Position numbers and translations under genes: made by a program
Notes under the pieces: generated by a model
The model's database searches: none
Seen by the model: the letters and a program-made list of their open reading frames with translations, nothing else
What the model was told of the DNA's origin: nothing
Origin: Microbulbifer litoralis
GTDB taxonomy: Bacteria > Pseudomonadota > Gammaproteobacteria > Pseudomonadales > Cellvibrionaceae
Assembly: GCF_023634065.1 (NCBI RefSeq)
Contig: NZ_JALKCV010000003.1
Location: forward strand, 248,001 to 312,000
Reading direction: 5' to 3'
Length of the DNA stretch: 64,000 bases
Part shown: positions 1 through 64,000 of the stretch, piece after piece
Position numbering within the stretch: the stretch's first letter is position 1
Layout: the number at the start of each line of letters is the position of its first letter

Positions 1-338
1 TGGTACATCAGCGGGTCGGTCCAGAAACTCTCCGGCATTTCCGCACCGCGGGCCTTGCGCACCAGCTCCACGTGGTTGACGTAAGCGGAGCCGTCGGCCC
101 AGTGGTAGGCGCGCGGCAGTGGCGAGTGGCATTTGGCCTGGTCGAAGGTCTCGCCATCGATCTCGCCGCTTTGCAGTTTGCCGTGCAACACTTCCAGCTC
201 GCCGGACACTGTGCCCCAGTTATCCAGCGCACTCTGCAGCGTGGGCGCGATATCGGCTGCGGACACCATGCGGGTCAGGTCGTCGGTCACCACGACCAGC
301 TGGCCGTCGCGGCCGGATTTAAGGCTGGCTAGCTTCAC
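1..338 (-). CDS. Fumarylacetoacetate hydrolase-family protein (5' part, truncated by window edge)
   Basis: The first 112 codons are visible, beginning [20 protein letters not shown] and running off the left edge. This N-terminal segment resembles the N-terminal domain of fumarylacetoacetate hydrolase (FAH) enzymes, which perform the last step of tyrosine/homogentisate breakdown. The catalytic core is outside the window. The start is a GTG whose bases overlap the TGA of the upstream VOC gene (GTGA), which suggests translational coupling. An AGGAGG-like ribosome site lies a few bases upstream. Its place behind hppD supports a role in tyrosine catabolism. The exact substrate cannot be judged from this fragment. 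Confidence 0.75.
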   Translation of the reverse strand, partial: MKLASLKSGRDGQLVVVTDDLTRMVSAADIAPTLQSALDNWGTVSGELEVLHGKLQSGEIDGETFDQAKCHSPLPRAYHWADGSAYVNHVELVRKARGAEMPESFWTDPLMY

Positions 339-892
339 TGTGCCTCCTGTTCAGTGTTCGGTATAAATTCTTCTTCGCCGTGCATCCAGGCTGCGTGCCG
401 CGGTGCCTTCTTGGTGCGCGACCACTCGTCCAGCATGTCTTCGGCCACCCGCTTCAGCTCGGAATGCATACCGGGCCTGGCGGTGTTGGCGGCCAGCTCG
501 ATGCGGTGGCCGTTGGGGTCGAAGAAATAGATGGACTTGAAAATCGTGTGGTCCGTGGGGCCCAGCACGTCGATGCCGGCGGCTTCCAGTCGGGCCTTGG
601 CCGCCAGCAGTTCGTCCATGCTCTCCACCTCGAAAGCGATATGCTGCACCCACTGGGGGGTGTTTTCATCGCGCCCCATATCCGGCGAGTTGGGGATTTC
701 GAAGAAAGCCAGCACATTGCCCATGCCCGCATCGAGAAATACGTGCATATAGGGATCCGGCTCGCCGGTGGAGGGTACCTTGTCCTCGGCGATGGCGAGC
801 TGGAAATCCATGCCCAGGAGATCGCGGTAGAATTCCACGGTCTCCCTGGCATCGCGGCAGCGGTAGGCCACGTGGTGAATGCGTTTGATCAT
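335..892 (-). CDS. VOC-superfamily (glyoxalase/dioxygenase fold) protein
   Basis: A 185-residue protein with a vicinal-oxygen-chelate fold. The first module opens with [10 protein letters not shown] and the second contains [13 protein letters not shown] and a [11 protein letters not shown] ending. H-x-x-F/Y and terminal Glu positions typical of VOC metal ligands are present. It lies between hppD (4-nt overlap at its start) and the FAH-family gene (4-nt overlap at its end), so it is co-translated with tyrosine-degradation enzymes. VOC proteins can be isomerases, lyases or dioxygenases. A role with an aromatic ring-cleavage intermediate is an inference from context only. Confidence 0.85.
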
Positions 893-1995
893 GCCGCATC
901 GCCGTCTTTCTTGTCGCCACTCTCTCCACCTACAACGCCGCGCTTCACCTGGTCGCGCTCGATGGATTCAAACAAGGCCTTGAAGTTGCCTTCGCCAAAG
1001 CCCTCGTCCTGTTTGCGCTGGATAAACTCGAAGAATACCGGGCCGAGCATGTTGGCGGAGAAAATCTGCAGCAGCAGGCGCGGCTCGCCGTCCTCGGTGG
1101 TGCCGTCCAGCAGCAGGCCGCGCTTTTTCAGTTCCTCGGTGGGTTCACCGTGACCGGGCAGGCGCTCTTCCAGCATTTCATAATAGGTTTCCGGGGGCGG
1201 GGTCATGAACTCCATGCCCTGGGCCTTGAGGCGATCCCAGCAGGCCACCAGGTCGTCACAGGCAAAGGCGATATGCTGGATGCCCTCGCCGTTGTACTTC
1301 ATCAGGAACTCTTCGATCTGGCCGCCACCGCCGGCCGCCTCTTCGTTCAGCGGGATGCGGATCTTGCCGTCCGGCGCGGTCATGGCCTTGGAAGTCAGGC
1401 CGGTGTACTCGCCCTTGATATCGAAGTAGCGGATCTCGCGGAAGTTGAACAGGTCTTCGTAGTACTTGGCCCAGTAGTCCATGCGGCCGCGATAGACGTT
1501 GTGGGTCAGGTGATCCAGGGTGTGGAAGCCGCAGCCTTCCGGGTGCTTGTCCACACCTTCCAGCCAGTGGAAGTCGATATCGTAGATGCTCTCGCCTTCC
1601 TTGTAACGGTCGATCAGGTACAGGGTGGCGCCGCCGATACCCTTGATGGCCGGCAGGCGCAGTTCCATCGGGCCGGTTGCCACTTCCACCGGCTGCGCGC
1701 CCTTTTTGATCGCCTCGTTGTAGGCGAAGGTGGCGTCCTTGACGCGAAAAGCCAGGCCACAGGCAGAGGGGCCGTGCTCGCGGGCGTAGTAGTCGGCGTG
1801 GCTGCCCGGCTCGTAGTTGGTGATAAAGTTGATATCGCCCTGGCGCCACAATTCCACGTCTTTGGTACGGTGGTGGGCCACTTTGGTGAAGCCCATGGCC
1901 TCGAAGACGGTTTCCAGAATGCCTTTCTCCGGCGCGGTGAATTCGACGAATTCAAAGCCGTCCAGGCCCATCGGGTTTTCAAATAAATCGGACAT
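889..1995 (-). CDS. hppD: 4-hydroxyphenylpyruvate dioxygenase
   Basis: A 368-residue Fe(II) dioxygenase that converts 4-hydroxyphenylpyruvate to homogentisate in tyrosine catabolism. The three iron ligands are visible: His162 (DHLTHNV), His241 (GIQHIAF) and Glu323 (FFEFIQR). Length is normal for bacterial HPPD. An in-frame upstream start at 2082 exists, but it would run coding sequence through the palindromes at 2051-2093. The ATG at 1995, with GGAGGGG about 7 nt upstream, is preferred. It is the first gene of the hppD-VOC-FAH operon, and a 4-nt overlap joins it to the next gene. Confidence 0.96.
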
Positions 1996-2050
1996 CAGGC
2001 CCCTCCGTTTTTCTCTCGTTTGGCTGCGCATTCGGCGTCGCAGCGGACTC

Positions 2051-2093
2051 ATTAGTTTCAGGTGCAACGAACTTAGTTGCACCTGAAACTAAT
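2051..2093. promoter_or_regulatory. Double palindromic operator upstream of hppD
   Basis: A perfect inverted repeat has 18-bp arms (2051-2068 and 2076-2093) separated by 7 bp. Each arm is itself a near-palindrome, AGTTTCA-GG-TGCAAC(G) centred at 2061.5 and AGTTGCA-CC-TGAAACT centred at 2082.5, so two dimer-type sites sit 21 bp (two helical turns) apart. It lies 56 bp upstream of the hppD ATG and 150 bp upstream of the divergent serine hydrolase gene. This is most likely an operator for a tyrosine-catabolism regulator. Its size fits a MarR-type dimer. No regulator gene is adjacent in this window. Confidence 0.7.
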
Positions 2094-2244
2094 GTCAAGG
2101 GTAGACCGTTCCAAAAACCGGGTTAGTTGATCCGGTCATCGCTGCCCGGCGGGAAAGGCTCAAACGGACCAGCAGCGGCGATTGCGAAGCCGATACAATT
2201 TCCCCGAACACCAGCAATGCGGAACTTCAATCGACGGGCCAGTC

Positions 2245-3600
2245 ATGAAAAAAACTATAACCATCCTGTTTGGATGCGTCGCCATCGCCGCGATTACAGC
2301 GGCTTTCGCCGCGCCCCGGCTGCTGGGCTTTTCCATCACCCAACTGGGCAGTGCCGTGCGCGTGGCCACCGGCATGGGCGCCAAGCTGGCCTGTTCCGGA
2401 CGCTTTGTATCCGGTTTTGATGAACAGCGGATTATGGATGACCTGGCTTCCTACTCCCCCGCCACGCGGCTGTTGCAACTGCAGTACGGCGAACGCGGGG
2501 TAACGGCCGAGTTGCTGGGGCTGGGACAGACCAGCGCCACCTACCGCGAAGGGCTCGGCTGCACGCTGGATATCGGCGAGACTGCCGGGCTGGACTCGGT
2601 AAAGCTGGCACCGGTAGCGGGCGGCAGCGGCGAGTGGCCGCGGGGCGCCGCCGTCTCTTCGATCGATGCCGACCTGCAGCGCCGCGCCGCGACGATCCTC
2701 GCCCGCGACAACGCCGCCGGGCTGCAGACCCGTGCGCTGCTGGTCGTCCAGGACGGCCGCATTGCCGCCGAGGTCTACGGCCCGGGGATCGACGCGCAGA
2801 CTCCGCTGCTCGGCTGGTCCATGGGCAAGAGCCTGACGGCGATGATGCTGGGCCGCATGGAAACCCTGGGGCTGGCGGATACCGGCTCGCGACCGGTGTT
2901 CGAGCAGTGGCGGGGTGACGAGCGCGCCGCCATCGCCATGGAGGACCTGCTGCACATGTCCTCCGGACTGGACTTCGACGAGACCTACACGCCGGGCAGC
3001 GACGCCACGCGGATGCTGTTCCGCTCCCACAGCGCCTCCGATGTGGCCCTGGCCAGCCCGGCGGCCTTCGCACCGGGGGCGCACTTTTCCTATTCCTCCG
3101 GCACCACCAACCTGATCGCCCGATGGATGCACGAGCGCCTGGGCGGCGAAGTGCAGTCGAGCGTGGATTTCTTTCGCGATGAAATCCTGCAACCGCTGGG
3201 CATGGCGCACACAGTATTCGAGGTGGATCCGAGCGGGGTGTTTGTCGGCAGCTCGTATATCTACGCTTCCGCCCGCGATTGGGCGCGTCTGGGCCTGCTG
3301 ATGCTGAACCGCGGCGAGATGAACGGCCGGCGGCTACTCAGCGAAGAGTGGGTCGAGCGCGCGGCGGCGCCCAACAGCAGCGACAACGAGCCCCGCTACG
3401 GCTACCAGTTCTGGCTGAACCGCGGCGGCAGCTCCCCGCGCTACCCGCAATTGCCGGACGACGTCTACCTGATGCAGGGCAACCGCCGACAGCGGGTGAT
3501 GATCTCGCCGTCGACCAATACGGTGGTGGTGCGGCTGGGCTGGTCGGCCAGCCGCTACCCGACCGGGGAGAACTTCGCCGAGCTGCTGCCCGGCGCATGA
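2245..3600 (+). CDS. Serine hydrolase of the class C beta-lactamase/esterase fold
   Basis: A 451-residue secreted or membrane-anchored protein. The N-terminus MKKTITILFGCVAIAAITAA is a signal/anchor segment, which is why the start is placed at 2245 rather than the longer in-frame start at 2182. The catalytic SxxK is in GWSMGKSLT, and a YxN-like YSSGTTN follows in the expected place. The domain covers roughly residues 140-445. The family includes penicillin-binding-like esterases and peptidases, with few true beta-lactamases. It is divergent from hppD and shares the 250-bp intergenic region holding the double palindrome. Substrate unknown. Confidence 0.88.
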   Translation: MKKTITILFGCVAIAAITAAFAAPRLLGFSITQLGSAVRVATGMGAKLACSGRFVSGFDEQRIMDDLASYSPATRLLQLQYGERGVTAELLGLGQTSATYREGLGCTLDIGETAGLDSVKLAPVAGGSGEWPRGAAVSSIDADLQRRAATILARDNAAGLQTRALLVVQDGRIAAEVYGPGIDAQTPLLGWSMGKSLTAMMLGRMETLGLADTGSRPVFEQWRGDERAAIAMEDLLHMSSGLDFDETYTPGSDATRMLFRSHSASDVALASPAAFAPGAHFSYSSGTTNLIARWMHERLGGEVQSSVDFFRDEILQPLGMAHTVFEVDPSGVFVGSSYIYASARDWARLGLLMLNRGEMNGRRLLSEEWVERAAAPNSSDNEPRYGYQFWLNRGGSSPRYPQLPDDVYLMQGNRRQRVMISPSTNTVVVRLGWSASRYPTGENFAELLPGA

Positions 3601-3648
3601 CGCGGGCGGGGCGCAGGCAGGTGCACCCCGCCACCGCGGTCCCGGCAA

Positions 3649-3930
3649 CTACATGGAATCGCCGCACTGACCGGTATTGGTATCGCAGGACTGCCCCTCC
3701 ACGAAGGTGCCGTTCATATCGGAACACTCGGATTCACTGACCGGGCTGGCGCAGGAACCGCCGGTCTGCTGGCAACAGCCGGTGGCCCCCATCTGTTCCT
3801 CGCCGGCGGGCGGCGCGGACATATCGGTGCCGCTGTCTTTACGCTCTTCGTGTTTCGGCGAGCAGCCGGCAAACAGCGCGAGCAGAAGACCGATCGCAAA
3901 TACCTGAAGCAACATTTTGGCAGGGTTCAT
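3649..3930 (-). CDS. Small cysteine-rich lipoprotein, unknown function
   Basis: 93 residues. The N-terminal hydrophobic stretch ends in the lipobox LFAGC, so Cys23 should be lipidated after signal peptidase II cleavage. The mature part is hydrophilic and carries six further cysteines (CC, then single Cys in SCAS, SECSD, QSCD, GQCG), probably disulfide-bonded in the periplasm. It lies convergent to the serine hydrolase and downstream of the DUF533 gene. No family recognised. Confidence 0.72.
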   Translation of the reverse strand: MNPAKMLLQVFAIGLLLALFAGCSPKHEERKDSGTDMSAPPAGEEQMGATGCCQQTGGSCASPVSESECSDMNGTFVEGQSCDTNTGQCGDSM

Positions 3931-3991
3931 AGATAACTCCTTACTGCGTTATGGCCGGATCGCCCTGGCGGCCCGGCGGGAAACGGGATAT

Positions 3992-4879
3992 TCAGGCGGC
4001 TCGCGGCAACTGCTGCTCGATCGTGTGTACCGCCTGTTCCGAGATGCCGAGCTTTTCCGCCAGCGCGTCCATATAGGCCTTTTCCTTCGGGTTCCACTCG
4101 TCGACGGTCAGCGCCGACACCAGGTAGATATTCAGCGCCGTGGCCGGATCGTTGACCCGCGAGACGACCTGTTCCATATCCACCGGTTGCGTCAGCAGTT
4201 GCCGGAATTCCTCCAGTTCGGCACTGTCCAGCTTGCCTTCCAGCGCCCTGCTGATATTGCGCTGCTCGTTGGCATTGATACGGCTGTCCGCCTGCGCGGC
4301 GGCGATCATGGCACGCAGCAGCAGATCCGCCTGCTCCTCGCCCCTGCCGCCGCTACCGCTGTCGGCAAAGCCGAACATCCGCTGCTGCGGGTCTGACCAG
4401 CCGCCGCTGTTGCCGCCGGGGCCACCCGGCCCCTGTGGACTGAACTTGCCGCCCATACGGCCGAAGATTTCGCCCAGAACATCGTTCAGGTTGTCGGCGC
4501 CCGCAGATCCACCGCCCGGCCGACCCGAAGCGCCACCCTGTTGCTGCATCTGCGCGAACACGCGGCGGGCGATCTCGATCAGCATGCCAGCACCGCCGGC
4601 ACCCGCGGGCGCGGTACCGCCGGATATATCGCCGAGACCGCCGCCCCCCGGCGCCGCGCCGCTGGCGGACCTGCCGCCGCGGGTGAGGATGTCGTCGAGG
4701 CTGGTGTCATCCGGCCCGGCGCGGCCCGTATCCGGCGGCGGTACGCGGGAGAAGTCCGGCGGCGGCACCGGGCGCCCACCCGGCGCACCGGACGGCGCCT
4801 GCGGCTGCTGGCGCATCTTCTTGTTGAGCATGGACACGCCGGCGCCGATCAGGGCGCCCAGCAACAGCTTCTTGTTCAT
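3992..4879 (-). CDS. DUF533 / TerB-like protein (YebE type)
   Basis: 295 residues. The N-terminus MNKKLLLGALIGAGVSMLNK is a glycine-rich hydrophobic segment, followed by a long Pro/Gly-rich low-complexity linker (about residues 25-175). A helical C-terminal domain runs from ADLLLRAMIAAAQADSRINANE to the end and matches the DUF533 (YebE) family, which shares the TerB helical fold. The acidic AQADSRINANE motif is the usual TerB signature. E. coli YebE is an inner-membrane protein tied to envelope stress. A similar role is inferred only. Confidence 0.87.
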   Translation of the reverse strand: MNKKLLLGALIGAGVSMLNKKMRQQPQAPSGAPGGRPVPPPDFSRVPPPDTGRAGPDDTSLDDILTRGGRSASGAAPGGGGLGDISGGTAPAGAGGAGMLIEIARRVFAQMQQQGGASGRPGGGSAGADNLNDVLGEIFGRMGGKFSPQGPGGPGGNSGGWSDPQQRMFGFADSGSGGRGEEQADLLLRAMIAAAQADSRINANEQRNISRALEGKLDSAELEEFRQLLTQPVDMEQVVSRVNDPATALNIYLVSALTVDEWNPKEKAYMDALAEKLGISEQAVHTIEQQLPRAA

Positions 4880-5098
4880 CGACCTTCCTCTCGCCGGTTC
4901 GGGGCTATGTAATCACTGTAGCCCAGCTGTGGCGGGTAAACGCACTGACTGGCCAGACCGGCACGGCGCCGCTGGCCCACAGCGCACGATCACCAAATTG
5001 GCCCTGTCGTATTTCCGCCAAGCCGTTACAATCGGCCCCCGTTTGCGGGCGTCAACCGGACGCCGCGCCACCCGGATAGCACAGACCAAGGACACCCC

Positions 5099-6082
5099 AT
5101 GATTCTCGCCGCCCTCGCCATCATCGCCGGATTCGCCCTGCTGGTCTGGAGCGCCGACCGCTTCGTCGAGGGTGCGGCCGCCACCGCCAGACACGCCGGC
5201 ATGCCGACGCTGCTGATCGGCATGGTGATCGTCGGTTTCGGCACCTCCGCGCCGGAGATGGTGGTATCCGCGATGGCCGCCCTGGATGGCAGCCCGGGCC
5301 TGGCGCTGGGCAACGCCTACGGTTCCAATATCGCCAATACCGGCCTGATCCTCGGCGCCACGGCGCTGATGATCCCGCTGGCGGTACACTCCAAGATCGT
5401 GCGCCGCGAGCTGCCGCTGCTGCTGGCCATCAGCCTGCTGACCGGCTTTTTCCTGTGGAACGGCCGGCTCGCGCGCCCGGAGGCGTCGGTGCTGCTGCTG
5501 GGCTTTTTCGCGCTGGTCGGCTGGACCATCTACTCCGGTCTGCGCGGCAAGGGCGATGTCCTCGAGGGAGAGGTGCAAAGCGAGCTGGAAGTGCACGCGA
5601 TGCCGCTGGGGCGCGCCCTGTTCTGGGTGGTGGCGGGCCTGACGCTGCTGATTGTCAGCTCGCGTATCCTGGTCTGGGGCGCGGTGACCATCGCCGAGTC
5701 CCTCGGTGTCAGCGACCTGATCATCGGCCTCACCATCGTCGCGCTCGGCACCTCACTGCCGGAACTGGCGGCCACGGTGATCGCCGCGCGCAAGGGCGAA
5801 CACGATATCGCCATCGGCAATGTGGTGGGTTCCAACATGTTCAACCTGCTGGCGGTGGTGGGTATCGCCGGCGTTATCGCGCCGATGGACAATGTGCCAC
5901 CGGAAATGCTGACCCGGGACTGGCCGGTGGTTATCGGCCTGACCGTGGCGCTGTTTGTGTTCGGCTACGGCTTCCGCGGCCAGGGCCGCATCAACCGTTT
6001 CGAGGGCGGCCTGTTGCTGGCGGCCTATATTGCCTACAACGCCTATCTGGTGATGACCATCACCACAGCTGCCACCACCTGA
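5099..6082 (+). CDS. yrbG: Calcium/sodium antiporter, CaCA family (YrbG-like)
   Basis: A 327-residue polytopic membrane protein with the two inverted alpha-repeats of the cation/Ca2+ exchanger family: GFGTSAPE with GSNIANTG in the first half, and ALGTSLPE with GSNMFN in the second. The acidic residues in these motifs coordinate Ca2+/Na+. About ten hydrophobic segments are present and the length is typical of YrbG. It is monocistronic: the upstream gene is divergent, and downstream come a short repeat and a convergent gene. Confidence 0.93.
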   Translation: MILAALAIIAGFALLVWSADRFVEGAAATARHAGMPTLLIGMVIVGFGTSAPEMVVSAMAALDGSPGLALGNAYGSNIANTGLILGATALMIPLAVHSKIVRRELPLLLAISLLTGFFLWNGRLARPEASVLLLGFFALVGWTIYSGLRGKGDVLEGEVQSELEVHAMPLGRALFWVVAGLTLLIVSSRILVWGAVTIAESLGVSDLIIGLTIVALGTSLPELAATVIAARKGEHDIAIGNVVGSNMFNLLAVVGIAGVIAPMDNVPPEMLTRDWPVVIGLTVALFVFGYGFRGQGRINRFEGGLLLAAYIAYNAYLVMTITTAATT

Positions 6083-6109
6083 ATTCGCCCAACACGTACA
6101 ACCACCCTT

Positions 6110-6142
6110 GTAGCCCGGATGAAGCGCAGCGGAATCCGGGAA
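6110..6142. repeat. Short REP-like dispersed repeat
   Basis: The segment TAGCCCGGATGAAGCGCAGC followed by GGAATCCGGG is an imperfect hairpin (CCCGGAT / ATCCGGG arms). It is of the kind scattered through intergenic regions of many gammaproteobacteria. It lies between the convergent antiporter and cbpM genes. Confidence 0.6.
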
Positions 6143-6174
6143 CCCCGATACCGCACGCACGGCAGCGGCGCGGA

Positions 6175-6489
6175 CTAGCCGCGCTCCTCCAACCGCGCCA
6201 ACCGGGCCTGCAGCCTTTCGATCTCCTCCAGCAACTCGATCGCCAGCGCCGCGCCGGCCAGGTTCACCCCCAGATCCCGCTCCAGCGAATGGACCCGCCG
6301 CACCCGACGCACGCAGACGCCGCTAAAGCGCAGCCTCACGCGGCTGCGCGGTTCGATCACGCCCTCTTCCACCAGCGCCATGATATGTTCCGCCGGCAGG
6401 CCGCAGGCGCGACAGAGTTCGCTCAGGGTGAGTTCGCTGTCTTCGTCCAGAACCGCACCGGTAATCGCCTCTTCTTTCCTGCTCGCCAC
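6175..6489 (-). CDS. cbpM: Chaperone modulator CbpM
   Basis: A 104-residue MerR-like helical protein starting with GTG one base after the cbpA stop. LTLSELCRACGLPAEHIMALVEEGVIEP matches the helix-turn region of CbpM, and the C-terminus is a leucine-rich coiled helix (AIELLEEIERLQARLARLEERG). CbpM binds the J-domain of CbpA and inhibits its co-chaperone activity. The tight cbpA-cbpM linkage is the standard arrangement. Confidence 0.9.
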   Translation of the reverse strand: MASRKEEAITGAVLDEDSELTLSELCRACGLPAEHIMALVEEGVIEPRSRVRLRFSGVCVRRVRRVHSLERDLGVNLAGAALAIELLEEIERLQARLARLEERG

Positions 6490-6490
6490 G

Positions 6491-7477
6491 TTATCCTCCC
6501 ATGCCCGCGCGCGGATCGAATTCGAACGCCTGGCTGAACTGGCGATAGGCCTCCCTGTGTGCCTCGCTGTCCGCCGGTGGCGCGACTATTTTCAGTACCG
6601 CGTAGAGATCGCCCGGCGCCTGCCCCGGTGTACCGCGGGCCGGAATGCCGCGCCCCTTCAGCCGCAGCTTGCTGCCGCTTTTGCTGTTGGCCGGTATCGT
6701 CAGGTGCACTGCGCCCTCCGGCGTCGGCACCCGCACCCTGGCGCCGAGCGCCGCCTCCCAGGGGGACAGCGGCAGATCCAGGTAGACCGTTCTGCCCTCG
6801 ACCGAGTAGAGCCGGTGCGGGTTGAAGGTGATCTCCAGGTAGAGATCGCCGGGCTTGCCCTCGCCCATGCCCGGCTGCCCCTGGCCGGCCAGGCGGATCT
6901 GCTGGCCCTCGGTGACACCTTTGGGAATCTTGACGTTCAGCTTGCGCTCCCTGAGCTGCGGCCGGCCATCCGGCCCCAGCTCGGAGTGCTTCAGCGTGAT
7001 CTGGCGGCTGGCGCCGCGGTAGCTGTCTTCCAGGTCGATGGCGATTCTGGCGTGGGTGTTTTCACCCTGGGCGTGAAATTCGTGCCTGAAGCCACCGCCC
7101 CGGGCGCCAAAACCGGCGTGCCCCGCGCCAAAACCAGCGCGCCCGAACAGGCTCTCGAAGAAGTCGCTGAAGGCCTCCGGATCCGCCTCGGTATAGCCGC
7201 CGCCGTGGAATTCGAAGCCCTGGTCCCATCCCGGTGGCGGGCGGAACTCCTCGCCGGAGTGGTAGCCGCTGCCCAGCTGGTCGTAGGCGGCGCGCTTCTC
7301 CGGGTCCTTCAGCACTTCGTAGGCCTCGCCGACCTCCTTGAAGCGATCCTCGGCGCCCTCTTCACTGCTGACATCGGGGTGGTATTTGCGCGCCAGCTTG
7401 CGGTAGGCGCGCTTGATCTCGGCCTGGTCGGCGTCGCGCTCCAGGCCGAGGATTTGGTAGTAGTCCTTGTATTCCAT
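6491..7477 (-). CDS. cbpA: Curved-DNA-binding protein CbpA (DnaJ-class co-chaperone)
   Basis: 328 residues beginning [20 protein letters not shown]. The J-domain (about residues 1-70) contains a YHPDVS form of the HPD motif. A Gly/Phe-rich linker follows (residues 75-150), then two C-terminal substrate-binding domains ([24 protein letters not shown]). There is no Cys-rich zinc domain, so this is type B CbpA rather than DnaJ. The ATG at 7477 is chosen over an upstream in-frame start at 7558 because the J-domain begins there. It delivers misfolded proteins to DnaK and can bind curved DNA. It forms an operon with cbpM. Confidence 0.94.
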
Positions 7478-7521
7478 GCGCGCTCGGTGTTGCGGCTTCT
7501 TTCCATTCAGGAAAGCCGAAA

Positions 7522-7555
7522 AGCGCCGCGTTTTCCACGATTCTGACGCGGCGCT
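7522..7555 (-). terminator. Possible terminator after the FG-GAP gene
   Basis: A 9-bp perfect stem (AGCGCCGCG at 7522-7530 and its complement at 7547-7555) has a 16-nt loop. On the minus strand it is followed by a short T run (TTTTC). It sits 24 bp past the stop of the FG-GAP protein gene and 45 bp before cbpA. The long loop and weak T tract make it uncertain. Confidence 0.4.
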
Positions 7556-7578
7556 CACCTTGCCGAGCGCAGGGCTCC

Positions 7579-9417
7579 TTATCTGGAGAAGTGGCTGCCT
7601 CCCGGTATCAGGATGACATTGTTGTTTTCATTTTCACGGGTCGGCACCAGCATATCGTCAAATCCATCACCATTGACGTCGCCCACACCGGCCACGGTCG
7701 TGACTTCGCCGGTAAAGCCGCTCAACGAGACACCGCCGGTATAGAACAGCACCGTTCGGTTGGAGCGCTCGTACAGCGGTAGCTCGGCCGGTATATCGGG
7801 GCCACCGTAGATCAGGGTAAAGCTGCCTGCACTGATATATGTTTCATGCGTATCCATAACGGCCAGGTCGTTGTAGCCGTCGCCGTTCACATCGCCCACG
7901 GACAGGGCCCTACAGGCGTCGCTGCCAATCACGGAGAAGCCACCATTGGGCGCCTGATCAAATACCGTGTCCTCCGAAAGCATTGCCAGCGTCTGCGGCA
8001 AGTCGCCGCTGCCATAGATGATGCGCAACCGCCCGGGACTGCCGTCATCGTTGCCCGCCTGGGCCAGGGCGATTTCATCCAGCCCATCGCCGTTGAGGTC
8101 GTTGACGATGGCGAGGCAGCGACCGAGACGAGTCCCGGTTTCCGCCGTGGAGGTGATCACCGTGCCGCCGGCAATCGTCTGCGCAAAAGTGTCCACCGTG
8201 GTGACGCGGGGGAAGTTGCCATGGCCGTAGAACAGGTAGGCGCGCCCTTCTGCCTGGTCATTCATGGATAATTCGGCGGTGAGCAGGTCGTCGATGCCGT
8301 CGCCGTTGACGTCGCCAAAGCCATCCTGCGGTATCCAGCCGAAACTGTCTCCGGCATAACCGGCCTCGACCATCTGGAAGGTGTGGATACCGTACTCGGC
8401 GTCGGTGGATGGAATGGCACTGACATCGGCGCCACCGGGCACGACAAAAAACTGTCCGTAGCCCACCTCCGTGGGTTCGACGCCGGTCATCGCCAGATCG
8501 GTGGCGCCGTCGCCGTTGACATCCCCCACGCCGCGGGTGTTGTAACGGGACTCGCCGGATACGATCGCATTGAACGTCGCCGTGCGCAGGCCCGCGTCGG
8601 TATTGTTGTGGTCGACGATTTCCGTGTAGGGGTCATCCTGCGGATTGGCAGCGCCAAATATGGTCACCGAGACGCGATCGCCGATGGCAATATCGTCGTA
8701 ACCGTCGGCATTGAAATCGCCGAGCGTGCTGACATCCCACAGGAACTCCTGCCACTGGAAATGGTGACCCTGCGACGCCGCCATGTTTTCCGGCCACTCC
8801 AGCAGGTTGTAGTGGCTGTCGAACTGGCTGCGGCCATAAATCACCGCCATTTGCTGGAAGCTCGTCTCCCCGGGCTTGTACAGGATGCCGAAATCATCCC
8901 GTCCGTCGCCGTTGAAGTCTCCGAGCGCGGCGACATCGTTGCGCGGCGAATAGTCGTCCGGCGATACCCGGAAAGTGACAACATTCTCCACACCAGCCTC
9001 CCCGAGGGCTTCCAGGTCTATTTCCCGCAGGCGCACCGAGAAGTGGATCTCGAACCGCTGGCGCATCGCGGTGTCTTCGTAGCTCTCACCCAGGATATTG
9101 ATCACCGCCTGATCGTCGCCGAGAAAACCACTGCGCGGCTGGTATCGATAGAGACAGGGTTCCACCTCGATAAGCTCGCCGGCCTCTGGTTGCCGGTCGA
9201 TCTCGCAGCGGCTTTCCTGCATAGGCGTGGTAGGATCGACCGAGATAAAGTCACTCAACTCATCAACATTTAACGGCATGTCGATGTTTTGGGTAGCGAG
9301 CATCTCTTCGTTGTCCCCACCACTGCCGGAATCATTGCCGGAACCACCGCCGCACCCGCCCAGCAACGCGCTGGCCCCCAACAGGGCGGCTACCCCATAC
9401 CGGTTCACTGTTTTCAT
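7579..9417 (-). CDS. FG-GAP repeat (integrin-alpha-like beta-propeller) lipoprotein
   Basis: 612 residues. The signal peptide [19 protein letters not shown] ends in the lipobox LLGGC, followed by a Gly/Ser linker. A Cys-containing region is followed by seven Ca2+-loop motifs of the form GDxNxDGxxD ([70 protein letters not shown]). This predicts a seven-bladed propeller. The ATG at 9417 has a GGGAG site and precedes the signal peptide; the longer in-frame start at 9504 is rejected. It is likely a surface or periplasmic adhesion or binding protein; ligand unknown. Confidence 0.88.
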
Positions 9418-9610
9418 CACGACTCCCTGACTAACGTTTTTATTAATGTGAAAATCTTGTACATTTTTTCCAATGTACCTCGATAACAAAGATACCGGCG
9501 CCATATTGCCGCTTCAACTGCAGCCGCCACTGCGACAAAAGCGGCAATGGCGACCGACAAACACTGCAGCGGGCCAATTGTCACCCGGTCACAGAACACA
9601 GGATCTTCCT

Positions 9611-10678
9611 ATGCGCCGCACTCTCTGGACACTGCTGCTCTGCAGCGCGATGCCACTGACAGCCGCTGAATCGCCCGGCACCCCCATGACCAACGCCGCA
9701 TCGACCGCTGCCGAGGTGACGGTGGAGGTCCATCGGGATCTGCGCTGGGCCAGCCCCGCCGGTGTCTCGCTGACAGCAGATATCTTCCAACCCACAGGTG
9801 ATGGTGATGGCGACAGCTATCCGGTGGTGGTGATCTACCACGGCGGTGGCTGGCTGGTGAACGACAACAGCATCATGGACGCCACCGCCCGCTACCTGGC
9901 GGAACAGGGCGAGTTCGTGGTCGCCAACATGAACTACCGGCTGCTGGTGGACAATGGCAACCAGACGTTGATGAGTGAAATCATCGAGGATGTGTTCGGC
10001 GGCCTGCTTTGGGTCAAGGACCATATCGCCGACTACGGCGGCGACCCGGCACGGATCGCGATTACCGGCGACAGTGCCGGCGGCCACCTGGCGGCGATGC
10101 TGCTGACCGCCGGGCGCGACCTGTCCAGCGATGGCTTCACCCGCGCGCGGCAGGCCTTCAAACCCACTTACCTGCCGGAGGGCAGGACCGCCGAGCAGGT
10201 GGCCGCCGCCGACGGCCTGGCGGTGCAGGCGGCGGTACTCAGCTACGGCGCCTTCGATCTCTACTCCGCCGCCAGGGGCGGTTTCGAAACCGAGGCCAAC
10301 GGCTTCTGGCAGTGGGCCGGCGCCAAACCGCGCGGCATCTTCTGCGACAAAATCAGTCCGGAACAGGACCCCGATCTCTACCGCGCGGTGTCACCGCTGT
10401 ACCGGATTCCAAATGCCGACGAATACCGGCTGCCACCGGTGTTTGCCCATGTCGGCAGCGAGGACAAAACCACACCGCCGGAGGCGGTCAAGGCGTTCGT
10501 CGACAAGATGCGCGCGGCGGGCCAGCCGATCGAGTACAAGGTCTACCAGGGCAAGAACCACGCGTTTCTGGATACCGGCTGCAACGAGTTTCTCGGCAAC
10601 TGTTTCGAGGAGGATGCGCCGGATACGCTGGACGATATGATTGCGTTTTTCGACCGGCACCTGCGCGCGAAGGGTTGA
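9611..10678 (+). CDS. Secreted alpha/beta hydrolase (esterase/lipase, HSL-like)
   Basis: 355 residues with signal peptide MRRTLWTLLLCSAMPLTAA. The oxyanion motif is HGGGW and the nucleophile elbow is GDSAGGHLA. The Asp (GSEDKTTPPE) and His (GKNHAFLD) complete a triad. The pattern fits the hormone-sensitive-lipase branch of carboxylesterases acting on short acyl esters. The start at 9611 (AGGA upstream) is preferred to 9473 because the signal peptide begins there. It is divergent from the FG-GAP gene. Confidence 0.88.
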   Translation: MRRTLWTLLLCSAMPLTAAESPGTPMTNAASTAAEVTVEVHRDLRWASPAGVSLTADIFQPTGDGDGDSYPVVVIYHGGGWLVNDNSIMDATARYLAEQGEFVVANMNYRLLVDNGNQTLMSEIIEDVFGGLLWVKDHIADYGGDPARIAITGDSAGGHLAAMLLTAGRDLSSDGFTRARQAFKPTYLPEGRTAEQVAAADGLAVQAAVLSYGAFDLYSAARGGFETEANGFWQWAGAKPRGIFCDKISPEQDPDLYRAVSPLYRIPNADEYRLPPVFAHVGSEDKTTPPEAVKAFVDKMRAAGQPIEYKVYQGKNHAFLDTGCNEFLGNCFEEDAPDTLDDMIAFFDRHLRAKG

Positions 10679-10686
10679 TATAAAAA

Positions 10687-10948
10687 GGCCGCCCGGCGGG
10701 CGTAATACCGGTCAGTTAAGCTAAAGGCTTGGTAGACGAGATTGTACGGGGCTTTGGCTGGCTTCGGGGCGGCCCTGCTACCGGGTGCAGCCTTGCGAGA
10801 CACGGGCTAGGCGCCCCCCCGTATATACATCCCTGTAGGCTTGTCTGCGAGGTCCCTCTCGCAGACAGTCTCGCAAGGCTGCACCCGGCATCAGGGCCTT
10901 TGCGGCGACAGTGTAGCTTAACTGACCGGCATCAGCCGCCGGGCGGCT
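10687..10948. repeat. Nested palindromic intergenic element (~260 bp)
   Basis: The whole gap between two convergent genes folds on itself. The outer arms are GC-rich (about 10687-10699 with 10935-10948). A perfect 15-bp pair CCGGTCAGTTAAGCT (10708-10722) matches 10915-10929. A perfect 21-bp pair joins 10781-10801 with 10868-10888. A 10-bp inner hairpin (10842-10851/10858-10867) has a 6-nt loop. No ORF of note. It looks like a dispersed MITE/REP-type element that may also act as a bidirectional transcription stop. Copy number elsewhere cannot be seen here. Confidence 0.75.
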
Positions 10949-10982
10949 TTGATACAACGTCTACAACGTCGGGCCGGGCCGA

Positions 10983-12671
10983 TCAGCTTTCGGCTTCCAC
11001 CGTCCGGTTCAGGTCGCCGACCCCGGCTTCCTTCAGCAGCGAGTCCACCAGCGGCGCCATGGCGCGGTGTTTCAGCGCGCTGCCAACGAGTGCCTCCGGC
11101 AGGCTCTGACTGCCGCCATTGCCATCCCCGTCCACCGCGCCGGCGCGATCGCCGACACCGCTCAGCCCCTCGACGGAAATGATCTTCATGCCGTCGATAC
11201 TCTCCATCGGCTTGACGCTCTCGCGGATGATATTGGGCAGGTTCTCGTGCAGGCTGAGCACTTTCTTCAGTGCCACCTGCGCCTCGTTGAGACTGTTCAG
11301 GGCCTCGTTCATCTGGCGCTGGCCCTCGGCTTCCACGGCGTATTTCTCGCGGTCCGCCTCCACTTTGATGCGGGTGGATTCCGCCTCGGCGCTGGCCTGC
11401 AGGCGCAGTGCCTCGGCCTTGTCCTCGGCCGCCGCCTTTTCCGCTTCCGCGGCCACGGTGATCGCAGTTGCCTGGCGCTCGGCCTCTTTCTGCGCCTCGA
11501 TGATTTCGATCTGCTTGTCGCGCTCGGCGACCTCCACATTCTTGGCGGTGTTGACCTGCTCCTCGGCCTTGACCGCCTCCGCCAGCGCCACGTTGGCCTG
11601 CTGGTCTGCCAGCGACTGCTCCTTGGATTTTTCCGCTACCGCAATGGCGCGCTCCTGCTCGGCGATCTCCACGGACTTCTGTTTGGAGATGCGCTGCTCA
11701 TCCAGCACCCGCTCGCGCTCGATCTCCTGCTCCTGCAGGCGTTTCTCCTTCTCGATTTCCAGCAGCCTGGTGGCCTGGTCGGCGGAGATGCGCGACTGGT
11801 CGACCTCCCGCTCGGCCTCGATTTCCGCCTGCCGCGCGGCGCGCTCCTGGGCGGCCAGCTCCTTGGCAATATTCGATTTCTGCGCCGCCTGCCGGTTTTC
11901 GATTTCCCGCTGCTGTTCCAGGTGCGCGTAGCGTTTTTCCTTCTCGATTTCGAGTTTTTCGCGCTCCGCCTCGAGATTTTTCTTCTCGATCTGCACCATG
12001 GTTTCCTGCTCGACGTCGTTGACCTCCTTGCGGCGCGCCTCGATCGAGCGGGTCATGCTGGCCAAGCCCTCGGCGTCGAACACATTGTCCTGGTTGAAGA
12101 ATTCCTTGTGGGTCTGGTCCAGGCCGGTCAGGGAAACCGATTCCAGTTCCAGGCCGTTTTTCAGCAGGTCCTCGGACACCACCTGCTGCACCTTCTGCAC
12201 AAACTGGCTGCGCTGCTCGTGCAGTTCCGCCATTTCCATTTCCGCGGCCACCGAGCGCAGCGCGTCGACGAACTTGCCCTCGATCATCTCCTTCAGCGCT
12301 TCCGGATCCAGGGTGCGCACGCCGAGGGTCTGGGCGGCGTTGGCGATGGCATCGATATCGGGTTTCACCCGCAGGTAGAACTCCGCCAGTACATCCACGC
12401 GCATGCGGTCCTTGGTGATCAGCGCCTGGTGTTCCTTGCGCGATACCGCCAGGCGCAGGGTGTTCATATTGACCGGGATGATTTCGTGCAGCACCGGCAG
12501 CACCAGCGCGCCGCCGTTCATGATCACCTTCTGCCCGCCCATGCCGGTGCGCACGAAGGAGCGCTCCTTGGATGCGCGGGTATACAGGCGCGCGAAAATG
12601 ATGCCGATCAAAATCAGTCCGACGAGCACCGCACCGGCCATCGTCAGGATACTGGAAAGGTTCTGAATCAC
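10983..12671 (-). CDS. yqiK: Flotillin-like SPFH/Band 7 protein (YqiK family)
   Basis: 562 residues. An N-terminal membrane segment (GAVLVGLILIGIIFARLYTRA) is followed by an SPFH domain (about residues 40-210). A very long charged coiled coil rich in Glu/Lys/Ala/Gln (about 225-480) precedes a C-terminal flotillin tail. The start is GTG at 12671 with TATGGAG 8 nt upstream; the longer in-frame ATG would overlap yqiJ. Flotillins scaffold membrane microdomains. The gene is 38 bp downstream of yqiJ, the usual partner. Confidence 0.92.
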   Translation of the reverse strand: MIQNLSSILTMAGAVLVGLILIGIIFARLYTRASKERSFVRTGMGGQKVIMNGGALVLPVLHEIIPVNMNTLRLAVSRKEHQALITKDRMRVDVLAEFYLRVKPDIDAIANAAQTLGVRTLDPEALKEMIEGKFVDALRSVAAEMEMAELHEQRSQFVQKVQQVVSEDLLKNGLELESVSLTGLDQTHKEFFNQDNVFDAEGLASMTRSIEARRKEVNDVEQETMVQIEKKNLEAEREKLEIEKEKRYAHLEQQREIENRQAAQKSNIAKELAAQERAARQAEIEAEREVDQSRISADQATRLLEIEKEKRLQEQEIERERVLDEQRISKQKSVEIAEQERAIAVAEKSKEQSLADQQANVALAEAVKAEEQVNTAKNVEVAERDKQIEIIEAQKEAERQATAITVAAEAEKAAAEDKAEALRLQASAEAESTRIKVEADREKYAVEAEGQRQMNEALNSLNEAQVALKKVLSLHENLPNIIRESVKPMESIDGMKIISVEGLSGVGDRAGAVDGDGNGGSQSLPEALVGSALKHRAMAPLVDSLLKEAGVGDLNRTVEAES

Positions 12672-12709
12672 TTTTTGTTCTCCATATTTTATAGTTTGGT
12701 TGTTGCCGG

Positions 12710-13354
12710 TCAGGCATCGGAGGGCGCGGCGATGACCCGGAAGCCGGATCCCCACGCCTCTACCAGCAGCACCCGATCGCCGCGGCTGAAGGTTTCGTCG
12801 TCGTAGGGTTCCACCATCACATAGTGACTGGTGCCGTATCGGTCGCTGAAGCGCGCCTCGGCCGGCGAGCCCGACGCCGCCTCACCGACGGTGATGACGG
12901 CCACGCAGCCGGCGAAGGTGTCGCGGCCCACGGCTTCGGTACTGTCTCCGAGGGCAAAGCGCCGCAACAGGTTGCCAGCCAGGCGCACCTGCGGCAGCGA
13001 CAGCAGCAGTACCGGCAGTGCCAACAGCCAGGCGGGTAACAGCGCGCCCGCCTGGGATTGCGCCAGCATCTGTATCAGCAGCCCGGTCACGCCGAAGCTG
13101 ACCAGGAAGGCGACCAGCAGAATCAGCGCCGGCACCTCGCCGAAGCGGAGCCATCCCAGCAGCCGCGCCAGCCCGCCACCGGCCCCCGAATCGGGCATCT
13201 CCGCATTCAGGTCCAGGTCCGGCAGCAGGTTGTCGAGCAGGTCCGAGAGGCCGATACCGACCAGCACCATGAACAGCTCCAGCACCGCGATCATCAGCAT
13301 CAGCACCAGCGCGCCGGTAAACAGCTGGTTGCCGTCTTCGAGCAGGAATTCCAT
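12710..13354 (-). CDS. yqiJ: YqiJ-like inner-membrane protein with OB-fold domain
   Basis: 214 residues with hydrophobic segments near residues 12-40, 75-100 and 103-120. A soluble C-terminal beta-rich domain follows (GRDTFAGCVAVITVGEAASG to the end), typical of YqiJ/NfeD-like OB folds. NfeD-like proteins accompany flotillins, and the adjacent yqiK supports this. The membrane topology places the OB domain next to the flotillin platform. Confidence 0.88.
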   Translation of the reverse strand: MEFLLEDGNQLFTGALVLMLMIAVLELFMVLVGIGLSDLLDNLLPDLDLNAEMPDSGAGGGLARLLGWLRFGEVPALILLVAFLVSFGVTGLLIQMLAQSQAGALLPAWLLALPVLLLSLPQVRLAGNLLRRFALGDSTEAVGRDTFAGCVAVITVGEAASGSPAEARFSDRYGTSHYVMVEPYDDETFSRGDRVLLVEAWGSGFRVIAAPSDA

Positions 13355-13662
13355 CAGAAACCGACCCCGGACAAGGCTCTGCGGGGATCATCGTGGATTC
13401 GCCCGTTGCCGCTGCGCGGGGCCCGTCGTTCGTTCATTCATTTCTCCTTCGTCCGGCGCCCGCAGCCAGCGGCCACCGATCGGCGCCAAAGTCCGTACAA
13501 AATTACAGAGACGTCCGAAAGCGATCAATTACACGCTATTACAGCGGAGAGAACGGGACGGGGATAAGGGCAACATGAAGCGCCGGTCACACAGGCCGAG
13601 CCGCTGCCGGCGCGGTGGCTGTGCTTTGCTTTTGGGATGGAACCCGTTTTCACGGTACAGCA
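13355..13662. other. Intergenic region between yqiJ and nadV
   Basis: About 308 bp lie between two divergent genes and must contain both promoters. The part nearest nadV (13495-13560) is more AT-rich than its surroundings. I could not pick a convincing -35/-10 pair, operator or riboswitch. Short open frames here show no family features. Confidence 0.5.
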
Positions 13663-15045
13663 ATGACATCGCACAACCTGATCCTGAACGTCGACAGCTA
13701 CAAGGCCAGCCACTACCTGCAATACCCGCCGGGGGCGGAAAAGGTCAGCAGCTATGTGGAATGCCGTGGCGGCGAGTTTCCGGAGGCGGTGTTTTTCGGT
13801 CTGCAGGCGTTCCTGCGCCAGTACCTGCAGACGCCGATCCATATGGGCGATATCGACGAGGCGGAGGAGATGCTGCACGCTCACGGGCTGCCGTTTCACC
13901 GCGCCGGCTGGGAGCATATCCTCGAGGAGCACGGCGGCCTGCTGCCACTGGAAATCTCGGCGGTGCCGGAGGGCACGCTGGTGCCGCTGCACAATGTGAT
14001 GCTGCAGGTGGTGAACACCTGCCCGGCCTGCTTCTGGCTCACCAGCTATATGGAGACGGCGCTGGTGCGGGCGCTCTGGTACCCGATTACCGTCGCCACC
14101 CAGAGCCGCGGGATCAAGAAGATCCTGGCCCACTACCTGGACGAGACCGCCGACTCCCGCGATTCGCTGCCGTACATGCTGCACGATTTCGGCGCCCGCG
14201 GCGCCACCAGCCTGGAGAGCGCCATGCTCGGCGGCATGGCACACCTGGTGAATTTCCACGGCACCGATACCGTGTCCGGGCTGGTGGCGGCGCGGCGTTT
14301 CTACGATGCGGAGATGGCCGGTTTCTCCATCCCGGCGGCGGAGCACAGCACCATGACCGCCTGGGGCAAAGAGCGGGAGGCGGACGCCTACGCCAATATG
14401 CTCGACCAGTTCGCCGGGCCGGGAAAAGTGGTGGCGGTGGTCAGCGACAGCTACGACCTGTGGTATGCCATCGACAAACTCTGGGGCGGCACCCTCAAAC
14501 AGCGGGTGATCGACAGCGGCGGCACGCTGGTGGTGCGGCCGGATTCCGGCGACCCGGTGCAAATCGTCACCGAAAGCCTGGAGCGGCTGATGAAAATCTT
14601 CGGCGCGAAGGAAAACAGCCGCAGCTACCGGGTGCTGCCGGACTATATCCGCATCATCCAGGGCGACGGCGTCTCGCGCCATTCGATCCCCCAGATCCTG
14701 CAGGCGATGAAAGCGCGCAGGCAGAGCGCCGACAATATTACCTTCGGCATGGGCGGCGAGCTGCTGCAGAAGCTGAACCGCGACATCATGAGCTTCGCCA
14801 TGAAAGCCAGCGCCATCCGCATCGACGGCCGCTGGCACGATGTCTACAAGGACCCGGTGACCGGGCCGGAGAAAAAGTCCAAGCGCGGCCGGCTGGCACT
14901 GATACGCAACACATCCGACGAGATGGAGACAGTGCGCCTGGAAGACCTGGGCGAACGGCAGAACCTGTTGCGACCCGTCTATTGCGACGGGCGCATACTG
15001 GTGGAAAACAGCTTTGAAGCGGTGCGCGAGCGAGCCGAACTGTAA
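13663..15045 (+). CDS. nadV: Nicotinamide phosphoribosyltransferase
   Basis: 460 residues, close in pattern to NAMPT/NadV. N-terminal NVDSYKASHYLQYPPG, HDFGARGATSLESA and FHGTDTVSG are family blocks. The catalytic-loop SIPAAEHSTMTAWGKE contains His228, equivalent to the phosphorylated His of human NAMPT. It makes NMN from nicotinamide and PRPP, the first step of NAD salvage. The ATG at 13663 is chosen because the family N-terminus begins there. No other NAD gene is adjacent. Confidence 0.93.
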   Translation: MTSHNLILNVDSYKASHYLQYPPGAEKVSSYVECRGGEFPEAVFFGLQAFLRQYLQTPIHMGDIDEAEEMLHAHGLPFHRAGWEHILEEHGGLLPLEISAVPEGTLVPLHNVMLQVVNTCPACFWLTSYMETALVRALWYPITVATQSRGIKKILAHYLDETADSRDSLPYMLHDFGARGATSLESAMLGGMAHLVNFHGTDTVSGLVAARRFYDAEMAGFSIPAAEHSTMTAWGKEREADAYANMLDQFAGPGKVVAVVSDSYDLWYAIDKLWGGTLKQRVIDSGGTLVVRPDSGDPVQIVTESLERLMKIFGAKENSRSYRVLPDYIRIIQGDGVSRHSIPQILQAMKARRQSADNITFGMGGELLQKLNRDIMSFAMKASAIRIDGRWHDVYKDPVTGPEKKSKRGRLALIRNTSDEMETVRLEDLGERQNLLRPVYCDGRILVENSFEAVRERAEL

Positions 15046-15383
15046 CCGGTCGACAACCGCCGGGTAGCGCTCGCACAAGACGTGAGCACCTCCACCAGTC
15101 ACGCCGGGAACACCGCAATGTGCACCAAACCGGTCCCCGCATAGCGTTGAATGCCCCGCCACAAGGCACCCCAACCATTCGCCCCCGCCAGCCCTCAACT
15201 CGGCGCTCCAACGCTTTACAAATGCCTGCCGGCAGGATTAGCTGTGCGTTTCGCTCGCAGCCGACACCGGCTGACAAACTGTGTTAGTTTGGAGCGCTGC
15301 AGCCGCCACAACAGCGGACAATAACGATAAACAGCTTCCCGGCCCGGCCCACAAGGCGGAGGTACGGGAGCTCGGGGAGGACA
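15046..15383. other. Intergenic region upstream of the TldD operon
   Basis: About 338 bp without a supported gene. It should hold the end of nadV and the promoter of the nine-gene plus-strand run that follows. A CTGACA box at 15271-15276 is a possible -35, but no clear -10 is spaced correctly. A good ribosome site (GGGGAGGA) sits just before the ATG at 15384. Confidence 0.45.
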
Positions 15384-17009
15384 ATGAAGAGAAGAAATTT
15401 CCTCAAGCTCGCCGGTGCCGGCGGTATCCTGCTGCCGGTCAGCGGTATCGCGGTCTCCGCCGAACAGCTCGCCAGCAACGGCATGGATGCGGGGGACAAG
15501 AAAACCCTCGCCGATATCGTGCTCAATACCGCCCGCAAGGCCGGCGCCAGCTATACCGATGTGCGCATCGGCCGCTACCTGAACCAGTTCCTGCTGACCC
15601 GCGAAACCAACGTCGAGAATATCGTCAACACCGAGTCCTTCGGTGTCGGTATCCGCGTGATCGCCGGCGGCACCTGGGGTTTTGCCGCCACCAATGACGT
15701 GACGCCGGACGGCGTCGCCCGGGCCGCGCGCCAGGCGGTGGCCGTGGCCAGGGCCAACTCAAAACACCAACGCGAGCCGGTACAGCTGGCGCCGGTAGAA
15801 GGTGTGGGCGAGGCCTCCTGGCGGACGCCGATCCGGAAGAATGCCTTGGAGGTACCGATCAGCGAGAAGGTCGACTACCTGATGCATGTGAATGACAGCG
15901 CGCTGAAAGCCGGTGCCAGCTTCGTCAACAGCTCCCTGTACCTGGTCAACGAACAGAAGTATTTCGCCTCCAGCGACGGCTCCTATATCGACCAGGATGT
16001 CCACCGCCTGTGGGCGCCGATGCAGGTTACCGCGGTGGACAAGAAAACCGGTGTCTTCAAGACCCGCGACGGCCTCAGCACGCCGGTGGGCCTCGGCTAC
16101 GAGTACCTGGACGGCCGCGAGGAAGACAAGATTCCCGGCCAGACCACGCTGTACGGCGACTCCTACGATATGGCCGAGGATGCGGTGCTGGCCGCAGAGC
16201 AGGCGAAAGCCAAGCTGTCGGCCAAGTCCATCGACCCGGGCAAGTACGACCTGGTGCTGGAACCCCTGCACCTGCGGCTGACCATTCACGAATCCGTCGG
16301 TCACCCGCTGGAGCTCGATCGCGTGCTCGGCTACGAGGCCAACTACGCCGGCACCTCCTTCGCCACGCTGGACAAGTGGCGCAGCGGCAAATTCCAGTAC
16401 GGCAGCGAGCGGGTGAATTTTTTCGCCGACCGCACACAGCGCGGCTCACTGGGCGCCGTCGGTTACGACGACGAGGGCGTCAAGGCCAAGCACTGGGACC
16501 TGGTGAAGGACGGCATCCTGGTGAACTACCAGGCCACCCGCGACCAGGTACACATGATCGACCAGAAGGAATCCCACGGCTGCTCCTACGCCGACAGTTG
16601 GTCCAGCGTGCAATTCCAGCGCATGCCCAATGTGTCGCTGGCGCCGGGAGAGGAGAAGTATTCGGTCGAGGACATGATCGGCGACGTGGAAAAGGGCATC
16701 TATATCCTCGGCCGCGGCTCCTACTCCATCGACCAGCAGCGCTACAACTTCCAGTTCGGCGGCCAGCTGTTCTACGAGATCAGGGACGGCGAGATTGTCG
16801 GCCAGGTGGAGGATGTCGCCTACCAGTCGAACACGCAGGAATTCTGGAATTCCTGCAGCGCCATCTGCGACGAGAGCGACTACCGGCTGGGCGGCACCTT
16901 CTTCGATGGCAAGGGCCAACCGAGCCAGGTCAGCGCCGTGTCCCACGGCTGTGCGACGAGCCGGTTCGACAATATCAACGTGATCAATACCAAACGCAAA
17001 CTTTCCTGA
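15384..17009 (+). CDS. Tat-exported TldD/PmbA-family metalloprotease, copy 1
   Basis: 541 residues. The N-terminus MKRRNFLKLAGAGGILLPVS is a twin-arginine signal (RRNFLK, then a hydrophobic core), which classical cytosolic TldD lacks. The TldD metalloprotease motif is HESVGH (His302, Glu303, His307), inside LTIHESVGHPLELDRVLGYEANYAGTSF-type family sequence. C-terminal conserved blocks (FWNSC, GGTFFDGKGQPSQ) are intact. TldD/TldE complexes trim unfolded peptides, as with microcin B17 and CcdA in E. coli. Here the protease should act outside the cytoplasm. It is by eye about three quarters identical to the product of 18520-20151 and lies upstream of a TldE-like gene. Confidence 0.92.
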   Translation: MKRRNFLKLAGAGGILLPVSGIAVSAEQLASNGMDAGDKKTLADIVLNTARKAGASYTDVRIGRYLNQFLLTRETNVENIVNTESFGVGIRVIAGGTWGFAATNDVTPDGVARAARQAVAVARANSKHQREPVQLAPVEGVGEASWRTPIRKNALEVPISEKVDYLMHVNDSALKAGASFVNSSLYLVNEQKYFASSDGSYIDQDVHRLWAPMQVTAVDKKTGVFKTRDGLSTPVGLGYEYLDGREEDKIPGQTTLYGDSYDMAEDAVLAAEQAKAKLSAKSIDPGKYDLVLEPLHLRLTIHESVGHPLELDRVLGYEANYAGTSFATLDKWRSGKFQYGSERVNFFADRTQRGSLGAVGYDDEGVKAKHWDLVKDGILVNYQATRDQVHMIDQKESHGCSYADSWSSVQFQRMPNVSLAPGEEKYSVEDMIGDVEKGIYILGRGSYSIDQQRYNFQFGGQLFYEIRDGEIVGQVEDVAYQSNTQEFWNSCSAICDESDYRLGGTFFDGKGQPSQVSAVSHGCATSRFDNINVINTKRKLS

Positions 17010-17033
17010 GGAAACCCAGAACGACTCTTTGTC

Positions 17034-17102
17034 GTCACTCCGGCGCAGGCCGGAGTCCAGCAACCCCCCAGGCAGATGGATTCCGGCATTCGCCGCAATG
17101 AC
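17034..17102. repeat. REP-like repeat pair
   Basis: The segment holds GTCACTCCGGCGCAGGCCGG (stem 17037-17044/17049-17056). About 20 bp further on comes a second, inverted half ending ATTCGCCGCAATGAC. This is the familiar dispersed GTCATTCCGGC-type intergenic repeat. It separates the first TldD gene from the TldE-like gene and may act as an mRNA stabiliser or attenuator within the operon. Confidence 0.65.
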
Positions 17103-17159
17103 AAGCCCTGAGGTTTTTCTGGTCAAGCGAACAACAATAAAGTTTCGGAGCAAACAAAA

Positions 17160-18491
17160 ATGGCAATTTTATCCCGAAGTGAAGCCAAGCAGATTCTCGA
17201 CAAGGTGCTGAAATTCAGCAAGGCGGAAGGGGCCAGCGCGCAGCTGACAGGCGCCGAGACCGGTAATATCCGCTACGCCCGCAACAGCGTGTCCACCAGC
17301 GGCATCGTCAACGATATCGAGCTGGCGGTGGAAGCGCGCTTTGGCAAGAAATCCGGTATCGCCACCATCAACGAATTCAGCGATGCGGCACTGGAGAAGG
17401 TCATGCGCCGCGCCGAGGAACTGGCCAAGCTGTCGCCGGACAACCCGGAATCCATGCCGCTGCTGGGCAAGCAGAAGTACAAGAGCGTGGACGCCTTTGC
17501 CAAATCCACCGCCGGGATCACCCCGGACCAGCGCGCCAAGGCCGCGGCGGATTCCATCATCGCCGCCCGGGAAAAGAAAGTGGTCGCCGCCGGCTACCTG
17601 GAAGACGCGCGCTCCTTTGCCGCGGTAGCCAACAGCAACGGGCTGTTCGGCTACCACGCCGCCACCTCCGCCAATTTCACCGTCACCATGCGCACCGAGA
17701 ACGGCCTCGGTTCGGGCTGGGCGCAGAGCGATGTGACCGACTTCGCCGCCATGAGCACCGGCTCGGTTTCCAGCACCGCGGTCGACAAGGCGGTGCTGTC
17801 CCAGGAAGCGCGCGCGCTGGAGCCCGGCAAGTACACCGTCATTCTCGAACCCGCCGCCGTGTCCGGCCTGGTCGGCTTCATGATGTGGAACTACGATGCG
17901 CGCTCCGCCGATGAGGGCCGCAGTTTCATGAGCAAGAAGGGCGGCGGCAGCCGCATCGGCGAGAAGATGTTCGACAAGCGCGTACATCTCTACTCGGATC
18001 CCGCCGACCTCAACGTGCCGGCACAGCCCTGGTCCGAAGACGACCATATGGCTCTGGAACGGGTCGACTGGATCAAGGACGGCGTGGTGGAAAACCTGCC
18101 GCGCAGCCGCTACTGGGCCAGCCAGTCGGACGACAAGGCGATCCCCACCCCGAGCAACCTGATCATGGTCGGCGGCGATAAATCCACCGAGGAACTGATC
18201 AAGAAGACGCGCCGCGGTGTGCTGGTGACCCGTACCTGGTATATCCGTATGGTCGATCCGCAGTCGCTGCTGCTGACCGGCCTGACCCGCGACGGCACCT
18301 TCTATATCGAAAACGGCGAGATCAAGTACCCGATCAAGAATTTCCGCTTCAACGAAAGCCCGGTGATCATGCTGAACAATATCGAGGACATGGGCCGCGC
18401 CGAACGCGTGGGCATGTACGGTTTTTCCGCCATGATCCCCGCGCTCAAAGTGCGCGACTTCACCTTCAGCAGCCTTTCCGACGCCGTATAA
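17160..18491 (+). CDS. TldE/PmbA-family protein without signal peptide
   Basis: 443 residues. The TldE-type N-terminal half (KQILDKVLKFSKAEGASAQL, ELAVEARFGKKSGIATINEF) and C-terminal half (RRGVLVTRTWYIRMVDPQSLLLTGLTRDG) are clear, and there is no HExxxH motif. This fits the non-catalytic subunit of a TldD/TldE heterodimer. The ATG at 17160 has GGAG upstream, and the protein starts MAILSRSEAKQILDK with no signal sequence, unlike its two Tat-tagged neighbours. If it works with them it may be co-exported in a folded complex; that is inference. Family assignment is firm. Confidence 0.9.
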   Translation: MAILSRSEAKQILDKVLKFSKAEGASAQLTGAETGNIRYARNSVSTSGIVNDIELAVEARFGKKSGIATINEFSDAALEKVMRRAEELAKLSPDNPESMPLLGKQKYKSVDAFAKSTAGITPDQRAKAAADSIIAAREKKVVAAGYLEDARSFAAVANSNGLFGYHAATSANFTVTMRTENGLGSGWAQSDVTDFAAMSTGSVSSTAVDKAVLSQEARALEPGKYTVILEPAAVSGLVGFMMWNYDARSADEGRSFMSKKGGGSRIGEKMFDKRVHLYSDPADLNVPAQPWSEDDHMALERVDWIKDGVVENLPRSRYWASQSDDKAIPTPSNLIMVGGDKSTEELIKKTRRGVLVTRTWYIRMVDPQSLLLTGLTRDGTFYIENGEIKYPIKNFRFNESPVIMLNNIEDMGRAERVGMYGFSAMIPALKVRDFTFSSLSDAV

Positions 18492-18519
18492 CGGCCACAG
18501 CGAAGCGAGGATAAGAACA

Positions 18520-20151
18520 ATGGATAGAAGAAAGTTTCTCCAGCTGAGCGGCGCTGGCCTGGGTGTTTCCATGCTGCCGCTGTCCGGCAGTGTCGTGGCG
18601 GAAAGCAAACTGCTCCACAGTGGGATGGATGTCGCGGCCAAGAAAGCGCTGGCGGACGCGGCCCTGAACACCGCCACCAAGCTGGGGGCCAAGTACGCCG
18701 ATGTGCGCATCGGCCGCTACCTGAACCAGTACGTCATCACCCGCGAGATGAAAGTGCAGAACGTGGTCAATACCGAATCCATCGGTATGGGCGTGCGCGT
18801 GATCGCCAACGGCACCTGGGGTTTTGCCGCCACCAATGACATGACCAGCGACGGCATCGCCCGCGCCACCGCGCAGGCGGTGGCCACTGCCAAGGCCAAT
18901 GCCAGGTACCAGAAGGAACCGGTGCAGCTGGCGCCGGTGAAAGGCCACGGCGAAGTGAGCTGGAAAACGCCGATCCAGAAGAACGCCATGACCATTCCGC
19001 TGGCGGAGAAAGTCGACCTGCTGATGGAAGTGAACAAGTCGGCACTGGACGCCGGCGCCAGCTTCGTTAATTCCATGCTGTACCTGGTCAACGAGCAGAA
19101 GTATTTCGCCTCTACCGATGGCTCCTATATCGACCAGGACGTGCACCGGCTTTGGGCGCCGTTCAGTGTCACCGCGGTGGACAAGAAGGACGGCGGCTTC
19201 CGCACCCGCGAGGGCCTGAGCCAGCCGGTCGGCCGCGGTTTTGAATACCTGGACGGCCGCGCCGAGGACAAGATCCAGTCGCAGACGGTGCTGTACCGCG
19301 ATTCCTACGATATGGTCGAGGACGCACAGCTGGCCGCACAGCAGGCGCAGGAAAAGCTCAAGGCCAAATCCGTCAAGCCGGGCAAGTACGACCTGGTACT
19401 GGACCCCAGCCACCTGTGGCTGACAATCCACGAATCCGTCGGCCACCCGCTGGAACTGGACCGCGTTCTCGGCTACGAGGCCAACTACGCCGGCACCTCC
19501 TTCGCCACCATCGACAAGTGGCGCAGCGGCAAGTTCCAGTACGGCAGCGACAAGGTCAACCTGTTCGCCGACAAGCTACAGCCGGGCTCCCTCGGCGCCG
19601 TCGGCTATGACGACGAAGGTGTGAAAACCAAACGCTGGGACCTGGTGAAAAACGGCGTGCTGGAGAACTACCAGGCGATCCGCGACCAGGTGCATATGCT
19701 GGGCGAAAAGGAATCCCAGGGCTGTTGCTACGCCGACAGCTGGTCCAGCGTGCAGTTCCAGCGCATGGCCAACGTCTCCCTGGCACCGGGCAAAGACGAG
19801 CTCAGTGTGAAAGAGATGATCAAGGATGTGGAAAAAGGCATCTACATCGTCGGCGATGGCTCCTTCTCTATCGACCAGCAGCGCTACAACTTCCAGTTCG
19901 GCGGCCAGTTGTTTTACGAGATCGAGAACGGCGAGATCACCGGCATGGTCGAGGACGTCGCCTACCAGTCGAATACCCAGGAATTCTGGAATTCCTGTTC
20001 GCAGATCTGTGACCAGCGCGACTACCGCCTGGGTGGCTCCTTCTTCGACGGCAAGGGCCAGCCGAGCCAGGTCAGCGCCGTGTCCCACGGCAGCGCGACC
20101 GCGCGTTTTGACGAGGTGAATGTGATCAATACCAAGCGCAAGCTGGGTTAA
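18520..20151 (+). CDS. Tat-exported TldD/PmbA-family metalloprotease, copy 2
   Basis: 543 residues, a paralog of the 15384-17009 product along its full length. The twin-arginine signal is MDRRKFLQLSGAGLGVSMLP. The metal site is HESVGH (His304, Glu305, His309). Most differences are scattered substitutions. One local difference follows LGEKESQ, where GCCYADSW replaces GCSYADSW. It follows the TldE-like gene by 28 bp. Two catalytic-type subunits flanking one TldE-like subunit suggest alternative or mixed complexes. Confidence 0.92.
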   Translation: MDRRKFLQLSGAGLGVSMLPLSGSVVAESKLLHSGMDVAAKKALADAALNTATKLGAKYADVRIGRYLNQYVITREMKVQNVVNTESIGMGVRVIANGTWGFAATNDMTSDGIARATAQAVATAKANARYQKEPVQLAPVKGHGEVSWKTPIQKNAMTIPLAEKVDLLMEVNKSALDAGASFVNSMLYLVNEQKYFASTDGSYIDQDVHRLWAPFSVTAVDKKDGGFRTREGLSQPVGRGFEYLDGRAEDKIQSQTVLYRDSYDMVEDAQLAAQQAQEKLKAKSVKPGKYDLVLDPSHLWLTIHESVGHPLELDRVLGYEANYAGTSFATIDKWRSGKFQYGSDKVNLFADKLQPGSLGAVGYDDEGVKTKRWDLVKNGVLENYQAIRDQVHMLGEKESQGCCYADSWSSVQFQRMANVSLAPGKDELSVKEMIKDVEKGIYIVGDGSFSIDQQRYNFQFGGQLFYEIENGEITGMVEDVAYQSNTQEFWNSCSQICDQRDYRLGGSFFDGKGQPSQVSAVSHGSATARFDEVNVINTKRKLG

Positions 20152-20160
20152 CAGAAAACC

Positions 20161-20186
20161 GTCATCCCGGCGGATGCCGGGATGAC
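20161..20186. repeat. Short perfect palindrome (REP-like)
   Basis: A perfect 11-bp inverted repeat (GTCATCCCGGC at 20161-20171 and its complement at 20176-20186) has the loop GGAT. It sits 9 bp past the second TldD stop. There is no T tract, so it is more likely a REP-type repeat than a strong terminator; genes continue in the same direction 45 bp later. Confidence 0.65.
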
Positions 20187-20230
20187 GATGCAAATAATCG
20201 ATTCATAAAAGAAGTTCCCGAGCTGTAATC

Positions 20231-20944
20231 GTGTCCCTCACCCGCAAACAATTTCTGCACACCCTGTTGCTGGCCGGCACTGGCGCCGCTTTGCCCGGCA
20301 CCGGGCACACGCAGAATGCCACAAGGGAAGACTACGATTTCTACTTCACCCGCCTGATGTACGAATCCGGCGACTGGGACGTGGACCAGCGCATGCCCTC
20401 CAATGTGCTGAATTCGCTGATCGAATACACCAACCTGAAAGTGGACACCACCGAACGCATCGTGCCGCTGGCGGATCCGGAAATGCTGCTGGCACCCTTC
20501 TGCTATCTGGCCGGCCACAAGCTGGTGGAGTTTACCGCGTCCGAGGCACGCAACTTCCGCAATTACGTCAATCGCGGCGGTTTCATTTTCGTCGATGACT
20601 GCAACCACGATATCGACGGCCTGTTTGCCAAATCCTTTGAGGCGCAGATGGTCAAGCTGTTCGGTGAGAACTGCCTGGAAAAACTGCCGCACAACCATGA
20701 ACTGTACAACTGCTTTTTCCAGTTCGACGAGCTGCCGGTCACCAGTTTCGAGCTGAACGGCTGGGGCGACGACCTGGTGCACGACTACCTGAAGGCGATC
20801 GTCGTCGACGGCCGTATCGCCGTGCTCTACAGCAACAAGGATTTTGGTTGCGAGTGGGATTACGACTACCGCAACAAACGCTGGCTGGCCATCGATAACA
20901 CCCGATTTGCCGTCAATATCGTTATCTACGCACTGACAAGCTGA
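20231..20944 (+). CDS. DUF4159-family protein with N-terminal signal
   Basis: 237 residues from a GTG. The N-terminus TRKQFLHTLLLAGTGAALPG looks like a secretion signal with an RK variant of the twin-arginine pattern. The rest matches DUF4159 (YDFYFTRLMYESGDWDVDQR, LAPFCYLAGHKLVEFTASEARNFRNYVNRGGFIFVDDC), which has a class I glutamine-amidotransferase-like fold. DUF4159 often occurs near, or fused to, BatA-type proteins in MoxR/DUF58 operons, which agrees with the genes just downstream. Molecular function unknown. Confidence 0.86.
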   Translation: MSLTRKQFLHTLLLAGTGAALPGTGHTQNATREDYDFYFTRLMYESGDWDVDQRMPSNVLNSLIEYTNLKVDTTERIVPLADPEMLLAPFCYLAGHKLVEFTASEARNFRNYVNRGGFIFVDDCNHDIDGLFAKSFEAQMVKLFGENCLEKLPHNHELYNCFFQFDELPVTSFELNGWGDDLVHDYLKAIVVDGRIAVLYSNKDFGCEWDYDYRNKRWLAIDNTRFAVNIVIYALTS

Positions 20945-20950
20945 AACACC

Positions 20951-21985
20951 ATGCAGACAACCGCCCCCGAAAAAAATGCCCACGAACAGGCCCCAAACAA
21001 GAGCACCGAACAGCAGCTGCAACAGCACTGGCAACAGCTCGACAGGCTGGCCCGGGAAATCGGCAAGGTAATCGTCGGCCAGCACGACGTGGTCGAACAG
21101 ATGCTGATCTGCCTGCTGGCACGCGGCCACGCACTGCTCGAGGGCGTACCCGGGCTGGGCAAGACACTGCTGGTCAAGACCCTGGCCGATGCCTCGGCGA
21201 TGGCTTTCAAGCGCGTGCAGTTCACCCCGGACCTGATGCCCGGGGATATTCTCGGCAACGAAATTCTCGAAGAGGACCACGCTACCGGCAAGCGCTTCTT
21301 CAAATTCCAGCGCGGCCCCATCTTCACCAATATCCTGCTGGCCGATGAAATCAACCGCACGCCGCCGAAAACCCAGGCCGCGCTGTTGGAATCGATGCAG
21401 GAATACGCCGTCACCGTCGCCGGCGAGACCATGAAGCTGCCGGATCCCTATTTCGTGCTGGCCACCCAGAACCCGATCGAACAGGCCGGCACCTATCCGC
21501 TGCCCGAAGCGCAGCTGGACCGCTTCCTGCTGAATATCCATATCGACTATCCCGACGAGCGCGACGAGATCGAGATACTGCGCGCGACCACCGGCAGTCA
21601 ATCCGCGCAGGCGGAGACCTGTGTGGACGCGGAAACGCTGCTGGCGGCACAGGCGCTGGTGCGCGAAGTATCCGTCAGCGACGATCTGTACCGCTATATC
21701 GCGCAACTGGTGCGCGCCACCCGCGCCGACGGCGACGGCAATCTCGGCCGCTGGATCAAATGGGGGGCCGGCCCGCGCGCCGGACAGGCGCTGGTCCTGG
21801 CGGCCAGGGCGCGCGCTTTCCTGCAGCGGCGCCTGGCGGTGACCCGCGCCGATGTGCAGGCGCTGCTGCTGCCGGTGCTGCGCCACCGCATGCTGCTCAG
21901 TTTCCAGGCCCAGGCCGATGGCGTATCGGTGCAGCAGGTCATCGACGAACTGCTGGCAACGGTGGCGGAGCCCGGGCGGGACTGA
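20951..21985 (+). CDS. MoxR-family AAA+ ATPase
   Basis: 344 residues. Walker A is GVPGLGKT (Lys71), Walker B is ILLADEINR (Asp132, Glu133), followed by RTPPKTQAALLESMQE and the sensor region LATQNPIEQAGTYPLPEAQLDRF. The C-terminal lid is intact. MoxR ATPases act as chaperones for maturation or metal insertion, usually with VWA/DUF58 partners, as here. It starts 6 bp after the DUF4159 stop, so it is surely in the same transcript. Confidence 0.95.
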   Translation: MQTTAPEKNAHEQAPNKSTEQQLQQHWQQLDRLAREIGKVIVGQHDVVEQMLICLLARGHALLEGVPGLGKTLLVKTLADASAMAFKRVQFTPDLMPGDILGNEILEEDHATGKRFFKFQRGPIFTNILLADEINRTPPKTQAALLESMQEYAVTVAGETMKLPDPYFVLATQNPIEQAGTYPLPEAQLDRFLLNIHIDYPDERDEIEILRATTGSQSAQAETCVDAETLLAAQALVREVSVSDDLYRYIAQLVRATRADGDGNLGRWIKWGAGPRAGQALVLAARARAFLQRRLAVTRADVQALLLPVLRHRMLLSFQAQADGVSVQQVIDELLATVAEPGRD

Positions 21986-21989
21986 CGCA

Positions 21990-22895
21990 GTGCAGACGAT
22001 AGAGCCACTGACCCTGGCCGGCACTCGCGATCTCGTGTGGCTTTCCCGCCATATCGCCGGGGGCATGCTGCTGGGCGCGCAGCAGAGCCGGCGCCGCGGT
22101 GCGGGAATCGAGTTCCAGCAGTACCGCAGCTACCAGCCAGGCGATTCGATACGCCAGATCGACTGGAAGCTCTTTGCCCGCTCGGATCGCTATTTCGTGC
22201 GCGAGGCAGAGCAGGAGAGCCAGATGCACGTCTGTATCCTGCTGGATACCAGCGCTTCCATGGCCCAGCCCAGTTTTGCCGTGCCGGCGCTGACGAAACT
22301 GCAGTACGCCAGATGCTGGATCGCGACCCTGTGCTGGCTGCTGCACAACCAGGGCGACCGCTTCTCGCTGATCGCCCTGAACGACCGCGGCTTCGAACGC
22401 CTACCCGAAGGCGGTGGCGAGGCCCATCACCGACAGCTGGCACTGGCGCTGGACCGCCTCGAGGCCGCCGGCCACTGGCCCGATGACCGTCAGCTCGCAG
22501 GCCTCTGGCCGCAGTTCGACCAACCCTGCCAGACAGTGCTGGTAAGCGATTACTTCGAACACAACGGCGAGATCAGCGACTTCGCCGCGCGCCTGCACGC
22601 CGCCGGTCGCCCCTGCCTGCCGCTGCAACTGCTGGTGGAAGCGGAGGAAACCTTCCCCTTCGACGGCGAGTTGAAAATCCGCAATCCCGAGGCCCCGGGC
22701 TTTACCGAAGTGGGCGCCCGCCAGCAGCGCGCCGACTACCTGCGCGCGTTTGCCGCCGCACAGAAAAATCTCGCCAGCCGCTTCGCCGCACAGCAGTGTC
22801 CGCTGACCAGCGTCGCCATCGAGCGGCCACTGGAAACCGGACTGCGCCGCTTTATCGATGCGCACTCCATTCACGGTTCGGCGGGGATCGGCTGA
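21990..22895 (+). CDS. DUF58 protein with VWA-like MIDAS motif
   Basis: 301 residues starting at GTG 21990, 4 bp after the MoxR stop. The DUF58 core RRRGAGIEFQQYRSYQPGDS-IRQIDWKLFAR is followed by LLDTSAS, a DxSxS metal-ion adhesion motif (Asp86, Ser88, Ser90). The longer in-frame start at 21852 is rejected because it lies wholly within MoxR and adds non-family sequence. It probably forms a complex with the MoxR ATPase. The next gene starts 1 bp after its stop. Confidence 0.9.
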   Translation: MQTIEPLTLAGTRDLVWLSRHIAGGMLLGAQQSRRRGAGIEFQQYRSYQPGDSIRQIDWKLFARSDRYFVREAEQESQMHVCILLDTSASMAQPSFAVPALTKLQYARCWIATLCWLLHNQGDRFSLIALNDRGFERLPEGGGEAHHRQLALALDRLEAAGHWPDDRQLAGLWPQFDQPCQTVLVSDYFEHNGEISDFAARLHAAGRPCLPLQLLVEAEETFPFDGELKIRNPEAPGFTEVGARQQRADYLRAFAAAQKNLASRFAAQQCPLTSVAIERPLETGLRRFIDAHSIHGSAGIG

Positions 22896-22896
22896 T

Positions 22897-24078
22897 ATGC
22901 AGTGGCTGTACGCTTCATGGCTGTCGCCGCACTGGCTGTGGCTGCTCGGCGCGCTGTCGATCCCGCTGCTGGTGCACCTGCTGCGTCGCCGCAGCCCGCG
23001 GCAAATCACCTTCGCCGCCGCCCACTGGCTGCTGCCGAAACATCGGCGCAGCCAGAAGCGCTGGCTGTTGCGGGACAAACCACTGCTGGCGTTGCGCCTG
23101 CTGCTGATCGCGCTGCTGGTGCTGGCCCTGGCGCAGCCGCTGCTGCCGCGAGATGCCGGAGACGGCAGCGGCCTGCTGCTGGTGGATCCGCGTGTCGGCC
23201 GCACCGAGCTGCGGGAATTCCTCGCCGGGCGCGACGATATCGCCCGGGCCGAATGGCTGCAGCGGCAACCACGTTCCATCGACGCGCCGCGACCGCCGGC
23301 GCCGGACCTGTGGCGCACCCTGGGTACGCTGGCAGCGCGGGCGGAATACCGCCGCGCACAGATACTGCTGCGCAACGCGCAGAATCCCAGCGGCTATCGC
23401 CTGCTCGAAACCAGTCCCCACTGGCAGTGGCATGCACTGCAACGCGAACGGCATACGGACAACACCGTGCCGCAGATTGCGGTGCTGGGCCCGGAACCAC
23501 AGTGGTTGCGGCCGGCCATCGACGCGATTGCCGAACAGTCGCTGTCGCAAGTCGCGCTGCAACCACTGCACAGCGCCGCAACACTCGATCCGCGACAGCA
23601 GGACTGGCTGATCTACAACAACGCGGGCGAGCTGCCCGCCGCCGTGCGGGCGTTTGTCGAGGGCGGCGGGCTGTTGATCAGCGACCGCCGCGTGCAGTCG
23701 GCGCAGGTGCCGTTCACTGCGGTCGACGGGCAACGGCTGGAAGCCGCCGCCATCGGTCGCGGCAGCTGGCTGCGCTACCGCGACGACTGGCACAGCGCCG
23801 GCTTCTATCACCGCGCCGACCTGCCCCGGCGGCTGTGGCGCGAATGGTCGGCGCAGGACTGGGCGCGGCAGGCCGACGGCCGTCCGCGCTGGTCCATCGA
23901 TGCGCCGCCGGCGCGACAGCTACCCGACACGGCGGTGACACCGGCGCGTCCCGAACCTCTCTCACCGACACTGCTGATCGCACTCGCCCTGCTGCTGGCG
24001 CTGGAGCGGCTGCTGGCCCTGCGCCGGCCCGAGTCGGAAACCGGCAGCGGACCCGATAAGCCTGAGGTGCAGCCGTGA
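22897..24078 (+). CDS. BatA-type membrane protein
   Basis: 393 residues from ATG 22897. The N-terminal BatA domain has two membrane helices (LSPHWLWLLGALSIPLLVHLL and LLALRLLLIALLVLALAQPLLP) with the RRRSPRQITFAA linker between them. The middle part is soluble, and a third helix (LSPTLLIALALLLALERLLAL) is near the C-terminus. No VWA MIDAS is visible. The soluble part (residues about 90-350) should face the periplasm. It has a GTGA overlap with the following gene. Confidence 0.83.
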   Translation: MQWLYASWLSPHWLWLLGALSIPLLVHLLRRRSPRQITFAAAHWLLPKHRRSQKRWLLRDKPLLALRLLLIALLVLALAQPLLPRDAGDGSGLLLVDPRVGRTELREFLAGRDDIARAEWLQRQPRSIDAPRPPAPDLWRTLGTLAARAEYRRAQILLRNAQNPSGYRLLETSPHWQWHALQRERHTDNTVPQIAVLGPEPQWLRPAIDAIAEQSLSQVALQPLHSAATLDPRQQDWLIYNNAGELPAAVRAFVEGGGLLISDRRVQSAQVPFTAVDGQRLEAAAIGRGSWLRYRDDWHSAGFYHRADLPRRLWREWSAQDWARQADGRPRWSIDAPPARQLPDTAVTPARPEPLSPTLLIALALLLALERLLALRRPESETGSGPDKPEVQP

Positions 24079-26312
24079 CGCAGCCTTCCGGAAAACTGCT
24101 GGCGCGCGCGGCGCGACACTGGCGCAACCGCGCCCTGCTGCCCTATGCGGCATTGACCCTGCTCGCTGCCGGTATCGCCTGGCAGGGCCATCGCTTTTGG
24201 CAGTGGCCCGCATGGAGCCTCGCCGCAGTGGTGGCGCCAGTGGTTCTGGCATTGCTACTGGACCGCCGCTGGCGGCCGTCGAAAACAGAAATCTGCTCGC
24301 AACTCGATCGCCACTTCGCGGACCTGCAGGACAGCAGCGCACTGCTGCTGCAACCCGAAGAAAAACTGGAAAAACTGCCGCAACTGCAGCGTCGACGCAC
24401 CGCCGGAACCCTGCAGCAACTGTTGGACGACAACGCCTTTGCAGCTTTTCGCCCGACCCACCTGCGCAGCCCGCTGGTCAACGCCGCCGGCGCCTGCCTG
24501 GGGCTGTTTCTCTACCTGGCCATGGATTCACTGCCGGCGGAAACAGCCGGGCCCACCAGTGCTGCCGCCGCGGAAACGACTGCGCCGCAGCCACTCGCCG
24601 TGGAAACGGCCTCCACCGGGATAGAACCGCCGGCCTACACCGGCCTGGCGCCGTCGACCCAGTCGCTGCAGGTGCGCGCGCCGGAGCAGTCGCGGATCAC
24701 CTGGCGAGTCGCCCTCAACAAACCGGCTGACGGCCTGACAATGCTGGCCGCACAGCGGAATTTCGCGTTCCAGCCATCCGCTCCGCTGCCCAGCCGCGAC
24801 TGGCAACTTGTCCGCACCGTCGGCGAAACCGATTTCTACCAGCTGTCCGTCAATCGCGGCGGCAGCGAAACGCTATTGCCGGCGATGCACAATATCGATA
24901 TCACCGCCGACCGGCCGCCGGAATTCGACTTCCGCATTCCGCGGGACAACGTCACCGTGGTCAGTACGACGGAAGACCGGACGCTACTGCAGGTGGATGT
25001 ACAGGTGAATGACGATTTCGCCGTGGCGGATACCGAGCTGCGCATCACCCTGGCCAGCGGCAGCGGCGAGAACGTGCGCTTCCGCGAGGAGCGTGTGCCG
25101 CTGCAGCCGGCGGGCGGCAGTGCCGGCAGCCTCCGCTACCGTTTTTCCGTACCGGCACAGCGCTTCGAGATCGAGCCCGGCGACGAGCTCTACTGGTTTC
25201 TGCGCGCCCGCGACAACCGCGCGGCCGGCGCCAATATCGCCGACAGCCAACACTTTGTTCTGCGTTGGCCGCAACAGGAGATCTTCGGTCTCAGCGACGC
25301 CGAGGGCATGGCGATCAAGGTGTTGCCGGAATATTTCCGCAGCCAGCGCCAGCTGATCATTGATACCGAGGCACTGCTGGAGGAGCGGGAAACCCTCAGC
25401 GAGGCGGATTTCCGCGAGCGCTCGGAATCCCTCGCCCACGAGCAGAAACTGCTGCGCCTGCGCTACGGCCGCTTTCTCGGCGAGGAGGACTCGGCCACGG
25501 AGCACGCTGGCGAAAGCCCAGGCAGCGGGGAAGATAGAGACGGACATGGCGAGGAACATCAAGAAGAAAATGGCCATGACCACCATCGTGAGGAACATGG
25601 GGGCGAGCACGGCGGCCACTCCCACGGCGATAGCCATCCCGGGGAAAGCGGCGGCGGCCAGCAGTTCGGCGACGCCACCGGTGTCGTGGCCGCGGCCGGC
25701 CACAGCCACGACACTTCCGAACACGCGACACTGTTCGACCCGAAAACCAAGGAGCTGCTGCGCAGCGCGCTGAACGCCATGTGGAGTGCCTGGCGCGACC
25801 TGTCGGTGATCGAACCGCGCGCCTCCCTGCCCGACCAGCATCGCGCGCTGCGCTTTATCAAGGAAGTGCAGCAGGCCTCGCGTATCTACCTGCAGCGCGT
25901 GGGTTTCGAGACACCGCCGCTGGACCAGAGCCGCCGCCTGACGGGCGAGCGCGACGAGGTTGATGTCCCGCCGGCGCAGGGCGAGCGCGCCGCGGGCGAA
26001 CGGGAGCAACTGCTCGAACTGCTGGCACAGGTGCGCGGTGGCGATGTGCCGGATGCGGAGGCCGCGCAACCACTGCAATCCCTGGGCGCGCTGGAGCGGG
26101 ATCCGCAACTGCGGGTGGAACTGTCCAAGACCCTGCGCCTGGCGCGCCAGCGCCCGGACTGCGAAGACTGCCGCGCGCAACTGTCCGCCCTACTCTACCA
26201 GCTGCTGCCGGCGCCCACAGCACAGCCATCGCTGCCGTTGGAGCGCGCGCCCGCCGGCAGTTTCGCCGACTGGCTGCAGCATTCGACCCCCGCGGAGGCC
26301 GCCCATGAATAG
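24075..26312 (+). CDS. Large membrane protein of the MoxR/DUF58 operon, with a His/Asp/Glu-rich insert
   Basis: 745 residues from a GTG overlapping the previous stop. Two or three membrane helices lie in the first 165 residues (LPYAALTLLAAGIAW, LAAVVAPVVLALLL, AGACLGLFLYLAM). A long periplasmic part follows. Residues about 474-552 form a striking low-complexity tract rich in His, Glu, Gly and Asp (for example GHGEEHQEENGHDHHREEHG), possibly metal-binding. The C-terminus is helical. Gene order recalls DUF4175-like proteins of such operons; I do not claim the family. Function unknown. Confidence 0.8.
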   Translation: MTQPSGKLLARAARHWRNRALLPYAALTLLAAGIAWQGHRFWQWPAWSLAAVVAPVVLALLLDRRWRPSKTEICSQLDRHFADLQDSSALLLQPEEKLEKLPQLQRRRTAGTLQQLLDDNAFAAFRPTHLRSPLVNAAGACLGLFLYLAMDSLPAETAGPTSAAAAETTAPQPLAVETASTGIEPPAYTGLAPSTQSLQVRAPEQSRITWRVALNKPADGLTMLAAQRNFAFQPSAPLPSRDWQLVRTVGETDFYQLSVNRGGSETLLPAMHNIDITADRPPEFDFRIPRDNVTVVSTTEDRTLLQVDVQVNDDFAVADTELRITLASGSGENVRFREERVPLQPAGGSAGSLRYRFSVPAQRFEIEPGDELYWFLRARDNRAAGANIADSQHFVLRWPQQEIFGLSDAEGMAIKVLPEYFRSQRQLIIDTEALLEERETLSEADFRERSESLAHEQKLLRLRYGRFLGEEDSATEHAGESPGSGEDRDGHGEEHQEENGHDHHREEHGGEHGGHSHGDSHPGESGGGQQFGDATGVVAAAGHSHDTSEHATLFDPKTKELLRSALNAMWSAWRDLSVIEPRASLPDQHRALRFIKEVQQASRIYLQRVGFETPPLDQSRRLTGERDEVDVPPAQGERAAGEREQLLELLAQVRGGDVPDAEAAQPLQSLGALERDPQLRVELSKTLRLARQRPDCEDCRAQLSALLYQLLPAPTAQPSLPLERAPAGSFADWLQHSTPAEAAHE

Positions 26313-28002
26313 CTGGATTGCGGCGCTTTGTATCGCCGTGCCGTTGCTGTCGCTGGCGCTGATCTGGAAACGGCAGCGACACAGTGTGCGGCGCCTGGCG
26401 GCGTCGGCTCTGCAGTTGGCAATCTGGGTGCTGGTATGGGCGCTGTGGCAGCCACCGGCGCTGCTGCCAGCGCCGCAGCGGGCGACACTGCAGGCGGACC
26501 TCGATGCCGTAGCACCGACACCCGCCTCCGCAAGCAGGTCGCTGGCGCGGCCGGAAGTCGCGCAACTCGAGCGCCTGGCCCTCGACACCGGACTCGAGCG
26601 CGATGCGCTGCGCGATCTGCCGCCGGTGCGCCTGGAGATGGCCCGCCCCGCACAAACCGCCCCGAGCGACAGATCCGCCCGCTGGCCGCGGCAACTGCAT
26701 CTGGGCGAGCCGCTGCACATCGCGGTTACCGGCATCGAACCCGGCACCCGCGTCAGCCTGGAAGATCCCTTCGGCGCGGTGGTGGACTCTGCCGACAGTA
26801 CCGACGGCGGCAGCGCGCAGCTGCGGGACACACCAAAACTGGCTGGGCGCTGGCTCTACCGGCTGCGTATCGACGGCGCCGCCGGCGAGGCGCGACAACC
26901 GGTGCCGGTGACCGTGCACGGGGCCGAGCGCCCGGCGGTGCTGCTGTGGCTGGCGCGCGCGGATTTCGAGAGCGGCGCCCTGTCGCGCTGGCTGCGCCAG
27001 TCCGGTGTGCGCTCGCAGGTGATTACCCGCCTGGCGCCGGACGTTGTGCGGCGGCAGTCCTATAACGGTCTCGAGAAGGTCCCCGACAACCCGCTGGATC
27101 CCGACGGCCCCTTCGACCTGCTGATCCTGGACAGCCATCTGTGGCCGCAATTGAGCCGGGCGCAACGGGCACGGCTCGGGGAAATCACCGCGGAGAAATC
27201 CCTGCTGTGGCTGGTGGGTGCGGACAGCCCGGCGGGCTTCCTGGACTATGCCCGCACCCGCGGTATGGCGCTGCGGGCGATCGCACCCGTGGAGAGCGGC
27301 AGTCCGCTGCCACAGCCACCACAGGAAGTACCACCGCTGCTGCTGACCGGCTACCAGCCGCAGCGGCCCCAGGCCGGCGATATCACGCTGCACAGCCGCG
27401 CCGGTACCGCCTACTGGGCCCGCAGCAACGGCAGTCTTTCCGAGGGCTTTGTGCTGTTCGACCGCAGCCACCGCTGGCTCACCACCGGCCACGCGGCGGA
27501 ATTTGCCCGCCTGTGGAAAACCCTGCTCGATCGCCAGTTGGCCCACCGCGGCGGTCGCGCGCCGCTGTCGCTGCAGAATCCACTGCCGCGCGCCGGGCGG
27601 CGCATGACACTGTGCAGCCCGGAACTCGACGGCAGCGTGCAGCTGACTCCGCTGGAAAATCGCAGTAGCGACGAGGATTCATTGAACGGCGTACCGGCCC
27701 CGAACAACGCGGACGGCAACTGCTACAGCTACTGGCCGCCGCGGGCGGGCTGGTACGGACTGACCGGGGAAGGAAACGCGGAGGCCGGCAGGGCCTTCTA
27801 TATCTTTGCCGAACAGGACTGGCCCCGGTGGCAGGCACATCTCGCCAGCGCCGACAGCCGCCAGATGGCCACCGCACGCCTGGGACCGCCGTCGGGCAGC
27901 GGCGACACACGCACACCGCTGCCGCGGCCCTGGATCGCGCTGGCGCTACTGTTGCTGTTGTCGCTGACCTGGCTGCTGGAACGAAGAACGCTGAAGAGTT
28001 AG
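26305..28002 (+). CDS. Membrane protein, last gene of the MoxR/DUF58 operon, unknown function
   Basis: 565 residues. The ATG at 26305 overlaps the previous gene by 8 bp. Helices near residues 4-20 and 32-50 precede a large soluble portion. A single C-terminal helix (PWIALALLLLLSLTWLLERR) ends the protein. The segment around FDLLILDSHLWPQLSRAQRA and LLWLVGADSPAGFLDYART looks like the glutamine-amidotransferase-like alpha/beta fold found in BatA/DUF4159-type operon proteins. I do not recognise a named family. It is the last plus-strand gene before a convergent lipocalin. Confidence 0.8.
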   Translation: MNSWIAALCIAVPLLSLALIWKRQRHSVRRLAASALQLAIWVLVWALWQPPALLPAPQRATLQADLDAVAPTPASASRSLARPEVAQLERLALDTGLERDALRDLPPVRLEMARPAQTAPSDRSARWPRQLHLGEPLHIAVTGIEPGTRVSLEDPFGAVVDSADSTDGGSAQLRDTPKLAGRWLYRLRIDGAAGEARQPVPVTVHGAERPAVLLWLARADFESGALSRWLRQSGVRSQVITRLAPDVVRRQSYNGLEKVPDNPLDPDGPFDLLILDSHLWPQLSRAQRARLGEITAEKSLLWLVGADSPAGFLDYARTRGMALRAIAPVESGSPLPQPPQEVPPLLLTGYQPQRPQAGDITLHSRAGTAYWARSNGSLSEGFVLFDRSHRWLTTGHAAEFARLWKTLLDRQLAHRGGRAPLSLQNPLPRAGRRMTLCSPELDGSVQLTPLENRSSDEDSLNGVPAPNNADGNCYSYWPPRAGWYGLTGEGNAEAGRAFYIFAEQDWPRWQAHLASADSRQMATARLGPPSGSGDTRTPLPRPWIALALLLLLSLTWLLERRTLKS

Positions 28003-28051
28003 TGGTTCGCTCGCACAGTCAGGTAACCAATACGCCACTCGCGCGTATTTC

Positions 28052-28594
28052 TCACAAATCTCCCGCGGCGGCCCCGGACTGTTCGACAAAAATCAGCTGC
28101 CCGGTGGGGAAGCCCAGCTCCGCGGCGCGGCGCACCAGCCGCTCGCGGGTCTCCGGCGCCAGTTGCGGGGAGCGGGAGAGTATCCACAGGTATTCGCGGT
28201 TGTAGCCGCTGACCAGCGCATAGCGATAGTCGCTGTCCAGCTCGATAATCACGTAGGACGCATAGAAGGGCCCGAAGAAGGACACCTTGAGGTGGCCGCT
28301 ATTCTCGTCGCCGGCAAACACCGCGCGACCCTCCGCCTGCTGCCACTCGCCTTCCCGCGCATCGTAACCGCGGTTGATCACCCGCACCGAGCCATCCGGG
28401 TTCAGGCTGTAGTCCGCCGTGACCCGCGTCAGGCCGCGTTCGAACGAGTGATCCAGGCGCGCGATTTCGTACCAGCGGCCGAGATAGGGCTGCAGCCGGA
28501 AATCCTGCACCGGCGTCACCCCCTCGGGAACGCCGGTGCAGGACGCCAGGGTAAGCGCAAACGCCGCCAGGATGAGTGGTCGCAATCTTTTCAC
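28052..28594 (-). CDS. blc: Outer-membrane lipocalin (Blc-like lipoprotein)
   Basis: 180 residues from a GTG with a near-perfect AAAGGAGGT site 6 nt upstream, which rejects the longer in-frame start at 28789. The signal peptide ends in LASC (lipobox). The bacterial lipocalin signature YLGRWYEIARLDHSFERG is followed by the expected strands (VTADYSLNPDGSVRVINRGY, GHLKVSFFGPFYASYVIIELD, YALVSGYNREYLWILSR). Blc binds lysophospholipids or fatty acids at the outer membrane. Confidence 0.94.
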   Translation of the reverse strand: MKRLRPLILAAFALTLASCTGVPEGVTPVQDFRLQPYLGRWYEIARLDHSFERGLTRVTADYSLNPDGSVRVINRGYDAREGEWQQAEGRAVFAGDENSGHLKVSFFGPFYASYVIIELDSDYRYALVSGYNREYLWILSRSPQLAPETRERLVRRAAELGFPTGQLIFVEQSGAAAGDL

Positions 28595-28659
28595 CGGGGT
28601 ACCTCCTTTCTTCCAGTCTATACGCTGCGGCCGCGCCGGCGGATCGAAACAACAGGCAC

Positions 28660-28687
28660 AAAAAAACCACCCGGATGGGTGGTTTGC
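28660..28687 (-). terminator. Rho-independent terminator of fpr
   Basis: A 9-bp stem (AAACCACCC 28664-28672, loop GGAT, GGGTGGTTT 28677-28685) is followed on the minus strand by a run of Ts. It lies about 200 bp beyond the fpr stop and before the lipocalin gene, so it separates the two minus-strand genes. Confidence 0.75.
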
Positions 28688-28883
28688 AAAAGACAACGTC
28701 ACTGGAAGTGTGTACCGAAGCGCGACAGGCGACAGGACACCGGGGTCGACACTCCGAAAACGCAATGTCCGTAGTCTCTCCCTGCGCAATCCGTCGCACT
28801 GGCGTTTCCGGAGTACCGACGCCGCTGTTCTGTCCCGGAGATGGGTAGAGCGGGCCTGCGGCCCGCTCCCGGGTCCCGAAAAA

Positions 28884-29660
28884 TTATTTCTCGACGAAGG
28901 CCCGCTCGATCACATATTCGTGGGGGATACCCGCACGGGTCTCGCTGAAGCCCCGCTCGTCCAGGATCTTGGTCAGGTCCTTCAGCATCGCCGGGCTGCC
29001 GCAGAGCATGAAGCGGTCTTCCTCGACATTCGGCTGCGGTACGCCGAGATCCTTGAAGATCTTGCCGGATGTCATCAGTTCGGTCAGGCGACCGTTGTTG
29101 CGGAAGGGCTCGCGGGTGACCGTGGGGTAGTAGAGCAGCTGGTCGCGGATCGTCTCGCCGAAGTACTCGTGCTGCGGCAGCTCTTCTTCAATCTGTTCGC
29201 GGTAGGCGAGCTCGGATACATATCGCACGCCGTGGGTCAGGATCACCTGGTCGAAGCGCTCGTAGACATCCGGATCCTTGATGATGCTCAGGAAAGGCGC
29301 CAGGCCGGTGCCGGTGGACAGCAGCCACAGGCGCTTGCCGGGCAGCAGGTGATCCGCCACCAGGGTACCGGTGGGTTTGCGGCTGACATAGATCTCGTCG
29401 CCGGGCTTGATCTTCTGCAGCTGCGAGGTGAGCGGGCCGTCCTGCACCTTGATGCTGAAGAACTCCAGCTCGTCCTCGTAGTTGGCGCTGGCGATAGAGT
29501 ATGCGCGCAGCAGCGGACGGCCGTTATCCTGCTGCAGGCCGATCATCGTGAAATGACCGTTCTCGAAGCGGAAAGCCGGGTCGCGGCTGGTCTTGAAACT
29601 GAACAGGGTGTCGTTCCAGTGATGGACGTCGAGCACCTTCTCTACATTCAAATTACTCAT
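28884..29660 (-). CDS. fpr: Ferredoxin--NADP(+) reductase
   Basis: 258 residues. The FAD-binding RAYSIAS motif is followed by the NADP-binding region with LLSTGTGLAPFLSIIKD, and the C-terminus ends EYVIERAFVEK, as in bacterial subclass Fpr. It exchanges electrons between NADPH and ferredoxin or flavodoxin and is induced by superoxide in pseudomonads. It is divergent from a LysR gene, the same arrangement as fprA-finR. Confidence 0.95.
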   Translation of the reverse strand: MSNLNVEKVLDVHHWNDTLFSFKTSRDPAFRFENGHFTMIGLQQDNGRPLLRAYSIASANYEDELEFFSIKVQDGPLTSQLQKIKPGDEIYVSRKPTGTLVADHLLPGKRLWLLSTGTGLAPFLSIIKDPDVYERFDQVILTHGVRYVSELAYREQIEEELPQHEYFGETIRDQLLYYPTVTREPFRNNGRLTELMTSGKIFKDLGVPQPNVEEDRFMLCGSPAMLKDLTKILDERGFSETRAGIPHEYVIERAFVEK

Positions 29661-29693
29661 AACTTTCTATCAACAGCTTATATGCAAATTAAG

Positions 29694-29705
29694 TCTAAAT
29701 TTAGA
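29694..29705. promoter_or_regulatory. 12-bp palindrome in the fpr-LysR divergent region
   Basis: TCTAAATTTAGA is a perfect palindrome 34 bp upstream of the fpr ATG in an AT-rich 159-bp divergent intergenic region. It could be part of the fpr promoter or a regulator half-site. The centre does not match the classical T-N11-A LysR box, so the assignment is tentative. Confidence 0.35.
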
Positions 29706-29819
29706 ACTGCTTATTCCTGATTTCTCTGGATGATTGAATTCTAGCCCTGGAAGATCTATTGGCAAAATGGGATATTTCGATATTCGTTATCGATTATTCA
29801 GATAGTTTGGAAATCCGCC

Positions 29820-30701
29820 GTGCGCTATTCCCTACGCCAACTGGAAGTCTTTCTCGCCTGCGCCCACTACGAGAACGTGAGCCGCGCGGCGGAGAGCCTG
29901 AACATGTCCCAGTCCGCCGCCTCCACCGCGCTGAAGGAGTTCGAACACCAGTTCGAGCTGCGCCTGTTCGAGCGCACCGGCAAGCGCCTGCGCATGAACG
30001 AGCTGGGCCGCCAGTTGTGGCCCCGCGCCGAGGAGCTGCTGGAACGCGCCCGCGAGCTGGAGCAGACCCTGGCCACCCACCGCGATCTGGGGCGGCTCAA
30101 GATAGGCGCTACGCTGACCATTGGCAACTATCTGGCCGCCAGCGTCATGGCCCGCTATATGGCGGAACAGCCCGGCACCCGGGTGGAGCTGGACGTGGCC
30201 AACACCGCGGCCATTGCCGAGCGGGTACTGAATTTCGAGCTGGACCTGGGACTGATCGAGGGCGAACTCAATCACCCGGACCTGGAGATGATCCCGTGGC
30301 GGGACGATGAACTGGTGGTGTTCTGCGCGCCGGACCACCCGCTGGCCGGGCGCAAGCGCCTCAGCGACAAAGACCTGTGTGCCGCCACCTGGATAGTGCG
30401 CGAACCCGGCTCCGGCACCCGCCAGACTTTCGAGCGCGGCCTGGCCGGGTTGCTGCCGGAATTGCATATCCTGCTGGAACTGCAACACACCGAGGCGATC
30501 AAGCGCGCGGTGGAAGCCGGTCTCGGAATCAGCTGCCTCTCCCGGGTGTCACTGACCGATGCACTGAAGCGCGGCTCACTGGTGGAACTGCCGGTACCGC
30601 AACGGGATTTCCGCCGCGAGTTCTATTTTGCGCTGCACCGGCAGAAATATCGCAGTGCGGGGATCGAGCGCTGGCTGGAGCTTTGTCGGCAGATGCCGTG
30701 A
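29820..30701 (+). CDS. finR: LysR-family regulator, FinR-like
   Basis: 293 residues from a GTG. The N-terminal LysR winged helix-turn-helix (LRQLEVFLACAHYENVSRAAESLNMSQSAASTALKEFE) is followed by a substrate-binding domain. The divergent fpr gene points to the FinR role of activating ferredoxin-NADP reductase under oxidative stress. The symbol rests on context rather than a direct comparison. Confidence 0.88.
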   Translation: MRYSLRQLEVFLACAHYENVSRAAESLNMSQSAASTALKEFEHQFELRLFERTGKRLRMNELGRQLWPRAEELLERARELEQTLATHRDLGRLKIGATLTIGNYLAASVMARYMAEQPGTRVELDVANTAAIAERVLNFELDLGLIEGELNHPDLEMIPWRDDELVVFCAPDHPLAGRKRLSDKDLCAATWIVREPGSGTRQTFERGLAGLLPELHILLELQHTEAIKRAVEAGLGISCLSRVSLTDALKRGSLVELPVPQRDFRREFYFALHRQKYRSAGIERWLELCRQMP

Positions 30702-30718
30702 CAGGTACACATTGTCGA

Positions 30719-30837
30719 ATGTCGGAGCGAACCCTGTTTTCACCTTTTTGCTCCACTCTTTTGTTGTTAGCTAGTTTGGTGGCGACCCTGCTAACGGCAG
30801 CCCCCATCAAGCACAAACACAAGGTTCGCCCCTACGG
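30719..30837. repeat. Imperfect inverted repeat after the LysR gene
   Basis: TCGGAGCGAACCCTGTTTTC near 30721-30741 and the reverse of CACAAGGTTCGCCCCTAC near 30818-30834 form imperfect inverted ends around about 75 bp. The GGGGCGAACC core is a common dispersed intergenic motif. A 40-codon frame inside it is not considered a gene. Confidence 0.45.
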
Positions 30838-30871
30838 ATAGCGATTGTGGTGGCTCAACGCAGTGTCGGCT

Positions 30872-32347
30872 TCAGTTTTGCTGCTGCCCCGCGCGGCGCG
30901 CGTCCAGTCGCCGGAGAAATTCCTGCATGATCAGGCGGTAGAGTTCGCGCCCCAGGTACTTGTCTTCCACGCCGCTGTCGATGGAGGGATTGTCGTTTAC
31001 CTCGATCACGTAACCCTTGCCGGCAGATTCCTTTACATCCACACCGTAAAACCCGCTGCCGATGGGCCGGGTCGCCCTGAGCGCGGCCCGCAACACGGCT
31101 TTCGGCACCTCGAACGTCGGCAGGGTGGCAAAGCTGCCACTGCTGTTTTTCTTGTTGCCGTGGTTGTAGATCTGCCAGTGGTTTTTCGCCATGTAATAGC
31201 GGCAGGCATACAGCGGCTTGTTGTTCAGCACACCGACACGCCAATCGAATTCCGTGTACAGGAATTCCTGTGCCAGCACCAGGCTGGATTCGGCAAAGAG
31301 TTCCCCCACCCTGTCCCGCAATTCCTCCTCGCTGTGGACCTTGACCACGCCGCGGGAAAAGGAACCGTCGGGAATCTTGATCACCATCGGCAGGCCCAGC
31401 TCCGCCAGCGCTTTCTGCAGACCCGACTCATCGCCGCGGTGCAGGATACAGGTTTTCGGCGCCGGTACCCGGTGGGTCGCGAACAGGTCGGCCAGGTAAA
31501 TCTTGTTGGTGCAGCGCAGGATGCTGGTCGGATCGTCCAGCACCACCAATCCCTCCGCCTCCGCTTTTTTCGCAAAGCGATAGGTGTGGTGATCGATGGC
31601 GGTGGTCTCGCGGATAAACAGCGCATCGAATTCCGACAGGCGCATATAGTCCGCGGGGCCGATCATCTCCACGGCAAAACCCAGCTCGCGGCCGGCGCGG
31701 GCAAATTTTTTCAGCGCGGCGGCATCGGACGGCGGCAGCGGCTCCTCCGGGTTGGCCAGGATCGCCAGGTCGTAGCGGCTGTTCTCGCTCTTTTTACGCG
31801 GTCGCCAGACCTGCTTGCTGAACCGGTCCAGCGCCTCCGCGAACAGTGTCTCCTCCTCGTCGCCCAGCTCCCGGTGGGAACAGATGCGCAGGTCGACAAT
31901 CTCCCAGGATTCCTCACAGGCGAGATGGATTTCCAGTACCGGACAGGCAAAGCGGTCGAACAGCAGGCGCGCCAGCGGTTGCAACGCCGGTTCCGCGCAC
32001 TGGCCGAAAAAGGACTTCACCACCATGCGACGACCGGAGTCCGCCGGCGGGCGCAGCCTGCTCAGGGCCGGCATCACCGGCGCCAGCTGCAGCTTGTACA
32101 ACTGCGGCACCGACAGGTCATTCAACGTGCGTACGCTCGGCAACACGCGGTGACTGCGGGCCTCCGCCAGCAGTGAGCAGTAGTAACCCTCCGCGCGGTA
32201 GTCGTAGTCGGCACACAGGTTGATGACCCGCACGCGCTGCTGGCGGGCCGGCAGCTGCAGGTATTCGGCGAAGGTGATGACCCGCTCGCTGGGGTAGTAG
32301 GGACCCCAGTCGCTCGGCCGGTCGATCACGATTAGCACCTGGGACAT
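30872..32347 (-). CDS. RimK-like ATP-grasp ligase with RLAN-type N-terminal domain
   Basis: 491 residues. Residues 1-200 (VLIVIDRPSDWGPYYPSE...) match the RimK-like ATP-grasp N-terminal (RLAN) region. The ATP-grasp half includes KIYLADLFATHRVPAPKTCIL, LGLPMVIKIPDGSFSRGV and a metal/ATP site in VIEVNDNPSIDSGVED. ATP-grasp enzymes of the RimK clan join amino acids to peptides or metabolites using ATP. It is divergent from a GNAT-C39 peptidase gene, with 150 bp between the starts. The pair is conserved in other proteobacteria as I recall, but the substrate is unknown. Confidence 0.88.
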   Translation of the reverse strand: MSQVLIVIDRPSDWGPYYPSERVITFAEYLQLPARQQRVRVINLCADYDYRAEGYYCSLLAEARSHRVLPSVRTLNDLSVPQLYKLQLAPVMPALSRLRPPADSGRRMVVKSFFGQCAEPALQPLARLLFDRFACPVLEIHLACEESWEIVDLRICSHRELGDEEETLFAEALDRFSKQVWRPRKKSENSRYDLAILANPEEPLPPSDAAALKKFARAGRELGFAVEMIGPADYMRLSEFDALFIRETTAIDHHTYRFAKKAEAEGLVVLDDPTSILRCTNKIYLADLFATHRVPAPKTCILHRGDESGLQKALAELGLPMVIKIPDGSFSRGVVKVHSEEELRDRVGELFAESSLVLAQEFLYTEFDWRVGVLNNKPLYACRYYMAKNHWQIYNHGNKKNSSGSFATLPTFEVPKAVLRAALRATRPIGSGFYGVDVKESAGKGYVIEVNDNPSIDSGVEDKYLGRELYRLIMQEFLRRLDARRAGQQQN

Positions 32348-32497
32348 GGGAGAATAGGCGCCTCAAAAAGGGAATGGTCGGTTGCGCGAAAGATAGTGGA
32401 AAAAAACTCATCCACCTATCTTTTTCTGACGATTTCTCCTACTCTTTTTCCGCCGCAATTTCGCGGTTCAATCAGCCGCCATCCGGCGGATGCCAGT

Positions 32498-33625
32498 ATG
32501 CCCGCGTCCCCCTATCCGCACTTTTCCATCCGCCCGGTCGGAGCCGCCGACACGCCCGCGCTGCACGCACTGGAGCAGGCCTGTTTCGACAGCGACCGCC
32601 TCAGCCGCCGCCGGCTGCGCCACTGGGTGGCGGCGGAAAACCGGGTGTTCCTGGTGGCGGAGCGGGAGGAGCAGTTGCTCGGCTATGTGCTGGTGCTGCT
32701 GCGCCGCGGCACGCGGCTGGCGCGGCTCTACTCGCTGGCCGTGGGCCCCCGAGGGCGCGGCCAGGGGATCGGCAAGGCGCTGCTGTCAGCGGCCGAGGAG
32801 GCGAGCAGCCACAGCGGCCGGCTGTTCATGCGCCTGGAGGTGGCGGAGGACAACCGCGCGGCCATCGCCCTCTACCAGCAGCTCGGCTACCGCACCTTCG
32901 GCAGCTACGCCAACTACTACGAAGACGACGGCAATGCGCTGCGCATGCAGAAGCGTATTCGCTACCGGCCGGAGAACCTGCTGAGCGCAAGGGTACCCTG
33001 GTACGGCCAGACCACCGATTTCACCTGCGGACCGGCGGCGGCGATGATGGCGATGGCGGCGCTGGACGCCGACTATCGGCCCTCGGCCAGTGAGGAGCTG
33101 GCCCTGTGGCGCGAAGCCACCACCATATTCATGACCTCCGGCACCGGCGGCTGCCACCCGATCGGCCTGGCGCTGGCGATGCGGGCGCGCGGTTTCGACT
33201 GCGCCGTCTACCTGAACCAGCGCACACCGCTGTTTGCCGACAGTGTGCGCACCCAGGCAAAACGTGCAGTCATTGCCCGCGTGGATGCGGATTTCCGCTC
33301 CGCCGCGGCAACCGCCGGCATTCCCGTCATTGAACGGGAGTTTACCCAGGAGCAGTTGCAGCAGTGGCTGGAGGAAGGGGCGCTGGCACTGTTGCTGATC
33401 AGCACCTACCGCCTGGACGGCAAAAAGGTGCCGCACTGGGTGACCCTGACCGGTATCGACGGGGAGTGTCTCTATGTCCACGATCCGGACAGCGATGACG
33501 AACAGAATCCGCTGGACAGCCGCGACCTGCCGATCGCGCGGGAGGATTTTGTCAGCATGTCGCTATTTGGCAAAGAGAAGCTGCGCACTGCGGTACTTAT
33601 CCGCAAGTCATCAAAAGACTATTGA
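32498..33625 (+). CDS. GNAT acetyltransferase - C39-like cysteine peptidase fusion
   Basis: 375 residues. Residues about 10-155 form a RimI-type GNAT domain (LYSLAVGPRGRGQGIGKALL acetyl-CoA loop, AIALYQQLGYR). Residues 165-375 form a papain-like C39 domain with Cys177 (DFTCGPAAAMMAM), His313 (VPHWVTLTGID) and Asp329 (VHDPDSD) as a likely triad. There is no signal peptide. The start at 32498 is used because the GNAT domain begins there; the longer in-frame start at 32396 adds unrelated residues. The gene is divergent from the RimK-like ligase, so the two may write and erase a peptide modification (inference). Confidence 0.88.
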   Translation: MPASPYPHFSIRPVGAADTPALHALEQACFDSDRLSRRRLRHWVAAENRVFLVAEREEQLLGYVLVLLRRGTRLARLYSLAVGPRGRGQGIGKALLSAAEEASSHSGRLFMRLEVAEDNRAAIALYQQLGYRTFGSYANYYEDDGNALRMQKRIRYRPENLLSARVPWYGQTTDFTCGPAAAMMAMAALDADYRPSASEELALWREATTIFMTSGTGGCHPIGLALAMRARGFDCAVYLNQRTPLFADSVRTQAKRAVIARVDADFRSAAATAGIPVIEREFTQEQLQQWLEEGALALLLISTYRLDGKKVPHWVTLTGIDGECLYVHDPDSDDEQNPLDSRDLPIAREDFVSMSLFGKEKLRTAVLIRKSSKDY

Positions 33626-33738
33626 CTGACCTGTCATAACTGAACAGAGCGCTGTGGAATCATCAATCGCGTCTGTCGAAGCGGCGTTAAATTTGTCAAA
33701 CTCGATCGGCGCTTTCACTATAAACAGGAGACAAAACC

Positions 33739-34344
33739 ATGATGCGCCTGATCAAACTTTTCATGGCCGCCAGTTCTATCTGGCTGGCAGCCTGTGCCGG
33801 CAACCCGATGGTTGTCAGTGCCGATCAAACAGTTACAGCCCCCGGTCCCGACAAGGCCCAGATTGTATTCATGCGCTCATCCTTCTACGGCTCGGCGATC
33901 AATGCCTCGCTGTTCGAGGTAAAGGACGAGCAGAACGAGTTTATCGGTATCATGGCGAATGGCACCAAAATCGTAAAGGAAGTAGAGCCGGGTGAACACC
34001 TGTTCATGGTGGTATCGGAAGCGGCCGACTTTATGAAAGCCGAGCTGGAAGGCGGAAAGACCTACTATGCAATGGTGACGCCGCGTATGGGTGCATGGAA
34101 GGCGCGTTTCAGCTTCCAGCCAATCAAAAAGGAAGCAGATAATGACTTCAGCACATCATCTGACGAGTTTGGCGATTGGGTGACCAACACCAAACTGGTT
34201 GAAAATTCGGAAACCTCCCTGTTATGGGCCAGGAATCATGCCGCCAGTATCGATTCCAAGCGGGATTCCTACATTGCCAAGTGGCTCTCCAAGGATGCCG
34301 ATGAAATCGCCCGCCAGACTCTGGAGGCCACTGACGGACTCTGA
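33739..34344 (+). CDS. Lipoprotein, DUF2846-like
   Basis: 201 residues. The lipobox is LAACAG after a short signal. The mature domain (IVFMRSSFYGSAINASLFEV, GTKIVKEVEPGEHLFMVVSEAADF, LEGGKTYYAMV) has the beta-sandwich look of DUF2846-type proteins. It is the first of three small lipoprotein genes in this region. Function unknown. Confidence 0.8.
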   Translation: MMRLIKLFMAASSIWLAACAGNPMVVSADQTVTAPGPDKAQIVFMRSSFYGSAINASLFEVKDEQNEFIGIMANGTKIVKEVEPGEHLFMVVSEAADFMKAELEGGKTYYAMVTPRMGAWKARFSFQPIKKEADNDFSTSSDEFGDWVTNTKLVENSETSLLWARNHAASIDSKRDSYIAKWLSKDADEIARQTLEATDGL

Positions 34345-34431
34345 CGAATCCGCGCGGGCCGGTTGAACACCGTCCCGCGTTCCATATAATCCAGTAGCCT
34401 TTCTTCACACTTTCAGCTACTGGATCAAAAT

Positions 34432-34830
34432 ATGCACTGTATTCGCTCTTCCCTGGCCATTGTTGTCACTGCCCTGCTTCTGGCGGCCTGTACCAGTAAT
34501 CCGTTGGTGAATCTGGAAAACAGAACCGTCCCCAGCCGGCTGGATGGATCGGCTCAAACGACTGAAACAGTAAAGAAAGGCATCATCGCCGGGTGCCTAG
34601 ACAAGGGCTGGACCTGCCGCGAAGTGACCCCAGGCCTGATCGAGGCTTCGATCGACGTACGCAAGCACCATGCCGAGGCCAATATCGCCTACGACACAGA
34701 GCACTACAGCATCACATACAAAGATAGCGAGTTGCTGGACTACAACAGCCACCGCAACACCATCCATAGAAATTACAACCGATGGATTGCCAATCTCGAC
34801 GCTGAAATAAAGAAGAACCTGACTCTGTAA
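34432..34830 (+). CDS. Small lipoprotein, unknown function
   Basis: 132 residues. The signal peptide ends with LLLAACTSN (lipobox). The mature part has two Cys (GCLDKGWTC) and a region VRKHHAEANIAYDTEHYSIT-YKDS, a pattern seen in small envelope lipoproteins of marine proteobacteria. It follows the DUF2846-like gene by 87 bp in the same direction. No named family claimed. Confidence 0.75.
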   Translation: MHCIRSSLAIVVTALLLAACTSNPLVNLENRTVPSRLDGSAQTTETVKKGIIAGCLDKGWTCREVTPGLIEASIDVRKHHAEANIAYDTEHYSITYKDSELLDYNSHRNTIHRNYNRWIANLDAEIKKNLTL

Positions 34831-35112
34831 TCGGTTGGTGTTGGTCCGTCATTCACGGGCCGGCAGTCCTGTCGGCATCTAGTGTGCCGTACGGGAAGTT
34901 CGCAAAGTCAGGTAACACTTCACTCACCAAATCGTCCAGCTCTGCGTTGAAAAAGCTTGCAATAACGCTGCTTTTCCAGTGCTTTCCACAGATCAAAGCT
35001 GGGTCAAGACTGCAGATACACATACAAGAGAATTGGCAGAAAAGAAATTGGGAGCGCCTGACAGCGCTCCCAAGTGACGACCTTCGCTTCGGTCAACAGT
35101 GAAGGACAACAA
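34831..35112. other. Intergenic region between convergent lipoprotein genes
   Basis: About 280 bp. It contains the minus-strand terminator at 35035-35075. A 72-codon open frame crosses that hairpin and shows no protein features, so it is not annotated. Confidence 0.5.
35035..35075 (-). terminator. Rho-independent terminator of the Sbal_3080-family gene
   Basis: A perfect 10-bp stem (TTGGGAGCGC 35048-35057 with 35064-35073, loop 6 nt) is followed on the minus strand by a TTTCTTTTCT tail. It is 40 bp past the stop of the minus-strand lipoprotein gene. Confidence 0.75.
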
Positions 35113-35580
35113 TTAACTGATAGTGCCACTGGAGGCTTTCTGCTGCAGAAATGCTGTCTCGTACTGCAGAAGCTGGTTTACCAGCTCGCGGATCTTGGTC
35201 TCGGCATCGATAAACTTACCCATAGTGGCACTGCCGCCAGTTGAGTCATACAACGCCTTGCCCTCGGGTGCGCCGTTGCGAAACACATTGATTTCGGCGT
35301 AGGACATGTAAAGGGCCAGATCCCATGACCAGCGCGCCAGGTAAGTCGCCGTCCACTCACAGGCAGAATGGCTAGATCCCTTAGGCAGGACTCTGTAGTT
35401 GACGCCCATGGTTTCCAGAGTCGATTTGAACTCTTTCAGAAAACCTTCTCGCACATCCGGATTTTCAATAATGCATATTTCGCTATCCGTCGACACCCGT
35501 GCCGGCTCGACGGTCTGTTGGATGGAACATCCCGCGAGAACGCTGAATACCCCCAAAAGTGCAATGACTTTCCTGATCAT
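35113..35580 (-). CDS. Sbal_3080-family lipoprotein
   Basis: 155 residues. The lipobox is VLAGC. The sequence SEICIIENPDVREGFLKEFKSTLE, SACEWTATYLARWSWDLALYM and ETKIRELVNQLL is typical of the Sbal_3080 lipoprotein family, for which no function is known. It is preceded by a weak ribosome site and followed by a clear terminator, so it is probably monocistronic. Confidence 0.85.
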   Translation of the reverse strand: MIRKVIALLGVFSVLAGCSIQQTVEPARVSTDSEICIIENPDVREGFLKEFKSTLETMGVNYRVLPKGSSHSACEWTATYLARWSWDLALYMSYAEINVFRNGAPEGKALYDSTGGSATMGKFIDAETKIRELVNQLLQYETAFLQQKASSGTIS

Positions 35581-35650
35581 TTTGATTCCTTACTGATTGT
35601 TTTACGGGAGATCCAATTCCAGCATATCAGTACGAAAAATTAAATAATCT

Positions 35651-36184
35651 TTAAAAATTCAAACCGACATTGACGACAAACGGCATATCAATACCATCGT
35701 TATCGCCAAACAGATTGGCATTGGAAAAATGCTTCCAAGAAATCATGACCACTAGGTCTTCTTTAGATTGCCAGTTGATCCGCGCCGCATAGCCCACCTG
35801 TGCCTGGAAGGCGAAATGATTGTCCTGACGGCGATCACCCAGCTGGTTAGCACTGATATAGCTGGGCCCCAGTGCCCGCACAAAGAAGTACGGCTGACCC
35901 CAGCTACGTTGGCGAGGGTATAGATTCAACTGAGGGTAAATGGAAACGGCATGGAAGGATTTGTGTTCCGCCGCGTTGGTTTGCACCTTTGTATAACTCA
36001 CCCCCAAGTGAATATGCTGCCGATAGCTTTTCTCAAACTTCTTGAAAGAATAATCGATACCGTAGGTGCTATTGCGTTGCGGCGAATCCGGCTGGAAGCC
36101 CCCGCCGGCGCTGAACAGCAATTCGTCACCGACCACCGGCTGGAATATCAACAGTCCGGCGACTGTAGCGACTAGTCTTTTCAT
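35651..36184 (-). CDS. PagL-like lipid A 3-O-deacylase (acyloxyacyl hydrolase family)
   Basis: 177 residues. A signal peptide is followed by alternating beta-strand sequence and a C-terminal aromatic residue (NVGLNF), as in outer-membrane barrels. The PagL catalytic His-x-Ser motif appears in SWKHFSNANLFGDNDG. PagL removes the 3-O acyl chain of lipid A. Its gene lies just past the 3' end of the APE operon on the same strand (54 bp), so co-transcription is possible. Family assignment rests on the H-S-N motif and barrel pattern. Confidence 0.8.
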   Translation of the reverse strand: MKRLVATVAGLLIFQPVVGDELLFSAGGGFQPDSPQRNSTYGIDYSFKKFEKSYRQHIHLGVSYTKVQTNAAEHKSFHAVSIYPQLNLYPRQRSWGQPYFFVRALGPSYISANQLGDRRQDNHFAFQAQVGYAARINWQSKEDLVVMISWKHFSNANLFGDNDGIDMPFVVNVGLNF

Positions 36185-36238
36185 GACATCCCCTGTTACT
36201 TTTCCGCCGCCTGATCGGTGGCGCCGGGGTTTCGTCCC

Positions 36239-37465
36239 CTAATCACAGCGCTTGAAAATCAGCGAAGTATTGATACCGCCGAAAGCAAAATTGTTGCTCA
36301 TCACGTACTCGGTATCGATCTCACGGCCATCGCCGTCAATATAGTCCAGTTCGGCGCAGTCCGGATCCAGCTGCTCCAGGTTAATGGTCGGGTGAAACCA
36401 ACCATCGCGCATCATCTGGATACTGGCCCAGGCCTCCAGCGCGCCACATGCACCCAGGGTATGACCGGTGTAGCTTTTCATGGAGCTGATGGGTACCGCA
36501 CGACCAAAGGCACCGCGAGTGGCGTGACTCTCGGCCACATCGCCGCGATCGGTAGCAGTGCCGTGAGCACTGATATAGCCGACTTCCGCGCCGTCGATGT
36601 CCGCCTGATCGAGCGCCTGCTGCAGTGCAATCTGCATTGTGGGCGACTGCGGCTGGGTGACATGGGCACCGTCGGAGTTGGTGCCGAAGCCGACGATCTC
36701 CGCGTGAATTCTCGCCCCCCGCGCCAAGGCATGTTCGTATTCCTCCAGCACCAGGGTGCCGGCGCCCTCGCCGATTACCAAGCCATCGCGGCCGCGATCA
36801 AAGGGACGCGGCGTGGTACCGGGCGCGTGGTTTCTGGTGGAGGTGGCAAACAGGGTATCGAATACCGCGGCCTCGGTTGCGCAGAGCTCCTCGGCACCGC
36901 CGGCCACCATCACTGTCTGGCTGCCGTTGCGGATTGCCTCATAGGCGTAACCGATACCCTGGCTGCCGGAGGTACAGGCAGAACTGGTGGTGTAGACGCG
37001 GCCGCAAAGGCCAAAGAAAACACCGATATTGACAGCCGTGGTGTGTGCCATCATCTTGATATAGCTGGTGGCGTTGAGACCGTCGGTACGATGGTTGATC
37101 AACATATTCCCGAAGTCGCCGATCGCCGCCGGTGTGCCGGCGGACGAACCGTAAGCGACACCAGTTGCGCCGCTCTTGAGGATTGAATCGTCCAGTAGGC
37201 CCGCCTCCTCCAATGCCAGCTCAGTGGCGCGCACGGCCATCAGCGATACGCGGCCCATACTACGCACGCGCTTGCGATTGTAATGCGCCGGCTTTTCGAA
37301 ATCCCGTACCGGGGCGCCGAGACGTGTCTCCAGCCCCTCGTATTTGTCCCAGTCCCCCATGTAAGCGATGCCGGAGCGGCGCGCCTGCAGGGCTTGCTTG
37401 ACCGCCGGCCAGCCCTGGCCGATGGGCGAAATACCGGCCATGCCAGTGACAACAACACGCTTCAT
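36239..37465 (-). CDS. apeR: APE beta-ketoacyl-ACP synthase (ApeR-type)
   Basis: 408 residues of the FabF/KAS II type with the full Cys-His-His set: SSACTSGSQG, SAHGTATDRGD and SYTGHTLGACG. It is the last gene of the cluster. In characterised APE systems ApeR is a second ketosynthase besides the ApeO:ApeC pair. A 4-nt ATGA overlap couples it to apeQ. Confidence 0.9.
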   Translation of the reverse strand: MKRVVVTGMAGISPIGQGWPAVKQALQARRSGIAYMGDWDKYEGLETRLGAPVRDFEKPAHYNRKRVRSMGRVSLMAVRATELALEEAGLLDDSILKSGATGVAYGSSAGTPAAIGDFGNMLINHRTDGLNATSYIKMMAHTTAVNIGVFFGLCGRVYTTSSACTSGSQGIGYAYEAIRNGSQTVMVAGGAEELCATEAAVFDTLFATSTRNHAPGTTPRPFDRGRDGLVIGEGAGTLVLEEYEHALARGARIHAEIVGFGTNSDGAHVTQPQSPTMQIALQQALDQADIDGAEVGYISAHGTATDRGDVAESHATRGAFGRAVPISSMKSYTGHTLGACGALEAWASIQMMRDGWFHPTINLEQLDPDCAELDYIDGDGREIDTEYVMSNNFAFGGINTSLIFKRCD

Positions 37466-38193
37466 CCGTAGAGCCCACCGTTTACAGAAATGACTTGTCG
37501 GGTGATGTAAGCCGCGCGCTCGTCCATCAGGAAAGAGACCGCCGCCGCCACTTCTTCCGGCTTGCCGAGGCGGCGCGCCGGAATCATTTCCTTGATTTTA
37601 TCCAGCGGCAGCTCCTCATGCGCCATGTCGGTATCGATCAGGCCGGGCGCCACGCAATTGACAGTAATCTTGCGCTTGGCCAGCTCCAGCGCCAGCGCTT
37701 TGCTGGCACCAATCAGACCGGCCTTGGAAGCGGAGTAGTTGACCTGGCCGCGGTTCCCTGCGAGACCGGACACCGAGGTCATGACGACGATGCGGCCAGG
37801 CGACCGACGGCGCACCATGGGCATGGTCAATGGATGCAGGACATTGTAGAAACCATCCAGGTTGGTGTGCACCACCCTGTCCCAATCCTCTTCCGGCATC
37901 GCCGGGAATGCATTGTCGGCTGTCAGTCCCGCATTGCAAACTACGCCGTAATAGCAACCGTGCTCTTCCACATCAGCCAATAATGCTTCACGCGCGGTCC
38001 GCCGATCGAGGATATCGAACTGCAGGATGCGGCTCTCGCGTCCCAGCGAGCAGACCTCGTCAGCAACCGCCTGCGCCTGCTCGCGGCGACTGCGGCAGTG
38101 CAGCGCAATATTGTAGCCATCCTGCGCCAGTTGTAACGCAATGGCGCGACCGATGCCCCGGCTGGAGCCGGTTACCAGAACCCACTCGGACAT
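37462..38193 (-). CDS. apeQ: APE 3-ketoacyl-ACP reductase (FabG-like)
   Basis: 243-residue short-chain dehydrogenase. The NADPH-binding TGSSRGIGRAIA is present, along with the catalytic Ser/Tyr/Lys in SVSGLAGNRGQVNYSASKAG. It reduces the 3-keto group of each extension unit before dehydration in polyene synthesis. It directly abuts apeP and overlaps apeR by 4 nt. Confidence 0.93.
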   Translation of the reverse strand: MSEWVLVTGSSRGIGRAIALQLAQDGYNIALHCRSRREQAQAVADEVCSLGRESRILQFDILDRRTAREALLADVEEHGCYYGVVCNAGLTADNAFPAMPEEDWDRVVHTNLDGFYNVLHPLTMPMVRRRSPGRIVVMTSVSGLAGNRGQVNYSASKAGLIGASKALALELAKRKITVNCVAPGLIDTDMAHEELPLDKIKEMIPARRLGKPEEVAAAVSFLMDERAAYITRQVISVNGGLYG

Positions 38194-38643
38194 TCAGAGT
38201 TTTTCCTTCAGATATGCTTCGATATTTTCCGGCTGGTAGACGTTCAGTCGCGCACTCTGCTGTACGCCCCTTCCGTTCAGCCGACATTCAAAAGTGGCCA
38301 TGCCGTTTTCTGCCTGCAACAGACGTTCTATCTCAATGGTCAGTTCATCGCCACACTGATAACTGTCGATATTGCTGTGGAACTGGCGCGTGCCCAGCAG
38401 AAATCCCAGGCGCACAGACTCGCCCCGCTGCCTGGCGTGATAGCCGGAAAAAGCGGCCACCGCCTGCGCCATATACTCGATGCCCACGTAGGCCGGCACG
38501 CGACCGTCGCGCGAAAAGATGCCGTCGTCGCGTACGCGAAGCTTCGCCGTCAGCGTCTCTTCGCCCACCGTGGTAACTTCGTCCAACAGCGACATATCGC
38601 CACTATGGGGCACCAGTTCCTCGGCTTTATACGCTTGCTGCAT
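38194..38643 (-). CDS. apeP: APE 3-hydroxyacyl-ACP dehydratase (hotdog fold)
   Basis: 149 residues. The hotdog dehydratase pattern has His in VPHSGDMSLLDEV and an acidic residue in AYVGIEYMAQAVAAF. In known APE systems ApeP pairs with ApeI to form the dehydratase. The ATG at 38643 with GGGAG is preferred over an in-frame start at 38691 lying deeper inside apeO. It overlaps apeO by 17 nt. Confidence 0.88.
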   Translation of the reverse strand: MQQAYKAEELVPHSGDMSLLDEVTTVGEETLTAKLRVRDDGIFSRDGRVPAYVGIEYMAQAVAAFSGYHARQRGESVRLGFLLGTRQFHSNIDSYQCGDELTIEIERLLQAENGMATFECRLNGRGVQQSARLNVYQPENIEAYLKEKL

Positions 38644-39808
38644 TACTTTCTCCCCACTTTTCCAGAACCACCGAGCAGTTGCTGCCGCCAAAGGCGAAGG
38701 AGTTGCTCATGGCATAGCGCAGCGGCCGCTGCATCGTGTTTTCACCGCACAGTTGCAGCGGCGCTATTAATCCGTCGTAGTCGCCGTCGTAGCGGTGCGG
38801 CGGCAGCTGCCCGCGCGTGAGCGCCAGCCAGCAGAAGGCGGCCTCCAGCGCGCCGGCGGCGCCCAGGGTGTGGCCGGTCACGGGCTTGGTGGACGAACAG
38901 GCGACCGCATCGCCCAGCACCCGCGCCACGGCCGCGGCCTCCATGGCATCATTGTGCGGCGTGCCGGTGCCGTGAAGGTTCAGGTAGTCGATCGCCGACG
39001 CATCCAGCCCGGCATCGGTCAGGGCGCCGCGCATGCAGGCCTCGGCGCCGCGGCCGTCCGGGTGTGGCGCGGACATATGGTGGGCATCGGAACTCGCGGC
39101 CACGCCGCACAGGCGCACCGGCCCGGGCTCGCGCGTCATCACGAACAAGGCCCCGGCCTCGCCCAGGTTGATGCCGTCGCGGTTGGCACTGAACGGCTGC
39201 GTGTGGCCGGCGCTGAGCGCGCTGAGCGAGTGGAAACCTGCCACCGTCATGCCGCACAGGGTATCCACGCCACCGACCACCACCGCGTCGCAGTCACCCA
39301 GCGACAGCAGTCGGCGCGCGCTGGCGAAGGCGTTGGCACTGGACGAGCAAGCGGTGGAAACCGTCAGTTGCGGGCCTTGCAGTTGCAGATAGCGGGCGCA
39401 GAATCCGGCCAACCCGGCCATCTGCTGCTGCCGGCGGTAGCTGTAGCTGCCGGCGTCGTCGCGCCCGAGCCGCGCCTCGCCGCTGCCGATACCAGAGGTG
39501 GAGGTACCCATCACCACACCGATGCGGTCCGCCCCCAGCCGTTCGCGCAACCGCGCCACCACCGTATCGATCTGTTGCAGGACCGCCAGTGCCAGCCGGT
39601 TGTTGCGACAGTCGAATATCTCGAGCTTCCTCGGCAGCGCCGGCAGCGGAAAATCGACGGCGCCGAAACGGCTCTGGCTGTCCGGCAACCAGGGGCTGCC
39701 GACACGCATCTGTGCCGTATCGCCGGCGAACAGGCCCGCTGCCACCGCTTCGGTACCGTTGCCGAGGGCACAGATGAGCCCCATTTGATTCAGGTATACA
39801 TCGCTCAT
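38627..39808 (-). CDS. apeO: APE beta-ketoacyl-ACP synthase (ApeO-type)
   Basis: 393-residue ketosynthase with intact catalytic Cys (STACSSSAN) and both His (NLHGTGTPHND, PVTGHTLGAAG). In APE synthesis ApeO partners with the chain-length-factor-like ApeC to elongate the aryl polyene. The gene lies between the DUF3261 lipoprotein gene (6-bp gap) and apeP. Confidence 0.92.
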   Translation of the reverse strand: MSDVYLNQMGLICALGNGTEAVAAGLFAGDTAQMRVGSPWLPDSQSRFGAVDFPLPALPRKLEIFDCRNNRLALAVLQQIDTVVARLRERLGADRIGVVMGTSTSGIGSGEARLGRDDAGSYSYRRQQQMAGLAGFCARYLQLQGPQLTVSTACSSSANAFASARRLLSLGDCDAVVVGGVDTLCGMTVAGFHSLSALSAGHTQPFSANRDGINLGEAGALFVMTREPGPVRLCGVAASSDAHHMSAPHPDGRGAEACMRGALTDAGLDASAIDYLNLHGTGTPHNDAMEAAAVARVLGDAVACSSTKPVTGHTLGAAGALEAAFCWLALTRGQLPPHRYDGDYDGLIAPLQLCGENTMQRPLRYAMSNSFAFGGSNCSVVLEKWGESNAASV

Positions 39809-39814
39809 AGCTAT

Positions 39815-40360
39815 CTACAGGTTTCTGATGCTCAGGCCATAGCCGAGCACTTTCTGCTCCAGCGTCACATCGGCGCGCCAGATGTCGTCGGCGCTGTAGC
39901 GGACTTCGGTATAGAGGCCACCGTCAAGCAGCAGCCGGCGAACCCTCTCGCCTCCGGAGCGGGTCTCGCGCAATTGCCAGCGCGCCGGCAGGCTCTGCCG
40001 TAACACCGCCAGCGGCCAGTACACCAGCTGCAGGTCCGCCAGCAGTGCCCGCGGCGGTATCTGCCTGGAATGGCCCAGATGCTGCTGCGTGGAGATGGCG
40101 CGGCCATCGTAATGGATATCCAGCAGGCTCACACCTTCCGGCGTCAGCAGGGAGACGCGCAGCTGCTGCGGCCCCAGCAACGAAGCGCCGATCAGGTCGC
40201 GCCGCTCGCCGCGATAGCGCACGGCGATATGCTGGTTCAGCTGCCGCGACTCGCCGTCCAGCAGCGGTGCCAGCGGGCGCTGCTGCGGCGGCGCCGTCGG
40301 CTGTCCACTGCAGGCCGTCAGTAACAACAACAGTGCCGTCACGATCAGCCGGCCGCGCAT
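39815..40360 (-). CDS. APE cluster DUF3261 lipoprotein
   Basis: 181 residues. The signal ends in LLTACSG (lipobox). The mature part (LNQHIAVRYRGERRDLIGAS, LRVSLLTPEGVSLLDIHYDG) matches DUF3261, a lipoprotein family regularly found in APE clusters next to an MMPL exporter and a LolA-like protein. The proposed role is placing the finished lipid in the outer membrane. The ATG at 40360 is used rather than the distant in-frame start at 40582. It overlaps the FAD enzyme gene by 16 nt. Confidence 0.87.
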   Translation of the reverse strand: MRGRLIVTALLLLLTACSGQPTAPPQQRPLAPLLDGESRQLNQHIAVRYRGERRDLIGASLLGPQQLRVSLLTPEGVSLLDIHYDGRAISTQQHLGHSRQIPPRALLADLQLVYWPLAVLRQSLPARWQLRETRSGGERVRRLLLDGGLYTEVRYSADDIWRADVTLEQKVLGYGLSIRNL

Positions 40361-41574
40361 ATTTCCACCAGCGTATTCAGGCGGCGCTCGGCGGCGGCCA
40401 CGAACGGATTCTTTTTGTCCCAGGCGTAGCCGGCCAGGATGGAGCAGATCATGCGTTTGATTTCTTTCTGCTCTGTCTGGTAGAAAATCACATCCTGGAA
40501 GCGCCCGTCGTACCAGGCGGTGACATAGGTCTTGAAGACATCCACGCCGTGTTTCAGGGGTTTGGCGAATTCGGAGTGCCAATCCACCTTTTCTCCGCAG
40601 AGATCGCGGTCGAGGCAGTCGGCCGCCAGCACGGCGGACTTCATCGCGATGGTGACACCGGAGGAAAACACCGGGTCGAGAAACTCGCCGGCATTGCCCA
40701 GCAGCGCAAAGCCCGGGCCGGTTAGCGCGCTGACATCGCTGGCGTATCCGGATATGCGCTGTACCGGCGTATCGAACTCGGCATTGCGCAGCGTCTTGGC
40801 CAGTTCCGGTGCCGCTTCCACGGCATTGCGCAGTATCTGTTGCGGCTCCTTCCCCAGTGCGGCGATCTTCTCGCGATCACCCACGACCCCCAGGGAGGCG
40901 CGGCCGCCGGAAAACGGGATCAGCCAGTACCAGATATCCCGCAGCCGAGGGTGCACGGTAATCAGGATCTTGTCGCGGTCGAGGTCGGCATCGTCGATAT
41001 TGTCCTGCACATGGGTGAATACCGACTCCCGCGCCGGGAATGGCGAGGGCCGGTCCAGATCCAGCAGGCGCGGTAGCACGCGCCCGAAACCACTGGCATC
41101 CAGTGCGAAGCGGCCGCGGAAGACCACTTCCTCCCCATCGCATTCCGCCACCAGCCGCGCACCGGATGCATCAATTTCCGCTTCGCGGATGCCGTGGCGG
41201 TAGTAGATCTTCGCCCCCTGCTTTTCCGCCTCGTCCGCCAATACCTTGTCGAAGTCCGCGCGCTGCACCTGAAAAGTAGTGCCGGGGCCGGGGGAAAACT
41301 TGTCGGAAAAATCGAAGGCGGTGCGCGCGCCGTCCCATTCGAAGGCGGCACCGTTCTTGAACTGGAAACCCGCATCCTGCACTGCGTCGAGCATGTTGGC
41401 CGCTGCCAGAAACTCCATGCACTGCGGCAGCAGGCTCTCGCCGATGGAAAAGCGCGGAAATTCCTGCCGCTCCACCACACTGACTGTCCAACCGCGCTGT
41501 ACCAGCAGCGCGCTGGCCACGGCCCCGGCCGGGCCCGCGCCGATCACCACCACATCCGATACCACTTCCTTCAT
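40345..41574 (-). CDS. APE cluster FAD-dependent oxidoreductase (halogenase/geranylgeranyl-reductase-like)
   Basis: 409 residues. The FAD site VVVIGAGPAGAVASALL is at the N-terminus, followed by ERQEFPRFSIGESLLP, a flavin-dependent halogenase/monooxygenase-family pattern, and GPGFALLGNAGEFLDPVFSSG near the second FAD motif. I do not see the halogenase WxWxIP motif in its usual form (WYWLIPFSGG is present), so halogenation is unlikely to be certain. It may modify the head group or polyene. ATGA overlap with the exporter gene. Confidence 0.87.
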   Translation of the reverse strand: MKEVVSDVVVIGAGPAGAVASALLVQRGWTVSVVERQEFPRFSIGESLLPQCMEFLAAANMLDAVQDAGFQFKNGAAFEWDGARTAFDFSDKFSPGPGTTFQVQRADFDKVLADEAEKQGAKIYYRHGIREAEIDASGARLVAECDGEEVVFRGRFALDASGFGRVLPRLLDLDRPSPFPARESVFTHVQDNIDDADLDRDKILITVHPRLRDIWYWLIPFSGGRASLGVVGDREKIAALGKEPQQILRNAVEAAPELAKTLRNAEFDTPVQRISGYASDVSALTGPGFALLGNAGEFLDPVFSSGVTIAMKSAVLAADCLDRDLCGEKVDWHSEFAKPLKHGVDVFKTYVTAWYDGRFQDVIFYQTEQKEIKRMICSILAGYAWDKKNPFVAAAERRLNTLVEICAAG

Positions 41575-43847
41575 CGGTTATCACCTTCAACTGCTTGCGC
41601 AAAAAATAATGTTGCCAGCGACAGGGTCAGGATGGTGCCCACCGCCAGTGCCAGGCCGAAGTCGGCGATGGCCGGCGTGGCCGAAAGGGCCAGCAGGCCA
41701 AAGCCCAGCAATGTGGTAACCCCGGCCATGGCGATCGCCAGCAGCGTATGGCTTCGCTCACCGGGACCACTCAGCTGGCTGAATACCGCGTAGTCCACAC
41801 CGATGCCGAATACCAGCAGCAGCGCCGCCACATGAAACAGATTGATCGCCGCGCCGCCCAGCACGACAATGCCCAGCGTCCCCACCAGCGCTGCCAGTGG
41901 CAGGCCGACGATGGCGAGCGCACGCCGCGCCCCGGTGCGCAATGCGACAACCACAGACACCACCACCAGCACCAACGGCAACAGCCGCAGCAACAGGTCG
42001 CGCTGCTGGGACATGACAGCGGCAATGGCCCGAGGTGGATCCACCAGCTGGACGCCGTCGATGGATTCGTTCAGCAGCGGGGATTGATGCAGGCCATAGA
42101 GGCGCACAATCGATGCGCAGCCCCCTTTATCACAGCCCAGCCACAAATCCGAATACTGCCGGCCGGCGACCTCGAGCCACTCCGGCAGGGTCAGCTGCCG
42201 AAACGGCCGGCGCAAGTCGGCCAGCAGTGCCCGCGCCTCTTCCGCGCTGTAACCCAGGCGGGTGTAAAAACCTTCCACCGACGCACTGCCGTAGAAGTCA
42301 TGCAACAGCTGCCAATCCGCGCGCTGCACCCGCTGCGGCGGAAAACGCTGGCTCAGCGCCTGGAAGTCATCCAGCGCACCACTGTCCCGTTTCGCCCGCA
42401 GAGCGCGCGCCAGTATCCACTCGCGTGCCAGCAGCTGCTGCCAGTCTTCGCCGCGCACCAGAAAATAGGCGGACTCCGGGCGCGATGGCAACAGTCGATT
42501 CAACCTGTCTTCGTCCGCGGCGAGAAATTGCGGCGGCGTATAGAAAAGCTGCAGATCGTCGCCAAACTCGATGCGCGGCAGCATCGTCGCGCCGAACACC
42601 AGTAGCAGTGCCAGCGCAATAAAGTAGCGCGAGGGTCGCAGCCGCGGCAGGCATTCCACCAGGGCCAGCGGCCGCCGGCGCAGTTTCAGCAGCGTCGGGA
42701 ACAGCAGCACCACCGTCAGCCAGGCGGCGATCAGGCCCGCGCCGACGAAGACCCCCATCTGTTGCAGCAGCGGAAACGGTGTCAGTGCCAGAGCGAAGAA
42801 AGCCAGGCAGCTGGAAACCAGACCCAGCAGCAGCCCCGGCAGTATGTCCCTGTCCCGTCCGTGCACGGGGCGCATGCGATTGCAGACAAAGTGGAAGGCG
42901 TAGTCGATGGCCAGCCCGGTGACAGTGGTGCCGAACACAAAAGCCAGAATATGCATCTGCCCCAACAGCGCAATCACAGCCGCAATGCCGCCGCCGATAC
43001 CGCAGCCTATGGCGAATACCGACAGCATCAGCGGGCGCAGGGAGCGGAACACCAGCAGTGACAGAACGCAGATGGCGGCGATGGACAGACCACCGATCAG
43101 GCGGATCTCCCGCTGTGCACCGGCGGCGGCGTACTCGGTATGCAGGGGCGCGCCCACCGTCAGCAGGGTCAATTTGCGCTCCCGCGCCCAGCTCTGCAAC
43201 TCGCTGCGCAGCTGCAACAGCGGTGTGCGGATGCGACCGCCCAGCGCCACCGGCGCCGCTGTGGACTGCACCAGCGTGAACAACTGTTCACCATTTTGCT
43301 GCACCGGAATTTCGCCGTAGAGCTGCGCATCCAGTTGCGGGCCGCTGGAGAAATAGTGGCGAAAAATAGCGAAGGGATCCCGCTGTAGGTCCAGGCCTGC
43401 GCTCTCTGGTCCGTAGAGCGCGGCCAGCTGACGCTCCACCAGCTGTTGCGGCTGTTCCTCCAGCAGCTTTCGGTCGCGGCCTGCCAGCAGTTGCTGGCGC
43501 AGCGGAAACAGCAGCGTCCATTCATTTTCAAAGCGTGTGCTATCGGCCCAACGGTATTCCAGGCCGGTTATGGCCGCCGAGACCCGCAGTTTTTCCGCCA
43601 GTGCCTGTGTCGCCGCTGCCAGCGTGTCACCGTCGCCCTGTGCCGATACCAGCATCCACAGCACACTGCCCTGCAATTGGCGATTCAATTTTTGCTGCGC
43701 CGCGGCGGCTACCGGCGATCTCTCGGCATCGCCGGCCAGCGTCAGTATATCGGTCTGCAGCCAACCGGACTGGTAGCGCACGGCGGCCGCCAGCGCATAA
43801 GCGGCGGCGACGGCGAACCAGACTGCAAAACGAAGTTTCGGTGCCAT
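41571..43847 (-). CDS. APE cluster MMPL/RND-type exporter
   Basis: 758 residues with about 11-12 membrane segments in two halves, each preceded by a periplasmic loop (typical MMPL topology). Segments such as LIGGLSIAAICVLSLLVF and LLRLLPLVLVVVSVVVALR mark the two halves. Such exporters in APE clusters are thought to move the lipid product across the inner membrane. It starts 12 bp after the LolA-like gene stop. Confidence 0.9.
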   Translation of the reverse strand: MAPKLRFAVWFAVAAAYALAAAVRYQSGWLQTDILTLAGDAERSPVAAAAQQKLNRQLQGSVLWMLVSAQGDGDTLAAATQALAEKLRVSAAITGLEYRWADSTRFENEWTLLFPLRQQLLAGRDRKLLEEQPQQLVERQLAALYGPESAGLDLQRDPFAIFRHYFSSGPQLDAQLYGEIPVQQNGEQLFTLVQSTAAPVALGGRIRTPLLQLRSELQSWARERKLTLLTVGAPLHTEYAAAGAQREIRLIGGLSIAAICVLSLLVFRSLRPLMLSVFAIGCGIGGGIAAVIALLGQMHILAFVFGTTVTGLAIDYAFHFVCNRMRPVHGRDRDILPGLLLGLVSSCLAFFALALTPFPLLQQMGVFVGAGLIAAWLTVVLLFPTLLKLRRRPLALVECLPRLRPSRYFIALALLLVFGATMLPRIEFGDDLQLFYTPPQFLAADEDRLNRLLPSRPESAYFLVRGEDWQQLLAREWILARALRAKRDSGALDDFQALSQRFPPQRVQRADWQLLHDFYGSASVEGFYTRLGYSAEEARALLADLRRPFRQLTLPEWLEVAGRQYSDLWLGCDKGGCASIVRLYGLHQSPLLNESIDGVQLVDPPRAIAAVMSQQRDLLLRLLPLVLVVVSVVVALRTGARRALAIVGLPLAALVGTLGIVVLGGAAINLFHVAALLLVFGIGVDYAVFSQLSGPGERSHTLLAIAMAGVTTLLGFGLLALSATPAIADFGLALAVGTILTLSLATLFFAQAVEGDNR

Positions 43848-43859
43848 GGGTGCTTGTTT

Positions 43860-44453
43860 TTATTCGGTGGCTTCGGCGCTGAATTCAGCTTCAAATTGCG
43901 GGTTGCTTTCATCGACCGCACGCAGTTCCAGTAGCTGCATCTCGGTCACCGCGCTGTTGGCTTCGGCCAGGCGAATCTGCTTGATATCCCGGTCGCCGCG
44001 CACCTCGATGGAGGCGATCACGTTGCCGACTGCTTCGGTTTTCGGGGTCAGTTTTACCTGCCACTGATCGTCGCCATTCTCGGCGGAGACATGAAAGAGG
44101 CCGTCCAATGCGGAAAAGTTGCCGCGAAAAATCTGCAACAGCGGAACGGCAATTTGCCGCGCCAGGACATCGTCACCTGTGCCCGCTGCCTTCAGGATCC
44201 GGTGGGAGGCAATCGGCTTCTGCACCCGCCAGCTGATTCCCTGGTCCCGCGACAGCGCCACCACACCGCTGGACAACAGCGGCCGCGGCAGTTGCGGCAG
44301 AGTCTTTTTCTGCTCAAAGCGACCCAGCATCTGCGGCGCCTTCTCCAGACGTGCTTCTATCTGCGCCAGCACCCGCTGCTGCTGCGGTTCCAGTGCCAAT
44401 AACGGCGGACACAGGCAGAACCCCACCCATAAAATCAGCCAGCGCGCGCCCAT
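43860..44453 (-). CDS. LolA-like outer-membrane lipoprotein carrier protein of the APE cluster
   Basis: 197 residues. Signal peptide MGARWLILWVGFCLCPPLLA; the mature part (EKAPQMLGRFEQKKTLPQLPRPLLSSGVV) has the LolA-type beta fold. LolA-like proteins shuttle lipidated cargo through the periplasm. The ATG at 44453 shares one base with the thioesterase stop; a longer in-frame start at 44654 is rejected. Confidence 0.88.
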   Translation of the reverse strand: MGARWLILWVGFCLCPPLLALEPQQQRVLAQIEARLEKAPQMLGRFEQKKTLPQLPRPLLSSGVVALSRDQGISWRVQKPIASHRILKAAGTGDDVLARQIAVPLLQIFRGNFSALDGLFHVSAENGDDQWQVKLTPKTEAVGNVIASIEVRGDRDIKQIRLAEANSAVTEMQLLELRAVDESNPQFEAEFSAEATE

Positions 44454-44896
44454 CAGGCCACCCCCAGTTTCTGCAGCAGCACCGGCGGCGACGCGAACAG
44501 CATTTCCTCGCTGCGCATATCTACCGCCACCTGCACCGTGTGTCCTCGGGTCAGGCGTTTGCCAGTGTCGCGGTCGCGTACCTGGTAATCGATCTTGAAA
44601 CGGTTTTCGTACTCGCTCACTTGTGCCCGCACCACTACCCATTGCTGGAAACACAGTGGCTGCGCGTAGCGGATGCGCAGGTCGATCACCGGCCAGGCGT
44701 AACCGGAATCGCGCATCTGCGAATAGTTATAGTCGAGCCGGTCGAACAGCGCGCAACGCGCAATCTCGAAATACTTGGCGTAGTGGCCATGCCAGGCGAT
44801 GGCCATCATATCCACATCGTGAAACGGGACTTGCAGTTCGATTTCGGCAGCCCAGTTTTCCGGTAGGTCTTTTTTAGTCGGCACGATACAGCTCAC
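44453..44896 (-). CDS. apeK: APE cluster acyl-CoA/ACP thioesterase (4-hydroxybenzoyl-CoA thioesterase-like)
   Basis: 147-residue hotdog thioesterase. The active-site Asp block is VPFHDVDMMAIAWHGHYAKYFE, typical of YbgC/4HBT enzymes. It may release the aryl polyene chain from the ACP or edit starter units. It starts 3 bp after the ammonia-lyase stop and runs directly into the LolA-like gene. Confidence 0.9.
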   Translation of the reverse strand: MSCIVPTKKDLPENWAAEIELQVPFHDVDMMAIAWHGHYAKYFEIARCALFDRLDYNYSQMRDSGYAWPVIDLRIRYAQPLCFQQWVVVRAQVSEYENRFKIDYQVRDRDTGKRLTRGHTVQVAVDMRSEEMLFASPPVLLQKLGVA

Positions 44897-44899
44897 TTT

Positions 44900-46462
44900 T
44901 TACTGTTCGGGATACAGACGCCAGTGGCGCTGCTGAATCAATTGCACAAAATTCCGCAGGTCGCCTTCCAGTTCCCGATCCTGCTCCAGCAAGTCGAAAT
45001 TATCGGCAATCTGCCTGATGCTGGCGCTAATGGCCGAGGACAGATTTTCCTCCTGCAGTTCGCCCTCGCGCAGGCGAAGCTGCACGCCCTGCCAGGCCAT
45101 CATCAGCGCCGCGGCCGCTACCTGTTCAGTCAATTGCAGCACGCGCATGCAGTCGCGCGCGGCAATGGTGCCCATGCTGACCTTATCCTGGTTGTGGCAC
45201 TCGGTGGAGCGGGAAAAAACACTGGCCGGCATCGTCTGTTTCAGCGCTTCCGCAGTCCAGGCGCTGGCCCCAATTTGCACCGCCTTGAAACCGTGGTTGA
45301 GCGGGCGGCGCTCGCCGCTGGCACCGGTCAGGTTAGCCGGCAGGCCGTTATTGAATTTCACATCCGCCAGTTGGGCGATCTGGCGATCGAGCAGGTCGGC
45401 GAGATTGGCCACGGCGTTTTTCAGGCTGTCCATGGCGAAGGCGATATGACCGCCGTAAAAGTGGCCCCCGTGCAGCACCTGCTCGTGCTCGCCGTCGATG
45501 ATCGGGTTGTCATTGGCGCTGTTCAGTTCGTTCTCGATAAACTGGCGCAGCCACGGCAGCGAGTCCTGCACTACACCGATCACATGCGGGGCGCAGCGCA
45601 GGGAATAGCGGTCCTGCAGCCGGTTGCTCTGGCGCGGCGCCTCGCCCGCATTCAGATCGTCGTGGATCCAGCGGGCGATTCGATTCTGTCCCGGATGCGG
45701 CTTGACCGCGAACAGGTGCGCATCGAAATGATAGGCATTGCCCTGCAGGGCAACGCTGGTCAGGGAGGTGATGCGCGCGCTCAGCTGGCTCAGGTATTCC
45801 GCGCGGCTGTAGGCCATGCAGGCGAGGCCTGTCATGGCGGCGGTGCCGTTCATGATCGCCAACCCCTCTTTGGGTCGCAGTTTCAGCGGCTCAATGCGCA
45901 ATTCGTCGAACACCTCGGCGGTGTCACGCTGCTCGCCGTGATACCAGACCCGACGCTCGCCGGCGAGCACGGCGGCCACATAAGACAGCGGCGTCAGGTC
46001 GCCGCTGGCACCCACCGATCCCTCCTGCGGAATCACCGGAATCACATCCTGCTGCAACAGCCGCGTCAATTGCTGCAGCAACTCGTAGCGTACGCCGGAA
46101 CTGCCGCGAGCCAGACTGGCCAGACGCGCGCCGACGATGGCGCGGCTCTGTTCAATACTGAACACCTCACCCAGGCCGCAGCCGTGGAAGGTGTAGAGAT
46201 GGCGCGGCAGATCTTCCACCAGCTCGCCGGGAATATTGACCGTGCAGGAATCACCATAGCCGGTGGTGACACCGTAAATGACTCCCTCCTGCTGCCACAA
46301 TCGATCGAGAAATTCGACACCGCGATGGATGCGCGCGATGAAGGACTCATCGTCGGACAGGCGCACCTGGGCGCGACCGCGAGCAATGTCGTTGATCTGC
46401 GCAATCGTCAGTTCGCTGCCGTCGAAGACGACCGGTATGCGCTGTAACACTGCGGTATTCAT
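44900..46462 (-). CDS. MIO-type aromatic amino acid ammonia-lyase (HAL/TAL/PAL family)
   Basis: 520 residues. The MIO cofactor triad Ala152-Ser153-Gly154 lies in GSVGASGDLTPLSYVA. Substrate-loop region YGVTTGYGDSC and the selectivity pair Phe92-His93 (TFHGCGLG) are visible. In APE clusters such enzymes deaminate tyrosine or phenylalanine to give the cinnamoyl-type aryl starter; the His suggests a polar ring substrate, but this is inference. The start at 46462 overlaps the acyltransferase stop by 4 nt. Confidence 0.92.
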   Translation of the reverse strand: MNTAVLQRIPVVFDGSELTIAQINDIARGRAQVRLSDDESFIARIHRGVEFLDRLWQQEGVIYGVTTGYGDSCTVNIPGELVEDLPRHLYTFHGCGLGEVFSIEQSRAIVGARLASLARGSSGVRYELLQQLTRLLQQDVIPVIPQEGSVGASGDLTPLSYVAAVLAGERRVWYHGEQRDTAEVFDELRIEPLKLRPKEGLAIMNGTAAMTGLACMAYSRAEYLSQLSARITSLTSVALQGNAYHFDAHLFAVKPHPGQNRIARWIHDDLNAGEAPRQSNRLQDRYSLRCAPHVIGVVQDSLPWLRQFIENELNSANDNPIIDGEHEQVLHGGHFYGGHIAFAMDSLKNAVANLADLLDRQIAQLADVKFNNGLPANLTGASGERRPLNHGFKAVQIGASAWTAEALKQTMPASVFSRSTECHNQDKVSMGTIAARDCMRVLQLTEQVAAAALMMAWQGVQLRLREGELQEENLSSAISASIRQIADNFDLLEQDRELEGDLRNFVQLIQQRHWRLYPEQ

Positions 46463-47382
46463 GCTTGTTGATTCCAGAACGGATAGAAGTTGTACCACTG
46501 CAGCGGAGCCAGGCGGCAGTAATATTCAAGTCGCGCGGCGAAGTCCGCCACCAGTTCGCGGATATGGCTCTCGCGGTCACCACGTTTCATCTGCACCCGA
46601 TCGCAGAGCTTTTCCATATAAATATCGTAGCCGTCGGCGCTGCGCAGACAGAAAAGCGTGTACACCGGGCATTTGAGCAACGCCGCGAGAATATAGGGCC
46701 CCTGCGGGAAGGGCGCCGGGCGACCGAAGAACTGCGCCTCGCAGGTGCGCCCCTGGGAATTGACCGGGGTGCGGTCGCCAACGATCACGACCAGCTCGCC
46801 ATCGTCCACCGCTTCCGACAACTGCATCGCCAGTGTCGGCGTCACCTCGGTCACCTGGATCAGGCGCACCTGGCTCTTCGGGTTGAGCATCTGCATCATG
46901 CGATTGAATTTTTTCGCGTGCTTGGTATGCACCAGGACATTGACTCGCACATCCGTCAGGCTACCCAGCGCGCGGCAGACTTCCAGGTTGCCCAGATGGG
47001 AACCGATCAGCACGCCTCCCTGGCCGCTACTGGCCAGCTGGTGCAGGAAGGCGCGCTCGGGGAAATTTACCTGGCTGGCCGGAATACCCACGAACCAGGC
47101 CTCGAGTTTTTCCCGCGCGCTGTTGGCAAAATTCAGGAAGATGCGGAAACCGGTAATCCAGTCGGCTTTTATCTTTTCCCGTGGATAGCGCTCGGCAAAA
47201 AAACGCAGGTACTGGTGAGTGGCACGGCGACCGCTGCGGTTTTTCAGGTAGTAGCAGAACACCACCGGGTAGACCGCAATCTTGAAGGCAATGGGCCCCA
47301 GGCGGTGGTGCAGCCAGAACAGGAAGCGGATGCCGATAAAAAAACCCTGCTCCCGGTAGCGCGACCAGTGAAGACTGTTCAT
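46459..47382 (-). CDS. APE cluster LpxL/HtrB-type acyltransferase
   Basis: 307 residues. The HX4E motif of lysophospholipid/lauroyl acyltransferases is in GVLIGSHLGNLEVCRALG. VGDRTPV and an N-terminal membrane-associated helix (LGPIAFKIAVYPVVFCYYL) fit the family. In other APE clusters this domain and the adjacent GT2 are thought to build the lipid tail of the product. The two functions are separate genes here. 4-nt overlaps on both sides. Confidence 0.88.
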   Translation of the reverse strand: MNSLHWSRYREQGFFIGIRFLFWLHHRLGPIAFKIAVYPVVFCYYLKNRSGRRATHQYLRFFAERYPREKIKADWITGFRIFLNFANSAREKLEAWFVGIPASQVNFPERAFLHQLASSGQGGVLIGSHLGNLEVCRALGSLTDVRVNVLVHTKHAKKFNRMMQMLNPKSQVRLIQVTEVTPTLAMQLSEAVDDGELVVIVGDRTPVNSQGRTCEAQFFGRPAPFPQGPYILAALLKCPVYTLFCLRSADGYDIYMEKLCDRVQMKRGDRESHIRELVADFAARLEYYCRLAPLQWYNFYPFWNQQA

Positions 47383-48119
47383 AGCGCCGCCTTCGGTTTC
47401 AAACGGCGCAGCTGTCGTACCAACATACCGAAGAACAGGCGGGTGTGCATGGCGGATATCAGTATATTGTCCTGCAGACCCCGGAAGTGCGAAACACCGT
47501 CCGTCGGATAGCGGACCTGTACCGGCAACTGCACCAGCGGTTCACCGCGCCAGTGCCAGCGCACCAGCACTTCCGGATCAAAATCCATACGGTCGCCGGT
47601 AAATTCCTCATCGAGCAGGGCCACTGCCGCAGCCAACGGGTAGCAGCGCAATCCGCACATGGAATCCCTGATTTCCAACGACAGGGTATTGATCCAAACC
47701 CATACATGGGTCAGGTAACGGCCCAGAAGCCGCGCCACGGGTACCGATTCGTCGTAGACCGGGTAGCCGCAGATAAGCGCCTCCGGCCGCGCCTTGCAGT
47801 GTTGTAGGAATTGCGGAATATCCGCCGGGTTGTGCTGGCCGTCCGCATCCACCTGGATGCCGTGGCTGAACCCCAGCTCACGCGCGGCGCGCAGCCCGGT
47901 CTTGACCGCGGCACCCTTACCGCCGTTCTGCTCACGCACTACCAGATGCAACCACTCCGATTGCTCGCCTGCCAGATGTTCCAGTTCCGTGCGGCAGGAA
48001 ATGTCGCTGCCATCATCTACCAGCACGCAGGGCAGGCCAAATTCGCGCAGCGATGCAACGGTGCCAGTAATAGCATCCTCGTGGTTATAGACCGGGATAA
48101 CGAAACAGGGTTTAGCCAT
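47379..48119 (-). CDS. APE cluster family 2 glycosyltransferase
   Basis: 246 residues. The GT2 motifs PCFVIPVYNHEDAI, VLVDDGSD and VDADGQH (DxD) are present, with GDRMDFDPEVLVRW near the acceptor region. It would transfer a sugar to a lipid-linked intermediate. The ATG at 48119 overlaps the ligase stop by 8 nt; a longer in-frame start at 48161 is not supported. Confidence 0.9.
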   Translation of the reverse strand: MAKPCFVIPVYNHEDAITGTVASLREFGLPCVLVDDGSDISCRTELEHLAGEQSEWLHLVVREQNGGKGAAVKTGLRAARELGFSHGIQVDADGQHNPADIPQFLQHCKARPEALICGYPVYDESVPVARLLGRYLTHVWVWINTLSLEIRDSMCGLRCYPLAAAVALLDEEFTGDRMDFDPEVLVRWHWRGEPLVQLPVQVRYPTDGVSHFRGLQDNILISAMHTRLFFGMLVRQLRRLKPKAAL

Positions 48120-49821
48120 GATCGAAACACAATTTACCACTACTGTACTCGCCCACCTCATTGTCCGGGCAATGGAAGCGGAATTTCAGTTTGTTTTTCT
48201 CAATATCAAATTCAAGCTCCAGTACTGCATTCTCACCGGGCCTCAGCAGCTGCTTGAATTTGATTACCTCCATTGAGGAGAAACGGCCACCCAGCCCCAG
48301 TAGCTCACGCCCGTAGTGCATGGCCCAGTCGATCTGTACCACGCCCGGCACCACTGGTGCGTCCTCAAAATGACCGGGCAGGCATGGCAGGTCCGCGGGA
48401 ATCTGTATTTCCACTCGCACGTTTTGTTCCGCCATCTCGCGTTTTATTACCCGCGGCAGCATTCTCACCGGCGTGGCATCAAACAATTGCATCAGCAATT
48501 CTCTCGGGCTCTTGCCCTGTTGATTCTTCGGTATGGCGTCGACAAAACGCCACAGGCGCGGAAGTGCCACGCCGTCCAGATCCGGGGCGAGGAGGGCCCG
48601 CAGCGCGCGCACCAGTTGCCCCCTGCCCCGCAGCATTAATATTTCGCGGCCGGACGCGCTCAGCGCCACTACCGCCGCCAGGCCCTGGCGCCCACGTTTC
48701 ACCGTTAGGGTCCGCGCGTCGACTATCCACTCGCTGGTCATGAGCAGCGATTCAACCTGCGATAACGAAACCCGCTTTTCTTCGATCTTCACGATACGAT
48801 CAGCACGGCCCAACAGCCGGAAGCGACCGTCCACATCTACCTTTATCCGATCCTGACCAGAGAATACCTCTGGTAGCCATGGCGAATTCACGCGCAACAG
48901 GTCGTCACTGTCGGCCGACACCTGCACCCGCGCGAGCGGTTGCCAACGCGCGTCCTCTATCTGCTGGCGCCAGGCGATACCACCGGTTTCCGTGCTGCCA
49001 TAAATTTCCAGCGGCGCCTTGCCACTGAGCTCTTCCACCGCCCGCGCGTCTTCGGGCGCCAGGGGGCCACCGGATGAGAAAATACCGTGTAACGAGTGGC
49101 CCAGGTACCAGGGCCAGCTGTCGATACGACGGCTCAGTTGCGCCGGGCTCGCAATCCACAATGCCGGCGCAAATTGTTTCGCATCGCGCAGCAGCGCAGC
49201 TACGTCCCTATAGGTCTTGCCGACAAATGGCCGCCCGCTGTAGAGCGGCCACAGCACCTTGAACAGCAAGCCGTAAATATGCTGGTGGCTCACGGTGGCC
49301 AGTGTCGTCGTCCGCTCCGCCAAAGCGCCCCAGAGCTGCTGCTGCGTCTCTATTTCCGTGAGCAGTTGCGTCAAAGTTTTGTTCACCCGCTGCGGCTCGC
49401 CGCTACTGCCAGAGGTAAACAATTGAATACTACCGCTGAACTCGCACAGTTCGGCGCTGTCTTTATGTTCCGGCAGCAAAGCTTCCGGAGCCCGAATGTC
49501 GCGTTCAGGACTACAGATTTCCCAGTTTCCGAGCCACAGGGAAACATCGCCGATGTGTTCCATCGTACTGCGCTTATTGTTGGCCGGAATCACCACTTGG
49601 GCGCCGCAGGCCAATGCCGCAAACAGCAATAGCGAAAACTCATAACTGTCGTCGCAGTAGAGTGCCACGCGCGCCGATGGCAAGCGGACCAGGCGCGCGC
49701 GCAGCGCGGCACTGGTCGCCGCCAGCCGGCGCCGGAATTTGGCGAAGCTCACCGGCCCAGTACGCGCATGGCATACCAGATCGGATCCCTCGCGATAACC
49801 GAACACCTCGTCAAACAGCAT
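48112..49821 (-). CDS. apeH: AMP-forming acyl ligase fused to hotdog dehydratase (ApeH-ApeI)
   Basis: 569 residues. Residues about 1-440 form an ANL ligase: LFTSGSSGEPQRV, IYGSTETGG, GRFRLLGRADRIVKIEEKRVSL. Residues 460-569 form a FabA/ApeI-like dehydratase (CLPGHFEDAPVVPGVVQIDW). In separate-gene systems ApeH activates the aryl acid and ApeI dehydrates with ApeP. The ATG at 49821 is preferred over an upstream GTG at 49878 that would overlap the previous gene by 68 nt. Confidence 0.9.
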   Translation of the reverse strand: MLFDEVFGYREGSDLVCHARTGPVSFAKFRRRLAATSAALRARLVRLPSARVALYCDDSYEFSLLLFAALACGAQVVIPANNKRSTMEHIGDVSLWLGNWEICSPERDIRAPEALLPEHKDSAELCEFSGSIQLFTSGSSGEPQRVNKTLTQLLTEIETQQQLWGALAERTTTLATVSHQHIYGLLFKVLWPLYSGRPFVGKTYRDVAALLRDAKQFAPALWIASPAQLSRRIDSWPWYLGHSLHGIFSSGGPLAPEDARAVEELSGKAPLEIYGSTETGGIAWRQQIEDARWQPLARVQVSADSDDLLRVNSPWLPEVFSGQDRIKVDVDGRFRLLGRADRIVKIEEKRVSLSQVESLLMTSEWIVDARTLTVKRGRQGLAAVVALSASGREILMLRGRGQLVRALRALLAPDLDGVALPRLWRFVDAIPKNQQGKSPRELLMQLFDATPVRMLPRVIKREMAEQNVRVEIQIPADLPCLPGHFEDAPVVPGVVQIDWAMHYGRELLGLGGRFSSMEVIKFKQLLRPGENAVLELEFDIEKNKLKFRFHCPDNEVGEYSSGKLCFDHG

Positions 49822-50389
49822 CAGTCTCGGCCCCTGCGGCAATCCGGCCGCGTAGTCGGCGGCGCAACAGCCATTCACCGGCCAACAGCAGCCCCATCAG
49901 GGTGTAGGAGACGAGGCCGTTGTACAGTGTCCATAGCCGCATATCACCGTGCAGCACCGTGGCCGCGGCCAGGCTCCCATTGAGCACAAAAAAAACGCAC
50001 CAGACTTGAGTAACCCGTCGGGTGTAAGCCACGCCTTCAGGGGGCAGGTCGGGTTCACGCAGGCGCGCCAGGCGCTCTATCACCGTCTGTGGCTGGCGCA
50101 GGCTGTAGGCAAACACAGTCAGCAGAATCCCATTACACAACACCGGGTACCAGAGCAATCCACTACTGTCGCCACGCAGCCAGGACAATGCCGCCACTAT
50201 CGCCAACGCGGCAGCCACCAGCTTCGCACCGATTTTTCCGTTGTTTCCACCGACAAGCAGGCGCAAGCAAGCAATGGCCAGCAACAGGCACAGCAGGCTT
50301 TCCAGGGACAGGTACTGGATACCGAAATAGACCGCCAGCGGATAAAGCGCAACGATCAGGGCCAGTATCAACTGCGCCAACCTGCTCAC
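49811..50389 (-). CDS. APE cluster integral membrane protein (COG4648-like)
   Basis: 192 residues from a GTG overlapping the apeF stop. About five to six hydrophobic segments (LAQLILALIVALYPLAVYFG, LLCLLLAIACLRLLV, YPVLCNGILLTVFAYSL). This small membrane protein sits between the ACP and ligase genes in APE clusters generally. No catalytic motif visible. Confidence 0.82.
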   Translation of the reverse strand: MSRLAQLILALIVALYPLAVYFGIQYLSLESLLCLLLAIACLRLLVGGNNGKIGAKLVAAALAIVAALSWLRGDSSGLLWYPVLCNGILLTVFAYSLRQPQTVIERLARLREPDLPPEGVAYTRRVTQVWCVFFVLNGSLAAATVLHGDMRLWTLYNGLVSYTLMGLLLAGEWLLRRRLRGRIAAGAETDAV

Positions 50390-50643
50390 TGCTCAGCCAT
50401 TACCTTTTCGATGGCATCGACAACATGGCCGACGGTGCGAACACTCTTGAACTCCTCTGGGGCAATTTTTTTGCCAGTCAACTCTTTCAGGCGCACGATA
50501 AGATCTACCGCATCGATACTGTCGATATCCAGGTCATCGGAAAGGTGTGCATCCTGAGTGACATCCGCCGCATCCACTTCGAACATCTCGACCAGTATAT
50601 CGGTCAGCTCCGACAGGATCTCTTCTCTGTTATTTAACATCAT
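50386..50643 (-). CDS. apeF: APE acyl carrier protein 2
   Basis: 85 residues. The phosphopantetheine attachment Ser42 is in LDIDSIDAVDLIV. Helical ACP pattern throughout. The ATG at 50643 (or 50640, immediately adjacent ATG) follows a GAGAG site; the TTG at 50655 is not chosen. It carries the growing chain. Confidence 0.9.
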   Translation of the reverse strand: MMLNNREEILSELTDILVEMFEVDAADVTQDAHLSDDLDIDSIDAVDLIVRLKELTGKKIAPEEFKSVRTVGHVVDAIEKVMAEQ

Positions 50644-50651
50644 TGCTTCTC

Positions 50652-50909
50652 TCAACCGCGACTTTCGGCCACAAAGCGGGCCAGGTTGTCGACGCTGGCA
50701 AAGTGGGTTTTGGTTGTCTCGCTCTCGGCGTCGATGGAAATATTGTATTTTTTCTGCAGGGCCAGACCCAGCTCCAGCGCATCAATGGAATCCAGACCGA
50801 GGCCCTCGCCAAATAGGGGTTCGTCAGACTGGATTTCCTCAGGAGTAATATCCTCCAGATTCAACACTTCGATAATCAGATCTTTCAGTTCTTTTACCAG
50901 CTCGCTCAC
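50652..50909 (-). CDS. apeE: APE acyl carrier protein 1
   Basis: 85 residues from GTG 50909, 8 nt after a GAGGAG site and overlapping the previous stop (GTGA). The phosphopantetheine Ser41 is in GLGLDSIDALELGL. Two ACPs in tandem are a hallmark of APE clusters. Confidence 0.9.
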   Translation of the reverse strand: MSELVKELKDLIIEVLNLEDITPEEIQSDEPLFGEGLGLDSIDALELGLALQKKYNISIDAESETTKTHFASVDNLARFVAESRG

Positions 50910-51688
50910 GCGACACACTCCTCAGTAAAAAAAGCTTTCAATTTGTGGGTTATTTCCCGGGCCGCCAGCGGAGATTCTTCGACACCCCCCAGCTGTAACA
51001 GGTTATCGGCATTTGCGATATCAAATTGAAAGTGCGGTCGGGACAGCGGGATGCTGTACCAGGGAATATTTTTCATCAGCATTGGCGGATTGCAGCGAAT
51101 GGTGACCAGGGTCGGCTTCACGCCTGCACGCAGCGCCATATAGGCGGCGCCGCGCTGAAACCTGAAGGGCCGCCCGGGAACCGAGCGCGTACCCTCGGGG
51201 AATAGCACCACCGATTCACCGTTTTGCAGGGACCTTGCAGCCAGCTCGATGATGCGCTCGGGGTCGTCGTTGGGGATATAGTCGGCGGTGGTCACCGCGC
51301 CGCGCATAAACGGGTTGCGGAACAGGCTCGCCTTCACAATGCAATTGGCATTCGGAATACGGGAAATCAGGAACACCACGTCGATCAGCGACGGATGATT
51401 GGCCAGCACCAGCTGGCCCGGGCGGCGCAACCGCGCTTCGTCGCGGAAGCCGTAGGTGTAGATCCCGGTGACGTGCATAAAGCCGATAAACGTGCGGAAG
51501 GTATGGTGGATCAGCAAACGTGCCCTGCGCTTACGCACTTCCGGGTCGCGATAAATTAGCTTCAGGGGAGGAAACAGGACAAAGCGCAGCACCAACCCAC
51601 CGAGGCCAAACAGGCTGAAGGCCGCGGCCGTCGCCAGCAGTCGCAGCCAGTAATAATCGCGACGCGAAGGGGAGTTCTCAGTCGCCAT
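50906..51688 (-). CDS. APE cluster PlsC-type acyltransferase
   Basis: 260 residues. HX4D motif in ANHPSLID, then VLFPEGTRSVPGRPFRFQRG, both typical of 1-acylglycerol-3-phosphate acyltransferases. An N-terminal membrane helix (LLATAAAFSLFGLGGLVLRF). It probably esterifies the lipid part of the APE product. The ATG at 51688 overlaps apeC by 11 nt. Confidence 0.9.
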   Translation of the reverse strand: MATENSPSRRDYYWLRLLATAAAFSLFGLGGLVLRFVLFPPLKLIYRDPEVRKRRARLLIHHTFRTFIGFMHVTGIYTYGFRDEARLRRPGQLVLANHPSLIDVVFLISRIPNANCIVKASLFRNPFMRGAVTTADYIPNDDPERIIELAARSLQNGESVVLFPEGTRSVPGRPFRFQRGAAYMALRAGVKPTLVTIRCNPPMLMKNIPWYSIPLSRPHFQFDIANADNLLQLGGVEESPLAAREITHKLKAFFTEECVA

Positions 51689-52409
51689 GGATGCACAGCT
51701 CCCGGTTCCGACCGACGGGCACACGGCCGGTTTCGTCCACCAGCGCTGCGATCAGGGGCAACTGGTAGCCGGGCTCGTCAAATGCCGACGGCGACTGGAC
51801 CCCGGCTCTGTATTCGATGGAAGCCCGGAAACCCGCGACATCCCCATCGGCCGCAGACAGGTACAGTGCCGTCGCACAGATATACTGTGGGCTGCAGGCG
51901 CTGGACAGATACATTTCCGGCAGCGGTTCCTCGCAGAACAGTAAAACCAGCTCCCGCGTACCTTCCGCCAGCATACCGGCGGCCTCGAGAAGACCGGCCT
52001 GCAGCGGATAGTCGCCACCTGCCAGCGCCAGTGTCGGCGACTGTATCCCGCAGAGGATCGATAGTTGTCCGGCGATGGCGTTATGTACCGAAAGACCGAA
52101 TGCGGTCGGCGACAATGGCTGCCCCGCTGCCACATCGCACAACAGAGAGTAGGTCCGCTGCGCCTCACCGTGTGTGGAACAGCACACCAGGGGGATATCG
52201 CGGTCCCGGACCAAGGGGTAGGCGGTGGCAGAAGCGGCCTTGGCCAGCGGGCTCAGACGACGCCGTTGCATGGCCGGCAAGAACGACACATCGGGCTGGC
52301 CGACATCCGCTACGCTAGCTTCACCGCGGCGCCAGCGCAGCCAGTCTGACGAGTCACCAAGCCCCGGCGCCCACGCCCGCCAGGCAGAGATAACAAAATC
52401 AATAGACAC
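51678..52409 (-). CDS. apeC: APE chain-length-factor-like ketosynthase domain protein
   Basis: 243 residues, Ketoacyl-synt_2 type: a half-length ketosynthase fold without catalytic Cys (GLSVHNAIAGQLSILCGIQSP block). In characterised APE systems ApeC pairs with ApeO as chain-length factor. It is the first gene of the 17-gene operon and starts at a GTG with no strong ribosome site visible. Its promoter lies in 52410-52706. Confidence 0.87.
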   Translation of the reverse strand: MSIDFVISAWRAWAPGLGDSSDWLRWRRGEASVADVGQPDVSFLPAMQRRRLSPLAKAASATAYPLVRDRDIPLVCCSTHGEAQRTYSLLCDVAAGQPLSPTAFGLSVHNAIAGQLSILCGIQSPTLALAGGDYPLQAGLLEAAGMLAEGTRELVLLFCEEPLPEMYLSSACSPQYICATALYLSAADGDVAGFRASIEYRAGVQSPSAFDEPGYQLPLIAALVDETGRVPVGRNRELCIHGD

Positions 52410-52706
52410 CGATGATTATGGGAACAGACCCCATACCCCCCCAAAATATATAGACTTCGCCGGCGGCCACCCATGGCTCTAACTGTCTACGGCCATTTTG
52501 GGCCCCCAGCCGGCCGGCGAGTTAAGACTGGAAATGGTACACAAACTGATCAATTTCTGCCAGCGAAACGATTGTGAGAACCGCCCATCCAGCAGTCGGC
52601 TTCCGCCGCAGTGGCGGCTTGCGTATTATCGTCGGCAGCTTCCGTCAGCGCGGCAGCCGAATCGAAAGGAAATTCCCGGGATAGATCCCTACCAAGGAGT
52701 CACGAA
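52410..52706. promoter_or_regulatory. Divergent promoter region of the APE operon
   Basis: About 297 bp between divergent genes, including an AT-rich stretch at 52440-52452 (AAAATATATAG), which on the minus strand could be a -10 region about 35 nt before the apeC start. A small hairpin CCGCCGCAGTGGCGG lies near 52600. No confident -35 or regulator site could be chosen. Confidence 0.4.
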
Positions 52707-53150
52707 ATGCCAAAGAAAGTACCCGCCTGTCTGTTCGCAGCACTGTTGCTGATGACGGCGGTTGCCGCCGAGGCCCGCGACACCCGCCATATACTTGCAA
52801 TAGAACAGGCCATGGCGACGGCGGATGCCCGCGCAAAGCTGGATGGGGACATACAGTTCCTGTTCGGGAAAAGCGCGAGCGCTGATATCGCGCAGAGTCA
52901 CGGCGAATTCACGGCCAACCGCAAGACCAATGCGTTCAACAAATCGGATACCGAAGCCTGCAACTGGGTGTTCCTGTCGGCAATGCTGGCCTTGCAGGAG
53001 CGGGCACGCAAAGAGGGCGGCAATGCGGTGATTAATATCCGCAGCTTCTACAAGAAGCACGAAATCGACAGCAGCAACGAGTTCGAATGCGGTGCCGGCG
53101 CACTGATCGCCGGAGTGGCGCTCAAGGGTGAAGTGGTCACCCTGAAATAA
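52707..53150 (+). CDS. Secreted YbjQ-like/'excinuclease ATPase subunit'-annotated small protein
   Basis: 147 residues with AAGGAGT 7 nt upstream of ATG 52707. Signal peptide MPKKVPACLFAALLLMTAVA. The mature part with KEGGNAVINIRSFYKKHEID and FECGAGALIAGVALKGEVV resembles small secreted proteins that databases often mislabel as excinuclease subunits. It has no ATPase motif. It is divergent from the APE operon and upstream of the PPTase gene (6-bp gap). Function unknown. Confidence 0.8.
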   Translation: MPKKVPACLFAALLLMTAVAAEARDTRHILAIEQAMATADARAKLDGDIQFLFGKSASADIAQSHGEFTANRKTNAFNKSDTEACNWVFLSAMLALQERARKEGGNAVINIRSFYKKHEIDSSNEFECGAGALIAGVALKGEVVTLK

Positions 53151-53156
53151 ACTCCC

Positions 53157-53870
53157 TTGTTTTACCTCACCTGCTCCGATTTCGAGGGCTGGCCGGACGG
53201 CTGGCGCCATACGAGCCGCAGTTGGCTGGGCATTGCAGAGCGCAAACGCCTCGCCGCCATTCGCAGCGGCGCCCGGCGCGACCAGTTTCTCGCCGGACGC
53301 CTGCTGCTGAGGCAATGCCTCGCGGAGACCCTCTCCATGGCTCCAACGGACATAGAACTGGCAGCGGCGGCACCAATACGCGCAGCGCAGACCGACGGTC
53401 ACCCGCTGTGCTTTGTTTCCATCAGCCACACCGCCAGTTGCGTTGCTGTAGTACTGTCCGAACACCCCGTCGGGGTTGACTGCGAGCGGCTGCGCGCGCG
53501 GCGCAACTGGCGCGCGATCAGCGCGCAGTTTTTTTCCGCTGCAGAGGCCGCGTGGCTACAGCTACAGCCAGCGGAGGAGGGCCTGGAGGCGTTTCTCCGC
53601 AGTTGGACCCTGAAAGAAGCGCTCAGTAAATGCACCGGGGCCGACCTCGGCCAGGTTTTGGCCCGCGCACCGCTGGTTGAAAACAGGACACACTGGCCAG
53701 CCGAGTTTACCGGCTTTCACGCCTGGAGCGGAGCCTTGGACAACAAGATACAGATGGGCCTGGTATCTTCGACAGTACTGATTCCACACTGCCATTATCG
53801 CCCCGGACCATTCGACAGTTCAGGGCAGCAATCTATCGAGTTGGCTGCGATTTCCCCCGAGATGTGCTAG
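53157..53870 (+). CDS. 4'-phosphopantetheinyl transferase (Sfp-type)
   Basis: About 237 residues from a TTG (start uncertain; no good ribosome site). Sfp motifs are present: SISHTASCVAVVLS, GVDCERLRARRNW and SWTLKEALSKCTG. It would load phosphopantetheine on the serines of ApeE and ApeF. Its place next to the APE cluster supports that. The product ends just before a convergent M28 peptidase gene. Confidence 0.9.
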   Translation: MFYLTCSDFEGWPDGWRHTSRSWLGIAERKRLAAIRSGARRDQFLAGRLLLRQCLAETLSMAPTDIELAAAAPIRAAQTDGHPLCFVSISHTASCVAVVLSEHPVGVDCERLRARRNWRAISAQFFSAAEAAWLQLQPAEEGLEAFLRSWTLKEALSKCTGADLGQVLARAPLVENRTHWPAEFTGFHAWSGALDNKIQMGLVSSTVLIPHCHYRPGPFDSSGQQSIELAAISPEMC

Positions 53871-53906
53871 TGGGCCGCTCGCAAAGTAACCTCTCGCGAC
53901 TGAAGC

Positions 53907-55541
53907 TCACTCTCCGGCAAACAGATCGCCGAAGAAGTCCCCCGCATTCCAGGCCGGCTTTGCATCCGCATCCGCCACTTCCCGCGCAATCGCATAGTTC
54001 ACTTCGGTAAACTGCTTGGCCGCCGGGTAGCTGATCTGCTCGTCGGCCTCGTCGGCGGGGCGGTGGTAGCGTTCCTGCAGGAACCGGTTCTGCATCGCCG
54101 TGCCGTCGATTTCCGGGTTCACCGCCTCGCGGCCGGTGATCAGGTAGATGGCGGGGATGCCCTGGCGCACGAAGTTGTAGTGATCACTGCGCACGAAGAT
54201 CACCTGTTCCGGCATCGGGTCGGGGCTCAGTTTCAGGCCGGTGCGGGCGGCGGCGCGCGCGGCGGTCTGGCCGAGCGAGGAGTGCTCGGCGCCGAAGGCA
54301 ATGATGTCCCTGAACGGATACAACAGCATCGGCATATCCAGATTGATATTGCCGACGATGGACTGGGCTGGCACCGTCGGATAGTGGGCGAAGTAGTCGG
54401 AACCCAGCAGGCCTTTCTCTTCCCCGGTCACAGCCACGAACAGTAGCGAGCGGCGCGGCGGCACGCCGGACGCGAGGAACAGGCGCGCGGTTTCCAGCAT
54501 CACGGCGATACCGGCGGCATTGTCCTGGGCGCCGTTGTTGATGCGGTCGCCCTCGCCTTGCTCGTCGATACCGATGTGGTCCAGGTGGGCGGAGAAGATT
54601 ACGTACTCGTCTTTCAGCTCCGGATCGCTCCCCGGCAGCATCGCCACCACGTTGGGGCTGGTGATCTCCTCATGCACCGCGCCGCTGGTCAGCGAGGCGC
54701 TATACGGCAGTGTAAAACCTGCCGGTACCAGGCCGTTCTCGGCTTCGGTGAAGATGGTGTCCAGACTGCGTTCGGCGCCCATGAACAACTGGCGGCCGGC
54801 GGCCATATCCAGCATCACCCCCGGGTGCAGGCCGGGAATGGCGCCGCCGGGAATGCCGTCTTCCCGCACCCAGTCCAGGTTGTCATCGTGCAGGTGTTCA
54901 ACCGAGCGCCGGAAGGGCCAGCGCTTTTCCCGCTGCGGTGTGTTCAGCAGGATAGTGCCGACGGCGCCGTGGCGCGCGGCCGTCTCGCGTTTGGTGCGGG
55001 TGGAGGCATAGTGGGCACCTACCTCGCTGGGCATCTTCTGCGGGCGGCCGCTCAGTATCACGACGATCTTGCCATTCACGTCCAGGTCGGCGTAGTCGTC
55101 GACACCGTAATCCGGTGCCTCGATACCGAAACCGACGAACACCAGGCCGGCGGTGGTGGCGGTGTCCTCGCTGAGGGTGGGCGGCGAGGCGATAAAGTCC
55201 TCGCCAAACTCAAAAGCGATATCGCCGTCGCGCCCCTGCAGCATCAGGGTCGGCTCGACGCTGTTCCAACTGGCGCGGCGGAAAGGCACCGGCTGCATAT
55301 AGCCGTCGCTGCCGGCGGGCTGCAGGCCCATGGCCCGGAACTGCGCGGCGACATAATCGGCCGCTGCGCGGTAGCCGGGGGTGCCGGTCTCGCGCCCGGC
55401 CAGGGCGTCGTCGGCCAGGTAATTGACGTGGGTGCGGACATTTTCGATATCGGCATCGGGAATCGGCGCCGGTCTGTCGGTGCTCGCACAGGCGGCCAGG
55501 GCAGCCGCCATCACGGCGCCCAGCAGGGTTCTTATTCTCAT
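53907..55541 (-). CDS. M28-family zinc aminopeptidase, lipoprotein
   Basis: 544 residues. The signal ends in LAACAS (lipobox). Zinc ligands of M28 are visible: SAHLDHIG, GAQDNAAG, GEEKGLLGS, NINLDMP and a C-terminal YHRPADE. A PA-like insert occupies about residues 130-280. It should be an outer-membrane-anchored peptidase that trims N-terminal residues. The ATG at 55541 is preferred over the in-frame start at 55631 because the signal peptide begins there. Confidence 0.92.
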   Translation of the reverse strand: MRIRTLLGAVMAAALAACASTDRPAPIPDADIENVRTHVNYLADDALAGRETGTPGYRAAADYVAAQFRAMGLQPAGSDGYMQPVPFRRASWNSVEPTLMLQGRDGDIAFEFGEDFIASPPTLSEDTATTAGLVFVGFGIEAPDYGVDDYADLDVNGKIVVILSGRPQKMPSEVGAHYASTRTKRETAARHGAVGTILLNTPQREKRWPFRRSVEHLHDDNLDWVREDGIPGGAIPGLHPGVMLDMAAGRQLFMGAERSLDTIFTEAENGLVPAGFTLPYSASLTSGAVHEEITSPNVVAMLPGSDPELKDEYVIFSAHLDHIGIDEQGEGDRINNGAQDNAAGIAVMLETARLFLASGVPPRRSLLFVAVTGEEKGLLGSDYFAHYPTVPAQSIVGNINLDMPMLLYPFRDIIAFGAEHSSLGQTAARAAARTGLKLSPDPMPEQVIFVRSDHYNFVRQGIPAIYLITGREAVNPEIDGTAMQNRFLQERYHRPADEADEQISYPAAKQFTEVNYAIAREVADADAKPAWNAGDFFGDLFAGE

Positions 55542-55623
55542 CGGCAATTCGGTCTGCTTGTGGGTTTGGTTTCCGGCACTCGCCGCACCTTCACCGGTGA
55601 TCGCCGAACGCCGCAAAAAGTCT

Positions 55624-56970
55624 TCAGGCAAGCAAGCTTACCATGATCCACAGCAGCGGAATGGCCGCCAGGTTCAGGATCAGGCCGGCGCGCAGCATCT
55701 GCGTCTGGCGCACGGCGCCGGTGCTGTAGGCCAGTGCGTTTGGCGGCGTCGCCACCGGCAGCATGAAGGCGCAGGTGGCGGCGATACCGACACCGAATAC
55801 CAGCGGATAGGCGATGGCCGGATTGAATTCCTGCGCCAGTGCGTAGATCACCGGCACCAGGATGGCCGCACTGCCGGTGTTGGAAGCCAGCTCGGTGAGA
55901 AAGATCATCAGCGCGATACAGGCGATGATCAGCAGCCAGCCGGGCGCATCGGCGAGCCCGCCCAGCAGCGACTGTGCCAGCCACACCGAGGCACCGGTCT
56001 GCTGCAATACCGCCGACAGGCAAAGGCCGCCGCCGAACAGCAGCAGAATGCCCCAGTTGATTTCGCTCTGCAGTCTGGGCCAGGTGATCAGGCCCAGCAG
56101 CGGTGCCAGCGCGGTGATCAGCAGGCCCACCATCGCATCGAAACTTTTCCCCAGCCCCAGCCAGCGGCTGATCAGCCCGGACAGGCTCCAGGCCACCACG
56201 GCGCCGGCGAACAGTGCCACCGCGCCGATGGCGCCCGGGGTCCAGTCCATCCTCTCCAGTGCAATGGCGCGGATCGAGGCCTCCTCCCGGTCCGGGCGCA
56301 GCACCAGCCACAGTGCCGCCAGCACCAGCGGGAACATCGCCAGGGTCACCGGCAGGCCCACCTGCAGCCAGGACACGAAATCCAGTTCCAGGGTGCGCGC
56401 GGCAATGGCGTTGGGCGGGCTGCCGACGATGGTGGCGAGGCCGCCGATATTGGCCGCGTAGGCGGTGCCCAGGATGGCGAAGCCGCGCGTGCGCGGGTGG
56501 TCCTCATCCACCAGCGACAGTGCGATGGGCAGCATCATCGCGGTAGTGGCGGTGTTGCTCATCCACATGGAAAGGAAAGAAACGGTGGCGAAGAACCCGA
56601 CCAGCGTCGGCCACAAGTGGCCGCGGCCCAGTTGCAGCACCCGCATGGCGAGGCGCCGGTCGATGCCGTGGGCGTGCAGCACCGCGGCCAGCGTAAAGCC
56701 GCCCATAAACAGGAAAATGATGCTGCTGGCAAAAGGCGCCAGTGCTTCGGACGCGGGCATCAGGTCGCTGAAGTAGGCCGCCGCCGGCACCAGCAGCGCC
56801 GTGACCGGTAGCGGCACTATCTCGCTCATCCACAGGCCGGCGGCACTCAGCAGGATAAACAGGCCCAGCTGTTCCGGCCCGTCCCCTGCAAGCGCGCCGG
56901 AAAGCCAGTGGGCCAGCAGTATCCAGGCGGCGATGACGATCAGTTTGGAGGGCAGGGAGAGATGGTGCAC
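55624..56970 (-). CDS. SLC13/DASS-family divalent anion:sodium symporter
   Basis: 448 residues, polytopic. The family motifs are SNTATTAMMLPIALSLV and GGLATIVGSPPNA. It takes up dicarboxylates or similar divalent anions with Na+. It is 83 bp upstream of the M28 peptidase gene on the same strand. Confidence 0.9.
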   Translation of the reverse strand: MHHLSLPSKLIVIAAWILLAHWLSGALAGDGPEQLGLFILLSAAGLWMSEIVPLPVTALLVPAAAYFSDLMPASEALAPFASSIIFLFMGGFTLAAVLHAHGIDRRLAMRVLQLGRGHLWPTLVGFFATVSFLSMWMSNTATTAMMLPIALSLVDEDHPRTRGFAILGTAYAANIGGLATIVGSPPNAIAARTLELDFVSWLQVGLPVTLAMFPLVLAALWLVLRPDREEASIRAIALERMDWTPGAIGAVALFAGAVVAWSLSGLISRWLGLGKSFDAMVGLLITALAPLLGLITWPRLQSEINWGILLLFGGGLCLSAVLQQTGASVWLAQSLLGGLADAPGWLLIIACIALMIFLTELASNTGSAAILVPVIYALAQEFNPAIAYPLVFGVGIAATCAFMLPVATPPNALAYSTGAVRQTQMLRAGLILNLAAIPLLWIMVSLLA

Positions 56971-57048
56971 CGGTGGGCTCCGCGTCTGTTGTTCGGTGAT
57001 TTCGCCGACAAACCATAACAGACAATGCCGCTGGACACGCGGCGGCGC

Positions 57049-57795
57049 TCAGGCCGCGCGGTCGATTTCCGGGAAGGCGCGGCGCACCGCCGCGGCGACC
57101 TCTTCGTAGGCGTTGTCCGCGCAGAAGCCACCGTGTGCGCCCATGAAATGAATGAACGGCAGTGCCAGCAGGCGCTGGAAATCTTCCTGCAGCCAGTGGG
57201 CCGGGTCGCGCCCGTCCGGCGTGGCCCGCGCGCGCCAGTTGGGCGCCACCTGCATACCGCGGCGAATACCGCCGAAGCGCAGCAGGTGGCGCCCGCACCA
57301 ACTGCAACCACACCAGGACTGCCAGTACTGGATCGCGTCGCAGGTCAGCAGCAGGCCGCCGTTGTAGGGCACCCAGAGCGCCGCTTCCGGGTAGCGGCTG
57401 TGGCCGAACTCCACAAAGCAGCCGCCGGGTATCGGGCAGTCGCCGCCGTCCCGCAACAGCCGATCGGGGGCCGGGGCGGGATAGAGATCGGAATTGGCCT
57501 GTCGCCAGAAGGTCAGGTTGTAGCGGTCGCGGTAGTAGAGGTCGTCGCAACCGTGGTGATAACCGAGGCGCACCGCGTGGCGGATGCGGCCCAGTTCCTC
57601 GAGCCGCTCCTCCTGCACCGGGCGCAGGCGCACGGGATTGACCAGCGTCAACTCGTCGCCCCAGCGCAACACGCCCATGTTGCGATTGATGGCCGTGGCA
57701 GGCGCCAGTTTCGCGGTGCCCGGCACACAGAAGAAATCCGGCAACAGCCGCCGGATCTCGCCGTGGGGTTGCGGCAGCGGGTAGTTGATCTGCAT
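57049..57795 (-). CDS. Hypothetical protein, MBL-like (DUF4336-resembling) with CxCxxC motif
   Basis: 248 residues, no signal peptide. The segment MGVLRWGDELTLVNPVRLRP, RIRHAVRLGYHHGCDD resembles the early strands of metallo-beta-lactamase-fold DUF4336 proteins. The CGCSWCG cluster near residue 160 and GAHGGFC further on could bind metal. I do not recognise a specific function. It lies between the transporter and ACT genes. Confidence 0.75.
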   Translation of the reverse strand: MQINYPLPQPHGEIRRLLPDFFCVPGTAKLAPATAINRNMGVLRWGDELTLVNPVRLRPVQEERLEELGRIRHAVRLGYHHGCDDLYYRDRYNLTFWRQANSDLYPAPAPDRLLRDGGDCPIPGGCFVEFGHSRYPEAALWVPYNGGLLLTCDAIQYWQSWCGCSWCGRHLLRFGGIRRGMQVAPNWRARATPDGRDPAHWLQEDFQRLLALPFIHFMGAHGGFCADNAYEEVAAAVRRAFPEIDRAA

Positions 57796-57819
57796 GGGCG
57801 CCGCGCTCCGGTGCCGGAA

Positions 57820-58239
57820 TCAGCTGTACTGGGCGCGGTTGCCGATACCGCGCAGTATCTGCAGCGCCCGCTGCGCGTGCCGCTCGGGGACAAAAACATG
57901 ATCGTGGCGCAGCGCGGCGACGACGTTTGCACTGATGCCCTCCGCCGCCAGTTCCCCGGCGACCGCAGCGGTCAACCCCACCGCCTGCAGGCTGGAATGC
58001 ACCTGCAGGGTTATCTGCCGGTAGCCGCCACCATCGGCATCAGTAACCAGGCCCTCGCGCTCCGCCACCGCACGCGGCACTATCGCACTGATACCCTCAC
58101 GTTCGCGGAAAATGCACAGGCTCTCGCCGAGCAGGTCCCGCAGCTGCGCTTCCGGCATCGTTACAAAGTCGTAGACCTCCCCCTGCAATTGCGGATCGAT
58201 ATTCTGTAGCAGTTTCTCCAGGCGCACTTCTGCACTCAT
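57820..58239 (-). CDS. ACT-domain protein
   Basis: 139 residues. The N-terminal part (MSAEVRLEKLLQNIDPQLQGEVYDFVTMPE) is followed by an ACT-type beta-alpha-beta fold with LQAVGLTAAVAGELAAEGIS-ANVVAALRHDHVFVPE. ACT domains bind amino acids and regulate enzymes; this stand-alone version is of unknown target. Confidence 0.85.
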   Translation of the reverse strand: MSAEVRLEKLLQNIDPQLQGEVYDFVTMPEAQLRDLLGESLCIFREREGISAIVPRAVAEREGLVTDADGGGYRQITLQVHSSLQAVGLTAAVAGELAAEGISANVVAALRHDHVFVPERHAQRALQILRGIGNRAQYS

Positions 58240-58293
58240 AAACGCTTCGCCAAAACAGACTGTCGGTATTGAGCCGGGGCGCTGTCGCCCGGC

Positions 58294-59004
58294 TCAGTGT
58301 TTTTTTCGCGCTTTTTTGTCGCTGGCCGCGCTGCTCGAGGGCACCTCGGTGAAAGTTTCCCCCTCGAACTCCGGCTCACCCTCGGCGGGTGTGGTATCCA
58401 CCTCCATACTATTTCGTTCGGCCTCCCTCTCCCAGCGGTCGAGCACGGTATCGATATCCGTTTCCAGCTCCATCGGCGGAAATTCCGGGCAGGATTCGTC
58501 TTTGCCCGGGTTGTACCAGCCGGACAGGGGCGCCACGAAAACCACCAGGGACTTGTGCAGCAGATTGCGGCCGATACTGGCCTCTGTCCAGGTGGTCTGC
58601 CAGGCGTACTTGCCTTTGACGGCGTAGTCGCTCTCGTAGGATTTCAGGGTCAGGAAATAGGGATAGAGTTTGCCACCGCGACAGACGATGCGGCGCTCGG
58701 TCTTGATGTTCGCCATCTGTGTGAACGGATCGAAGTACCACTGGATATCGTAGCCGTAGGCAAAACGCATCTCGTCGCCGCGCTCGATAAACGCGTAGGA
58801 GCGACCGGTGCCGTCGGCATCCAGGCTCCACACGTGGCGGGCCTCGCCGTCGCGGGAGATCAACCAGTCCCCCACCCACTGCGCAGCCTCGAGACGGGAG
58901 TCGGCTTGCCAACCTTCGGTTTCGTCCCCCTCGCCCTCCGCGGCAGCGGCGCCGCCACAGGCGAGGAGGAGTGCCAGCGTGAGAATAAAGCGTCGCCGTA
59001 TCAC
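58294..59004 (-). CDS. Secreted protein of unknown function, paralog A
   Basis: 236 residues from a GTG with GGAG upstream. Signal peptide MIRRRFILTLALLLACGGAA. The central domain (WVGDWLISRDGEARHVWSLDADGTG) clearly resembles the neighbouring 59084-59569 product (WAGSWLVVSERDAQLVWQLNADGTG), so the two arose by duplication. It is longer than its paralog by a C-terminal acidic extension. No named family. Confidence 0.8.
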   Translation of the reverse strand: MIRRRFILTLALLLACGGAAAAEGEGDETEGWQADSRLEAAQWVGDWLISRDGEARHVWSLDADGTGRSYAFIERGDEMRFAYGYDIQWYFDPFTQMANIKTERRIVCRGGKLYPYFLTLKSYESDYAVKGKYAWQTTWTEASIGRNLLHKSLVVFVAPLSGWYNPGKDESCPEFPPMELETDIDTVLDRWEREAERNSMEVDTTPAEGEPEFEGETFTEVPSSSAASDKKARKKH

Positions 59005-59083
59005 AGCTCTACTCCGAGTCCGCTCTACTCTTCCCTGATAAAACTTCCGTTATCGTCCTGCCCGGTGAATGCGGGCGCGGCGC

Positions 59084-59569
59084 TCAGCTGGCCAGCTTCG
59101 GGCATTCGGCCCCGGCGCGCGGCGTTTCCCAACCCTGCAGCCGGCGCTGGAAACTCAACAGTTTGCCGCCTTCCTGCAACCAGTGGCGGCCATCCACTAC
59201 CGCGAAGTCTAGGGTCACCGGGCTCCAGCCGGTAAACGCCACCGCGACTTTGCCCCCGGCACAGCGCAGCTGGGCACCGGTGCGCACGCGCACCCGGTCG
59301 CCGACCAGCTTCCAGTTGATGGCAAAACCGTGGGACAGGCGGCCGCTCTCCTGGAAGCCGTAGGCGAAACCGGTACCGTCGGCATTCAACTGCCACACCA
59401 GTTGCGCATCGCGTTCACTGACCACCAGCCAACTGCCGGCCCAGTCCCGCTGGCCGGCTTCCGCCGCCGCGGCCAGCGGCAGTAGCAGAAACAGGCAAAG
59501 TATCAGGGCGAACGTCTGGAGAAAGGAGAGGAGGAGGCTCTGGGAGCAGGGTCGACGCAACAGCTTCAT
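59084..59569 (-). CDS. Secreted protein of unknown function, paralog B
   Basis: 161 residues. Signal peptide MKLLRRPCSQSLLLSFLQTF-ALILCLFLLLPLAAAA; the ATG at 59569 follows a GGAG site 6 nt upstream. The mature domain is homologous to that of paralog A (shared GDW/GSW, VWxLxADGTGxxY, CxGGK motifs). It reads like a lipocalin-like or small beta-barrel domain sensing damage, but the fold is not assignable by eye. 79 bp separates it from paralog A. Confidence 0.78.
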   Translation of the reverse strand: MKLLRRPCSQSLLLSFLQTFALILCLFLLLPLAAAAEAGQRDWAGSWLVVSERDAQLVWQLNADGTGFAYGFQESGRLSHGFAINWKLVGDRVRVRTGAQLRCAGGKVAVAFTGWSPVTLDFAVVDGRHWLQEGGKLLSFQRRLQGWETPRAGAECPKLAS

Positions 59570-59695
59570 GCGCAACTCCGGTTTTTCGGGTGACTGCGAA
59601 TGGCAGCGGAATTTGCAGGCCATCGGACCCGGGCCTGCCCGCCGCCGGTTTTCCCTCGCGGCGGGTTCCGCTCGCGGATCTCACCCACCGTCATG

Positions 59696-59719
59696 AAAAA
59701 CCGCAGATGCGCGTTTTTT
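59696..59719. terminator. Possible bidirectional hairpin downstream of ecotin
   Basis: AAAAACCGCAGATGCGCGTT with a T run forms a short bulged hairpin flanked by A and T tracts, 91 bp past the ecotin stop. It is weak, and the terminator call is tentative. Confidence 0.3.
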
Positions 59720-59809
59720 CACGTCCTTCTTTTTCAAGGCTAGACGCAAAAACCCACGCTGGCAGAGGAAGCATCAAAAATATTCATTCACACGCCAGGG
59801 GACGCGGGG

Positions 59810-60268
59810 CTACCGGGCATCGGACAGGGTCTTGTCCGCGCGCCAGATTCGGTACTTGAGCTGCCACCCCTCGGGGACATAGACCACCAGCGGCAGGCGG
59901 CTGTTGTAAGGCAGCATCAGCCCCTCGCCGCGCACGCGCACAAAGCGGCGTGTTTTGCTGCTGTCCGGACAGGCCTTGAGTGTGCTCGGGCCGAGCCTGG
60001 GTTCACCCAGTACGTAGTAGGCATAGCCGTAGCCTTTCACGGTACGCCGCTCCAGCGGCGCCCGGTAGCTGCGCAGGTTGCAGTCCACCATTTCGGTCTT
60101 TCCGGGCACCAGCTCGACCATGAAGCGACTCTCGTCCGCGACCCTGGGCAGTTCGATCACACGCCGGCTGTTGCCGTCGACGGTTTCGGGGAAAACGCCC
60201 GGGTCCGCGGCGCAAGTGGCAGCGGCGAGGCAGCAGAGACAGAGCAGGGAGAGATAGCGCAGCGGCAT
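59810..60268 (-). CDS. eco: Ecotin, periplasmic serine protease inhibitor
   Basis: 152 residues. Signal peptide MPLRYLSLLCLCCLAAATCA; the mature part (RRVIELPRVADESRFMVELV, MVDCNLRSYRAPLERRTVKG, YGYAYYVL) aligns along its full length with ecotin. The disulfide Cys pair (DCNL, KACPD) is kept. The reactive-site segment is STLKACPD where E. coli has STMMACPD, so P1 is Leu and P1' Lys. Ecotin inhibits trypsin-fold proteases, including host ones. The ATG at 60268 has GGAG upstream. Confidence 0.94.
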   Translation of the reverse strand: MPLRYLSLLCLCCLAAATCAADPGVFPETVDGNSRRVIELPRVADESRFMVELVPGKTEMVDCNLRSYRAPLERRTVKGYGYAYYVLGEPRLGPSTLKACPDSSKTRRFVRVRGEGLMLPYNSRLPLVVYVPEGWQLKYRIWRADKTLSDAR

Positions 60269-60319
60269 GGGGATCTCCGTTTGGCGCGCAATGCTTCCTG
60301 AAAGCATAGCAGCGACGGG

Positions 60320-61522
60320 TCAGCGCCGGCGGCGCAGCGCAAACCACAGCATCAGGCCCAAGCCCACCGCCACGGCGAACAACAGCGTCGCCCAGAGATA
60401 AAAGCGATCCCCCCCGGCGGCCGGTTCCAGGCGTGCCCGGGCCTGTGCCAGGCCGGCGCGCAGTTGCTGGAAGGCGGAGATCACCTCGGCGTTGGGGGCC
60501 CCGCGGAGAATCTCCCCGCGCAGCAGTTGCCAGTCTCCGGCCAGCTTTGCCGCCAGCGGCGCATCCCGCTGCTGCAGTGCTTCGCGCCGGGGCAGGTAGC
60601 CCTCTCGATAGGCGAGCATCACCCGGTGATAGGCGGTCGCACTGTCGCCGGCCCGGTAGACGGTTTCCGCCAGTTGCAGCAGTCCGTCTGCGCGCGACAG
60701 CGGCTGTTCCAGTGCGCGCACCCGGTCCGGGTTGCCGCGCCACCAGAGCAGTGCCCCGGCGGCGTCCGCCGGCAACTCGACCGGCCGCGCGGTGGCCAGA
60801 CCCGGCAGGCCCACCAGCGCCGGGTAGCGCTGTGCCAGCTGTGCCGGTGGCGGCTCGGTGCCGAGCACCGCCAGGTGCGCCACCGCAACCGCCAGCGCCC
60901 AGCGCTGCCGACTGCTAAGGTTGCGGTCCACCGCCGGTGGGTGGACGGCATCTGCGGTGGGATCGAGGGTGTTGTAGATATCGTAGAGACTGAAACTGCC
61001 CATCCGCGCCGGGTCATCCAGGGCCGGACCCCGGTTTCCGCCCTCGCCGCGAGCACCGTGGCAGGCGGCGCAGCGCTTCTGGTAGAGGGCCCGCGCCTCG
61101 GCGGCACCGGGTAGCATTTCCGCCGGCGAGCGCTGCAACTGGTAGAGCTGCGCCACCCGGTCGGCGGCGGCATTGGCGCGGCGGCGTACGTCCTCGGCAG
61201 CGCGCTTTTCGGCGATGGCGGAGTCCAGCTCCAGCACACTGCCCTCCAGTGCCGCCCGGCCGGGTCGCTCCGGCAACTGGCGCACCAGCTCCAGCGCGCG
61301 CGCCAGGTTGCGGCGCTGCTGATCGTACAGGGATTGGTCGCTAATTTCGCCATTCTGCACCGAATCGGCGTAATCCACTGCGATGTAGGACAGCAAATTG
61401 CTGGCCCTTGCCGCCAGTGGCTCGCCGCCTTCCGCCTGTGACCAGGCGTCTGCAGCGAGCCACAGAAGCAGGCAGGGAAGAGTGACAATCAGGCGCGCAA
61501 TCTGCGTCCGGAAGCGTGGCAT
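60320..61522 (-). CDS. Membrane-anchored c-type cytochrome
   Basis: 400 residues. Signal peptide near MPRFRTQIARLIVTLPCLLLWL. A single haem site CAACH (RCAACHGARGEGG) is in the middle, with helical flanks similar to the cytochrome domain of some FTR1-type iron permeases. A C-terminal helix (FYLWATLLFAVAVGLGLMLWFAL) anchors it. It lies upstream of ecotin by 51 bp, same strand. Redox partner unknown. Confidence 0.85.
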   Translation of the reverse strand: MPRFRTQIARLIVTLPCLLLWLAADAWSQAEGGEPLAARASNLLSYIAVDYADSVQNGEISDQSLYDQQRRNLARALELVRQLPERPGRAALEGSVLELDSAIAEKRAAEDVRRRANAAADRVAQLYQLQRSPAEMLPGAAEARALYQKRCAACHGARGEGGNRGPALDDPARMGSFSLYDIYNTLDPTADAVHPPAVDRNLSSRQRWALAVAVAHLAVLGTEPPPAQLAQRYPALVGLPGLATARPVELPADAAGALLWWRGNPDRVRALEQPLSRADGLLQLAETVYRAGDSATAYHRVMLAYREGYLPRREALQQRDAPLAAKLAGDWQLLRGEILRGAPNAEVISAFQQLRAGLAQARARLEPAAGGDRFYLWATLLFAVAVGLGLMLWFALRRRR

Positions 61523-61629
61523 CGGCTGTTCTTTTTCTGGGTTCGGCTCAGGGTTGGCAGGTGCATCCGCGGCGGTCCCGGACCACCGCTTTTCGCGCCT
61601 TTCCCCTGTTGCCAGTTGGGGGATCGGGC

Positions 61630-61658
61630 ACAAAAAACCCCGCCCGGGGCGGGGTTCG
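61630..61658 (-). terminator. Rho-independent terminator of dsbA
   Basis: A 9-bp stem (AACCCCGCC 61636-61644 with GGCGGGGTT 61648-61656) is followed on the minus strand by a T tract. It is 20-45 bp past the dsbA stop, before the cytochrome gene. Confidence 0.85.
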
Positions 61659-61676
61659 GGCGTCGCACCGCGGGAA

Positions 61677-62363
61677 TCAACCGCGCTCGGCGCGCTCTTT
61701 CTCGATCAGGTAATTGGCGACTTCCAGCATCAGCTCCTGGCCGTTGCTCTTGCCCTTCAGGCCCGGCAGGGACGTACTGATGCGGTACTTGCCGGCCACG
61801 ACCACTTCCGGCGTACCGGACAGCTGGTAGGCGCGCTGGTTGGCCATGCCCTGCTTGACCTTGCTGTTGATGGCGAAGGAGTTCATCAGCTTGGCGGCCT
61901 TGGCGCCGTCGGTGCCGTTGGCATTGAACAGTTCCTCGATCGCCTTCAGGTCCGGATCCCACTCGCGACCGTTGCGGGTGGCGAACATCTTGCGCTGCTT
62001 GTTGATGGCGTTGAAGATCGGCGTGTGCATCGTGTCCAGCACACCCATGGCGTCGGCCACGTAGTACATGCGCGCGTGCACTTCCATCACCGGCTGCCAG
62101 ATGGCCGGGATCTTCAGCAGCGCCACATCTGCGGGAATCTCTTTTTTCCAGCGCTTCAGGGCTGGCTCGAAGTGGTAGCAGTGGCCGCAGCCGTACCAGA
62201 ACAGTTCGGTGACCTCGATCCTGTTGTCATCCTTCTGCGGCACCGCCTGCGGCAGTACCTGGTAGTGCTGGCCTTCCTTGAACTGGCCGCTGTCCTGGGC
62301 GCAGGCGGCGAGGCTGAACAGCAGGGTCAGCAACAGGGTTAACGGGGCGGCGACGGCTCTCAT
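61677..62363 (-). CDS. dsbA: Thiol:disulfide interchange protein DsbA
   Basis: 228 residues. The active site is Cys59-Gly60-His61-Cys62 (FWYGCGHCYHF), and the cis-Pro loop is SGTPEVV. The signal peptide ends LAACAQ, which also fits a lipobox, so it may be lipid-anchored (unusual). It oxidises periplasmic proteins. The ATG at 62363 has GGAG upstream; the longer in-frame start at 62510 is rejected. Confidence 0.94.
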   Translation of the reverse strand: MRAVAAPLTLLLTLLFSLAACAQDSGQFKEGQHYQVLPQAVPQKDDNRIEVTELFWYGCGHCYHFEPALKRWKKEIPADVALLKIPAIWQPVMEVHARMYYVADAMGVLDTMHTPIFNAINKQRKMFATRNGREWDPDLKAIEELFNANGTDGAKAAKLMNSFAINSKVKQGMANQRAYQLSGTPEVVVAGKYRISTSLPGLKGKSNGQELMLEVANYLIEKERAERG

Positions 62364-62505
62364 AGTGTTCTCCAACGTTATTCTTGCGGCCGCAGAGACC
62401 GCGGCGCTAGTCAATAGACAGCGCCGATTATTGAAGTTCCCGCTGCGCGACGCAAGAAATCCGGGCAATAAATGCACAAACCGATGCCAGCGATCCCGCA
62501 GCGGG

Positions 62506-62536
62506 CACAAAAAAGCCGGTCGGGGACCGGCTTTTC
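62506..62536. terminator. Bidirectional-looking terminator between dsbA and cytochrome c4
   Basis: A 10-bp perfect stem (AAAGCCGGTC 62512-62521 with GACCGGCTTT 62525-62534, 3-nt loop), with T tracts on both sides. It ends cytochrome c4 transcription 20 bp past its stop. Confidence 0.85.
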
Positions 62537-62556
62537 TGGCTGTCTTCGGACGGCGA

Positions 62557-63207
62557 TCAGTCTGTCAGGCCGGCGACATAGTTGGCCACCGCCTCGATCT
62601 CGGCATCGGACAACTGCTTGGCCACCGTGCGCATGGTGCGCGAGTCGCCGTCGTTGGTGCGGGTGCCGGCGCGGAAGGCCTTGAGCTGGGTTTCGACATA
62701 ATCCGCGAACTGACCGGAAAGCCGCGGGTAGCCTGCCGGCGCATTGCCCTTGCCGGTGGGTGAATGGCAGCCCATGCAGGCGGGCACACCGGTCTCGCTG
62801 TTACCGGCGCGGTAGAGGTCGCGGCCGAAGATCAGCGCGTCCACGCTCTCACCGCTGTTCAGGGTCACGGACATCGGCTGGGAGCCGGACAACTGCATGT
62901 TCTGGGACGCAAAGTAGGCGGCGATATCCTGCAGGTCCTGTTCGTTGAAGTTATCCAGCTGGCCGATCATCTGCGGCACTTCGCGCGCACCGCTCTTGAT
63001 ATCCATCAACTGCTTGGCGAGGTACTTCTCCCCCTGGCCGGCGAGCTTGGGAAAGGTGGGCGCCGGGCTGTTGCCATCCGGGCCGTGGCAGGCCGCACAG
63101 GCGGCGGCCTTGGCTTTGCCGGCGGCGGCATCCCCGGCCGCCATCGCAAGAGGCGCAATCATTACCAGGCCGAAAGCCAGAGCGGTGTTCTTTATAATGC
63201 TGTTCAT
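62557..63207 (-). CDS. Cytochrome c4 (di-haem)
   Basis: 216 residues. Signal peptide MNSIIKNTALAFGLVMIAPL. Two haem sites: CAACHGPDG in the first half and CMGCHSPTG in the second, with axial Met in the right regions (YPRLSGQ, FPKLAGQ blocks). It is a soluble or membrane-associated electron carrier to terminal oxidases. The arrangement engB (divergent) - cytochrome c4 - dsbA matches pseudomonads. The in-frame start at 63354 is rejected. Confidence 0.94.
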   Translation of the reverse strand: MNSIIKNTALAFGLVMIAPLAMAAGDAAAGKAKAAACAACHGPDGNSPAPTFPKLAGQGEKYLAKQLMDIKSGAREVPQMIGQLDNFNEQDLQDIAAYFASQNMQLSGSQPMSVTLNSGESVDALIFGRDLYRAGNSETGVPACMGCHSPTGKGNAPAGYPRLSGQFADYVETQLKAFRAGTRTNDGDSRTMRTVAKQLSDAEIEAVANYVAGLTD

Positions 63208-63410
63208 ACGTCGTCCCATAGCGCGCTGAAATGTGGCATCTGGCGTCGCCCCCCTGGTCCGCGTCCGATACGCGGCCGACATCCTGCGACGCAAAAACCG
63301 CGGCATTATATACTTGCGCGCCAATACAGTGTACCGGTCCATACTGAATGACACCTTTGAGCGCCATCGAGCATGGACCGATACCCTCCATTCGAATCAG
63401 CGGACTTCCC

Positions 63411-64000
63411 ATGCCTGAATCCCATCCTGAAAGATTGAACTACCGCTCTGTACAATTCCTGACCAGCGCCCCGACCCTGGCCGAGTGCCCCCCCGACGAG
63501 GGTGCCGAAGTGGCCTTTGCCGGGCGCTCCAACGCCGGCAAGTCCAGCGCCATCAACGCGCTGACCGGCAACAACAAGCTGGCGCGCACATCGAAAACAC
63601 CGGGCCGCACCCAACTGATCAACTTCTTCCAGGTCGGTGAAGAGCAGCGGCTGGTGGACCTGCCCGGCTACGGCTACGCCAAGGTGGCGCGCTCGATGAA
63701 GGACGAGTGGCAGCGGCACCTGGCCTTCTACCTGGAAAACCGCGAGTGCCTGCGCGGCCTGGTGCTGCTGATGGATATCCGCCAGCCGCTGAAGGAGTTC
63801 GACCTGCATATGCTGACCTGGGCGGTCAACTCCGGCCTGCCGGCGCATATCCTGCTGACCAAGGCGGACAAACTGAAAAACGGCCCGGCCAACAATACCC
63901 GCTTCGCGGTCGAGAAAGCGTTGAAGGAACAGGGACTGGATACCGGCGTCAGTGTGCAGATCTTTTCCGCCACCAAGAAGAGCGGGCTGGACAAGCTGGA
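63411..64000 (+). CDS. engB: Ribosome biogenesis GTPase EngB/YsxC (5' part)
   Basis: 196 codons visible, cut by the window end. G1 GRSNAGKSS (residues 39-46), G3 DLPGYGYA, G4 TKADK and G5 SATKKSG are all present. It starts with [20 protein letters not shown] at ATG 63411. It is essential for 50S subunit assembly. Divergent from cytochrome c4. Confidence 0.95.

Follow-up and report, generated by a model that had tools for sequence, protein, structure and literature searches.

Two divergent genes in a 64,000-nucleotide stretch of the Microbulbifer litoralis genome (hereafter the window) encode an RLAN-ATP-grasp ligase and a GNAT domain fused to a C39-like peptidase, and they belong to a kind of gene pair that has been predicted since 2009. 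The two families co-occur and lie adjacent far above chance, and the distribution of their parts suggests that ligase and acetyltransferase form a conserved core to which the peptidase is an optional addition. The reading we favour, with nearly as much weight for it as against it, is that a ligase and an N-alpha-acetyltransferase act as a two-enzyme module that would modify the ends of one shared polypeptide, either a protein or a peptide. Iyer et al. (2009; Mol BioSyst 5:1636; PMID 20023723) reportedly predicted RLAN / GNAT-papain-like gene pairs with the same domains and neighbourhood, and the co-occurrence and proximity of RLAN ligase and GNAT-peptidase that mark that module are both found here.

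The ligase gene (30872..32347, minus strand) encodes 491 amino acids (AF2 model: pLDDT 87.4, pTM 0.80), and the partner gene (32498..33625, plus strand) encodes 375 amino acids from the ATG at 32498 (AF2 model: pLDDT 90.3, pTM 0.83). Both open reading frames lie where an initial sequence-only reading had placed them, and its calls of RLAN, ATP-grasp, GNAT and papain-like peptidase domains were borne out by Pfam matches. In the ligase, the RLAN domain (PF14401; residues 27-172, 31832..32269, minus strand) scored 148 bits against a cut-off of 25. For the ATP-grasp core, taken together with its N-terminal part (residues 192-482, 30902..31774, minus strand), the Pfam Ddl domain (PF07478; 31.7 bits, cut-off 24) came slightly ahead of the Pfam RimK domain (PF08443; 28.6 bits, cut-off 21). 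Residues K282, K324, R370, D437, E449 and N451 were invariant in 21 of 21 and 41 of 41 rows of two alignments; the alignments made for prediction held 40 of the 88 collected ligases and 35 of the 46 collected GNAT-C39 proteins, each plus the window protein. Among 25 of the 31 NCBIfam families listed for the ligase, every cut-off exceeded its score, and it fell short of the RimK models TIGR00768 (73.2 bits, cut-off 143.4) and NF007764 (31.4 bits, cut-off 331) and of the LysX model TIGR02144 (72.8 bits, cut-off 275.6).

The best solved folds for the ATP-grasp part were ArgX/LysX and RimK. In the AF2 model the ligase matches the RimK/LysX-type ATP-grasp fold at VIA-align Z scores of 26.0-27.7 over 262-273 residues (rmsd 2.4-3.0), with four ArgX/LysX entries at 27.4-27.7, RimK at 26.0-26.9 over 271-273 residues, Ddl at 23.8 or less and glutathione synthetase at 22.3. 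Protein-end ligases stand only modestly apart from small-molecule ligases in this ranking, because two further LysX entries, 1uc8 and 1uc9, scored 23.4-23.5, the same level as Ddl; the top Foldseek row for the ligase model was a Ddl. The fold lists for both full-length models were filled by ATP-grasp matches for the ligase and GNAT matches for its partner. Like RimK, whose eraser is RimB, the window ligase has the ATP-grasp fold; unlike RimK, it carries an extra RLAN domain, scores below the RimK cut-offs and reads HWQI..H in the aligned loop where RimK has FRSN..HRGG. LysX and ArgX, which load LysW, give its best fold matches, and the HW of its loop is common to LysX in the alignment, but the LysX profile score is far below cut-off and no LysW-like small gene was recognised in a screen of the 136 loci described below. 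PMC12239564 describes RimK as adding glutamate to the C-terminus of S6 and a protease as counteracting RimK in vitro.

The partner protein joins a GNAT domain of RimI/Ard1-like fold (PF00583; 32567..32890, plus strand; 66.6 bits) to a DUF3335/Peptidase_C39-like domain (PF11814; 32993..33604, plus strand; 283 bits, cut-off 25). The latter contains a predicted catalytic set of Gln171, Cys177, His313 and Asp329 (codons 33008-33010, 33026..33028, 33434-33436 and 33482-33484, plus strand), and the Cys-His-Asp triad that had been proposed earlier proved exact when numbered from the ATG at 32498, and near-invariant in both alignments. Gln, Cys and His were found in 20 of 20 and 36 of 36 rows, the window protein being in both alignments; in the same alignments Asp occupied 17 of 20 rows (Glu in the other three) and 36 of 36. 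The bacteriocin-type C39 domain PF03412 was not among the 11 Pfam matches at E 0.1, and comparison of the C39 domain with PDB sequences returned nothing significant, the nearest C39 chain being 6mpz (E 0.019). The fold neighbours of the GNAT domain in the AF2 model include RimI (5isv, TMt 0.86) and Ard1 (4pv6, TMt up to 0.91), and small-molecule acetyltransferases match it too, at TMt of about 0.7-0.8. A YY(E/D)D..DA stretch, a RimI/Ard1-linked motif, is conserved in the alignment. The domain thus resembles RimI/Ard1 in fold and in its 73.9 bits to the RimI model TIGR01575, but differs in being fused to a peptidase and in staying below the cut-off of 86.4; it was under the cut-off of every NCBIfam family listed for it. 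DUF3335 members are often fused to GNAT according to a short remark in PMC10318531 that cites Iyer.

The two genes are separated by an intergenic region of 150 bp (32348..32497). The sequence-only reading had taken this region for a shared promoter region; the divergent layout stood, but "one promoter region" describes layout only, because scanning 32250-32600 for the sigma-70 consensus revealed no promoter. Moreover, of the 29 genus members in which both families occur, 7 have ligase and DUF3335 genes 19-32 kb apart, so that the genes can do without a shared promoter region, and on these two counts the shared-promoter argument was rejected. Across the loci the pair occurs in divergent and co-directional layouts and in one fusion.

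Co-occurrence, the lack of which would have counted against the earlier proposal by its own terms, was found in both samples. Among 299 genomes of the phylum sample, 50 had both families, 10 only RLAN, one (G008) only DUF3335 and 238 neither (Fisher p 1.4e-45, treating the genomes as independent and ignoring kinship). In the genus sample (n=48), RLAN was present in 31 genomes and DUF3335 in 29, all 29 inside the 31 (29/2/0/17). The neighbourhood of RLAN was then described at 136 mutually related loci, comprising the window, 55 of the 63 places where the phylum sample has RLAN and, from at least 587 named relatives, the best 80 (L121-L200), for which presence or absence was judged at the locus rather than genome-wide; five DUF3335-only regions were taken alongside the phylum-sample RLAN regions. 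Counts are per locus, since per ATP-grasp match some loci enter repeatedly (144 RLAN rows), and the profiles were trained on the same set (20 GNAT-C39 proteins, 21 ligases and 11 DUF2817 proteins), whose members match by construction.

Profile search placed a GNAT within 6 kb of RLAN at 129 of the 136 loci (119-217 bits), and the same profile, with 20 of its training rows among the loci, found no GNAT match in about 625 kb of outer flanks. Three of the seven GNAT-less loci are cut by a contig end (L123, L125, L163) and two are on short contigs (L128, L188); the genome of another (L071) has a GNAT-C39 gene elsewhere, and the last (L182), with 7 kb of sequence on each side, has no apparent explanation. 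A C39 peptidase lies within 6 kb of RLAN at 87 of the 136 loci and was not found within that distance at the other 49. Ten of the 60 RLAN genomes lack any DUF3335, and in all ten a GNAT adjoins RLAN (L107-L116); within the genus itself, G328 and G341 have a GNAT without C39 beside RLAN. On the ligase tree, from which GNAT-less loci were excluded and L197 dropped, and which has five rows less than half filled and a long-branch warning, peptidase presence or absence switches at least eight times. The claim that writing, capping and erasing functions are assembled in two genes therefore survives for the ligase and GNAT core and not for the three functions as one set, with no C39 found nearby at 49 of 136 loci. 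Some genomes depart from the simple arrangement: those with "GNAT without C39" loci in G006, G058, G062 and G139 carry a GNAT-C39 gene elsewhere, DUF3335 is far from RLAN in G169 and G006, and G172 and G223 have additional DUF3335 genes with an N-terminal part that gave no Pfam GNAT match (one of each scanned). At 26 of the 136 loci RLAN has a gene for an M14-type zinc peptidase (DUF2817) nearby. Erasure by the C39 domain is one possibility, the M14-type enzyme being another eraser candidate in some lineages. Among 61 regions, each up to 20 kb long, an ABC ATPase cluster recurs in 13.

Reduced versions also occur. Locus L101 of genome G205 encodes GNAT, RLAN and ATP-grasp in one 659-amino-acid open reading frame, and four of nine viral contigs have adjacent GNAT and ATP-grasp without RLAN or peptidase. 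The ligase has matches in 21 of 72,556 plasmid records (7 of them Azospirillum); in 11 the match spans 80% of the query or more, and a GNAT-C39 match is adjacent in 8 of these 11. The remaining three are from P. aeruginosa, from Legionella adelaidensis, where the match starts at base 8, and from Aeromonas, where identity is 33%; the RLAN gene of the P. aeruginosa plasmid has no GNAT within about 6 kb and no match in the E. coli genomes searched. Only six weak ligase matches, none over 80%, were found in 50,697 phage records, and with such counts a plasmid or phage trait was rejected. On an S. meliloti plasmid, DUF3335 terminates a transporter operon.

We favour modification of polypeptide ends because RimK, LysX/ArgX, RimI and Ard1, which are among the nearest solved folds, act on the ends of proteins. 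The domains, the intact catalytic positions, the co-occurrence, the hierarchy of parts and the nearest folds are observed; the enzyme activities, a shared substrate, its polypeptide nature and the direction of each step are inferred. The RimK/LysX-like amidoligase would activate a carboxylate, most likely C-terminal, as an acyl-phosphate and couple an amino acid or peptide onto it, and the RimI-like GNAT would acetylate the free alpha-amino end of the same polypeptide. The C39-like peptidase fused to the GNAT here might trim or reverse the product, its simplest role being a cut on the N-terminal side whose new end the GNAT would then cap; in other lineages the M14-type peptidase may remove C-terminal residues or acyl groups. 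Because a RimK (266.7 bits) and a RimI (110.6 bits) are encoded elsewhere in the genome, the pair is not the housekeeping set, and replacement of RimK/RimI was rejected. A screen of 3778 small ORFs in the 136 loci yielded no convincing substrate candidate; it covered the four largest clusters, of more than eight loci each, whose representatives fall, by coordinates, inside ligase or DUF2817 coding sequences.

The main rival, possible though clearly less probable, is a small-molecule route in which the GNAT would acetylate an amino acid, the ATP-grasp enzyme would couple a second one to give an N-acetyl-dipeptide, and the peptidases would recycle it. The synthetase of the osmolyte N-acetylglutaminylglutamine (model TIGR03103) has a GNAT and an ATP-grasp part in a single chain, a combination that recalls both the window pair and the single-chain protein of G205. 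The model TIGR03103 does match the window GNAT, but with 36.7 bits of a cut-off of 569 and over the GNAT portion only; it is absent among 25 of the 31 families listed for the window ligase and does not match the L101 fused protein at E 0.001. Turnover would suit the M14-type peptidase and the C39 domain, and Ddl, glutathione synthetase and the two low LysX entries have similar fold scores; we moved some weight, slightly, to this route from polypeptide-end modification on account of 1uc8 and 1uc9 standing at Ddl level and of the Pfam Ddl domain outscoring RimK. The top folds are nevertheless protein-end ligases and protein N-acetyltransferases, and the minimal pair in phage contigs is ill-suited to a bulk osmolyte.

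An analogy from animals leads to a more specific and rather improbable reading, two-ended maturation of a dedicated bacterial protein that would involve a single-chain counterpart of ACTMAP plus NAA80. ACTMAP, a papain-like cysteine protease, removes an N-acetylated residue in actin maturation, after which the new end is acetylated (PMC13367750, PMC11465159), and PMC10318531 takes up both C19orf54 (ACTMAP) and DUF3335 under its cluster I. The C39-like domain would correspondingly remove a residue from the N-terminus, one that may be N-acetylated, and the RimI-like GNAT fused to this domain would re-cap the end, while the RLAN ligase would write and the M14-type peptidase erase C-terminal residues, and the stripped-down GNAT and ligase pair would be phage cargo. 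The likeness is one of analogy, and ACTMAP and NAA80 are two animal proteins, unlike the one fusion plus ligase seen here.

Of similarly low probability, if a shade lower, is the reversible tagging cycle first envisaged, in which ligase writes, GNAT caps and C39 erases and all three are required: the three do lie close together in this genome and at 87 loci with catalytic positions intact, but the 49 loci without nearby C39, the repeated switches on the tree, the ten genomes without DUF3335 and the two genus members with GNAT alone beside RLAN argue against it. Acetyltransferases occur in graspetide- and RiPP-like clusters, in which an ATP-grasp enzyme would tie rings, a C39 peptidase cut the leader and a GNAT cap a small precursor. 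C39 peptidase/transporter heads the table of common graspetide ATP-grasp partners in PMC8939145, but such maturation is very unlikely here, given the lack of a convincing precursor among the four largest small-ORF clusters, the ABC ATPase cluster as sole transporter-like recurrent neighbour noted, and the RimK/LysX best folds. A defence system was rejected, five proteins having no PADLOC match at E 0.001. That the genes are unrelated neighbours, divergent by accident, has next to no probability, for although they are widely spaced in 7 genus members and apart in G169 and G006, both families are retained in all genomes with separated genes, co-occur as described (kinship ignored) and appear in several layouts and a fusion.

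In the limited collection of literature searched, PF14401 and "RimK-like ATPgrasp" were not named, DUF3335/PF11814 was named in PMC10318531 only, in the short remark on GNAT fusion, and no work on the ligase/GNAT-C39 pair was found; RLAN, present in 60 of 299 phylum-sample genomes, is scarcely covered there. The hierarchy of a ligase and GNAT core, an optional peptidase, and core-only viral contigs and a fusion can guide which parts to express first, and the core-only versions, in the viral contigs and the fused protein, are small forms useful in a search for the target.

The ligase gene (window 30872-32347, minus strand) encodes a 491-aa protein that combines an RLAN domain (PF14401) with an ATP-grasp of the RimK/Ddl kind. 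150 bp away, the divergent gene on the plus strand (32498-33625; 375 aa from its ATG) encodes a GNAT acetyltransferase joined to a DUF3335 (PF11814) C39-like peptidase, in agreement with the domain calls of the sequence-only reading, whose Cys177/His313/Asp329 numbering is likewise correct with the 375-aa start. In alignments of 21 and 41 ligases and of 20 and 36 GNAT-C39 proteins, the window protein being common to both alignments of each enzyme, ligase residues K282, K324, R370, D437, E449 and N451 and GNAT-C39 residues Gln171, Cys177 and His313 are invariant, and position 329 is Asp save for Glu in 3 of the 20. On the evidence of these alignments, the intact catalytic positions argue for both enzymes being active. 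The GC3 values of the pair (0.82 and 0.84) stand beside 0.85 and 0.83 in the two preceding genes and 0.65 in the lipoprotein-like gene that follows, and codon usage matches the surroundings; among the matches listed, the nearest named record is from M. donghaiensis, with a ligase identity of 86%, which makes Microbulbifer the most likely genus of the genome. Downstream lie two small lipoprotein-like genes, one (34432-34830) with a weak match to the Sbal_3080 family and one (35113-35580) belonging to it (135.5 bits).

Co-occurrence of the two genes, proposed earlier as a test of the system, is borne out in a phylum sample of 299 genomes, 50 of which carry both families versus ten with RLAN only and one with DUF3335 only (neither, 238). 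The corresponding figures for 48 genomes of the genus are 29 with both, two with RLAN only and 17 with neither. Both genes are retained in seven of these 29 genus members (L210-L218) in which they lie 19-32 kb apart; the insert resembles, by eye only, a polysaccharide (alginate-type) utilisation locus. Among 131 GNAT-RLAN pairs in the fetched loci, a total in which locus L169 is counted twice, 96 are divergent, 31 co-directional, three convergent and one fused. Twelve of the 136 loci also have a DUF155 (RMND1/Sif2-like) gene close to the module (e.g. L090 11258-12067).

The sequence-only reading had presented writing, capping and erasing as one set of functions, and it is the association of ligase with acetyltransferase that holds: the profiles built here place a GNAT no more than 6 kb from RLAN at 129 of the 136 loci (119-217 bits), whereas the outer flanks of these loci, about 625 kb, give zero matches to the GNAT profile. 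The C39 domain is near RLAN in 87 of 136, and peptidase presence switches at least eight times on the ligase tree (FastTree, 128 ligases, with long-branch warnings). GNAT adjoins RLAN in all ten genomes that have RLAN and lack DUF3335 (L107-L116), and in genome G205 a single 659-aa ORF (L101 9553-11532, minus strand) combines GNAT, RLAN and ATP-grasp, with a separate GNAT-C39 gene adjoining. Because of the GNAT and C39 counts, the switching of the peptidase and this fusion, the core looks like ligase plus acetyltransferase, with the peptidase as an add-on. Two DUF3335 proteins of about 350-360 aa (L100 5133-6194 and L104 9745-10839, both minus strand) have first 150 residues without a Pfam match at E 0.001.

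Mobile elements carry related genes. Eleven plasmid records match the ligase over its full length, and in 8 of them GNAT-C39 adjoins it. A P. aeruginosa plasmid has an RLAN ligase (L209 5911-7500) close to pagP and to a glutamate/aspartate transporter, with no GNAT to a distance of about 6 kb, and a conjugative S. meliloti plasmid has a stand-alone DUF3335-type peptidase (L245 4965-5633) ending an ABC transporter operon. Two scans yielded nine distinct viral contigs with an ATP-grasp of the ligase clade, in which RLAN is absent from seven and partial in L207, L206 being cut. A GNAT gene lies directly upstream of the ATP-grasp in four of the nine, the RLAN-less pairs occupying L203 6493-7858, L204 6496-7924, L205 6558-7864 and L208 6567-7831. 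The L205 pair is flanked, by eye, by tail-like genes and an integrase-like gene; a site between tail and integrase genes is the usual position of cargo genes. In phage contig L201 an RLAN-less ATP-grasp (6085-7017) without GNAT sits between terminase-like and portal-like genes, L202 gives identical match figures, and a related ATP-grasp has a PHROGs entry as a moron-type family.

The ligase model (mean pLDDT 87) has its top fold matches in four ArgX/LysX entries (Z 27.4-27.7), followed by RimK (26.0-26.9), Ddl (23.8) and glutathione synthetase (22.3); two more LysX entries reach only 23.4-23.5, and the top Foldseek row is a Ddl. LysX and ArgX attach amino acids to LysW. The GNAT fold is closest to RimI and Ard1, which are N-terminal protein acetyltransferases, with small-molecule acetyltransferases next. 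From these models, the nearest folds of both enzymes lean towards polypeptide ends. RimK puts glutamate on the S6 C-terminus and RimB takes it off in vitro, according to PMC12239564. The ligase would form an acyl-phosphate on a carboxylate, probably a polypeptide C-terminus, for attack by an amino acid amine, and the GNAT would use acetyl-CoA to acetylate that polypeptide at its free N-terminus. The C39 domain may trim the product, and its fusion to the GNAT makes cutting first and capping second an attractive order. Animal actin offers a precedent by analogy: according to PMC13367750 and PMC11465159, ACTMAP cleaves off acetyl-Met and NAA80 then caps the new end, and PMC10318531 treats both C19orf54/ACTMAP and DUF3335 under cluster I of papain-like enzymes. 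The chief rival to modification of both ends of one polypeptide is a pathway to an N-acetyl-dipeptide, akin to N-acetylglutaminylglutamine, although a match of the N-acetylglutaminylglutamine model to the ATP-grasp half was not seen. Identity as RimK or RimI was rejected, because scores fall under the NCBIfam cut-offs and the genome has its own RimK and RimI elsewhere. The loop following W391 of the window ligase is unlike that of RimK.

A third gene, DUF2817 (PF10994), is near RLAN in 26 of the 136 loci (e.g. L127 5808-6890, minus strand). In 15 it is directly upstream of GNAT-C39 and co-directional (methanotrophs, Methylophaga, Hydrogenovibrio and others), in ten others, belonging to families f36 and f37, it is close by, and the remaining one is the cut contig L125. 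The phylum sample has 54 strong DUF2817 places, and for 14 of these RLAN (in genome G006, DUF3335) is no more than 6 kb away. All 14 aligned proteins share HxxE, R, an NR pair, H and E, which we take to be the residues of M14 zinc carboxypeptidases, and weak PDB sequence matches are to 4oko (E 7e-4), 9k1m (E 9.5e-4), MpaA 5hxd (0.019) and 3ieh (0.021). Since M14 enzymes cleave residues from the C-terminus or, in their aspartoacylase branch, remove N-acyl groups, DUF2817 could undo the work of either the ligase or the GNAT. The window genome has a single, weak DUF2817 match (E 6.4e-4).

In the literature searched, PF14401 is named nowhere and DUF3335 in PMC10318531 only. That paper describes GNAT fusions as common among DUF3335 proteins, citing Iyer et al. 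2009, and so supports the statement of the sequence-only reading that similar pairs had been predicted. The window pair is a further case of a previously predicted, uncharacterised kind of gene pair.
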